A stretch of DNA of 34,755 nucleotides, taken from the IMG/VR virus record IMGVR_UViG_3300025873_000018, positions 1 through 34,755 of that record; one strand, 5' to 3'. Under the pieces are notes generated by a model. That model saw only the letters and a program-made list of their open reading frames with translations, searched no databases and was not told the DNA's origin. A program made the translations under genes and the position numbers. Shown one piece after another: positions 1-34,755 of this stretch. How positions within the stretch are numbered: position 1 is the stretch's first letter; each line of letters begins with the position of its first letter. This stretch comes from a virus.

Positions 1-268
1 CTTTTGACAAAGGGATTCTTGCTGCGTAGAAAGGTTTTACTTCTACACTGGATCCATCTTTAAGTTTTATTAAAGATACACCCGCTTTTTGCATTAAGTT
101 TGGAATAGTTTGCTCAGAGAGAGTAGTTTCTGTATCTTTGAACTTTTTTAATTGTTCGTCGATCTTAGCTATCTGCTTCTGAGTTTCCAATAACTTATTG
201 CAAGATTGTGCAATGTCCAGGGACATTGCAGTGTCGACCGTTATGGCCGATTCTGCTTCTAAGTCCAT
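1..268 (-). CDS. Conserved phage protein, 3' end off the window
   Basis: The reading frame opens with ATG at 266-268 behind a strong Shine-Dalgarno (AAGGAGG, 5 bases upstream) and runs off the left edge after 89 codons without a stop. Residues about 20-50 are a charged helical segment, probably coiled coil. They are followed by a short alpha/beta region ending in VEVKPFYAARIPLSK. This layout (helix, then 'LMxxAGV-x-LKL-DGS-x-V-V-FYAA') resembles a phage family of about 150 residues that I recall from many podovirus and myovirus replication regions, with no firm function. It is divergent from the helicase gene, with starts about 70 bases apart. The family link comes from memory of the pattern; the start and the truncation are seen directly. 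Confidence 0.75.
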   Translation of the reverse strand, partial: MDLEAESAITVDTAMSLDIAQSCNKLLETQKQIAKIDEQLKKFKDTETTLSEQTIPNLMQKAGVSLIKLKDGSSVEVKPFYAARIPLSK

Positions 269-337
269 AAGAACCTCCTTGAACCTTATAAATTAAAGTT
301 TTGATTATTGCAATTAAAAAGTTTAAAATTCAAAAAA
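269..337. promoter_or_regulatory. Divergent intergenic region between truncated gene and helicase
   Basis: This is the only place in the window where transcription diverges, so promoters for both directions are expected here. The minus-strand gene has AAGGAGG at 274-280. The plus-strand side is very AT-rich, with a TATAAATT stretch near 287-294, but I see no convincing paired -35 and -10 boxes and no Shine-Dalgarno before either possible helicase start. The regulatory role is inferred from geometry only. Confidence 0.3.
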
Positions 338-1750
338 ATGTATCAATATAAAACGACGCCTTTTGAGCATCAAAGAGTGGCGCTCAATAAGGGCGGACTT
401 TTAACTAATTTTGCTTATTTTATGGAAATGGGTACGGGTAAGACAAAAGTAGTTATTGATAATGCAGCTTATTTATATCAACAAAAAGAAATTAAAGAAG
501 TCATTGTTATTGCGCCTAATTCCGTTTATCGGAATTGGCTTGCCGAAATTTCGACACATTCTCCAATCACTCCTTATACGTGGGTATGGAAAGTAGATAA
601 ACAAAAAGCTTTAGATAAAGCGGCTAAAAGTAATGATTTAATTTATATTTTAGTCAATGTGGAGGCCATGTCGCATCGCTCGGGCTGGAAATGGTTAGAA
701 GAAAGATTACGTTTAAACGGATCTAAGACTCTGCTGATTCTTGATGAATCGACCACAATAAAAAACCCAGGAGCAATAAGAACAAAACACCTTTGCCGAT
801 TAGGCCGATTAGCCAAATACCGCCGCATATTAACAGGATCGCCAGTAACAAAATCTCCATTAGATCTTTTTACACAATGTGGCTTCTTAAGTAAAGAATT
901 ATTGGGGTTTGAGTCTTATTACACCTTCAGGGCTAGATATGCGGTTATGCAGCACATCCAACTGGGGGGACGTCAAATTTTAATGCCTAAATACTACACT
1001 AATCTTGATGAGCTCGAGGTGAAGCTCAAAACATTTTCTTTTAGAGTAACTAAAGATGAATGCCTGGATCTTCCTCCTAAACTTTATGTTCAAAGACAAG
1101 TTTTGCTTAATGTAGAACAACAAAAAACGTATGATGATTTAAAAAAGAAGGCTCGGGCTATTATCGAAGATGATACGGTTACTTTTGCTAATAAATTGAC
1201 TGAAATTTTGAGGCTTCATCAAGTTTGTAATGGTTTTATCAAAACTGATCATAATAAATATTATGGATTTGGTCATAATCCTAAGCTGACTGAATTACTG
1301 AGAATATTGGAGGAGGCTACTGGGAAGTGTATTATATGGGCTAATTATGTTTATAACATAGAAGAAATTAAATCTAGACTGGAAGCTGTTTATGGAAAAG
1401 ATGCAGTGGTTTCGATATACGGAAAAGACAGCGTCGATGATCGCAAACGGGCTGTCGAAGCTTTTCAATTGGATGATCGATGCCGTTTTCTCGTTGGTAA
1501 TCCTTCTACTGGCGGTTATGGTCTTACCCTTACTGCTGCTCGGCATGTTATATATTTCAGTAATTCTTACAATCTTGAGGTTAGGAAACAAAGCGAAGAC
1601 CGCGCTCACCGGATTGGTCAAAAACATAAAGTCACGTACATAGATATTCAAGTTCCCAATTCTATTGATACGATGATTATTTCAGCTTTAAAAAGAAAAG
1701 TAAAATTAAGTGCAGAAACATTAGGAGAAGAAGTAAAGAAGTGGTTATAG
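338..1750 (+). CDS. SNF2-like superfamily 2 DNA helicase/translocase
   Basis: ATP-dependent SNF2/RapA-like translocase of the type phages carry in replication or recombination regions. Numbered from an upstream TTG at 308, the motifs are: Q-like motif PFEHQ (18-22), Walker A MGTGKT (41-46), DEST box (146-149), LTGSP motif III (175-179), a GNPSTGGYG motif V region (397-405) and arginine-finger motif VI QSEDRAHRIGQ (428-438). Both RecA-like lobes are complete. I prefer the ATG at 338 (protein begins MYQYKTTPFEHQ, 470 aa) because family members usually start just before the Q-like motif; the in-frame TTG at 308 would add 10 residues. Neither start has a clear Shine-Dalgarno. It is the only plus-strand gene and converges on the nuclease gene. 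The helicase call is secure; the exact role in replication or repair is unknown. Confidence 0.9.
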   Translation: MYQYKTTPFEHQRVALNKGGLLTNFAYFMEMGTGKTKVVIDNAAYLYQQKEIKEVIVIAPNSVYRNWLAEISTHSPITPYTWVWKVDKQKALDKAAKSNDLIYILVNVEAMSHRSGWKWLEERLRLNGSKTLLILDESTTIKNPGAIRTKHLCRLGRLAKYRRILTGSPVTKSPLDLFTQCGFLSKELLGFESYYTFRARYAVMQHIQLGGRQILMPKYYTNLDELEVKLKTFSFRVTKDECLDLPPKLYVQRQVLLNVEQQKTYDDLKKKARAIIEDDTVTFANKLTEILRLHQVCNGFIKTDHNKYYGFGHNPKLTELLRILEEATGKCIIWANYVYNIEEIKSRLEAVYGKDAVVSIYGKDSVDDRKRAVEAFQLDDRCRFLVGNPSTGGYGLTLTAARHVIYFSNSYNLEVRKQSEDRAHRIGQKHKVTYIDIQVPNSIDTMIISALKRKVKLSAETLGEEVKKWL

Positions 1751-1752
1751 GG

Positions 1753-1798
1753 TATGGGATATAATGGGATGAAACTTTTCCTTCCTCAAAAATTTAAG
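1753..1798. repeat. Copy 1 of a 46-47 bp intergenic element at a minus-strand 3' end
   Basis: This segment begins TATGGGATA, contains AAACTTTTC, and ends in TTTAAG overlapping the nuclease stop codon. It matches 17548-17594 at 39 of 46 aligned positions with a one-base gap. In both copies the minus-strand stop (TTA at 1794-1796) falls at the same place in the element. The copy fills the gap between the convergent helicase and nuclease genes. In the plus direction it is followed by a small AAGAGCTCTT palindrome and a T-run at 1796-1812, so a terminator role is possible. A phage-specific promoter is an alternative. Confidence 0.6.
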
Positions 1799-2516
1799 AG
1801 CTCTTTTTTTTAAGTTTCTCGAATCGCTCGATTCGCTCAAACCATTTGTTTTCGTACTCATCCAGCTTTCTCGAATCCATTTTGAATTCCTGATATGTAC
1901 CATCTTTCGTACAAATACAAATTAATCCTTGATCGATAGGACCATGTTGGTCTTGATGAGCCAACGCATAGGCAGCAATCTGATAGTAGTAATCCTCAAC
2001 CCATTCCTCTCGCTTAAGCTTATTGGACTGCTTAAAGTCAATGATGGTGGGTTTGTTATCGTACTCTCCAACGACATCGGTAGAGCCAGCCCATCGATCT
2101 TTATAGGCCAGGTTAACTTCATTACCGTAAATGATTTTGAGAGGTTCAAGATTGAGAATAATCTCATGAGCCATCATTCTAGACTGAGCTCCTTCATCTG
2201 ATAAATTTAAATATCCTCTCCCTCCTAAGTATTGTTCTAAGACATAGTGCATTTCTGTGCCCCGCTTAGCTGCGGCTTGAGTAATGGCTTGGGCTTCTTG
2301 ATAGCCTACTCGGTCACGCCAGGCATCTAAACCTTTGCGTTTGTCTTCGGATTGTGTTGCGGAAAGAATGGTAGTGACACTTGGAACCTTCTTGTCTTTA
2401 ACGGCATAGGTGCGTGGACCGTGTTCGTCGTCTCGTTTGTAGTTGGCGTATTGATATTTATTAATGCGCTTAAAATCCGTGACTGTAAAGCGAGTCTTTT
2501 CTTTGAGTAGTTGCAC
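1794..2516 (-). CDS. PD-(D/E)XK nuclease, RecB/Cas4-type exonuclease domain
   Basis: The 240-aa protein carries the full motif series of the RecB/Cas4-like nuclease superfamily: GTEMH (86-90, GxxxH motif), a conserved GNE (131-133), GSTD (144-147), the catalytic IDFK (159-162, D-x-K) and QIAAY (179-183, motif IV Q-x3-Y). Such single-domain enzymes act in phage DNA metabolism, usually as exonucleases in replication, recombination or host DNA degradation. The start is GTG at 2514-2516; there is no earlier in-frame ATG, and the next methionine lies inside the GTEMH motif, so the GTG is well supported. It lies 13 bases after the small membrane protein gene and converges on the helicase. An iron-sulphur cysteine cluster as in true Cas4 is not seen. 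Confidence 0.87.
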   Translation of the reverse strand: MQLLKEKTRFTVTDFKRINKYQYANYKRDDEHGPRTYAVKDKKVPSVTTILSATQSEDKRKGLDAWRDRVGYQEAQAITQAAAKRGTEMHYVLEQYLGGRGYLNLSDEGAQSRMMAHEIILNLEPLKIIYGNEVNLAYKDRWAGSTDVVGEYDNKPTIIDFKQSNKLKREEWVEDYYYQIAAYALAHQDQHGPIDQGLICICTKDGTYQEFKMDSRKLDEYENKWFERIERFEKLKKKSS

Positions 2517-2529
2517 CCTACTCTTTTAT

Positions 2530-2736
2530 TTAAAAATGATACTTAAGTAAAGTTAAAAGAAGAGTGAATAAACCTATAATAATAAAAGCTGCAGATGAAA
2601 TAACAACCTTTTCTAAACGTTCAATTTGTTTTTTAATACCTGAAATTTGATTCTGAGTTTGTTTCTGCATGATTCTACATAGTTTTTCGTGGTCTGTGAT
2701 TCGTTGGGCTAAGACCTTACCATTAGTCTTGGGCAT
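2530..2736 (-). CDS. Small membrane protein with coiled coil, XhlA/holin-like
   Basis: This 68-residue protein has an amphipathic, probably coiled-coil segment (about 15-44, with heptad-like QISGIKKQIERLEK) followed by one strongly hydrophobic helix (about 45-65) and a very short charged tail. The layout matches the XhlA/haemolysin family and other one-TM phage lysis accessory proteins, which act in the inner membrane. Its start overlaps the end of the preceding basic-protein gene by 14 bases, implying translational coupling. There is no endolysin next to it; the M15 peptidase lies 24 kb away, so a lysis role is uncertain. A virion or DNA-entry membrane role is equally possible because it follows the ejection-protein genes. 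Confidence 0.6.
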   Translation of the reverse strand: MPKTNGKVLAQRITDHEKLCRIMQKQTQNQISGIKKQIERLEKVVISSAAFIIIGLFTLLLTLLKYHF

Positions 2737-3214
2737 AGAAACCTTTTTGAGCTAGACGCGGCTTAATCATTAAGCCTCCTTTATATTTCTTTGAAGACCA
2801 AGTAGGTCGACCTGGAATCTTTTCTGGTAATTTACCCTTCGGGTTAATGGTTCCTTTAACTCTAAATTTTTGCACAGGATGCGCACGTTCCATACTAGCT
2901 ATTTTATGATAGGATTCCCAGTTGGCTTTGTTAGCCTTAGGATTATTAAAATAAGCTCGGGCTTTTAGTTCTTTTTTCCATCCTATCCTTTTTCTAGCAA
3001 GAGCTTTTGCTTTATAAATAGGATCCTTTTCCTTTAATTTACGCTTAACAAATCGAGCTTTAAGTCTTTTATAATATCCTGCACGATCTAAAAATTTTTC
3101 TTTAACTTTTCCCTTTAATTCACGATAGCCTTTAGCAAGATGTTTTTTTACTCCTGATGGCGTGTTAGACCATGCTAACTTGGCTGCTTTCGTTATAAAA
3201 TATCGTGTAACCAT
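2723..3214 (-). CDS. Highly basic protein of unknown function
   Basis: 163 residues, unusually rich in lysine and arginine (for example FVKRKLKEKDPIYKAKALAR around 55-74), with no recognisable catalytic motif or membrane segment. The C-terminus contains YKGGLMIKPRLAQKGF, a glycine-glycine tail of the kind that recurs on small basic proteins of marine phages and elsewhere in this window. It begins 10 bases after the stop of the 1268-aa protein. Its position at the end of the internal-virion-protein cassette suggests a small DNA-associated virion protein, but that is inference. Confidence 0.6.
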   Translation of the reverse strand: MVTRYFITKAAKLAWSNTPSGVKKHLAKGYRELKGKVKEKFLDRAGYYKRLKARFVKRKLKEKDPIYKAKALARKRIGWKKELKARAYFNNPKANKANWESYHKIASMERAHPVQKFRVKGTINPKGKLPEKIPGRPTWSSKKYKGGLMIKPRLAQKGFYAQD

Positions 3215-3223
3215 TAGGTCTTG

Positions 3224-6200
3224 TTAGGCATTATAGGTTGGTCTTCCCGGAACTTTAAGGGTTGGTTTTGAAGATTGACTCTCTGCGATAGCAGCTCCTA
3301 AGTTATCGCCTGGAAATAAATTTCTATAGGTGTTGGGTCGTTGCACGGTATTCGCAGTCTGTGGTCTTTGAACCGGATTAATAGTTTGATTAGCCGTCGG
3401 AGGATCTTGAATAAAATTTTTCAAATTTGTATCTTGTGCTAAGAGTTTTGCACCCGCAGGAGAATCTAATTGTTCCAACAAGGTATCTCTTTTTTTACCA
3501 ATGTTCATCCCTTCCACTGCTGCAGATATATCTTGGAGTTCCTGGGGTGGTAATTTTCTAATGGTAGTTAGATCAGGATCAAATAGTTCTTTAACCGCTT
3601 GAGGTTGTTCATCATAGAGCATGGCTCCATTAGTTTCATGGACTGGAGCCTCTAATAAATATTTAATAATTCTCTCATCCGTAATATTATCCGGTGTGAC
3701 GTAAGGGGCATCCGGATCTCCACCAAAAGCATAATTTAAAAAATCTGCTAGTCTATCTCTTCTTGGGGGAGCATCTACCGGTCTTCTTAAAGACCCTCCA
3801 ACCATATTCATATAACGTCTTTCCATTTCAGGATAAGTGTTAGTCCAATATTTTAAGACCGCAGGAGAATTTACCATTCGTGTAGAGTATTTTAAACCTC
3901 CCCATAAAAACATTGTACCCATAAGACCGCCTCCTACTCCTCCTAATGCTACTCCCATCCCTCCAGTTGCAACCCCAATCATGATTGCTCTAGACAACCA
4001 AGTAGAAGGACTTCCGATAGGAGCTTCGTGTGATCTTCGTAATTGATTTATAAATGTATTAACTACTTCTAAATGTTCTTTAGGGTTTTTTACTCCCATA
4101 CTTTTAAACATTTGTAACATTGATTTTTTTCCCGCAGGGGTATTTAGACCCAGCATTTTTTCATAGGTATCAAAATCAAAACGTTCAAAATTAGAAAATT
4201 TATGGACGTTATTTTTATAAGTTTGTGTAGCTGCTTTGGCCGCCATGACTAATTTTTCTTCGCCATCTAATAAATTAGTGAGTGCTTTTTCTTCCGAGGC
4301 ACTTAGTTTTTGAGACAGCCCTATCACTCCCTTAGGATTTCGTCTCCAAGCTTCTTTAATACTGATTACGGTTTCCGGAGTTCCTGTGAAGTCGGGACGT
4401 CTTGCCTTTTGAAGAACAGGATCCGTAAATCCTTTCCCTTCAAAAGCCATTAATCTTAATTTTTCTAAATTTTTAGGCACCTCTGGAGCAACCCATTTAC
4501 CTCCCACCTTTGTGGCAGCTAAAGGCATTGTTAATCTACTTTCCAAAGCTTTCTCATAAAGCATTAAATACTTAGGTCTGAGAGCATATCGAATGGTTCT
4601 CATATCATCGAGATCCGTTGTTCGTCCCGTAATCCCCATACTATTTTGTATAACCTCTGCCGTCTCTTCATAATGCTTACGATAGCTAGCAGAGTTTTCC
4701 ATCAAATGTTTATTTATTTCGCGCACGCTTTTGGATTGTTCCTCAAAGAGTGGACGATAGGTTGGTGTTCCCATGACTTCGGCTACCTTAACCGATTGCA
4801 TTGCAGCATCAGTAAAACGTCTTCTATTGATCATTCGCATTAAGAATTTTCCTTCGGCGATCATTTGATTAACCTCTACATTATTGGCTCTTGCAAACGC
4901 TAGGAGCTGAGGATTTACTTCGGCTCCAATGTATTTTGCAAACTGCGTAATTACTTCAGGATCAGGCACATCTTTTATAAAAATGGTATCCGTCATTTCT
5001 TTAAAAGCTTTATTGGAATTTACTGTATGTTGATTAAAACCCCCGAGTATAGATTTTTGAGTTGCAATATCATAACCTAAAGCGTTTCTATATTTTTGAA
5101 GTTGATCATTTCTTAAACTTGCAGGCGCATACTTATTCATCATAGAAGAATAAGATAGGTTTGCTAGTTCATGTTTTTGTTTAACGGCAGTATAACCTTT
5201 CATAAGTTTATCCACAAAAGCATCCCCTAATTCTTTTGGAGTTTTTACAATGGTGCCATCTAGCAACCGGATTTGTCCTTCGGCGGTAAGCCGTTTCGCT
5301 ACTCCAGGATCGTTTATAAGGAAATTATAAAATTGTGCTACTTTTGGGTTCTTACTCGTCATCGCACCTGTTTTAGGATCCGGGTACATCTTCAACATGT
5401 CATCTCGGTTACCGGTTAATGCTAACATATCCATTTCATATTTTTTCATAAATTCTCGGATGGATTGGGCATCACTGTATTTACCTAGCGTTCCTCCCCC
5501 TTTGGCTTTTAATGCTTGGCTATAAGCTTTAGTAAATTCTTCTCTTAAGTCTTTGAGTTGACTATAAGTAATATAGTCTCCTTGACCCAAGGCTTCTTTC
5601 CATTCTTTTATATAAACATCCAGTTGATTAGCATGTCTTAACATGGCTGGACTTACGCTACTGATAGTGTCAAAACCTCTTTCAGCTAAAATTTTAGCCG
5701 CCTCTCCAGGAGCAGCTCCTGCCGCAAGAATCGCATCTTTATAGTCTGTAATCCCTCGGACTGGAAATATAGGAACCTCCATGGTTCCTTTCATGGTATC
5801 TACCACAGGTATCCTGCTACTATGTTTGTGAAACTCTGTAAATAAATTACTAATATTCTTATACTCGTCATCAATCTGACTATACAGTCTATTGATCAGT
5901 TTATTTTCAAATTTATAGACTTGAGTCATTTGAACTCCCGCAGTTGTGGCTAACTCCCCAGCTCCATAAAGAGGGGCCAACGTGTCAGTCGCTCCTGTCA
6001 GTCCAGCCACTCCTCCACCAATAACTTTTTTTCTAAATTTGCCTGTTTCTAAAGCAGACCCGGGTAATACTCCAAGACTTCCTCCATGTCCTGCTAGGGC
6101 TTGTGACACCCCTGGTTCTTTTGCAGAACTAATAGTTGCTCCATACTCTCCACCAGCGTTAATAGTTTTTACATTTTCTTGAAACTTGAGATTTTTTGGA

Positions 6201-7030
6201 TTAAGCCCTACTCCATTACGAACTATTCTTCCTAATCCCATCATGGCGCCGATGCCCCCAAAAGCTAGTGTATTCCACACCAAAGCTGTTCGAAAGTTTC
6301 GTATGGCCATGGTTGTAGTTCGCTCGACTGGAGACATTTTATCTAATTCATTTTCAGATAAATCAGAAAGATCTTCTCCGGATGCTGTAATAAAACGAGC
6401 TGGAAAATTAGCGAGGTCAAACGCCACGGATCCTGTTGCGGCTCCTGTTGCTCCCATTATTTGAGATTTTAATTCTGTTCGTAAAGCCTGACTCGTGAGT
6501 GCTTTGCCTGTAACAAGAGCTCGTGATCCGGTTACTAAACCATCTAATAGTTTGCCTGTTTTTGCAAAAAGTTTTAAAGGTCCTCCTCCAGGAGTAATCT
6601 TTGATACTATATTTTTAAAACCATTAAAAACTTTAATGCCTTCCACCCCTCTCACTCGTGGAATATAACCTACACGCTGGCCCCCCACAGCTGCTTTTAA
6701 AGCTTCTTTTCGTAACAGTTTACTATCTTTAATATAAGGATAAAAACTTCCTATGATATCTCCGGCAGCTACCATAGTTCCTCTTCTAATTCCTAAACTT
6801 AATCTACTTCGCGGAGTTAAAGGGGCTAATTTTCTTTCAATATCTTCAGCAATATCCACAGCGGCTTTAGACCGTTCAGCTCTCATCTCTCCTACATTTT
6901 TATAACCTTTTAAAGTTCCTTCTTTAAAAGCTTTATCAAGAGCTTTTCTTTGGTTCGTATCTAAATCTTTTGGATTGACTTGTTTTTCATCCAATTTTTT
7001 TTGTAGGTTTTCTATTACTTGTGGGTTCAT
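3224..7030 (-). CDS. Large internal virion / DNA ejection protein candidate (T7 gp16-like position)
   Basis: At 1268 residues this is the largest protein of the window. It is mainly helical. It has several Gly/Ala-rich hydrophobic stretches able to insert in membranes, near residues 190-205, 250-270, 335-350 and 1010-1040 (SRAIMIGVATGGMGVALGG). The C-terminal ~100 residues are Pro/Gln/Asn-rich and end in TLKVPGRPTYNA. Size, last position in a run of 153-, 306-, 768- and 1268-aa proteins, and amphipathic composition fit the T7 gp16 class of ejected proteins that help DNA cross the cell envelope. I do not see a lytic transglycosylase domain, which T7 gp16 has at its N-terminus. A tape-measure role is the alternative. 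No family is securely recognised. Confidence 0.6.
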   Translation of the reverse strand: MNPQVIENLQKKLDEKQVNPKDLDTNQRKALDKAFKEGTLKGYKNVGEMRAERSKAAVDIAEDIERKLAPLTPRSRLSLGIRRGTMVAAGDIIGSFYPYIKDSKLLRKEALKAAVGGQRVGYIPRVRGVEGIKVFNGFKNIVSKITPGGGPLKLFAKTGKLLDGLVTGSRALVTGKALTSQALRTELKSQIMGATGAATGSVAFDLANFPARFITASGEDLSDLSENELDKMSPVERTTTMAIRNFRTALVWNTLAFGGIGAMMGLGRIVRNGVGLNPKNLKFQENVKTINAGGEYGATISSAKEPGVSQALAGHGGSLGVLPGSALETGKFRKKVIGGGVAGLTGATDTLAPLYGAGELATTAGVQMTQVYKFENKLINRLYSQIDDEYKNISNLFTEFHKHSSRIPVVDTMKGTMEVPIFPVRGITDYKDAILAAGAAPGEAAKILAERGFDTISSVSPAMLRHANQLDVYIKEWKEALGQGDYITYSQLKDLREEFTKAYSQALKAKGGGTLGKYSDAQSIREFMKKYEMDMLALTGNRDDMLKMYPDPKTGAMTSKNPKVAQFYNFLINDPGVAKRLTAEGQIRLLDGTIVKTPKELGDAFVDKLMKGYTAVKQKHELANLSYSSMMNKYAPASLRNDQLQKYRNALGYDIATQKSILGGFNQHTVNSNKAFKEMTDTIFIKDVPDPEVITQFAKYIGAEVNPQLLAFARANNVEVNQMIAEGKFLMRMINRRRFTDAAMQSVKVAEVMGTPTYRPLFEEQSKSVREINKHLMENSASYRKHYEETAEVIQNSMGITGRTTDLDDMRTIRYALRPKYLMLYEKALESRLTMPLAATKVGGKWVAPEVPKNLEKLRLMAFEGKGFTDPVLQKARRPDFTGTPETVISIKEAWRRNPKGVIGLSQKLSASEEKALTNLLDGEEKLVMAAKAATQTYKNNVHKFSNFERFDFDTYEKMLGLNTPAGKKSMLQMFKSMGVKNPKEHLEVVNTFINQLRRSHEAPIGSPSTWLSRAIMIGVATGGMGVALGGVGGGLMGTMFLWGGLKYSTRMVNSPAVLKYWTNTYPEMERRYMNMVGGSLRRPVDAPPRRDRLADFLNYAFGGDPDAPYVTPDNITDERIIKYLLEAPVHETNGAMLYDEQPQAVKELFDPDLTTIRKLPPQELQDISAAVEGMNIGKKRDTLLEQLDSPAGAKLLAQDTNLKNFIQDPPTANQTINPVQRPQTANTVQRPNTYRNLFPGDNLGAAIAESQSSKPTLKVPGRPTYNA

Positions 7031-7031
7031 G

Positions 7032-9284
7032 TTATTGAATACTCTCTAAAATTTTTTCATAATTTAAAACATCTTGTGGAGTTTCACCGGCTCTTCCCTC
7101 TAACTCTTTCTTTCTCTGATAGTTTCTTCTGACTATCGGAATACTTTGATAGTTAGAATAAACAAAAGAAGCTGAGCCTCCTCCAATGTTTACATAGGCT
7201 TTCGCATTACGAACAAAGTGTGTGTTCATGTCTTGTTCAATGATTTTATAGTTGTCCTGAACTCTTCGTGGGTTAGTCCAATATTTAATAATTTTAGTAT
7301 TACGTTCGGCAATTTCAATATCTTTAATTGTTAATCGATCTTCGGGTTTATAGGTATTGGCTACTAAGTAAGCCATTCTATTTTCAATATAGCCTAGTCG
7401 TGCTAAGGCTAATCGTTTTTCATCTCCAACATCGAGTGCTTTGTCATAAGTTTTCTTTAATTTTTCTTCTTTTGCAATGAATTCGGTAACTAGTTGATCG
7501 GCTTCTTTAGCTCGATCATCAAGTTCGTCTTGCGTAAGACCTTCCTCATCCCCCATAACGTTTGCTCTAGAATCATCTATAATTTTATTATAGGTTTCAA
7601 TACTTTGAATATCTCCTCCATCAAAATAACCTCCTACGGCACTTAAAGCACCGGACAAATTATCTTGAAACTGAACGATAGAAGCATTAGGACCTAGTAC
7701 CGCTGGGCTCGCTGCTCGCACAAAACGTGCCATTTGAATTCCAATTGCAGCATTTTGCATACTCGCATTATAAGTGGCTTGTCGTTTGGTATCAGGTTTA
7801 ACAGCGGTTCCTTCTCCTTCAAAGTAAGAAAAGCCTTCTCCTCCTTGGCCTGGAGTAATGGTAACTCTTCGTCCACTCTCATCATCGATACCTACTTCAA
7901 GGGTATCGGCTCCTAAGAAATCGTCTGTTTTAACTCTGACGTATTGTCGTTCCGGTAAAATATTCATACCCCCTGCACCTTCAAGCTGAGCTTCCATCAG
8001 TAAGTTTTCTCTTTCTTGCATGTTTTTAATTACCGCCATCGCTAACGTGTTATCATATTCTTTTTGTTGACTACCTAAAGCAATTGCCGTATCAACGGTT
8101 GGCCCCATTGCCTGACCCGCCACATCCATTAATCCTGCTAGTCCTGACTTAGTAGACTTCCCACTCATTAAGCCGGATGCCATTTTTAATAAAAGTAAAT
8201 TGGCGTTATCTCCTCCTCCTGTTACAGAGGTAATGGCGCCTTTAAGATCTGCAAATTCTCTAGCTATTTCTTTTCCTCTTGCCGATAAAGTAAATTTTGT
8301 TACTTCGTGATCAGCTGATTTTTTAGCATTCATAATTGCTTTTCCTTTAGCAACTTGTTCGCCAGGTTGTAAAGCTTCTACTGGAATAGTTGCTTCGTCA
8401 ACAACATTAGCAGGGGCAATACTTTCAGTTTCTCCTTGAATGTTTTGTGGAGCATCCCCTTCCGTTACTACTTCTCCCTCTACGAGGGGAGCTACTTCCG
8501 AGCCTTGCATAATACTAACTGTCTCTTCAACTTTATCCTGTAATCCTAAAGCAGCATAAGCTCTAAGTTTTTGTTCATTAGTAAAGTTAAAAGATTCTAC
8601 TAATTGAATTCTATCTTCTATGGTGGAACTATCCCCACCAATCTCTTTAAATTTTTCCTGAAATTTTTTTAAAATATCAGGGGTGAGTCTATACTTTTCT
8701 TCATCTTTAATTTCTTGGTAAGCTCCTTTTTCTATCATTGAAGAAGCTCCTAATCCTACAGGTATTAAAAAAGGTGCGGGTCCTTTAGCTAATTTACCTG
8801 CGACTTTAGCACTGGTAGCAGTGGCTGCAATTTTTGGAAAAGCTCTTGGAAAAGTTCTGCCTCCAAAGACAGCACCGGGATACATCATTGCTAGGGCTCC
8901 TGTATAAGTAGCGGGTCCGCTTCCTATTAAGGATTCTTTATCCATAGCAGCGCGTCTCCCTTCTTCAGCACCGGCCCCAACACCTGCCGCTTCTAAACCT
9001 AATAAACCTTTTTGAGCACCGGGTTTGGCCATAAATCTTTTACCCGCTTCATAAGTTGGTTTTGCACCTTGAACAGCTCGTTGAAATCCCATAGGAGTTC
9101 CCGTTGCAGCTCTTGCAGCTCGAATTCCTCTCATCGTTCTATAGCCTTTCATGGCTGAGGTGCCTAAACGTGCGCCCCACCCAATAGCTGAGCCTAAAAA
9201 ATATTGAGGAATGTTGCCTGTTTCTATTTGTTTTTGGTGAAGGGCCTTTTGTCGGAATAATGGTCGGAGTAATGCTTTGTCCAT
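7032..9284 (-). CDS. Large internal virion protein candidate (T7 gp15-like position)
   Basis: A 750-residue protein beginning MDKALLRPLFRQKALHQ. The N-terminal ~200 residues are Ala/Gly-rich with short hydrophobic stretches. The middle is acidic, and the C-terminal half is helical and charged (residues about 560-700), ending in a basic region. The frame also contains an ATG at 9338, but those extra 18 codons overlap the preceding gene, so the ATG at 9282-9284, just after that gene's stop, is preferred. The two genes on either side are only 1-4 bases away. Length and order match T7 gp15 (747 aa), which forms part of the ejection conduit; this is synteny-based inference, not a visible domain match. 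Confidence 0.6.
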   Translation of the reverse strand: MDKALLRPLFRQKALHQKQIETGNIPQYFLGSAIGWGARLGTSAMKGYRTMRGIRAARAATGTPMGFQRAVQGAKPTYEAGKRFMAKPGAQKGLLGLEAAGVGAGAEEGRRAAMDKESLIGSGPATYTGALAMMYPGAVFGGRTFPRAFPKIAATATSAKVAGKLAKGPAPFLIPVGLGASSMIEKGAYQEIKDEEKYRLTPDILKKFQEKFKEIGGDSSTIEDRIQLVESFNFTNEQKLRAYAALGLQDKVEETVSIMQGSEVAPLVEGEVVTEGDAPQNIQGETESIAPANVVDEATIPVEALQPGEQVAKGKAIMNAKKSADHEVTKFTLSARGKEIAREFADLKGAITSVTGGGDNANLLLLKMASGLMSGKSTKSGLAGLMDVAGQAMGPTVDTAIALGSQQKEYDNTLAMAVIKNMQERENLLMEAQLEGAGGMNILPERQYVRVKTDDFLGADTLEVGIDDESGRRVTITPGQGGEGFSYFEGEGTAVKPDTKRQATYNASMQNAAIGIQMARFVRAASPAVLGPNASIVQFQDNLSGALSAVGGYFDGGDIQSIETYNKIIDDSRANVMGDEEGLTQDELDDRAKEADQLVTEFIAKEEKLKKTYDKALDVGDEKRLALARLGYIENRMAYLVANTYKPEDRLTIKDIEIAERNTKIIKYWTNPRRVQDNYKIIEQDMNTHFVRNAKAYVNIGGGSASFVYSNYQSIPIVRRNYQRKKELEGRAGETPQDVLNYEKILESIQ

Positions 9285-9288
9285 ATCA

Positions 9289-10209
9289 TTATACCATCTT
9301 GATCTGTTGTGGTTTGTTAGCCATTTGGTAAGCAGCATACGCTCCGATACCGGCTCCTGCAGCTTGCGCTAAAGGATTAGTTCCGGGAGCCGTGGTTGCT
9401 GTAACAGCACTCTGACCTGTTGGAAGATTAGTCATCAACCCTTTCATAAATTCTAATCTTTGATATGGTTCGTATTGTCTTTGTAAACCTGTCATTCGTT
9501 GCGCTTCTAATGCTTGTTGGCCTAGTTGTCTTTGTATGCCTCCAGCTTGCATGACACTGGAAATATCTGCTTGATTCATGGCTTGGGCTTGTTGCCCCAT
9601 GCCAGCTTGAGCTTGGCCCATTTGACCCAGCATGCCAGCTCCTTGTAACCCTACTTGTTGTTGTCTTTGAAAACCTCCTAGCGCAGTTTGAAAACCTTGA
9701 GCTCGGAGCTGTCCAACTTGACCTAATCTTCTATTTTCTAATTCGGCTTGAGCCACTCCTTGTCGTCCACCACCAAAAGCACCTGCTTGTACGGCATCTG
9801 CAGACAATTGTTGTTGGCCCATTTGGGCTTGACGATTAATTTCATCAGTAACATAAGATTCATAGGGATTAAAATAAGGAGCGAGACCCGCGGTTGTTGG
9901 TGCTGTCATTGCTCCTCCAACTCCTGCGACTCCTGTTCCTAAAGTTCCATAGCCTGTGTTAAGGGCTCCTGCTCCAGTTCCTACTCCTGTTCCCGCTAAT
10001 CCAAATCCTGTTTGTTCTAATTGAGTTGGGGGTGCAACTTGATAACCTGGTAATGAAACCGGGTCTTGAGCAAGTTTTAAAGCTTCATCATAAAGAGAGA
10101 GCTTACGTGCTTCTACTTCGGGTGCTTCTCTAGCGATTGTTGTTTGTACTCCGGTTGTGGATCCGCCGCCACCGCCGGCGCCTCCGCCGCCTCCAAATAT
10201 AAAACTCAT
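9289..10209 (-). CDS. Gly/Gln/Ala-rich internal virion (DNA transfer) protein
   Basis: 306 residues. It opens with a poly-glycine segment (6-16), then a tyrosine/proline region. The conserved block NPYESYVTDEINRQAQ (about 115-130) is followed by AGAFGGGRQGVAQAELENR. A long Gln/Ala/Met helix runs from about 150 to 240, and the C-terminus is AAGAGIGAYAAYQM. The NPY...AGAFGGxRQ...E signature is typical of a phage family commonly annotated as internal virion or injection protein in podoviruses. The start has AAGGATC upstream and overlaps the previous gene's stop in an ATGA. It occupies the position of T7 gp14, which forms the outer-membrane pore during infection. Confidence 0.68.
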   Translation of the reverse strand: MSFIFGGGGGAGGGGGSTTGVQTTIAREAPEVEARKLSLYDEALKLAQDPVSLPGYQVAPPTQLEQTGFGLAGTGVGTGAGALNTGYGTLGTGVAGVGGAMTAPTTAGLAPYFNPYESYVTDEINRQAQMGQQQLSADAVQAGAFGGGRQGVAQAELENRRLGQVGQLRAQGFQTALGGFQRQQQVGLQGAGMLGQMGQAQAGMGQQAQAMNQADISSVMQAGGIQRQLGQQALEAQRMTGLQRQYEPYQRLEFMKGLMTNLPTGQSAVTATTAPGTNPLAQAAGAGIGAYAAYQMANKPQQIKMV

Positions 10210-10667
10210 TTTAGATCCTTTTGATATAAATAACGTTTAACTCTCCAGCCAAACGGTTCTAGAAAATCTTTCCAACCCGGACGTGCTAAAACAGCTAGAC
10301 GTTTACAGCCATATTGACGTCCTAAATTTTCAATGGTTCGAGCTGCTCCTTCTTGCCACAGCTCTCTTTTTTCTCCTTTTAATAAAATAACTTCTACCTG
10401 TTTAAAATTAGGTAGTTGTTGAATTCGAGTAACAAAACATCCGAAGACTTTATACTTCTCCCCATCGTCAGAGCCAAACATCATAAATAATTGGTATTCT
10501 CCGGTGTTAATTTTTTCGCGCATATCCTTAGTTGACATTGGGTTGCCATCAAATTTTAAACCCTCTGCAATCATAAATTGAACCAGGGACCAATAACGAT
10601 GAAGATCTTTAGGTTCAATAAATAAAATATTAATTTCTTTTTTAATTTGTTCTTTTTGGGCTAGCAT
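10206..10667 (-). CDS. GNAT-fold acetyltransferase-like virion assembly protein (T7 gp13-like)
   Basis: 153 residues with a GNAT-like alpha/beta pattern: strand LFIEP, helix, strand YQLFMMFG, strand YKVFGCFVTRIQQ, strand KQVEVILLKG, a long helix EGAARTIENLGRQYGC, then LAVLARPGWKDFLEPFGWR as the final strand-helix. In phages this 'small GNAT, then large internal proteins' arrangement corresponds to the T7 gp13 internal virion/assembly protein class, which is not a proven acetyltransferase. The canonical acetyl-CoA loop (Q/RxxGxG/A) is weak; GEKRELWQEGAA sits at that place. It overlaps its upstream neighbour by 26 bases and its downstream neighbour by 4. Confidence 0.6.
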   Translation of the reverse strand: MLAQKEQIKKEINILFIEPKDLHRYWSLVQFMIAEGLKFDGNPMSTKDMREKINTGEYQLFMMFGSDDGEKYKVFGCFVTRIQQLPNFKQVEVILLKGEKRELWQEGAARTIENLGRQYGCKRLAVLARPGWKDFLEPFGWRVKRYLYQKDLK

Positions 10668-11541
10668 TTAATAAATCAAAAATCCTTTTAAATTTTGCTT
10701 GTTGTTTATAAAAAAAATCAGCTCCTTTTCTACGCATGTCTTTTTCATCTTTAGGACTTGCTCCTTCAATAAGTCCCGCTCCTAAGATAGCATCGGTTCG
10801 TGAAACAAATTCTCCATCTGCTAACTGAGCAAGAATCGTATCTTTATTTTTACTTCCAGTTCCACTTCCATCTTCAATATAGCCATCTGCTTTAATATAA
10901 TTGTTATAATCTTTGTCGTTATGAGTCATCTTTGATGGCATAAAACTTATACCACCTTGAGCATATTTTTGAACAGGTAGACTAGCGAGGCCCCCGGTTT
11001 TATAACTGTATAAATTTTGTGTAGAGTATAAAGGTGAGGATCCATAACTTGCACGCTTACTTAAACCTGCGGTTAATCCCTTTTGTCTTGCGTAAGCTTC
11101 TTTGTAAGGTGTTTCATCAAATTTAAATTCGTCCTCATCTCCTAGTAGGTTGCCGGCAAGTGTTGCGGCACCCATACCAACTCCTATTTTACCTCCAGGA
11201 CCCATACTGTCCCACCAGCCTTTAATGCCTCCGGATTTTGTTGCTCCTCCAGTATAAGCTGCGTTCGATGTCATGGCCGCTTTAGTGCTTATAGGAGTTG
11301 TTGTCTGAGGAGCTCCTAATGCCATTGTAGCGGCTCCGGTGTTTCTGAATTGTTGAGCTAGGTTAGCTCCTTTAATAGCGTTAGGTCCTTGTCCAAAAGA
11401 TTGCATTCCACCCCATCCTTGCGTGCCAGCCATCTGACCTATACCCCCTATCATAAGGGCATCCCTTAGGGATCTCTTTGATGATTTTCCCCGTAATTTT
11501 TGTATGCCAAAAGTGGCTAAAGCTAATGTAAACGGATCCAT
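10642..11541 (-). CDS. Conserved marine phage structural protein, tail/virion associated
   Basis: 299 residues. The N-terminal ~130 residues are Gly/Ala-rich with a hydrophobic MGPGGKIGVGMGAATLAG segment. The C-terminal half has the well-conserved block GYIEDGSGTGSKNKD (about 216-230) followed by LAQLADGEFVSRTDAILGAG. That block (ExGxGTGxxxxDxxxAxLxxGEFV) recurs in many marine podovirus genomes just before the internal virion proteins, so a virion role is likely although no activity is known. The ATG at 11539-11541 lies directly behind an 18-bp palindrome and has no clear Shine-Dalgarno. Confidence 0.65.
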   Translation of the reverse strand: MDPFTLALATFGIQKLRGKSSKRSLRDALMIGGIGQMAGTQGWGGMQSFGQGPNAIKGANLAQQFRNTGAATMALGAPQTTTPISTKAAMTSNAAYTGGATKSGGIKGWWDSMGPGGKIGVGMGAATLAGNLLGDEDEFKFDETPYKEAYARQKGLTAGLSKRASYGSSPLYSTQNLYSYKTGGLASLPVQKYAQGGISFMPSKMTHNDKDYNNYIKADGYIEDGSGTGSKNKDTILAQLADGEFVSRTDAILGAGLIEGASPKDEKDMRRKGADFFYKQQAKFKRIFDLLNASPKRTN

Positions 11542-11543
11542 AA

Positions 11544-11561
11544 TAAATACTTAAGTATTTA
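11544..11561. promoter_or_regulatory. Perfect 18-bp palindrome abutting a start codon
   Basis: TAAATACTTAAGTATTTA is a perfect palindrome ending two bases upstream of the ATG of the 299-aa protein gene. It lies in a 92-base gap, one of the few real gaps between minus-strand genes. With no loop it is more likely a dimeric protein-binding site than an RNA hairpin. An operator or promoter element for the ejection cassette is possible; no regulator is known here. Confidence 0.45.
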
Positions 11562-11633
11562 CCATTTTACCTGTATATACACCGCTCCGCAATATCCAAG
11601 GGTAGTGTAAATTAAGGCCAGTTCTAGGTCAAT

Positions 11634-12503
11634 TTAAGTTGTGGGATAGAATTTTTTAATAGGTTTAGATGGAGGTTTTTTAGGATCAATTTTACTCAGC
11701 TCATCTAAGAGACGCCCTCGATAAATAGACTCTCCAATATGATCAATTGATTCGTCTACTAGGGCATGAATTTTTCCACCCATACTGGTCCATAACTTAC
11801 AGAAATAAAAATCTTCTCCTAAATAAGTTTTATCTTTGTTACTCCAATAAGTATCGAAGAAGTTATAATAATTAGGTTTGTCTACTAGTTTACCATTAAT
11901 CATAGTTTTTTGTTTAATAGTTAATTCCGGGTATTCTTTAACTAATTTTTCCAAAGCACTTCGTTTAATCATCATACAGCCCGCAGGTCCTTTATTAATT
12001 TCTAAAAATCCCTCTTTAATAGTAATATGTTCTAAATTAGGAATCTCCACTGGAAAAATATGACCCAATGATTCAAGATCAGCATCCGGCCGTTTCTTAT
12101 AATCATGTACAAACTTCTCTCGATACGTAGTTTTCATAGGGTAAGGGACACAAGATACCTCATAAGGAGAAGCAAACATTCGATAAATAGACCGTGGGCT
12201 AAAAGCAATATCGGAATCAATAAAACACATGTGAGTTGCTTTACTACTTAAGAAAGCAGATACACAAAGATTTCTTCCTTGAGTTACTAAACTACTTTTC
12301 ATAATTTGAAAAGTAATACTAGTATGATTTAATAAACATTCTTTTTGGAGGTCCAAACAAGATTTCATATAATGTAAAGAAACTTCAGAATGAACGGGCG
12401 TCGCTATAAATAAAGAATCATTTTTCTTTATTTTAGCAACGTCTTCGATTCGTTGTCTTTGGGTATTCTCAAGTCTCTTTTTTTGGTCTGCGTCTAAACT
12501 CAC
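11634..12503 (-). CDS. GT-A fold glycosyltransferase (Anp1-like, DSD motif)
   Basis: 289 residues with the order of a nucleotide-sugar dependent GT-A enzyme: strand LFIATPVHSE (31-40), helix SLHYMKSCLDL, a TQGRNLCVSAFL segment (74-85), the metal-binding FIDSDI with DSD at 96-98, then VPYPMK, a GPAGCMMIKRSALEKL acceptor-side block and a late GEDFYFCKLW (ED in a GxDF-type motif). This form is common in large phages and resembles Anp1/GT62-type transferases. The substrate is unknown. The start is GTG at 12501-12503 with AGGAGC 7 bases upstream; it overlaps the next GT gene by 35 bases, so the two are almost certainly co-translated. Confidence 0.82.
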   Translation of the reverse strand: MSLDADQKKRLENTQRQRIEDVAKIKKNDSLFIATPVHSEVSLHYMKSCLDLQKECLLNHTSITFQIMKSSLVTQGRNLCVSAFLSSKATHMCFIDSDIAFSPRSIYRMFASPYEVSCVPYPMKTTYREKFVHDYKKRPDADLESLGHIFPVEIPNLEHITIKEGFLEINKGPAGCMMIKRSALEKLVKEYPELTIKQKTMINGKLVDKPNYYNFFDTYWSNKDKTYLGEDFYFCKLWTSMGGKIHALVDESIDHIGESIYRGRLLDELSKIDPKKPPSKPIKKFYPTT

Positions 12504-13425
12504 TAATTGCTCCTATTAAAAATCGTTGCCAAAATTGACCAACATGTTTCCAGTCATAGTATCTTTTATAAAATTCAACTTGAAATTGCAAGGCCTCAGT
12601 TAAATTTTGTTTAAGAAGAGTGGCTTTAAGGTCTTTAAGGGTATCCCGAAATTGTTCTTTTAATTTATTTTTATCCGTTGTGTAAGGAACATAGATTGGA
12701 AATTCAGTACACGTTTCCGGTAAAGCCCCGAGATCCGTGGTGATTACAAGCAGCCCCGCAGCTAAAGATTCCATTGCACTAATACAAAAAGTTTCTTCCC
12801 ATGTTGAGGGGTGTACACTTAAATCATAGAGGGGTAGAAGCTTAAGAAGTTCTTTATGGGAGACATATCCTTTATAATTTACATGGGGTAAAGCATCAGC
12901 TTTTTTATATAAGGCTGTAAAATTACTATCATTTTGTTGCTTAAAACTATCTCCATAAATTTGGGTGCTTGAATAAACATCGAGCTCAAAATCTGGATCC
13001 TTGAGCTCTTCCATCACGTTTAATAGGACATCGAGTCCTCGCCACGGAGTAGAAAAATAAATTAATTTAATAGGTGCTGTAAAAGTAAACTTAGTTTTGG
13101 GAGTGAGCTCTTTATAATCAATAGCGTTTTTAATGACTGTGCAGCGATTGGTAGGAATGTTAAAAAAATAGCGATACTTTTCATAATTCCAATGTGAATT
13201 AAAAACATACCATTGGTATTTTTTATGATTGTCTTTGTTCTTAAACCAGGGAGCTACATTAGGTTGATCGTAAGAATTTTTAATCCACAGAATATTGGGG
13301 CGAATAGGATGAAGGGGTTCTTTTTCAGGAATAGAGGTTGTAATTTGAACTTCGTCAAAAAACATATTCGGAACATATTTTCTTAAGTAATCAAATTGAA
13401 TTTCAGTTCCACCATAAGGTTGCAT
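12469..13425 (-). CDS. GT-B fold glycosyltransferase, family 4-like
   Basis: 318 residues. The N-terminal domain starts with PYGGTEIQ (3-10), the usual donor-side glycine loop of GT4 enzymes. The C-terminal Rossmann domain begins near IKLIYFSTPWRGLDVLL (119-135), and the diagnostic E-x7-E is in EETFCISAMES (E211, E219) followed by LAAGLLVITTDLGALPE. It would transfer a sugar from a nucleotide donor to an unknown acceptor such as a virion protein, phage DNA or a host glycan. It overlaps the previous small gene by a TAATG and the next GT by 35 bases. No membrane segment or signal is present, so it acts in the cytoplasm. Confidence 0.85.
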   Translation of the reverse strand: MQPYGGTEIQFDYLRKYVPNMFFDEVQITTSIPEKEPLHPIRPNILWIKNSYDQPNVAPWFKNKDNHKKYQWYVFNSHWNYEKYRYFFNIPTNRCTVIKNAIDYKELTPKTKFTFTAPIKLIYFSTPWRGLDVLLNVMEELKDPDFELDVYSSTQIYGDSFKQQNDSNFTALYKKADALPHVNYKGYVSHKELLKLLPLYDLSVHPSTWEETFCISAMESLAAGLLVITTDLGALPETCTEFPIYVPYTTDKNKLKEQFRDTLKDLKATLLKQNLTEALQFQVEFYKRYYDWKHVGQFWQRFLIGAISEFRRRPKKET

Positions 13426-13673
13426 TAGAGTTTGGTTTTACCAAAAACTTTTAAAGATGCAACTGTTATTTCTACGTCTTGGGAAAAATCTTCTTGTTTA
13501 GTATCGGTTAGTGGGTCCGACACATCCTTTTCAAATTCATCTTTGGAAGCATAAATTTTTCCTGTACGTTTATTTTTAACAATTTCTTTAGCTGTTGCGG
13601 GTATTACCGGAACTTCATTTCCGTCTACGTTTTGTACTGGATAGTCTTTTCCATCTATATTTTTATATTTCAT
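13425..13673 (-). CDS. Small conserved phage protein
   Basis: 82 residues. The N-terminus has a paired 'Y-K-N-I-D-G / V-Q-N-V-D-G-N-E-V-P-V' beta pattern, then NKRTGKIYASKDEFEKDV and an acidic stretch. The last part (QDVEITVASLKVFGKTKL) is probably a strand and helix. I have seen comparable short proteins beside marine phage structural genes, but know no function. Its start overlaps the stop of the 43-aa basic gene (ATGA) and its stop overlaps the GT4 start (TAATG), so translation is coupled on both sides. Confidence 0.65.
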   Translation of the reverse strand: MKYKNIDGKDYPVQNVDGNEVPVIPATAKEIVKNKRTGKIYASKDEFEKDVSDPLTDTKQEDFSQDVEITVASLKVFGKTKL

Positions 13674-13801
13674 CCTTGTCCTCTATTGCGTGAACGCGTG
13701 GGAGTCCGTTTACTATATTTTTTAGCATGACGTCCTGGTCTTTTCCGCTGCGTTCTTTTTTTATAATTACTAACGCCAAATAATGGCCTTTTTTTAGCCA
13801 T
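13670..13801 (-). CDS. 43-aa arginine/lysine-rich phage protein
   Basis: A tiny gene found by reading the gap: ATG at 13799-13801, TGA at 13670-13672. The product begins MAKKRPLFGVSNYKKRTQRK, continues with RPGRHAKKYSKR and ends RNRGQG. About 18 of 43 residues are Arg or Lys. The 'LFGVxNYKKRTxRKRPGRH...RGQG' pattern recurs in marine podovirus genomes next to structural genes, which supports it as real. Role unknown; binding to packaged DNA or RNA is a reasonable guess from charge. It overlaps the upstream gene by 8 bases and the downstream one by 4. Confidence 0.75.
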   Translation of the reverse strand: MAKKRPLFGVSNYKKRTQRKRPGRHAKKYSKRTPTRSRNRGQG

Positions 13802-14138
13802 TCTCGTTGGTTCGATTAATTAAAGCATAAGCAATACTTCCTGAGACCACTTGCGTATTGGTGCAGGACATTTTTAAAGCGTCACTTTCTTCTAAAATTA
13901 AACTATTCCCTTGTACAATATTTGTAGTCGAAACGGAAGAGAGAACATTTCGACCAATAATATAATTAGTAGTTAGGCTATTATCAAATAATTTAGTAGT
14001 AACCGTTGTTGTAGCCGTTGATACATTAGCGGTTTGGATATTTTTAATAATGGCTCGAGATTTATTATCAATGGTTAATACCGTAGTTAGTGTGGTACTC
14101 GTTAATGAAAACTGGGAATTTTTATATTGAATAGTCAT
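13794..14138 (-). CDS. Small beta-rich virion protein
   Basis: 114 residues, threonine/serine-rich with regularly alternating strands: QFSLTSTTLTTVLTI, SRAIIKNIQTANV, TTTVTTKLFD, NSLILEESDALKMSC. It ends VVSGSIAYALINR. The pattern matches the short jelly-roll/sandwich structural proteins of marine phages, similar in style to the 120-aa protein at 19218-19580 in this window. There is no transmembrane segment. Both ends overlap neighbours (ATGA at the start, 8 bases at the end). Virion location is inferred from composition and neighbourhood. Confidence 0.65.
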   Translation of the reverse strand: MTIQYKNSQFSLTSTTLTTVLTIDNKSRAIIKNIQTANVSTATTTVTTKLFDNSLTTNYIIGRNVLSSVSTTNIVQGNSLILEESDALKMSCTNTQVVSGSIAYALINRTNENG

Positions 14139-14299
14139 GCGATAAATAAATTAAAAGCTTCTAGTTCATTCTTCAAATCATTTTGAAATGAAGTATTTAA
14201 TTGACTTTGCATTGTTCGCAAAGCTTCTTGAACTTGTCTTTGATTTGAAGCAACATACTTATCAGTAGGTTCAGGAATGTGTGCAGTAATTTTAGCCAT
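14135..14299 (-). CDS. 54-aa conserved small phage protein
   Basis: ATG at 14297-14299 overlaps the stop of the 637-aa gene (TAATG), and TGA at 14135-14137 overlaps the next ATG (ATGA). The product starts MAKITAHIPEPTDKYVASNQ and continues RQVQEALRTMQSQLNTSFQ, ending DLKNELEAFNLFIA: a proline-containing head and one long amphipathic helix. The IPEP-x-DKY...NQRQV...QLNTSFQ-x-DL pattern recurs between structural genes of marine phages, so the gene is credible. Function unknown; the helix suggests a protein-protein contact. Confidence 0.75.
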   Translation of the reverse strand: MAKITAHIPEPTDKYVASNQRQVQEALRTMQSQLNTSFQNDLKNELEAFNLFIA

Positions 14300-16212
14300 T
14301 ATCTTCTTCCATCCTGGTTTGCATCAAATCTAAATAATCCATAACGCCAACTTTGTCCTGTCTTATCAGACTCTAATTGAACACTGGCTAAACGACTGCG
14401 CGCCCGTGTCCATACTTGTTGAGTTGAAGTGGATATTGTAAAAGGTCCTAAAGAAGAACTGGCTGCAGTGTCGTTTGGAAATCTTCTTAAATAAATACTA
14501 ATATTAACGGTTCCGCTTAGTTCTTTAAAATCAGGAATAAATCTTCTCACATTCATATAATATTCGCCATCTCCATCGATATCTAAATCAAAATCTCCGG
14601 AACGAAGAGAAGAAGAAATAGCCGTGGTTACAGTTCCGGTTGAATATAAGCGTGCTTCATCCGTACCTGTTTCTTGATCAAATAAAACAGTGCTTCCATT
14701 TGAAGCTCCTCTAATAGTTGGAAACGTAGGAACATTGCTTGAGTAATAACGAGTAGCCTGAGGTTTAGAAAACACACTTGCATCAGCCCAGCTAGTTCTA
14801 TCTAAAGTTCCTGTAGTCCAGACCCCTGCATCATAATTAAAGGATACAATACGATCAATTTGGGTTGCCCCACTTTGAGGGTAAAACCACTGAACTTCTC
14901 CATATAGATTATTATGTCCTGCATAAACGAGATCACTTCCGGTATCAAAATTAAATCCTAAATTACTGCCTGTTGTTTTAAAAACAAAATCTTCTACTAA
15001 ACATGGTAAAGTTTTCACTGTACCATCAAACATGAAGAAGCCTCCTGAGATCCCCATCCAAAAGACACGCCCATTAGCAAACACTAAAGAGTGCTGCCCT
15101 ACGGCGCCACAACCGGATCCTACTTGTCTAATACTAAAAGTAAAAGGAGGACCTACAAATTGCATAGTATAGGCAGCTTGATCAGTGACAATTAAAATAT
15201 AATCTTTTCCTTGAATAGCTCCTACAATTCGTGTGCCTTGATCCAGTCTCATAGTTCCAGCCGTATTGGTTGAAACTGGAGTATAGTCGGACATATTTTC
15301 TTGATCCGAAAATCGAAGATACATTTTATCTTGAGTAGCTGTATCTCCAATTGTCGTCTCGGTTCCAAAATGAATTAAATGTCTATCTCGATCCGATACT
15401 AAAGTCATTACAGATTTAGTTGGAGCTCCCGCGACTACCGTGGCTCGTGTTTCGAGAGGATTGGCTGCAGAAGGGTCCCAGTCAAACGTTTTACCGTTAT
15501 GAATAGTTGCAACTAGCTTTTCTCCAAAATTATCTAAGGACCAACTTCCAGGTGCTAACGTTACAGAGGAAGAGGCTCTTGCTGTTCCCCATGTACTCAA
15601 GCCCCAGGTTGCAGTACCGAAACCATATTGATAGGTTTGAGCAATTGGGCCAATGGTAACATAGGGTTCTACATCCACATTGCCGGCTGAACTCATTCCG
15701 GATCCTGTTTCAGCTGTCGCCATAACAACGTTAAAGCTGTTATTACTTCGAGCTTGAATTTCAAAAACAATATTAGAAGTAAAATCCGCATTGGTAAAAT
15801 CGGTGGTTGCTGGAATGGTTGTATTAGCAAATAAAATATAAGCGCCTTCCTCTAAACCATGAGAACTACGGTCAATAGTAATAGTGGTAGAGCCAGTCGT
15901 AGAAGTCATCGAACATGTGGCAACCGTACTTGCTAAAGGGGTAATATCATAGAAGGTATCCCCCGTGTATAAATTCAAAGTTTTATTGGTTCCTATAGCA
16001 GCCAATTTGGTGCCATCCAAAGCGCTCCAAGTATGTATTGCTCGCGAAGCTCCAGCTAGTCTATCCGCATTATTTTGTTGCCACCCTCCTATTTTTTCAG
16101 GAGAACCATAACGAAATCGAACATTATCCCCATCGATCCATCGTCCTTCTGCCTGGGTGGCTGTTTGCTGCTTATCAAAGCCAGGAGCTATTGGTATTTT
16201 TCTAAGTGCCAT
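14299..16212 (-). CDS. Tail nozzle/hub-like structural protein, beta-propeller-like
   Basis: 637 residues, almost entirely beta. The N-terminal signature is GDNVRFRYGSPEKIGGW (28-44), typical of a large family of marine phage tail proteins ('RFRxGxPEKIGGW'). Repeated blade-like segments follow, e.g. LAAIGTNKTLNLYTG, VATIHNGKTFDWDPS, RVFWMGISGGFFMFDGT and YGEVQWFYPQSG. This fits a propeller protein acting as the tail nozzle, analogous to T7 gp12 or P22 gp10; the analogy is inference. The gene begins 4 bases after the first oxygenase gene's stop and ends in a TAATG overlap. Confidence 0.7.
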   Translation of the reverse strand: MALRKIPIAPGFDKQQTATQAEGRWIDGDNVRFRYGSPEKIGGWQQNNADRLAGASRAIHTWSALDGTKLAAIGTNKTLNLYTGDTFYDITPLASTVATCSMTSTTGSTTITIDRSSHGLEEGAYILFANTTIPATTDFTNADFTSNIVFEIQARSNNSFNVVMATAETGSGMSSAGNVDVEPYVTIGPIAQTYQYGFGTATWGLSTWGTARASSSVTLAPGSWSLDNFGEKLVATIHNGKTFDWDPSAANPLETRATVVAGAPTKSVMTLVSDRDRHLIHFGTETTIGDTATQDKMYLRFSDQENMSDYTPVSTNTAGTMRLDQGTRIVGAIQGKDYILIVTDQAAYTMQFVGPPFTFSIRQVGSGCGAVGQHSLVFANGRVFWMGISGGFFMFDGTVKTLPCLVEDFVFKTTGSNLGFNFDTGSDLVYAGHNNLYGEVQWFYPQSGATQIDRIVSFNYDAGVWTTGTLDRTSWADASVFSKPQATRYYSSNVPTFPTIRGASNGSTVLFDQETGTDEARLYSTGTVTTAISSSLRSGDFDLDIDGDGEYYMNVRRFIPDFKELSGTVNISIYLRRFPNDTAASSSLGPFTISTSTQQVWTRARSRLASVQLESDKTGQSWRYGLFRFDANQDGRR

Positions 16213-16216
16213 ATCG

Positions 16217-16849
16217 TCATTTTATCACTTTGTACGATTGGAAGTAAGAAGGGAGACCTAAAAAGGGTCGTTTATCAAACATATTATTTACTGCCTCTTT
16301 CGAAGAAGCATCGTTATAATGCAAAAAAACTTGAGCACAATTGTCTCCTGTAAAGGGTTCTCTCCAATGTTCCAATTCACAACCCCTATACATTAACATA
16401 TCTCCAGGCCTTAAATCTACTTTAGTGCCTTTTTGATTTTCTTTTCCTGTTGGTTCTAAATAAATGGGCCAGGACTCTCCTCCGAGATTTAGAGTGGTTG
16501 ACACCTCACATGAAAACCGATCTTTATGCCGTTTAAGGATATCTCCTTTTTTATAGATTCGAACATAAGAATAAGTTTCAAATAATTTAAGGCCTGATTG
16601 CTCTTCCATTAAAGGTTTAAGACCTTCTAAAAGAGTTTCCATTAAAGGATCAGCATAATGAGACCAGGTATTAGGAATTTGTTTATCGGCCCAACTTCCC
16701 CATTCTGTACAGTAAGGAGAAATATAATGCTCATCAAAAAGAAAACGAGCAATTTTTCTTTTATTTAAAAGATAACGATAAGCAAGATCAGCAACGTCTT
16801 TAGTTAAGACGCCGGGTAAAACTTTATAATGATCATTATTAAAACTCAT
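16217..16849 (-). CDS. 2-oxoglutarate/Fe(II)-dependent oxygenase A
   Basis: 210-residue double-stranded beta-helix enzyme. The iron triad is H108 and D110 (KRHKDR) and H161 (ELEHWRE), numbered from the chosen start. Supporting features are FETYSYVRIYKKGD before the HxD and LRPGDMLMYRG before the distal histidine. Such enzymes hydroxylate proline, lysine, asparagine or nucleic acid bases using O2 and 2-oxoglutarate. The usual 2OG-binding Arg/Lys about ten residues after the distal His is not obvious (CAQVFLHY there); R163 might serve. I chose the ATG at 16847-16849, which makes an ATGA overlap with oxygenase B; an in-frame ATG at 16873 would add 8 residues and extend the overlap. Confidence 0.85.
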   Translation of the reverse strand: MSFNNDHYKVLPGVLTKDVADLAYRYLLNKRKIARFLFDEHYISPYCTEWGSWADKQIPNTWSHYADPLMETLLEGLKPLMEEQSGLKLFETYSYVRIYKKGDILKRHKDRFSCEVSTTLNLGGESWPIYLEPTGKENQKGTKVDLRPGDMLMYRGCELEHWREPFTGDNCAQVFLHYNDASSKEAVNNMFDKRPFLGLPSYFQSYKVIK

Positions 16850-17481
16850 TGAAAAGGCCATCCTAAATTCCACACCACTAAACTATGACGAGTCCCTTGA
16901 GTAACGGGTCTTACGCGGTGCCATACAAAACTAGGAAAAACAACCAATGATCCTTTTTCACTTATTTCTGTACATTTGGTAATATTAGGTTGTTTACTAT
17001 CTGAATTTCTAAAATCAAATTCTAACTCACCCCCTTTAAAATTTTTACTCTCTGATAATAAAAGAGTCATAGAAAGTTTTCGGCGCTTCTTATGGTAGTT
17101 GGGCCAATGGGGTTTATTATAAGGGAGCGAAGAGTCATCGCAGTGCCATGTGTAATGTTGCCGTTTAGAATAGCTTGTAAACTGACAAGCTTCGGTAAAA
17201 TCCCATTGAAAATTCCAACCGGCATTTCGATTGGCTTCATGAATATAGGGTTGAATTTCTTTATAAATCCAGGGGTCACTCATCCATACTATATGTGAAT
17301 CCCTGGTTTTTTTCAAATCTTTATATTCCCCTTGAGTAAGGGGGGCTTTATTTAGATCTCTGTGATATTTAAAAGTAGAAGCAATTTGTTTTTTTTGTGC
17401 TAATCCATACTTAAGAATATCATCACAAATATGTTGTGGGATGACTTTTTGAAACCACCAATAATAATGAGTAAGATTCAT
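16846..17481 (-). CDS. 2-oxoglutarate/Fe(II)-dependent oxygenase B, PKHD type
   Basis: 211 residues with a complete site: H113 and D115 in WHCDDS, H188 in FVWHRVRP and R198 in TRHSLVVW, exactly ten residues after the distal His as expected for 2-oxoglutarate binding. GGELEFDF (150-157) and KGSLVVFPSF (177-186) are the conserved strands of PKHD-type hydroxylases. Oxygenase A follows with a 4-base overlap, so the pair is co-translated, but the two share little sequence. Substrate unknown; a virion protein made from the adjacent fibre genes is possible. The start has no Shine-Dalgarno and follows a 108-base gap containing a repeat element and an inverted repeat. Confidence 0.88.
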   Translation of the reverse strand: MNLTHYYWWFQKVIPQHICDDILKYGLAQKKQIASTFKYHRDLNKAPLTQGEYKDLKKTRDSHIVWMSDPWIYKEIQPYIHEANRNAGWNFQWDFTEACQFTSYSKRQHYTWHCDDSSLPYNKPHWPNYHKKRRKLSMTLLLSESKNFKGGELEFDFRNSDSKQPNITKCTEISEKGSLVVFPSFVWHRVRPVTQGTRHSLVVWNLGWPFQ

Positions 17482-17529
17482 TTATTACAAAATAAATGAT
17501 TTAAGTAGAAAAGTAAAGTGAGGTCTAAC

Positions 17530-17549
17530 TATTTGAGATATATCAAATA
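17530..17549. promoter_or_regulatory. Inverted repeat upstream of the oxygenase pair
   Basis: TATTTGA and TCAAATA are perfect 7-base arms separated by GATATA, with partial symmetry continuing into the centre. It lies in the 108-base gap between the 185-aa protein and oxygenase B and touches copy 2 of the intergenic element. An operator-like site or weak hairpin controlling the oxygenase genes is possible; AT-rich DNA yields such repeats by chance, so support is modest. Confidence 0.35.
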
Positions 17550-17594
17550 TGGGATACGATAAGATAAAACTTTTCGTTCCTTAAAAATTTTAAG
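17548..17594. repeat. Copy 2 of the 46-47 bp intergenic element at a minus-strand 3' end
   Basis: This segment starts TATGGGATA, includes AAACTTTTC and ends TTTTAAG over the stop codon (TTA at 17590-17592) of the 185-aa gene. It aligns with 1753-1798 at 39 of 46 positions plus one gap base. The end forms a perfect 7-base inverted repeat CTTAAAA-A-TTTTAAG (17580-17594). In copy 1 the same stem keeps pairing through one G-T wobble, hinting at conserved structure. It separates the fibre module from the oxygenase/nozzle module, so it may be a transcription boundary (terminator, processing site or promoter). Confidence 0.6.
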
Positions 17595-18147
17595 ACGCAG
17601 GTAAAGGGTCGTGCTCTTGTTTAAGAGCTTTACTACGTACATTATCAATGTTTTTAAGTAAACTACCTAAGGAATTTTGTCCTGCTACAATAGGATCTCC
17701 GATAACATCCCATGCTTTAGTTCCATCATTCCAGCTATAATGTTCGCCGTAAGGACCTCCGGGTATAGCTCCCACAGTATAAGCTTTCCATGTACCTAAA
17801 TCTTCGTCCCATGCAATTTCGTATTTAGTATCTACCCCGTCTTTGTCATAAGTTAAAATAGTAGGGTAAGTTACTGGAGCTTGCCACTCATTATCCACAT
17901 CCTTTGTCCACGAAGGATAAGGTTGAGGCATAACAAAAGTGTCTGTGCTTGAATCATAGGTTCCTCCTTTAGTCGCAGTTCTTTTTCGAAAATCAGGGGG
18001 TTTTGTTGTAGAATACTCTTTATAAAAAGAACCACCCTTAGGAAATTTTAAATTTTGAACACACCAATTATCATCAGCATGATCAGGTGCTACCACTGTA
18101 TTTACAATTAAATTATTACTATCAATTTCTGCAAAATATTTTGCCAT
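17590..18147 (-). CDS. Phage tail/virion-associated protein, cyanophage-like family
   Basis: 185 residues opening MAKYFAEIDSNNLIVNTVVA, followed by FRKRTATKGGTYDSSTDTFV (54-72) and PQPYPSWTKDVDNEWQAPV (74-92). 'FAEID-x-NN-x-V...YDxxxDxFxxPxPYPSW-x(7)-W-x-(A/P)P' is the signature of a structural protein family very common in cyanophages and other marine phages, near the tail fibres. A second YPTILTYDKDG...YEIAWDEDLGTW block repeats the strand pattern. The start has AAGGAG 5 bases upstream. Precise role unknown; a fibre-associated or chaperone-like part is likely. Confidence 0.75.
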   Translation of the reverse strand: MAKYFAEIDSNNLIVNTVVAPDHADDNWCVQNLKFPKGGSFYKEYSTTKPPDFRKRTATKGGTYDSSTDTFVMPQPYPSWTKDVDNEWQAPVTYPTILTYDKDGVDTKYEIAWDEDLGTWKAYTVGAIPGGPYGEHYSWNDGTKAWDVIGDPIVAGQNSLGSLLKNIDNVRSKALKQEHDPLPAS

Positions 18148-18156
18148 TTATTCTCC

Positions 18157-19065
18157 TTAAGCTGATGGCCATGTTCCGCCCACAACTCTGTCATATTGTG
18201 TTCTTAATCTAAACATTCCTGTGCCACTTCCTTGAAAAGAGACAGCAGTTTCTCTAACGACAGCAAATCCATCGCCGCCATCTCCAACTCCTTGTCCAGC
18301 ATAGGCTGATCCTCCGCCCGCACCTAGTCCTTGAACTCCGTCATTTGGTGGATTTTGAGTTGCGCCCGCGTCTCCTGCGCCGCCTCCGCCACCGCCGCCT
18401 GGTGCATGAGGTCCGCCTTGACGTGCATTCGCACATCCGCCGCCTCCGCCGCCATAAGTTGTACCTGATGGAGAAGCTGTTGGACTACCATAATCAATCG
18501 GTGTTCCTGGTCCGCCGCCCATTGGGCCACTTCCTGGTTGTCCTGTTCCTCCGATTCCGCCCCCACCAGAGCCACGCGCCGATGGTCCGCCGACTCCACC
18601 ATCATATCCTAAGCCATAAGTTCCTGAATCTCCAGGTGCAGTAGGTTGTGTTGCTGGTCCAGCAGGATTCAATCCTTCTTGTCCACCACCACCGCAACCA
18701 CCAGGTCCACGGTTTCCTGCACCGCCACCAAGAGCAGTTAAATCAAATCCTGTTGTATCTCCACCTACCTGTGATGGAGAAGGATAAATTCCTCCGGCTC
18801 CGATTGAAATAGGGTAAGCTGTAGCTGCTGTAATTGGATATCCTGGAGCTTTAACTGCTCCGCCAGCTCCGGCTCCGCCGCAACCGCCGCCGCCTGATAT
18901 GCCTCCTCCACCGCCAGCTAGTAAAAAAATATCAGCTTGGGTTTGACCTGCTTGAGAGGTAAAAGTTCCTGAAGCTGGAAAACTTGTAATTTTTTCCGTA
19001 GTAGATCCTGGTCCAGCTGCTGTTGGATTATTTACTCCAATAACTCCGCCTTGATTATAAGGCAT
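18157..19065 (-). CDS. Glycine-rich tail adhesin-like protein
   Basis: 302 residues, extremely rich in glycine with many GGGG runs, prolines and few charges. Short N-terminal beta region (TFTSQAGQTQADIFLLAGGGGG, about 34-55), then about 200 residues of Gly-rich repeats, then a C-terminal domain (GFAVVRETAVSF...MFRLRTQYDRVVGGTWPSA). The 'TFT..AG.T..DIFLLAGGGGG' opening is typical of phage proteins with polyglycine-II-like domains, and T-even gp38 adhesins use Gly-rich segments at the fibre tip for receptor binding. Receptor binding here is inference. GC-rich codons for Gly make this stretch compositionally unlike its neighbours. Shine-Dalgarno AGGAGA is present. Confidence 0.75.
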   Translation of the reverse strand: MPYNQGGVIGVNNPTAAGPGSTTEKITSFPASGTFTSQAGQTQADIFLLAGGGGGISGGGGCGGAGAGGAVKAPGYPITAATAYPISIGAGGIYPSPSQVGGDTTGFDLTALGGGAGNRGPGGCGGGGQEGLNPAGPATQPTAPGDSGTYGLGYDGGVGGPSARGSGGGGIGGTGQPGSGPMGGGPGTPIDYGSPTASPSGTTYGGGGGGCANARQGGPHAPGGGGGGGAGDAGATQNPPNDGVQGLGAGGGSAYAGQGVGDGGDGFAVVRETAVSFQGSGTGMFRLRTQYDRVVGGTWPSA

Positions 19066-19074
19066 ACTTATCTC

Positions 19075-19200
19075 CTATGTTGTAGGCCAGTTACCGGCTA
19101 AGATATGAGAGAATACTTCCCCAATAGTCCACATCCCACTAGCTAGTGTTGTAGTAGGGGCGTTCTCAGGGCCAATAATACCTCCGTTAGATCCTAACAT
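19075..19200 (-). CDS. 41-aa mini fibre-like protein
   Basis: ATG at 19198-19200 with AAGGA 8 bases upstream; TAG at 19075-19077. The product starts MLGSNGGIIGPENAPTTTLA, continues SGMWTIGEVFSHILAG and ends NWPTT. Its N-terminus (GGIIGPEN) parallels the GGVIGVNN start of the adjacent glycine-rich protein, and its end (NWPTT) parallels that protein's TWPSA. 'SG-x-W-(T/S)-hydrophobic-x-E...WP' is a short motif I recall from the ends of many marine phage fibre proteins. It may be a fibre cap or trimerisation/attachment peptide. Confidence 0.65.
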   Translation of the reverse strand: MLGSNGGIIGPENAPTTTLASGMWTIGEVFSHILAGNWPTT

Positions 19201-19217
19201 TTACTGTCCTTGTTTAA

Positions 19218-19580
19218 TTAGTCAATTATTGTATCGTACGCAACTGTACAATCTAGTTTTGAAGCTACATCTCCGCCACCTTCAAGAGTCATACCTTCTT
19301 CAAGGTAGAATGAAGTGTTTTTGTCGCTTACTACTAGCGCTGCATTAGCTGGTACAGAAATTGTACTTGCTAATTTACGCGTATTTGTACTGTCATCAAT
19401 CTGAATAGTTACTGTATGTGTAGTAGTTGTAATATTTGTTACAACAATACTATTAATTTTGTAAACATAGTTTGATGCTGCTGCGTTAACAACTAGTGAC
19501 GTACCAACAGTGGCACTAAGGGCAAACGTTGTTGTATACCCTATGATGCCTGATACATTCACTATATTTGGTGCTGCCAT
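19218..19580 (-). CDS. Small beta-sandwich virion protein
   Basis: 120 residues, almost all beta: IGYTTTFALSATVGTSLVVN, YVYKINSIVVTNITTTTHTV, TIQIDDSTNTRKLASTISVP, and a final FYLEEGMTLEGGGDVASKLD region. The KINSIxVTNxxxxxHTVTIxI pattern is a common feature of small marine phage structural proteins that coat heads or tail parts. No enzyme motif, signal or membrane segment. AAGGAGA lies 6 bases before the ATG. It sits between fibre genes, suggesting a tail or fibre accessory; family assignment is by pattern. Confidence 0.68.
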   Translation of the reverse strand: MAAPNIVNVSGIIGYTTTFALSATVGTSLVVNAAASNYVYKINSIVVTNITTTTHTVTIQIDDSTNTRKLASTISVPANAALVVSDKNTSFYLEEGMTLEGGGDVASKLDCTVAYDTIID

Positions 19581-19604
19581 GATTTATCTCCTTATTATTA
19601 AAAA

Positions 19605-20258
19605 TTAACCAAATACCATTGCCATTGCAATAGATTTACCTGTTGATGCTGGAATAAAAGATGAAAACGATAATCCTTTTGAGGCATCGGTTTGCAAATA
19701 GCATCCACTTTTTGCTCCATCAGAAGAAGGAAGATCAAAAGTTAAACTAGAGGAAACTGTTCCTGGAGCTCTTAACCCCACGTATTGATTTCCTGTTGTA
19801 TCTTCGAACCTAACTTCGTTTTGATTTGGTAAATTAATTTGTGAACACGCCGCTAAGACATCAACAATATTGTTACCATCGGAATAAAGAATTTTATGCC
19901 CTTTATCTGTGGTGCTCCATGTTGTTCCTGTTCCAGCTGCGGTTTTAAATGTAACTGCGTATGCACCTGAAGTAGCATTACTAACAACTTTTGTTGCCAT
20001 GCCATCAGGAATAGTTACGTTTACACTTGAAGTAAGAGTTCCTCCCATACTAATGTTGTGATTTCTTCCATTAGATAATGAACCATCACTAACGGCTAGG
20101 GTTGCCCCTGTCGTTGCATTAAGAGTAACCCCTGTATATCCAACAAGACCTTGTTGAACAAGTTTCAAGTTTGTATTTGTAATATCTCCCCAAAGGCCGG
20201 ATTTTTCACCCGTTACCATTAGTTCTAGTGAAAGACCACTCGAATAACTTGAAGGCAT
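19605..20258 (-). CDS. Tail fibre protein, marine phage 'EKSGLWGDxTNTNL' family
   Basis: 217 residues. The N-terminal block TGEKSGLWGDITNTNLKLVQ (16-35) followed by GYTGVTLNATTGATLAVSDG is a highly recognisable signature of distal tail fibre proteins in marine phages ('GExxGTWGxxTNxNLxLIEQ'). The remainder is short beta strands, ending with the RFEDTTGNQYVGLRAP...LTFDLPSSDGAKSGCYLQTD blocks typical of fibre repeat units. It probably contributes to host recognition. Clear AAGGAG Shine-Dalgarno. It lies directly downstream of the cupredoxin/WG-repeat protein. Confidence 0.8.
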   Translation of the reverse strand: MPSSYSSGLSLELMVTGEKSGLWGDITNTNLKLVQQGLVGYTGVTLNATTGATLAVSDGSLSNGRNHNISMGGTLTSSVNVTIPDGMATKVVSNATSGAYAVTFKTAAGTGTTWSTTDKGHKILYSDGNNIVDVLAACSQINLPNQNEVRFEDTTGNQYVGLRAPGTVSSSLTFDLPSSDGAKSGCYLQTDASKGLSFSSFIPASTGKSIAMAMVFG

Positions 20259-20305
20259 AATTTAAAACTCCTTTTATAATTTTTTGTCTTTGATTGTATT
20301 TTACG

Positions 20306-21838
20306 TTACGCGGCTAACTCTGTCCATACCATGCTTACATTTGGATTAATTTCAGTCCATATGCTAGTAGTGAATGTACCAGTCGCTGCAGTTAAATTTA
20401 GTCCTGTGATAACTGGATCAACACTTGAACCTGCAACAATCGTTGCTGCTGTGACGCTAAGTGATTGACCCGTAGCATTAACTTTTGCATTAGAAAGAGT
20501 TGATTCATTACCTAACGCTAATGTAGCAGAGACTCCTGTGACAGCGAAAACCATGCCTCCGCCCCAGCCACCTTCACCCCAGGTTAAACGTCCCCAACCT
20601 ACATTAACTTCGGTATCTACAGTAGCACTTGCCACTACTGAGGTAATATTAATTCCGCTTAGACTAGCAATAACGTCTACGTCTGTAATAATTGCTGTTG
20701 TGTTGCCTTGAGCTAAAGATAATAAGCTTAATCCTGAAATTTCTGCAAAAGTAATTTCAGCATCACCCCATACATCAGCACCCCACTCATTTCGGCCCCA
20801 ACCTTTATTAACTTCAGCATTAATACTAACGCTGGCGATACTTGTAGCTAATTCTTGGCCTGTTAATTGAAGAGTACCAAAAAGACCCCAAGCATTTGCT
20901 CCCCATGTTAATCTTCCCCAACCTTGGTTAACATCGGCATCAATGGTTACACTAGCTTGACTTATAGTTAAGGATTCTCCAGTTGGAGCTGCCGCTTCAT
21001 CTGCATCGCCCCAAACTTGATCACCCCATTCTCCTCTTCCCCAACCACTTTTAACTTCTGCGGTTACGGAAACGGTCGCTAGACTTAAAGTTACAGATTG
21101 ACCGGTAGCAAGAATATCTCCTTCAATACCCCAGGCATCAGCACCCCAAGTTGCTCGGCCCCATCCAGTATTAATCTCTCCATCAATAGTTACACTTGCA
21201 ATAGCCGAAGAAAGTTCTTGTCCGCTTAATGCAGTAGACTCGTCGGGTTGACCCCAATTTTGTTCGCCCCAATCTCCTCGGCCCCAGCCGGATGAAGATT
21301 TAGCGGTTACATCATCTAATGAAACAGTTAAAAGATTTAATTGAGTTAATGCGACTGAGGAATCGTCTTGGTCGCCCCAACCTCCATGTCCCCACATTCC
21401 TGCAGCGAACACATCACTTTGTAGGTCAAAAGGACCTCCCATTGCAATTCCATGAATATAACATCCCCAATAAAAATTAATTGGAGAAGCTGCTGGTGCA
21501 ATTTCAATATATCGAACCGTAGCATTATCATAGCTAGAAGGAGTCAACCAATCGGCGTATCCGACCTCTCCATCTAAATAATAGGTAACACCAGTATTAA
21601 TAACTCCTGCTCTGAAAGTACCCAGGATAGCAGAATTACTGCTTGAAAAAATTAAAGGATGATTGTCGTTGGAACTATCGCTTAAGTCAAAGCGTAGCGT
21701 AGCTCCTGCGAGCCAGTCCGCTGTAAAATCGGAAGCAGTTGTTCCTCGTAGACCGTCTCGAAAATAGACGTTTCCTGTTCCGGCAACAATGTAACGTTGC
21801 CCACTTGCTACGGTGACCGTATAGGTTTTGCTCGCCAT
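20306..21838 (-). CDS. Cupredoxin-like domain fused to WG repeats, tail/fibre protein
   Basis: 510 residues in two parts. Residues 1-135 resemble the cupredoxin-like domain found in marine phage and SAR11 proteins: FDLSDSSNDNHPL (50-62) and YWGCYIHGIAMGG (123-135). H60, C126, H129 and M133 are in the order of a type-1 copper site (His...Cys-x2-His-x3-Met). Residues 148-427 hold repeated GWGRxxWGxxxWG motifs, with GWGR at 184, 225, 265, 306, 346 and 414 at a period of 40-41 (last gap 68). Each is separated by a beta segment 'TGQxLxxxxASVxIxxEVNxGWGR'. The C-terminus (430-510) continues the strands without tryptophan motifs. Position among fibre genes and a good AAGGAG site support a virion role. 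Copper binding is unproven. Confidence 0.78.
   Translation of the reverse strand: MASKTYTVTVASGQRYIVAGTGNVYFRDGLRGTTASDFTADWLAGATLRFDLSDSSNDNHPLIFSSSNSAILGTFRAGVINTGVTYYLDGEVGYADWLTPSSYDNATVRYIEIAPAASPINFYWGCYIHGIAMGGPFDLQSDVFAAGMWGHGGWGDQDDSSVALTQLNLLTVSLDDVTAKSSSGWGRGDWGEQNWGQPDESTALSGQELSSAIASVTIDGEINTGWGRATWGADAWGIEGDILATGQSVTLSLATVSVTAEVKSGWGRGEWGDQVWGDADEAAAPTGESLTISQASVTIDADVNQGWGRLTWGANAWGLFGTLQLTGQELATSIASVSINAEVNKGWGRNEWGADVWGDAEITFAEISGLSLLSLAQGNTTAIITDVDVIASLSGINITSVVASATVDTEVNVGWGRLTWGEGGWGGGMVFAVTGVSATLALGNESTLSNAKVNATGQSLSVTAATIVAGSSVDPVITGLNLTAATGTFTTSIWTEINPNVSMVWTELAA
20558..21289 (-). repeat. Tandem GWGR-x2-WG-x3-WG coding repeats
   Basis: Six copies of a 40-41 codon unit (one interval is 68 codons) encode residues 184-427 of the cupredoxin/WG protein. 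On the plus strand each shows as a CCCCA-rich cluster where tryptophan-glycine codons repeat. A degenerate seventh unit (MWGHGGWG) lies at residues 148-155. Intervals of 41, 40, 41, 40 and 68 were counted directly. Confidence 0.85.
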
Positions 21839-21855
21839 AGCAAGTTAGCTCCTTA

Positions 21856-22284
21856 TTAAGATATTCTCAGTATTGCAGCCGAAGTTGTGAAGCTAGGAAA
21901 CTGTATCGTAAATGTCCCTGAAGTCGCCGTTTTATCTGAGCCAAAATCCAATACTGCCACAGCTTGTTTGTTTGCGTTTGAATTATAAATTACTGCACCT
22001 CTTGCCGTAATCGTTACTCCTGTAAACGACAAGTTTGCAAAATCTACAATTGCTACTCCACTTGCTACTGAGGTTTGTTGTGATTGTAAAACTCCGCCCC
22101 CGGCAGCATAAGCTCCCGAGTCACCGACTTCTGAAGTCGTTGTATAAGTTGTTGTTGCAGCACTTAAATTTGCTGCAGATGTATACATTGCTAATTTAAA
22201 TGTTCCGCCGCCTGTATCAAAATCATGCGCACCATCCAAAAGTTCTTTTTTAAATGAGTTGCACACTGCTTGTGAAATTGCCAT
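21856..22284 (-). CDS. Conserved small phage structural protein
   Basis: 142 residues. The opening MAISQAVCNSFKKELLDGAH and the following DFDTGGGTFKLAMYTSAANL mark a family common in marine and soil phages ('SFKxELLxGxHxF...TFKxALYTSxAxL...TTTYTTTxEV'). The rest is beta-rich and ends FTIQFPSFTTSAAILRIS. It is usually annotated as a structural or hypothetical protein beside tail fibres. Strong GGAGG 9 bases upstream. The family pattern is clear; the location in the virion is not known. Confidence 0.78.
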   Translation of the reverse strand: MAISQAVCNSFKKELLDGAHDFDTGGGTFKLAMYTSAANLSAATTTYTTTSEVGDSGAYAAGGGVLQSQQTSVASGVAIVDFANLSFTGVTITARGAVIYNSNANKQAVAVLDFGSDKTATSGTFTIQFPSFTTSAAILRIS

Positions 22285-22303
22285 ATTTTATATTCCTCCA
22301 AAA

Positions 22304-23005
22304 TTAATTTTTAACGTAGTTCGGAGAAGGGGCTGGAATAACCATTCGTGGTACTCCATCCGTATACTCTCCTCTACGTTTTCTGCCCATTTGCTCCAAT
22401 GCAAATGCTTGCATTACTTGATTATACTTGCTTTCATACAACTTGTACATATCCATCGATCCTTTTAAGTAGCCATAAGCTTCTACCAAAGAAGCAAATA
22501 ATAAACAATTTGGAGCATTGGTACTTAAGAAAGTAGATGTCATTGTTTCAGGAACTGCTGCAACATCTGCTGATGAATAAAGATGAGGAGGGACTCTCAC
22601 ATAATTCACTTGGCAAGTATCAGCAGCTGATGGGACAGGAGCCACTACAATATAAAAATTATCATTGGTTTTATGCCAATGACCCCAATATTTAGGAGTC
22701 CCTGTGTCATCGTCCGGATTATATTCTGAAAAAAAACTGGTATCTCTTTCTTGTAAAAAAGTTCGTGTTCCCCCTGAAATATGTTGAACTGATCTAACAA
22801 TTAAACAGTCACTTGGTAAAAGAACATATCGATTACTTGCGACAAAAGCAGACGTTGCAAATTTTCTTGAATAATCTGCATCAACATCTCTAAAAATTCT
22901 TAATTCAGCATCACGAATAAATCCATCACAAATACTGTCACTCAAGACGGTACTATCGACTTCAGTATAATTTCTAATTTTAGCTATTAATTCAGAATAC
23001 GTCAT
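22304..23005 (-). CDS. Head-tail connector / tail-tube adaptor protein
   Basis: 233 residues beginning MTYSELIAKIRNYTEVDSTVLSDSICDGFIRDAE, a helical head typical of phage gatekeeper/adaptor proteins of the T7 gp11 class (tail tubular protein A). The middle is a beta domain (RYVLLPSDCLIVRSVQHI...FYIVVAPVPSAADTCQVNYV), and the C-terminal helices include LFASLVEAYGYLKGSMDMYK with YESKYNQVMQAF. 'LFASLVEAYGYLKG' is a common marker for this family. It overlaps the 115-aa gene by 4 bases (ATGA). Role: joins the portal ring to the tail nozzle; inferred from family and neighbours. Confidence 0.72.
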   Translation of the reverse strand: MTYSELIAKIRNYTEVDSTVLSDSICDGFIRDAELRIFRDVDADYSRKFATSAFVASNRYVLLPSDCLIVRSVQHISGGTRTFLQERDTSFFSEYNPDDDTGTPKYWGHWHKTNDNFYIVVAPVPSAADTCQVNYVRVPPHLYSSADVAAVPETMTSTFLSTNAPNCLLFASLVEAYGYLKGSMDMYKLYESKYNQVMQAFALEQMGRKRRGEYTDGVPRMVIPAPSPNYVKN

Positions 23006-23349
23006 GTAATAACTACACTCACTTTCCCAAGAGCCGTTCTAGCGACTCGTTTAATGTTTTGTTGATTCGCTGTTGGAGGAACTGTCATACTTCCAGGAGT
23101 TCCTATTGTCCACCATAAAGCAGGATCGAGTGTAACAATGATCCCTGATTTTTTTTGTGGTTTAGGATACTGTAAAGCAACCGCATCCGCTTGATGGTAA
23201 TAAGTTAAAAGTTGAGGTTGTTTTTTTTCAAATTCAGTTGTGTGTACCCACGAGCCTGTCCATTCCTGAACCATTTCCCGATACGGAAACGCCATTCCGG
23301 ATCGATCCGAAATTCTTAATGCATATTTACCTGTTGCCCATGTTCCCAT
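23002..23349 (-). CDS. Small conserved virion protein near connector genes
   Basis: 115 residues. The core GMAFPYREMVQEWTGSWVHT (18-37) followed by EFEKKQPQLLTYYHQADAVA is a well-conserved marine phage motif (FPYxEMVxEWNGxxVHxxExExKxPQL). It normally lies between the two connector-like genes, as here. The end VARTALGKVSVVIT is beta. The gene is tied to both neighbours by overlaps (TAATG at the start, ATGA at the end), implying fixed stoichiometry. Head-completion or neck role is inferred from context. Confidence 0.72.
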   Translation of the reverse strand: MGTWATGKYALRISDRSGMAFPYREMVQEWTGSWVHTTEFEKKQPQLLTYYHQADAVALQYPKPQKKSGIIVTLDPALWWTIGTPGSMTVPPTANQQNIKRVARTALGKVSVVIT

Positions 23350-24047
23350 TAAGACACCGTCGGGTAGTAAGATTGTGGAGTAATATAAGCGCTGGTTCTA
23401 GCCCCATCTTCTGTTAAAGCTCGCTGTAAGGAGTCTTCATAAAATAATCTTAAGCCTTCTGTTCTCTCAATTGCTCTTTTTTGAGAAAGATAATAAGCTA
23501 AGCCTGCACACATAGCGGGTAAAAACCTAAAAGGTGCATCAGGATCTTTGGTATATCCTCCTGCATCTTCAATTCGTTTAATAGAGTAATATTTTAAATG
23601 CGTATAGGTACTCGCATCCGGATTGGGATATAAATAAATCACGGGTAAAGTTTGACGATCAATAAAATATTGGGACGGCTGGCTTTGAGTACCTTTTCCC
23701 GCTAAAGATGCATAAGCCGAACGATCAATTTTTGTTAAGGCAATATCATTAGAAGAGGTTATATTATTAACTAAAGTTCCATTATTAGAAATATAAGCTT
23801 CCATAACATCATTGGTACCTGCTTCGGAGACATACCGACTGGTTCCTGCTGTTAAAGCTTGAGCGATTAATTCTACCTTCCAGATATTAATGCCTCTATT
23901 ATTCCATTCTTGAAGTAAAAGATTTAAACTACGTCGACCGGTTTTAAGATCATAACCACTGGCCGTACGGATCCCACAACGCTCGTATGCTTCTTCAACA
24001 AGTTCGTCTATTGTTAAATTGAATGTTGTAGTTCCTGATGTAGCCAT
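23349..24047 (-). CDS. Head-completion / tail accessory protein (P22 gp4-like)
   Basis: 232 residues. The N-terminal helical block TIDELVEEAYERCGI...YDLKTGRRSLNLLLQEWNNRGINIWKVE resembles the P22 gp4-type tail accessory factor that seals the portal. A central beta region includes YFIDRQTLPVIYLYPNPDAS and HLKYYSIKRIEDAG. The C-terminal helices contain LPAMCAGLAYYLSQKRA, which mirrors LFASLVEAYGYLKG in the 233-aa connector, so the two are probably distant relatives. It has a preceding 48-aa gene 7 bases upstream. The connector role is well supported by pattern, the exact ring is not. Confidence 0.7.
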   Translation of the reverse strand: MATSGTTTFNLTIDELVEEAYERCGIRTASGYDLKTGRRSLNLLLQEWNNRGINIWKVELIAQALTAGTSRYVSEAGTNDVMEAYISNNGTLVNNITSSNDIALTKIDRSAYASLAGKGTQSQPSQYFIDRQTLPVIYLYPNPDASTYTHLKYYSIKRIEDAGGYTKDPDAPFRFLPAMCAGLAYYLSQKRAIERTEGLRLFYEDSLQRALTEDGARTSAYITPQSYYPTVS

Positions 24048-24053
24048 TAGACA

Positions 24054-24200
24054 TTATCTTTTCTTTTTGGATTTTTTTTCGCCGCCTTTTTTCATTTTCT
24101 CTATATCTGCAACTTTAGCACCAGCTCTGTTAATTTCCATTTGAGCTCGTGTTGCAAATTTAGGTGCAATGTTTGACTTTTGGTAAGACTTCATTCCCAT
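24054..24200 (-). CDS. 48-aa basic small phage protein
   Basis: ATG at 24198-24200 with an excellent GGAGG 7 bases upstream; TAA at 24054-24056. The product begins MGMKSYQKSNIAPKFATRAQ, has EINRAGAKVADIEKM and ends KKGGEKKSKKKR. It carries a Lys-rich tail with a GG, as in several other small proteins here. No family function known. It fits exactly between two larger genes, and its ribosome site is better than that of many neighbours, so it is very likely translated. Confidence 0.7.
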   Translation of the reverse strand: MGMKSYQKSNIAPKFATRAQMEINRAGAKVADIEKMKKGGEKKSKKKR

Positions 24201-24211
24201 GTGTTTTCCTC

Positions 24212-25471
24212 CTATAATAAATCTTTAGTATAATCGTTAATTGGTTTTTGTTCTAAAACCGTTCCGCCTGATGTTGGTTTTGGTCTTATCACAAAATCAG
24301 AACTTGGTGCAATTATTTCTGCCCCACTTTTATATCCTCTTGCTTTATTTCTTTTAGCCATTAAAGCTTCCCTTGTTCTTGCTGATTTTTCTGCTCCTTT
24401 GATATCAATACCAAACAATTTAGTTTTTGTTGCTCCTGGAGCTCTTTTTGTTAATTTATCAATTAGACTTGGAGTGAGCGTAGCTGCTGCTGCCGCGGCT
24501 CCCATTGGTCCGCCTATTAACCATGTAGCTCTGCTACCTCCAACTCTTGCTAGAGTTTTTAATTTACCTAATTGAGAAGCTTTAGGAACGCTACTCCATT
24601 TGCTAGGATTAATAACACCTGCCCTCATTGCAGTAGTTTTTGTTCCAAGCTTCATCATACCTTTTAATTTATTTAAACTTTTATTTATCTTTGTCGTCCA
24701 ACCTGGTGATGTATAAGCAGTTCCTGCTCCAGCTACTTTCATACCCGTTGTTGAAGCTCCTCTTGCTTTTTTCCATGCGTCAGGATTTGCTGCAAAGGAA
24801 CTGGTTTTAGCTTTAATTATTTTGCCATGTTTTGCTGCATCCATACCTTCCATTACATAATGTTGATTACCTGTAACGGCTGCTCCTGATCCTCTTGTAG
24901 GAACTTGAATTAATTTTCCTGTTTGAGCTGCATCCATACCTTGCATCACAACATGGGTATCTCCTGTAACCGCTGCTCCTGTGCCTCTTGTTTTTTCTCT
25001 AACGAGCTCTCCCGTTTGAGCTTTAAGCATTCCACCCTGTCTAAGCATTCGCGGATCTTGTTTTAAGAAACGTTTATTAAACATAAACCGTTTATCGATT
25101 CGTATAGGTCCAGTTCGATATTTCCAAGAATCGTCCTTCTTTAGATCCTTTACAGTTATACGATCCTTTTTTTTATTTTTTCGTGCTCGCTCATAAAGTT
25201 CTCGGTTCTTATCGTCGGCACTCAGTGGTGGATGTCTATCTTTTGCCCGTTGAATATATTTACTGTTTTTAGCGTGTATCATAGCTCCTTCTGCTGCGTT
25301 TTTTCTTTTGCTTGCCATACCTCTAAATACTTTCGCTAGGTTGTAACGTCTTGATCCTGGGGGACAACTTGGTCCACCAAATTTAGGACCGGTACAAACG
25401 CCTTTCGTGCCTCTTTTTTTAATTGAAGCACTTGCTTTTTGAATCCAGTTTTTATCTTTTTTCTTAGCCAT
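24212..25471 (-). CDS. Basic multi-motif phage protein with CTG...CPPGS head and tandem 31-aa repeats
   Basis: 419 residues, strongly basic. The N-terminal block NWIQKASASIKKRGTKGVCTG (8-28) continues with FGGPSCPPGSRRYNLAKVFR (31-50), a conserved head with two cysteines (C26, C36) seen in marine phage proteins. Residues 152-182 and 183-213 are tandem repeats of 31 residues, 21 identical (TRG(T/S)GAAVTG...VM(Q/E)GMDAA), and a third copy starts at 214 (KHGKIIKAKTSS). Residues 310-330 are Ala/Gly-rich (GGPMGAAAAAATLTPSL) and might enter a membrane. It ends PINDYTKDLL, sharing the DLL tail of several proteins here. Probably virion-associated; function unknown. Confidence 0.65.
   Translation of the reverse strand: MAKKKDKNWIQKASASIKKRGTKGVCTGPKFGGPSCPPGSRRYNLAKVFRGMASKRKNAAEGAMIHAKNSKYIQRAKDRHPPLSADDKNRELYERARKNKKKDRITVKDLKKDDSWKYRTGPIRIDKRFMFNKRFLKQDPRMLRQGGMLKAQTGELVREKTRGTGAAVTGDTHVVMQGMDAAQTGKLIQVPTRGSGAAVTGNQHYVMEGMDAAKHGKIIKAKTSSFAANPDAWKKARGASTTGMKVAGAGTAYTSPGWTTKINKSLNKLKGMMKLGTKTTAMRAGVINPSKWSSVPKASQLGKLKTLARVGGSRATWLIGGPMGAAAAAATLTPSLIDKLTKRAPGATKTKLFGIDIKGAEKSARTREALMAKRNKARGYKSGAEIIAPSSDFVIRPKPTSGGTVLEQKPINDYTKDLL
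24833..25018 (-). repeat. Two tandem 93-base coding repeats
   Basis: These bases encode residues 152-213 of the 419-aa protein as two adjacent 31-residue copies (21 of 31 identical), each with TRG-x-GAAVTG and GMDAA. Immediately downstream, KHGKIIKAKTSS looks like the start of a third, degraded copy. Likely a duplicated beta-hairpin or binding unit. Confidence 0.75.
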
Positions 25472-25686
25472 TATATCATTCCTTTGTAATATTTTTTGTA
25501 TGAAGGATTAGACACTTTAACGCCTGCTAATGTTCCTTCAATATAAGTTCCATTATAATCTGAACTCACTAATTTACCATGTGCCGCTTTTTGAGGGGTA
25601 CTTCCATGTTCTGCCGTCCATCGTTTAGCGATCTCCGGGTGATTAGCCCATAAAAATTTTCTTTGTTTCACTGATCTAAACGGCAT
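25471..25686 (-). CDS. Small conserved phage protein, 'SxKQRKFLWAxxPEIAKRW' family
   Basis: 71 residues. The N-terminal MPFRSVKQRKFLWANHPEIA and KRWTAEHG form a helix-turn-helix-like amphipathic unit that is widespread as a short domain in phage genomes ('SxxQRRxLxAxxPEIAxxW'). It is usually of unknown function and sometimes fused to larger proteins. The rest is short strands and ends PSYKKYYKGMI. It shares a one-base overlap at both ends with neighbours (TAATG style), so it belongs to a translational chain with the 124-aa and 419-aa proteins. Confidence 0.7.
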   Translation of the reverse strand: MPFRSVKQRKFLWANHPEIAKRWTAEHGSTPQKAAHGKLVSSDYNGTYIEGTLAGVKVSNPSYKKYYKGMI

Positions 25687-26060
25687 TATAATAAATCCTT
25701 TATATAGTTATCGGCTGTCACCTGACCGCCTTGATTAAATTTTTTTGAAAAAGTTACACCAGCATACTTATTTTTCCCACTTTTTAATAGTTCTGCTCCA
25801 ATATGTCCTGCGTCAGTCTCTTTAATAATATTTAAGCCTATTTGACTATTAATATTTTGTTTATCTAGTTTACTAAATCCTTTTTCAAGATTTGCTCCAA
25901 CCGTGGTGTTTCCTTTAGTCCAGCTTACGTTAGCCCTAGGTATGATTTCATATTCAGTATCTTGAACACCTACACCACCGCCTATGGTACTATCCTGCAA
26001 AAGAGAACTTATAAAGTTCTTCTTTTTTAACGGAGATTTAATCTTCTTTTTATCTGCCAT
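25686..26060 (-). CDS. Beta-rich small protein with conserved DLL tail
   Basis: 124 residues. A basic start (MADKKKIKSPLKKKNF) precedes about six alternating strands with aromatic/hydrophobic periodicity: YEIIPRANVSWTKG, TTVGANLEKGFSKL, INSQIGLNIIKETD, GHIGAELLKSG, KYAGVTFSKKF. This is the spacing of a small antiparallel barrel or sheet. It then ends NQGGQVTADNYIKDLL, a Gly-Gly tail like those at the right end of the window. There is no signal peptide, so an outer-membrane barrel is unlikely. Its TAA overlaps the next ATG. Function unknown. Confidence 0.6.
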   Translation of the reverse strand: MADKKKIKSPLKKKNFISSLLQDSTIGGGVGVQDTEYEIIPRANVSWTKGNTTVGANLEKGFSKLDKQNINSQIGLNIIKETDAGHIGAELLKSGKNKYAGVTFSKKFNQGGQVTADNYIKDLL

Positions 26061-26081
26061 ATTGGGGCCCCATTGCCTACT

Positions 26082-26249
26082 TTACACTTTGTGTTGTTTC
26101 AGCCTTTTTCGGTTGTACAACTTCTTTGAGTTTATCACTTTGGCTCGGTACAGTCTAGATTCAAGCAGTTTTCCATAGGGATCACGCTTCCAATTTCGAC
26201 CTAAACCAGGCTCTAATTCTTTAGGGATTTGAGATCTTGTAATAGCCAT
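26082..26249 (-). CDS. 55-aa basic protein sharing its N-terminus with the major capsid protein
   Basis: ATG at 26247-26249 overlaps the stop of the endolysin (TAATG); TAA at 26082-26084. It begins MAITRSQIPKELEPGLGRNW, goes on KRDPYGKLLESRLYRAKVIN and ends in a basic tail KKLYNRKRLKQHKV. The first 16 residues match 13 of 16 in the major capsid protein (MAISRSQLVKELEPGL). 'RSQIxKxL' heads recur on many marine phage small proteins. Role unknown; interaction with a shared partner is possible. Confidence 0.7.
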   Translation of the reverse strand: MAITRSQIPKELEPGLGRNWKRDPYGKLLESRLYRAKVINSKKLYNRKRLKQHKV

Positions 26250-26746
26250 TATTTTACATACCTGTCTGTGCTTAAACCCATAATAGGTTTATAAGATGTT
26301 TTTCCGGTTTCAGGATTTTTAATCGCCATTAAATATTCTTTTCTATTACTATTAATTTCTTTTTTATATGACACATGCACCCATCCCGAGTTGGGCTGTC
26401 CCGGTGTGTAGTATTCGAGAATCAATTGATCAAACATCAAATTTTCTTTGATCCAGTCACTGACCTCATTATTGGGTGTTCCAAAAATTTCGAAGTCCGC
26501 CGCTTCTCCAGCGCAATGCTGACTCGTCTTACTACTGCCGATCTTGGCTGACAAAATTTCGTTCCGATAGCCCGACGAAATCGTAACAACATGATTAAAA
26601 TGATCTCGAACGGGTTGCAAGACTCTTTCGCAGAGAATCCTAAGATTTTCCGTTTCATCCTCATTAGGATTATTATCTAATCCCATACGTTCTGCTGTTT
26701 GAGATTTTGTGAGTTCAGCTAAGCTGAAATTTTTAGAAAGTTGCAT
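26249..26746 (-). CDS. Peptidase M15-type endolysin (zinc D-Ala endopeptidase-like)
   Basis: 165 residues. Zinc site: H77 and D84 in SQHCAGEAAD (SxHxxGxAxD motif) and H124 in GWVHVS; R61 of SSGYR and E111 of LILEYY are the other usual active-site residues. All family hallmarks of M15 (VanY/peptidase_M15_3) are present and the length is normal for phage enzymes. It would cut peptide bridges of host peptidoglycan at lysis. No signal peptide or TM, so it needs a holin to cross the membrane. Upstream are two membrane/anchored proteins (69 and 135 aa) that fit lysis partners. Its stop overlaps the 55-aa gene. Confidence 0.9.
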   Translation of the reverse strand: MQLSKNFSLAELTKSQTAERMGLDNNPNEDETENLRILCERVLQPVRDHFNHVVTISSGYRNEILSAKIGSSKTSQHCAGEAADFEIFGTPNNEVSDWIKENLMFDQLILEYYTPGQPNSGWVHVSYKKEINSNRKEYLMAIKNPETGKTSYKPIMGLSTDRYVK

Positions 26747-26756
26747 TTAGCTGTTT

Positions 26757-26966
26757 TTATTTAAGTATAATTTTCGTAATATATTTTGAGCCATCTTTAT
26801 TTATTTTTACTTCAGCCTGAGTTTTAATACATTTATATTGTACCGTATCTGAATAAGTTCTTTCAGCCTCACGTTTTCCGCGAAGGCATACCCCCATCGA
26901 GGGTTGGATACGGTGTTCCTTAATTTCAAAATTTACGAACATAAGGAGGGCTATAACTGTTTCCAT
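26757..26966 (-). CDS. Small N-terminally anchored protein of the lysis cluster
   Basis: 69 residues with a short hydrophobic start (METVIALLMFVNFEI), then VCLRGKREAER (26-36), a second Cys in VQYKCIKTQAEVK and a final KINKDGSKYITKIIL strand. I recall similar short proteins with a conserved C-x-x-G-K-R-x-A-E-R element beside M15 endolysins in marine phages. The two cysteines and an N-terminal anchor suggest the periplasmic side of the membrane. Possibly a spanin-like or regulatory partner of the endolysin; not proven. It overlaps the 135-aa gene by one base. Confidence 0.65.
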   Translation of the reverse strand: METVIALLMFVNFEIKEHRIQPSMGVCLRGKREAERTYSDTVQYKCIKTQAEVKINKDGSKYITKIILK

Positions 26967-27373
26967 TAGTGTTGATTCCCATTAGAAAAAGTTCTTTGTT
27001 TATCTTTGAGCTTTTCAATATCAGATTGAACTTTATTCATTTGTTTAGTTAAAAAATCTATGTTTACCTTATTGTGCAGTCCATCCTCGATAGCTTTTTG
27101 GAGACGATCAACGGACTTGTAAAGATCCTCGATCATCATAAATTGTTCCTGGTCCGCCGGAAGCGCCCCTAGCATACCCCGAGGCCACTTTATTCTGAAC
27201 TCAGTATTCATCTCTAAATCTTTATTCATAATTTCAAATTGAGTTGTGATACGATTTTGGGTCTCAATGATACCGAAGTAAGCCCAGGTTCCAATTGAAA
27301 CCAGGGCGATCAAAGAGGCAACCGTCTTCATCGGCATTTGAACTTTTGCTTCGTCTGAAATCTTGAGTGTCAT
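26966..27373 (-). CDS. Membrane protein with coiled coil, holin/spanin-like
   Basis: 135 residues: a conserved head LKISDEAKVQMPMKTVASLI, one TM helix (about 17-36, ending TWAYFGI), a block FRIKWPRG (59-66) then LPADQEQFMMIEDL, and a coiled coil from about 83 to 126. This pattern is very common in marine phage genomes beside M15 endolysins. N-in membrane anchor plus periplasmic coiled coil is the plan of an inner-membrane spanin, though holin is also quoted for similar proteins. It lies 1 base after the 229-aa gene's stop and shares one base with the next gene. Confidence 0.68.
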   Translation of the reverse strand: MTLKISDEAKVQMPMKTVASLIALVSIGTWAYFGIIETQNRITTQFEIMNKDLEMNTEFRIKWPRGMLGALPADQEQFMMIEDLYKSVDRLQKAIEDGLHNKVNIDFLTKQMNKVQSDIEKLKDKQRTFSNGNQH

Positions 27374-27374
27374 A

Positions 27375-28064
27375 CTATTTTTTGCTTATTATACCCCATG
27401 CATTAGGGGGTGTTGAAGAGGATGGTTCGTCTTTTATTTCATAAAACATTCGGTCAGAATCTTCCGTGACCCATGTATTATTTTCGACGTTCCATTCGGA
27501 TGTTTGGACCTTGTAGTCAGGCCAGGTGTTTCCTTTAACTGTGAAATTACCGACACTCCACAAGATACGGTTGTTAGGTTGGATGGCAAAATTACCATTT
27601 TGTAAGCTGAGGACGTGACCACACTTGTGCTCAGCGACAACTTCAGAATGATCGCAATCAAGAATGTTGGCATCAGGATGAGCCCAATCGATTGTGAATA
27701 AATATTCTCCCTGATAAAATTTTTTGTCTTTGCCTAAAAATTTGCATGATTGGCTGCCTAAGAAATCATAAGTAGTAACACTAGGAAAGTAACTAAAAGA
27801 ATTCCATAGCTCCAACTCATCAAGTCGCATCCTAGGAACTTGTGATATATCATATGATTTTTGAATGAACGCGGAGATAGGAAGGCGATAGAAGATTGCA
27901 CCCGTTTCCAGCATGCAATGAAAAAGGACTGCCCGACCTGTGATCGAAGCCAGTCCAAAAATAACGCAATCCTCAACTTCCCCGTGGTGATCTTTAAGAT
28001 CATAAAGATATTCTTTACGAATTTGAGCGTAAATAATAGGAATGTTGGCATTTAGATAACTCAT
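27375..28064 (-). CDS. Conserved marine phage protein of unknown function
   Basis: 229 residues starting MSYLNANIPIIYAQIRKEYL. Recognisable blocks are EYLYDLKDHHGEVEDCVIFG (18-37), FHCMLETGAIFYRLPISAF, LDELELWNSFSYFPSVT, YLFTIDWAHPD and EHKCGHVLSLQNGNFAIQPN. The sequence family is highly conserved among uncultured marine phages and lies next to the lysis/structural genes, but I know no function. Conserved His/Cys/Asp clusters (DHH, EHKCGH) could bind metal, yet they are not a known catalytic motif. No TM or signal. The long conservation suggests an enzyme or a virion baseplate-like part. Confidence 0.7.
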   Translation of the reverse strand: MSYLNANIPIIYAQIRKEYLYDLKDHHGEVEDCVIFGLASITGRAVLFHCMLETGAIFYRLPISAFIQKSYDISQVPRMRLDELELWNSFSYFPSVTTYDFLGSQSCKFLGKDKKFYQGEYLFTIDWAHPDANILDCDHSEVVAEHKCGHVLSLQNGNFAIQPNNRILWSVGNFTVKGNTWPDYKVQTSEWNVENNTWVTEDSDRMFYEIKDEPSSSTPPNAWGIISKK

Positions 28065-28092
28065 TTATTTTCAATGTTCTATGCATAAACAA

Positions 28093-28254
28093 TTAATTAC
28101 AGTTATTTTTATCTAAATCAATAGGTTTATCGCTACCATAAAACCATACCCATGACGAAATCTTAGTTCCATCTTGTGTATAGGTACATTTTTTGCCTAC
28201 CGAGCAGGCGCTCAAAGCAAAAAGTAGTGCTAATACTAAATAAAACTTATTCAC
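28093..28254 (-). CDS. 53-aa lipoprotein
   Basis: The start is GTG at 28252-28254, which forms a GTGA overlap with the Cys-rich gene and has GAGG 7 bases upstream; the ATG at 28260 is an alternative that adds two residues. The product begins MNKFYLVLALLFALSAC, a classic type II signal with lipobox LSAC (C17). A mature part of 37 residues follows, including KKCTYTQDGTKISSWVWFYG and ending DKNNCN, with two further cysteines. It would be anchored in the outer or inner membrane. Candidates are an outer-membrane spanin (Rz1-like, usually Pro-rich, which this is not) or a superinfection-exclusion lipoprotein. Confidence 0.72.
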   Translation of the reverse strand: MNKFYLVLALLFALSACSVGKKCTYTQDGTKISSWVWFYGSDKPIDLDKNNCN

Positions 28255-28388
28255 TGGCATACCTCACAATCATTAGTGTCATCTATTACCACACCTTTAG
28301 TTTCTTTACAATCGCAATTGTGACATTTACAGTCTACACATTGCTTATCGCAACCGCAATCACATGTACACCCCTTACATTCACTCAT
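28251..28388 (-). CDS. 12-cysteine metallothionein-like peptide
   Basis: 45 residues, ATG at 28386-28388, TGA at 28251-28253. It starts MSECKGCTCDCGCDKQCVDC, continues KCHNCDCKETKGV, and ends NDCEVCQ. Cysteines at 4, 7, 9, 11, 13, 17, 20, 22, 25, 27, 41 and 44 give CxxC and CxC series as in metallothioneins, plus H23. No aromatic residue is present, as typical of those proteins. It would bind soft metal ions (Zn, Cu, Cd), a role inferred from pattern only. It lies between a one-TM peptide and a lipoprotein and is linked to the latter by a 4-base overlap. A reduced disulfide-type or zinc-ribbon fold is the alternative. Confidence 0.75.
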   Translation of the reverse strand: MSECKGCTCDCGCDKQCVDCKCHNCDCKETKGVVIDDTNDCEVCQ

Positions 28389-28389
28389 A

Positions 28390-28494
28390 TTATAATGCCG
28401 CAATAACTAATATAACAATTACTACCGCTGCGCCAATCACAATTTTTCTGTGATCTTTCCATAAAGTTTTGGCAGCCTCTATAATCATTTCCAT
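28390..28494 (-). CDS. 34-aa single-TM peptide
   Basis: ATG at 28492-28494 with AAGGAGG 4-5 bases upstream, TAA at 28390-28392. It begins MEMIIEAAKTLWKDHRKIVI and ends GAAVVIVILVIAAL: a short amphipathic head with basic residues (KDHRK) then a TM helix to the C-terminus. Similar mini-proteins ('I-x-x-AKTLWKDHxK-x-V' plus TM) lie near lysis genes of marine phages. A small holin-like or pinholin-like peptide is possible. It ends one base before the Cys-rich gene. Confidence 0.72.
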   Translation of the reverse strand: MEMIIEAAKTLWKDHRKIVIGAAVVIVILVIAAL

Positions 28495-28521
28495 AAAGCC
28501 TCCTTAAATGTGTGTGAAAAA

Positions 28522-28812
28522 TTAGTCGTAAAAGATGGTGACAAAGCTAACCCCGCCTGTCAATAGGGCGTAAGAGCCACTTGTCGTGTTAGTACATCGA
28601 ATGCCGGGATCAGGCATGTCAATTTGATATTCACCAACACCCGCCATTGTATTGATTGTAGCTACAGTTGTGCCGCTGGCTCCTCCATCTTTAATATCGA
28701 TAATGCCAACTCCTGCACCATGAACATAATAAACGGATTTAATTCGAGATGATCCGCCTATAATAGCTCCTGAAGCACTTAGATGCTTCGATTTAATAGT
28801 TGTAAATCCCAT
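28522..28812 (-). CDS. Small virion protein, probable head decoration or surface protein
   Basis: 96 residues, beta-rich: LSASGAIIGGSSRIKSVYYV (11-30), GVGIIDIKDGGASGTTVATI (35-54), YQIDMPDPGIRCTNTTSGSY then a terminal strand FVTIFYD. 'SASGxxxGGxxRxKxVYYV...FKDGGxxGTT' is a common marine phage structural family. It lies directly downstream of the major capsid gene, separated by a hairpin, which suits a decoration protein; tail location is not excluded. Moderately good RBS (AAGAGA). Confidence 0.72.
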   Translation of the reverse strand: MGFTTIKSKHLSASGAIIGGSSRIKSVYYVHGAGVGIIDIKDGGASGTTVATINTMAGVGEYQIDMPDPGIRCTNTTSGSYALLTGGVSFVTIFYD

Positions 28813-28840
28813 AATTCTCTTATTCTATCTTAGTTGCGTA

Positions 28841-28859
28841 GGGGCGTCTACAACGCCCC
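28841..28859. other. GC-rich hairpin after the major capsid gene
   Basis: GGGGCGT and ACGCCCC form a perfect 7-base stem around the 5-base loop CTACA in the 62-base gap between the major capsid gene and the 96-aa gene. It stands out in an AT-rich genome. No T-run follows on either strand, so it is not a classic intrinsic terminator. It may protect the capsid mRNA 3' end or act as a partial terminator. Confidence 0.55.
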
Positions 28860-28874
28860 CACACTATATATTAA

Positions 28875-29798
28875 TTACACACCAGGTGATGCGAAAATTC
28901 CTCTAGGGTCGGACCAGCCGAAGCTGTATCTTTCTCTAGCTTTGAATCTCACGTTACCAGTGTCGAAATCTCCCTCGATTGCTGTCTTAATTGGAGCTCT
29001 AAGGAAATGTTTCAATCCATTAGGTGCATCCGTAATTAAGAAGAAAGCATCAGTGTCTGCTAGGTAGTGATTCACAAAGAAACCTTGTGGAACCATACCC
29101 ATATTTAACATTGCATTGATGTCATTCTTAGCATAACCAGCACTAGTCGCAGTTGTAGATAAAGGTGATCTTAAAATTCTCTCAGCTGTAAATTGTAATT
29201 CTTTTGGAATTATCATTCTTACACCTTGAAGAGCGATTTTTAATCCTCTTTCGTCCACGAACCCTGCAATATCTATTAATGCTTGTTCAAGTGAAGTTTC
29301 CGCCAAATCTGCTGCAGTTGATAATTGGTTTCTGAATGTACCGCCAGTAGCTAACGGGTGAGAAACGTTACATAAAGAAACGCCGTCTCCTCCAGTTGGT
29401 CCACCAGTAAATGCATTGTTCAGAACATATGCCGCTTTAACTTGCTTAGTATGCGCCATAGATCTTGCTAATGCTCTAGTATATCTTGCTGCCAATCTGT
29501 CGTACAGATTATCTTCGATCGCCTCTTCAGTGATAGCAAAAGCGAGAGCAATAGTCTCGTTAGTGTATCTAGCTGTGTAGACTTCTTTAGCGTCATCGTA
29601 ATTTACCATCGCACCTTTAGTTTTTACTGCTGCTGCACCAAATCCTGAAAGCATGACTTCTTCCTCAAACGCTCTGTCCGAAGTTTCTGTAGCAAATATC
29701 ATTGCTGCTTCATTGTCGTATCTGTTGTATTCCAGGCCAAATAAAGCATTCAAACCTGGCTCTAGTTCTTTAACTAGTTGTGATCGTGATATAGCCAT
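28875..29798 (-). CDS. HK97-fold major capsid protein
   Basis: 307 residues. Typical composition and blocks of HK97-type capsid proteins in marine podoviruses: MAISRSQLVKELEPGLNALF head, YDDAKEVYTARYTNETIALA (E-loop/P-domain strands), FAITEEAIEDNLYDRLAARY (spine helix), RSMAHTKQVKAAYVLNNAF, then SHPLATGG and IIPKELQFTAERILRSPL, and a C-terminal FDTGNVRFKARERYSFGWSDPRGIF. All A- and P-domain elements are present, so it is full-length. No prohead protease gene is visible nearby. RBS AGAGGAGA is strong, fitting high expression, and neighbours (191-, 162-, 341- and 96-aa genes) form the head module. It shares its N-terminal 16 residues with the 55-aa protein at 26082-26249. Confidence 0.9.
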   Translation of the reverse strand: MAISRSQLVKELEPGLNALFGLEYNRYDNEAAMIFATETSDRAFEEEVMLSGFGAAAVKTKGAMVNYDDAKEVYTARYTNETIALAFAITEEAIEDNLYDRLAARYTRALARSMAHTKQVKAAYVLNNAFTGGPTGGDGVSLCNVSHPLATGGTFRNQLSTAADLAETSLEQALIDIAGFVDERGLKIALQGVRMIIPKELQFTAERILRSPLSTTATSAGYAKNDINAMLNMGMVPQGFFVNHYLADTDAFFLITDAPNGLKHFLRAPIKTAIEGDFDTGNVRFKARERYSFGWSDPRGIFASPGV

Positions 29799-29814
29799 AA
29801 GTTATTCTCCTCTA

Positions 29815-30390
29815 TTATAGACCTGTGCCACTTCTGTAGAAGTGGTTGTTGATTCTAACAAGGACATTTACGTTAGCTGCTCCTGCTTCTGAATTGTCAA
29901 CGTTTTGTGTAATATCAATTGCTTGAATCACAAATGTTGAAGCTGTTCCTGAAGCAGAAAAGTTAAGCTGAACTTTAGATGTACCTGTGTTAGTATTACC
30001 CGTTACATTCGTTACTGAGAAATTTTTAAAAATATCTGCAGCCGCAAATGCTCCGTCCGAATCAATAGTAGAAACTAAATCCGGGTCATCAAGAACAGTA
30101 GCGATAATATCGCTCGCTGCAATTGAACCTGGATAATAGTTTTTCCATGTTGGTTTGGCGGTAGTAGGGTCGGTATAGAATACACCATTAAATACTCCGA
30201 CTACAGCATTCGTAGTGCCTGCAGTATGTCGTTCAATTCCACCCGCAGCTACTGGGGTTACCAGGTCGCCTTGGAAAATTGCCGTTCCATAACTACTTGC
30301 AATACGATATCTGTTTTGGGCATTTATAAATGGTGATCCGTCAATTTTTCGAACTGGTCGTAGTCCGAATTTTTCTGACACGTTCGCCAT
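29815..30390 (-). CDS. Capsid-associated protein (stabiliser/decoration-like)
   Basis: 191 residues: KFGLRPVRKIDGSPFINAQN (7-26) then YRIASSYGTAIFQGDLVTPV and GVFNGVFYTDPTTAKPTWKN, with a final beta part ending RINNHFYRSGTGL. 'FGLRPxRxIDGSP...YxIASxYGTAIFxGDxV' is a well-known family encoded directly upstream of capsid genes in marine phages and generally found in virions. A role in stabilising or decorating the head is inferred from place. Strong AAGGAGG 7 bases before ATG. No enzyme motif. Confidence 0.75.
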   Translation of the reverse strand: MANVSEKFGLRPVRKIDGSPFINAQNRYRIASSYGTAIFQGDLVTPVAAGGIERHTAGTTNAVVGVFNGVFYTDPTTAKPTWKNYYPGSIAASDIIATVLDDPDLVSTIDSDGAFAAADIFKNFSVTNVTGNTNTGTSKVQLNFSASGTASTFVIQAIDITQNVDNSEAGAANVNVLVRINNHFYRSGTGL

Positions 30391-30442
30391 AGTCTATCCT
30401 CCTTGGTTAAACAAATATCGATGTTGGACTTTTACCAAAAAA

Positions 30443-30931
30443 TTAATTAGGTTTTCGTCCGCCACCAAAAGTTACCCGTGACTGTCTATCAATATTGATA
30501 GGCATTCCCGGTCGTTGTTCCTTCATAAGATCATTATCTACCGCAGTTATTTGATCAGCTGAAATTCTTCTAAAATATTCAACGCGCGATCTTGCGATCT
30601 CTTCAGGTATCCTTCCCAACACAAGGCCTCCAACCCCGACTAAACCAGCGTATTTTCCTTCAAGGATGTTAGGATATTCATTTTTACCAATTTCACTCTT
30701 CAGTGTATCAGCTCTAACAAATTCCCATCCTTCTCTTAGTTTTTTTGATACATTTCCTGTATCTTGAAAACCCATGCTCTCAACTCTTATCCATCGCTGG
30801 ATAAAGCCTTTAGGCGCTGGTGGCGCATCGAGACTAGATGGTGGCGTCCAGGGTTGACTACGTTTATCTTTCGATCTTTCCTCTGACGCGCGTGAGGTCT
30901 TCAACTTATCGTTTGATGACTCTTTGGTCAT
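30443..30931 (-). CDS. Conserved head-module protein of unknown function
   Basis: 162 residues. A charged, probably disordered head (Lys/Ser/Glu-rich, 1-30) is followed by PPAPKGFIQRWIRVESMGFQ (37-56) and REGWEFVRADTL. A hydrophobic YAGLVGVGGLVLGRIPEEIA then precedes helical VEYFRRISADQITAVDNDLM and a basic GGGRKPN end. 'GxxQRWIRV...NVSKxxREGWExV' is a common motif just downstream of scaffold genes. It overlaps the scaffold stop in ATGA, so the two are translated together. Head assembly role is inferred. Confidence 0.72.
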   Translation of the reverse strand: MTKESSNDKLKTSRASEERSKDKRSQPWTPPSSLDAPPAPKGFIQRWIRVESMGFQDTGNVSKKLREGWEFVRADTLKSEIGKNEYPNILEGKYAGLVGVGGLVLGRIPEEIARSRVEYFRRISADQITAVDNDLMKEQRPGMPINIDRQSRVTFGGGRKPN

Positions 30932-31953
30932 GCTTCCTCCTTCACGTATTTAGCGTATTCTTCTAGTGGCACCCCTAATTTTTTAGCAATAGCCACCTGT
31001 GATTTGGTGAGTCTCACAGTTCTGCGTCCTTGTTGTTTTCTACCAGCTGAAGCCACCGTTTGGACGGGTTTTCGTGGCTCTGCCTTTTCTTCGGTAGAAT
31101 CCGTATCAAATCGATCAGGAAAATAACTTTTCATCTGACGATTTATCTCAGTATAATACTCTTGACTGTCTACATCAATACCACGACTTGCAATGTCATC
31201 ATGGATACTCCATGCGGCATTAGTCATGACTTTATCTTTACCAAACCATTCATTTTTACCAGCCCAATTTCTCGCTTTTTCACTGGGTTGGGGTAATTGA
31301 TCAGGAATCTGATCTTTACCGGTTTGTCTTAATTTTTTATCCTCTTCTTCTTGCTTGGCTCGTTGTTCTTGTTCAGCGATTTTAAATCTCGCTTTTTCTT
31401 TTTCAACAGCTAATTGCGTCAGCTCATCGTTCGCTTCCATAATTTTGTCAGCGTCTTGAGATGTTATAGCGTCTTTTAATTTCCCTTTAACTTGTGCTCG
31501 CTGAGAATCCACTCTTGCATCAAATTCTTTGAGATACTGTTGGTCCGCAGTTTTGTATTGATCGAGTGAATGATCATATTTTTTTTGTAAACCTTTCGCA
31601 AAGTCTAGAGCTGCGTGTTCTCTTCTTTCAGCTTCTCTATAACGATGAGTAAGTTTAGCAATTCTTTTTTGAACATTCCCGGAGATCTTTGATAAATCAT
31701 CGACCGGTTTTTTTTCTTCTTGTTGTTCTTCAACGGGTTCAGGTTCCGTTTCTTCTACAATCACTTTAGCCTTTTCTTCTTTTTTCTCTACGTGATCGGT
31801 ATAACCTAAATCCACTTCTCCTTTGTTTAGATCGATGCTTTCTCTTTCATCTTTCTTAACTTCTTCTTGTTTGACTTGGACTGTTTGTTCTTTTTCTTTA
31901 ACATCGTCCGTATCAAGATCAACTTCTTTAGTTTGTTGTGCTTCTTCTGCCAT
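30928..31953 (-). CDS. Scaffolding protein candidate, acidic coiled coil
   Basis: 341 residues. The first ~95 are highly acidic (runs of Glu, Asp, Lys), followed by a long coiled coil (about 95-215, e.g. KRIAKLTHRYREAERREHA and LAVEKEKARFKIAEQEQRAK). An NWAGKNEWFGKDKVMTNAAW block (about 230-249) follows, and then a basic C-terminal helix-turn-helix-like region GRRTVRLTKSQVAIAKKLGV. Acidic/helical body with a basic C-terminus is the hallmark of phage scaffold proteins, whose C-terminal end binds the coat protein. Position upstream of the capsid genes agrees. AGGAGG is 7-8 bases before the ATG. Confidence 0.78.
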   Translation of the reverse strand: MAEEAQQTKEVDLDTDDVKEKEQTVQVKQEEVKKDERESIDLNKGEVDLGYTDHVEKKEEKAKVIVEETEPEPVEEQQEEKKPVDDLSKISGNVQKRIAKLTHRYREAERREHAALDFAKGLQKKYDHSLDQYKTADQQYLKEFDARVDSQRAQVKGKLKDAITSQDADKIMEANDELTQLAVEKEKARFKIAEQEQRAKQEEEDKKLRQTGKDQIPDQLPQPSEKARNWAGKNEWFGKDKVMTNAAWSIHDDIASRGIDVDSQEYYTEINRQMKSYFPDRFDTDSTEEKAEPRKPVQTVASAGRKQQGRRTVRLTKSQVAIAKKLGVPLEEYAKYVKEEA

Positions 31954-31964
31954 GGATTATCCTC

Positions 31965-32399
31965 CTAATATAAATGAAGAATATCTTCGGGCTTTTTAAT
32001 GGTGGCTATTACTTCATCGTCGTTTAAAATACGGTGTTCGCCGTATTTAGTTTTAAATCGAGATCCAGCATAGCGTCCATAAATAATAAACTGACCTTCC
32101 TTACACCACGCCCCACTTGGAAACTTGTCTTTGTCTTTATAACAAAGATCTCCCATCATAATAACTAATCCTACTACGGTAGTCATTTCGATCATTTCCT
32201 GAGTCGTGTCGGATAAAAGAATTCCACCTTTGGTTTTCTTTTCTCCGGACCAAGGTCTAACCAACATACGATAACCTACAGGCTTTGGAAGGACTTCAAT
32301 ATATTTTTTAACTCCTTCGGGCTTTGTAGGAACAGGTTGTCTAGCATTGGGGGAAGAATTAGGAATATCTAATCCTTTAGGTTGTATCAGCGTCGCCAT
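31965..32399 (-). CDS. GroES-like co-chaperonin
   Basis: 144 residues from ATG at 32397-32399, chosen because AGGAGA lies 7 bases upstream; an in-frame ATG at 32453 would add 18 residues inside the preceding gene. Core Cpn10 features: GYRMLVRPW (42-50, beta strand at the start of the barrel), the mobile loop EKKTKGGILLSDTTQEM (53-69) with the GroEL-binding GIL/ILL tripeptide, MTTVVGLVIMMGD (72-84), CKEGQFIIYGRYAG (99-112) and ILNDDEVIATI (124-134). A proline-rich head of about 38 residues is extra. By analogy with T4 gp31 it would partner host GroEL to fold the capsid protein, encoded 2 kb away. Phage co-chaperonins are known, so the call is strong. Confidence 0.88.
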   Translation of the reverse strand: MATLIQPKGLDIPNSSPNARQPVPTKPEGVKKYIEVLPKPVGYRMLVRPWSGEKKTKGGILLSDTTQEMIEMTTVVGLVIMMGDLCYKDKDKFPSGAWCKEGQFIIYGRYAGSRFKTKYGEHRILNDDEVIATIKKPEDILHLY

Positions 32400-32592
32400 C
32401 AATATTCTCCTTTTGCAGGTTTTTAAAGTCCTGAAGCAATGCTTCATAAGCATTGAGTCGACCTCTAGAATACTGTAATTTCTCCAGTGTGTCTACACCC
32501 TGGCAAATGTGATCTTTGACAGCTTCAATTTCTTTTTGGATATGAACCTTTAATGTTTCAACAGTAAAAGGATCTAAATTTAAATCAGCCAT
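32377..32592 (-). CDS. Small helical phage protein
   Basis: 71 residues, nearly all helical: LDPFTVETLKVHIQKEIEAV (6-25), then KDHICQGVDTLEKLQYSRGR and LNAYEALLQDFKNLQKE. The pattern 'LDPxTVxxLKxxIxxEIExVKDHICxGxDTLEKLQYxRGRLxAYxxLLQDxKxL' is a small conserved protein in marine phages, normally beside the co-chaperonin/terminase region. Its start overlaps the glycosyltransferase by 13 bases and its end overlaps the co-chaperonin by 23. A terminase-small-subunit-like or chaperone-adaptor role is possible, not shown. Confidence 0.7.
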   Translation of the reverse strand: MADLNLDPFTVETLKVHIQKEIEAVKDHICQGVDTLEKLQYSRGRLNAYEALLQDFKNLQKENIDGDADTT

Positions 32593-33344
32593 GGAAAGTT
32601 CCCGTCCGGATATTTTTTATCCATATACTCCTTACCTTTTAAATACCATCGTTTTGCGTGTTCTAATTGTTCTTTTTTACCTCGTCCTAGTCTAAAATTC
32701 AAGGTATACTGTTTGGTACATTTAAAATTAGGATATTTACTAGCTAAATTGTCAAATAATACTTTATCCGTTCTTTGCTTTAATATTCGGGTTAGGTGCC
32801 ACAGAGGAGCTAGCCATATGAGTTTATCTTTAGGACAAATGAAAGATTGACCATCCACAAAATAATAATCTTGTCCTGTTTGGTGTTTAACTTCATCACT
32901 ATTCCATACTGGATGTAAACCAATAGATTCAAACGTATCTTTACAAATTAGTTTTTTTTCAGGATCCCAAATCCGTCTTAAACTAAAAACCCAATCCGCT
33001 TTGGTTTCTTCAAACGTTTTTAAAACTACTTCACAATGATTCGGTTCCAACCAGTCACCACTACCCAAGACTTGAAAATAATCATAATTAATTAAGTGAA
33101 CAAAACCTGAAATTAAAGGTTCCGGTCTTCCGTGCGTCACCCGTTCTTGGATATGATAGTGAAGGGTATTTTTAGGTTTATAATACTCTAATACTTTTTT
33201 AACAATGGTATTACCTTCAGGAGTATCGGTAACAAGAGTGTGTTTAAAATTAGGCACCGTCTGATTTTGAACACTTTTAATAGTGTCTACTAAAAGCTCT
33301 TCTCCAAGCGTTGGAGTGAAAAAATTGATAACCGGTTCAGACAT
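32580..33344 (-). CDS. GT-A fold glycosyltransferase, family 2-like
   Basis: 254 residues: donor strand NFFTPTLGEE (7-16), helix LLVDTIKSVQNQTV, strand KHTLVTDTPEG, middle region ending QVLGSGDWLEP (91-101), where GSGDW takes the place of the usual DxD/DD motif. Then come helix CEVVLKTFEETKADWVFSL and an acceptor side with WHLTRILKQRTDK. Family 2 transferases use this layout; the SGD in place of DxD is a small deviation but common. Acceptor unknown. It overlaps the arginase-like gene by 8 bases and the 71-aa gene by 13, so it is part of a coupled trio. Confidence 0.78.
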   Translation of the reverse strand: MSEPVINFFTPTLGEELLVDTIKSVQNQTVPNFKHTLVTDTPEGNTIVKKVLEYYKPKNTLHYHIQERVTHGRPEPLISGFVHLINYDYFQVLGSGDWLEPNHCEVVLKTFEETKADWVFSLRRIWDPEKKLICKDTFESIGLHPVWNSDEVKHQTGQDYYFVDGQSFICPKDKLIWLAPLWHLTRILKQRTDKVLFDNLASKYPNFKCTKQYTLNFRLGRGKKEQLEHAKRWYLKGKEYMDKKYPDGNFPWLI

Positions 33345-33879
33345 GGATAGATGTAGTAGAATTCATACTATCAATGGTTTTAACATTTTTATGATTTTTT
33401 GCAAGAGTTTTGAGCACGTCAAAAGTAACCGCAGCACTTTTCTCGTAGCGTCTACTTTCACAAATAATTATTTTTTTAAAAGACAGGGGGTGGATTTTGT
33501 CTAGTGTTAATTCACGTGTAAAAGCTTTAACCCCATTCATTTTATTTTCAATATCTGGAAAGTAATAATCTGAATCAATATTAGCAATCCAATGATATTC
33601 AGAAATAATTTTTTGATAAATTAAAGCATAGACCCAATTTGCTGGACCATACATTCCCTGCTTTTCTATCGTTAAATGATTATTCTCATAACCTAAATCA
33701 TGATGATGGTCGATGTTATATAAGATATCGCCCTTTTGAATAAAGGGATAAGCTTGATGGTGTTCTTGAATAAAAATTAATTCGTCCGCTGTAGAATATT
33801 TATCTAAGGTAAGACGAATAAGTTGAAGAAATTTTTCATGTGTTTTGGCCCAATCACAATCGATGGTTAAAACATTCAT
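33337..33879 (-). CDS. Putative metal-dependent hydrolase, UPF0489/arginase-like
   Basis: 180 residues with a histidine/aspartate pattern reminiscent of the UPF0489 ('peptide arginase') family: LTIDCDWA (4-11), IQEHHQAYPF (37-46), NIDHHHDLGY (55-64; D57, H58, H59, H60, D61), GPANWVYALI (78-87) and IANIDSDYYFPDI (98-110). Arginase-fold enzymes bind two Mn ions through 'DxHxD' motifs, so DHHHD is suggestive. Some UPF0489 members turn arginine into ornithine in peptides. I rate this as a hypothesis: no alignment was possible, and a DHH-type phosphoesterase is the main alternative. The 8-base overlap with the glycosyltransferase suggests a joint role in modification. Confidence 0.5.
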   Translation of the reverse strand: MNVLTIDCDWAKTHEKFLQLIRLTLDKYSTADELIFIQEHHQAYPFIQKGDILYNIDHHHDLGYENNHLTIEKQGMYGPANWVYALIYQKIISEYHWIANIDSDYYFPDIENKMNGVKAFTRELTLDKIHPLSFKKIIICESRRYEKSAAVTFDVLKTLAKNHKNVKTIDSMNSTTSIHV

Positions 33880-33888
33880 TGAAGTATT

Positions 33889-34278
33889 TTATTTCTTGCC
33901 GCCGTTCCTGAAGATCTGAGTTCCCTTAATGCCAAAAACGCTGGCTACGACTAAAATCCACAAATTTGTAAACCATTTTGGCAGGTTCGAGAAATGCTCA
34001 AAGAAGATGTTTATCTTTTCCATAGCGCCCGGATCATTCGACCAAACCCCATATGCGAGCACAATTATTGGGAGCGTTAAAATGCAAAGGACGATTTCGT
34101 CCTTATAATCGTTTTGCCGGGCTTCTAAAAGTTTGCCCTGGTAAGATTCTTCACCGGAGGCCATCTTTTGTGCGTGCATCAATTGTGCATCCGACATTGC
34201 CATCTTTGTTCTTTGACGATTAGCGTATATCTTACTACCTGCTTGTAATGCGATTTTTGCTAATCCGAACCAAGCCAT
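33889..34278 (-). CDS. Holin-like protein with two TM helices
   Basis: 129 residues: an amphipathic N-terminal part (1-20), a charged linker rich in Gln/Ala/Glu (about 28-55), TM1 (61-79, EIVLCILTLPIIVLAYGVW), a loop with FFEHFSNLPKWF (92-103), TM2 (104-120, TNLWILVVASVFGIKGT) and a short basic end. 'WKDEIxxxxLxxPxIxxF...LPxWxxxxxxxxVxxxFGIKG' matches a family of phage holins common in marine podoviruses. It would permit the M15 endolysin to cross the membrane. The TAATG overlap couples it to the 133-aa gene. Its separation from the endolysin by 7 kb is not unusual in these phages. Confidence 0.72.
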   Translation of the reverse strand: MAWFGLAKIALQAGSKIYANRQRTKMAMSDAQLMHAQKMASGEESYQGKLLEARQNDYKDEIVLCILTLPIIVLAYGVWSNDPGAMEKINIFFEHFSNLPKWFTNLWILVVASVFGIKGTQIFRNGGKK

Positions 34279-34679
34279 TATAATAATCCTCCGTCAACGT
34301 TTTTAATAGTAATAACACCACCATATCGTTTCATTGTTTTTATTTTATCATCTAGTGTTTTCATTATTGCTTGGTTCTCATTGATTGTTTTTTTTAAATA
34401 CATTTCTCCCCTTTTTATGTTTTTTTTTAGCCCTTTACGTCCCATAACAGTAGTTTCTCCAGGCAAGTATCTATCTTTCCACCACTTGTTTAAATGTGCT
34501 TGATGCTCTTTAAGATTAGTAACTCCTATTTTATTACTCTGTTGAACCGTATCTCTAATTTTAATTAATTTTTGTTTTTTAGTAAATTTAATATTTTTAT
34601 TTAATTTATTTTTAAGGGCTTTAAATGCTTTTTTGGTAGCAAAACGAACGGGTTTAGTTAATAAAAGTCGCGCTAACAT
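34278..34679 (-). CDS. Basic helical protein with conserved GG...LL tail
   Basis: 133 residues, very rich in Lys/Arg (LARLLLTKPVRFATKKAFKALK at 2-23, then KFTKKQKLIKIRD). Several helices carry Trp/Gly (HLNKWWKDRYLPGETTVMGR), and the end is MKRYGGVITIKNVDGGLL. That tail closely parallels the truncated gene upstream, which ends GGFIIGKNVDRDLL. No membrane or catalytic motif. The gene begins in a TAATG overlap with its upstream neighbour. A DNA-binding or virion-internal role is a guess from charge. Confidence 0.6.
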   Translation of the reverse strand: MLARLLLTKPVRFATKKAFKALKNKLNKNIKFTKKQKLIKIRDTVQQSNKIGVTNLKEHQAHLNKWWKDRYLPGETTVMGRKGLKKNIKRGEMYLKKTINENQAIMKTLDDKIKTMKRYGGVITIKNVDGGLL

Positions 34680-34755
34680 TATAATAAATCTCTATCTACG
34701 TTTTTACCAATGATGAAGCCACCGGTACTATGAAGTTTTAGCTTCTTCTGACTTT
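34679..34755 (-). CDS. 3' end of a phage gene, start off the window
   Basis: The frame has no start in the window. The last 24 residues read SQKKLKLHSTGGFIIGKNVD then RDLL, followed by TAA at 34679-34681 which shares its A with the next ATG. It carries the same Gly-Gly/DLL tail as the 133-aa protein just downstream, and the DNA of the two ends is similar too. Everything upstream lies beyond the right edge. Confidence 0.6.
   Translation of the reverse strand, partial: SQKKLKLHSTGGFIIGKNVDRDLL

Follow-up and report, generated by a model that had tools for sequence, protein, structure and literature searches.

A family of small cysteine-rich phage proteins with a predicted zinc cluster, encoded near membrane and lysis genes

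The window, that is, the whole stretch of viral DNA analysed here (34,755 nucleotides), carries on its minus strand a short gene for a cysteine-rich peptide, hereafter CYS, which lies between the capsid gene and the lysis genes, as an earlier sequence-only reading had placed it. The features of this region, all on the same strand, are the following:

28875-29798, minus strand: major capsid protein, with 76% identity to its counterpart in Pelagibacter phage HTVC023P
28499-28505, minus strand: strong AAGGAGG ribosome-binding site, serving the membrane peptide and CYS as a pair
28390-28494, minus strand: 34-aa tail-anchored membrane peptide of the TM33 type, translationally coupled to CYS
28251-28388, minus strand: CYS, 45 aa plus stop; short-linker member of a phage family of putative zinc-cluster proteins
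28093-28254, minus strand: LIPO53, 53-aa lipoprotein with a weak match to the lipoprotein attachment site; its GTG start overlaps the CYS stop
27375-28064, minus strand: "PurM-like" protein, phrog_3704, for which the labels "ferredoxin" and PurM are doubtful
26966-27373, minus strand: c6, membrane-anchored coiled-coil protein, phrog_20984, spanin-like by layout only
26757-26966, minus strand: c8, small protein with a hydrophobic N-terminus and two Cys, phrog_24646
26249-26746, minus strand: M15 peptidase endolysin (Pfam PF08291, 7.7e-18; phrog_894 endolysin, 4.6e-42)

Regarding the gene itself, translation of 28251-28388 on the minus strand, which the sequence-only reading had left unnamed, gives MSECKGCTCDCGCDKQCVDCKCHNCDCKETKGVVIDDTNDCEVCQ followed by a stop; the product of 45 aa has the 12 Cys (residues 4, 7, 9, 11, 13, 17, 20, 22, 25, 27, 41 and 44), the single His (residue 23) and the lack of aromatic residues reported before. 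The spacing of the genes also agreed with that reading: the ATG of CYS stands one base after the end of the membrane peptide gene, and its TGA is overlapped in a GTGA by the GTG of LIPO53, whose relatives start with MNK at the same codon. The 34-aa peptide upstream has an amphipathic start, a Trp and a C-terminal hydrophobic helix.

The frame is small, and it was left unannotated in two deposited phage records (a Chosvirus and HTVC041P), two points that would suit a chance or non-coding frame; this reading, which had also been rejected beforehand, is refuted by the homologues of CYS and has practically no probability left. In 200 first-order Markov shuffles of the window, ORFs of 30-100 aa starting with M never had more than nine Cys and the family motif was absent from all of them, while the second most Cys-rich ORF of this kind in the window has four; purifying selection across the family and the operon overlaps with the neighbouring genes point the same way. 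Owing to its shortness, CYS often goes unannotated.

As for the phage, the capsid protein is also 68% identical to that of HTVC027P, and the gene set from the scaffold to the M15 endolysin is similar to that of HTVC023P-type pelagiphages; judged by this kinship, the host is very probably SAR11. The phrog_3704 protein of the window had no Pfam family match at E ≤ 1, and the labels "ferredoxin" and "PurM" of the proteins in this group look wrong; in HTVC008M and Mosig, phrog_3704 genes lie between ribonucleotide reductase subunits.

A tblastn search with the window peptide gave zero matches in 50,697 phage records because the peptide is too short and divergent; the way into the family was instead through short frames rich in Cys that occupy the corresponding position in contigs related by capsid-gene synteny, and further relatives were found with the sequences of these first ones. 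The first viral scan required Cys or His at residue 9 and the second left this residue free, while a DNA pattern for the short-linker type matched low-complexity frames for the most part, and manual sorting of its hits yielded seven genuine further members besides the window and HTVC023P. The family comprises at least 155 distinct genes with intact frames and kept Cys spacing (the conservation on which the sequence-only reading had staked its proposal), coding for at least 153 distinct proteins in IMG/VR contigs and in the pelagiphages HTVC023P, Gjalp (gp42), Eyrgjafa (gp29), HTVC041P and a Chosvirus. Among these genes the median member has 50 aa and 10 Cys, and the window peptide is the most Cys-rich of those listed and the only one with 12; the family profile matched it with an E of 9.6e-7, the window being among the members from which the profile was built.

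No match for the family occurred in Pfam, PHROGs, NCBIfam, PADLOC or the PDB sequences. A cellular origin was rejected: only one of 84,980 species genomes was positive, and the hit lay on a phage contig within a Pelagibacteraceae single-cell genome, which was again the only one among 197 genomes of the host family. CYS therefore appears to be an undescribed family restricted to viruses, of which the window peptide is a divergent member. Two loci have two CYS genes, L308 and L286, where they are in tandem (2986-3372, reverse strand numbering) and the first is fused to a TM33-like membrane tail. In HTVC023P (L082, about 7060-7179) an unannotated short-linker frame lies directly after PurM; it has AAT where L286 and L221 have ATG, and the motif's first Cys is not closely preceded by any ATG, GTG or TTG, so that a non-canonical start, a frameshift or decay may be involved.

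In the numbering of the long-linker members, the family core is C4-x2-C7-x-[C/H]9-x-C11-H12-C13-x5-H19-[S/A]-D-x-Y-G-x-C25-x-C27-x2-C30-x-[C/H]32, or CxxCx[C/H]xCHCx5H[S/A]DxYGxCxCxxCx[C/H], with 11 ligands, about nine Cys and two His; seven of the Cys are invariant among the at least 153 proteins. Residue 12 is His in all the 153 distinct proteins listed with the sole exception of the window, which has Gly, and a C-terminal ECxxC[QS] is found in 92 of the 155 members listed (about 60%). The short-linker branch, with the window, HTVC023P, L275, L280, L180, L183, L220, L221 and L286, has lost the HxDxYG loop and has Cys17 in place of the linker His19.

The two variable ligand positions are the most informative. 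Residue 9 is Cys in 90 and His in 63 of the 153 proteins listed, with no other residue; since the first scan had demanded Cys or His there, the count was repeated on 71 cores from the second scan, again with no third residue (45 His, 26 Cys). A tree built without this column requires at least 15 switches between the two residues, a number to be read with the weakness of a tree from a short alignment; residue 32 is Cys or His except for three Asn among the at least 153 proteins, with at least nine changes on the tree. Codons for Cys (TGY) and His (CAY) are two bases apart, and a single base change would turn Cys into any of several other amino acids; an exclusive exchange at this cost suggests selection for a metal ligand and not for a disulphide, and is strong sequence-level evidence for metal coordination. 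Purifying selection is evident in a dN/dS of 0.11 for the family (51 independent close pairs); the near-zero values at the ligand columns derive in part from the way members were found, a bias that does not affect the 0.18 at the non-ligand columns.

With the conserved ligand spacing as further support, zinc binding is thus very probable; the conserved His suggest Zn in preference to Cu(I), and in the metallothioneins of bacteria and plants, too, His is a common residue. AlphaFold models made without metal had low confidence (pLDDT 57.5 and 63.9), and Foldseek found no match for them in the PDB; this would be expected for a peptide folded by its metal, and it is not proof of it.

The metallothionein pattern proposed by the sequence-only reading held in part. 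CYS has the traits of a metallothionein in the broad sense, being small and very rich in Cys in CxC and CxxC series, and it resembles the bacterial SmtA/BmtA proteins (PF02069) in size, Cys share, a CxCxxCxC segment and a set of about nine Cys and two His; the ligand number and the restriction of residue 9 to Cys or His also fit. The order of the Cys motifs differs from that of SmtA/BmtA, and CYS is confined to phages and linked to membrane and lysis genes. The PF02069 profile matched none of five phage records at E ≤ 10, with the Synechococcus elongatus control passing, and none of the 197 SAR11 host-family genomes; hhalign of the family against SmtA (PDB 1jjd) gave a probability of 2.8% over 12 columns. 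The profile search suggested by the same reading was therefore negative for metallothioneins and positive, by way of the relatives' sequences, in viral metagenome contigs. The lack of aromatic residues is not a trait of the family: the window peptide has none, and 134 of the 155 members listed have at least one. Overall, the chemistry may be metallothionein-like, and a recognisable metallothionein is not supported. The ligand set of SmtA is Zn4Cys9His2 (PMC10119931), equal in number to the eleven ligands of the core, a likeness that is suggestive only. Our survey of the open literature, with most subscription papers outside its scope, found no relevant report of phage metallothioneins.

Small phage zinc ribbons and zinc-finger mini-proteins, represented in the comparison by a 75-aa CxxC protein encoded in the CYS loci, HTVC027P gp12 and the Lar family, are also short, with CxxC/CxC ligands and putative adaptor-type roles; however, they have about four ligands, whereas CYS has about 11 in 30 residues together with the conserved HxDxYG loop. 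The gp12 protein (L405, 3641-3799; CEFCGHKISHHVHEGINKCAHCDC) takes the place of CYS after PurM and is a different, zinc-site-like protein of 52 aa; its tail, WWKKIISWL, is amphipathic, and its match to the Lar family is faint (E 0.003, below the cut-off).

As for the gene neighbourhood, the usual order in the 86 loci of the first sets is DNA polymerase A, a 33-aa membrane peptide, the PurM-like gene (phrog_3704) and CYS, followed by a second small Cys peptide, a 53-aa lipoprotein and membrane coiled-coil proteins. The cassette comes after DNA polymerase A more often than after an endolysin, so that expression in the middle period is possible; the capsid gene precedes the set in the window and in L002, L031, L101 and L102, while in the autographivirus pelagiphages CYS stands just before the capsid gene, with an obvious lysis set only in the Chosvirus. 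Gjalp gp42 and Eyrgjafa gp29, hypothetical proteins both encoded before a capsid gene, are long-linker members with HSDKYG and with an FWK tail instead of ECxxCQ. The PurM-like gene is the commonest close neighbour, within 6 kb of CYS in 93 of the 155 loci listed; at the same distance, one or more genes of the membrane cassette or for an endolysin or holin occur in 115 of them, and an endolysin or holin in a minority of 19, a raw count over contigs that are mostly partial.

Adjacency to holin or endolysin genes is clear in L275, L183, L220 and L031, and in the window these genes are near. L275 and L183 have a textbook lysis setting of the type of the phrog_3427/GTA_holin_3TM cassettes, with CYS directly after the holin: the order is phage lysozyme (PF00959, 1.2e-8), a 37-aa membrane peptide (TM37), GTA_holin_3TM (PF11351, 2e-10; phrog_3427) and CYS in L275, and membrane peptide, holin and CYS in L183. 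Unlike the holins of such cassettes, CYS is predicted to be soluble and, by its ligands, to bind metal; no counterpart of it was found among the lysis cassettes described in the open literature. In L220 the order is M15, CYS and a peptide that shares WNKRWNKKNG with the peptide before CYS in the Chosvirus.

TM33-related peptides are found near CYS in many loci; being short and hydrophobic, they allow only a weak test of kinship from one phage group to another. A single 79-aa frame in L286 joins the CYS domain to a TM33-like tail, the only clear membrane fusion found, and five members carry amphipathic Trp/Leu helices at one end. The last codons of CYS overlap the start of the next gene both in L173 and in the window.

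Taken together, these data suggest that CYS is a cytosolic zinc-cluster protein associated with the inner membrane, which belongs to a membrane/lysis cassette and has a role in phage exit; this is a tentative reading, to which we assign a probability of roughly 45%, and its functional part is weakly inferred. In such a model, about eleven conserved Cys/His side chains would hold two to four Zn2+ and so fold a chain that is otherwise floppy; a short operon would supply the protein along with a tail-anchored membrane peptide, with lipoproteins and with further proteins destined for the envelope. It would act, presumably late, on the cytosolic side of the host inner membrane, as the metal-folded partner of the membrane peptide. 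The pair may then serve the exit programme, either lysis or takeover of the envelope. The neighbourhood favours this role at least as much as the altered host metal or redox balance that had been proposed.

The main rival, a zinc buffer akin to metallothioneins, appears doubtful. CYS would soak up the Zn2+ released from degraded host zinc proteins and ribosomes, or store it for zinc enzymes of the phage, among them the M15 endolysin, and so keep free zinc harmless in a host that lacks a metallothionein of its own. The share of Cys in the window peptide (12 of 45 residues), the ligand set equal in number to that of SmtA and the lack of PF02069 matches in the host-family genomes agree with it, as does the M15 endolysin of the phage, M15 being a family of zinc enzymes; yet there is no sequence kinship to metallothioneins, and conservation extends to the non-ligand loop H[SA]DxYG, as would rather be expected of a binding surface or of a protein with a defined fold. 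Delivery of zinc to M15 as a general job is weakened by L275, where CYS is paired with a lysozyme of PF00959, a family that needs no zinc. Buffering of zinc and an exit role at the inner membrane are compatible and not exclusive.

Rather unlikely is a zinc-finger-like adaptor for host takeover, which would bind a cytosolic target, possibly RNA polymerase, ribosome or a nuclease of the host, and would have nothing particular to do with membrane or lysis. The conserved charged and loop residues between the ligands, the common position of CYS behind DNA polymerase A and the PurM-like gene, and the presence at this position of HTVC027P gp12, with its sub-threshold match to a restriction-alleviation family, would suit it, but the steady proximity of membrane-protein genes and the fusions of CYS to amphipathic and membrane helices would not. 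A metal-dependent lysis regulator, with the cytosolic zinc cluster docked on a tail-anchored phage peptide or a holin and released late in infection by a change in cellular zinc or thiol state, seems improbable; if it were true, the metal or redox state would set the moment at which SAR11 phages leave the cell. As for a thiol redox protein acting by disulphide exchange like a glutaredoxin, the many CxxC and CxC pairs recall it, and so do two pelagiphage myoviruses, in which relatives of the PurM-like gene adjoin ribonucleotide reductase genes, and a cyanophage in which such a relative neighbours a gene labelled nrdC; the redox reading is nonetheless disfavoured, and very improbable, because His freely replaces Cys at residues 9 and 32 with no other Cys lost, an exchange that disulphides would forbid, and no thioredoxin-type profile matched.

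The kind of protein, a small Cys/His metal cluster, is already known; the family is new to the libraries and the open literature, and the phage membrane/lysis setting is new for such proteins. A conserved, predicted zinc-cluster protein absent from all libraries may be a general phage tool for host zinc or for cell exit, and the cultured carriers Gjalp, Eyrgjafa and HTVC041P make it directly testable.

Finally, some minor observations regard other genes. Directly after CYS, a second small conserved peptide of about 50 aa occurs in about 40 loci (L031, 2381-2533; L173, 6129-6332), with the motif [CT]CxxH[TS]KEKExxGxCCQ, another possible metal site, and with no PHROG, Pfam or PADLOC match. The amphipathic WNKRWNKKNG peptide lies just before CYS in the Chosvirus (L086, 4889-4999) and just after it in L220 (1397-1495), which belong to different phage families; peptides of a similar type are near CYS in eight loci. 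In the window, 33889-34278 (minus strand) codes for a 129-aa phrog_2524 protein with hydrophobic C-terminal segments and no Pfam match, a possible holin; two adjacent proteins of 218 and 211 aa (16217-17481, minus strand) resemble 2-oxoglutarate/iron oxygenases by eye, and the window is rich in glycosyltransferase-like genes (11634-13425 and 32580-33344).
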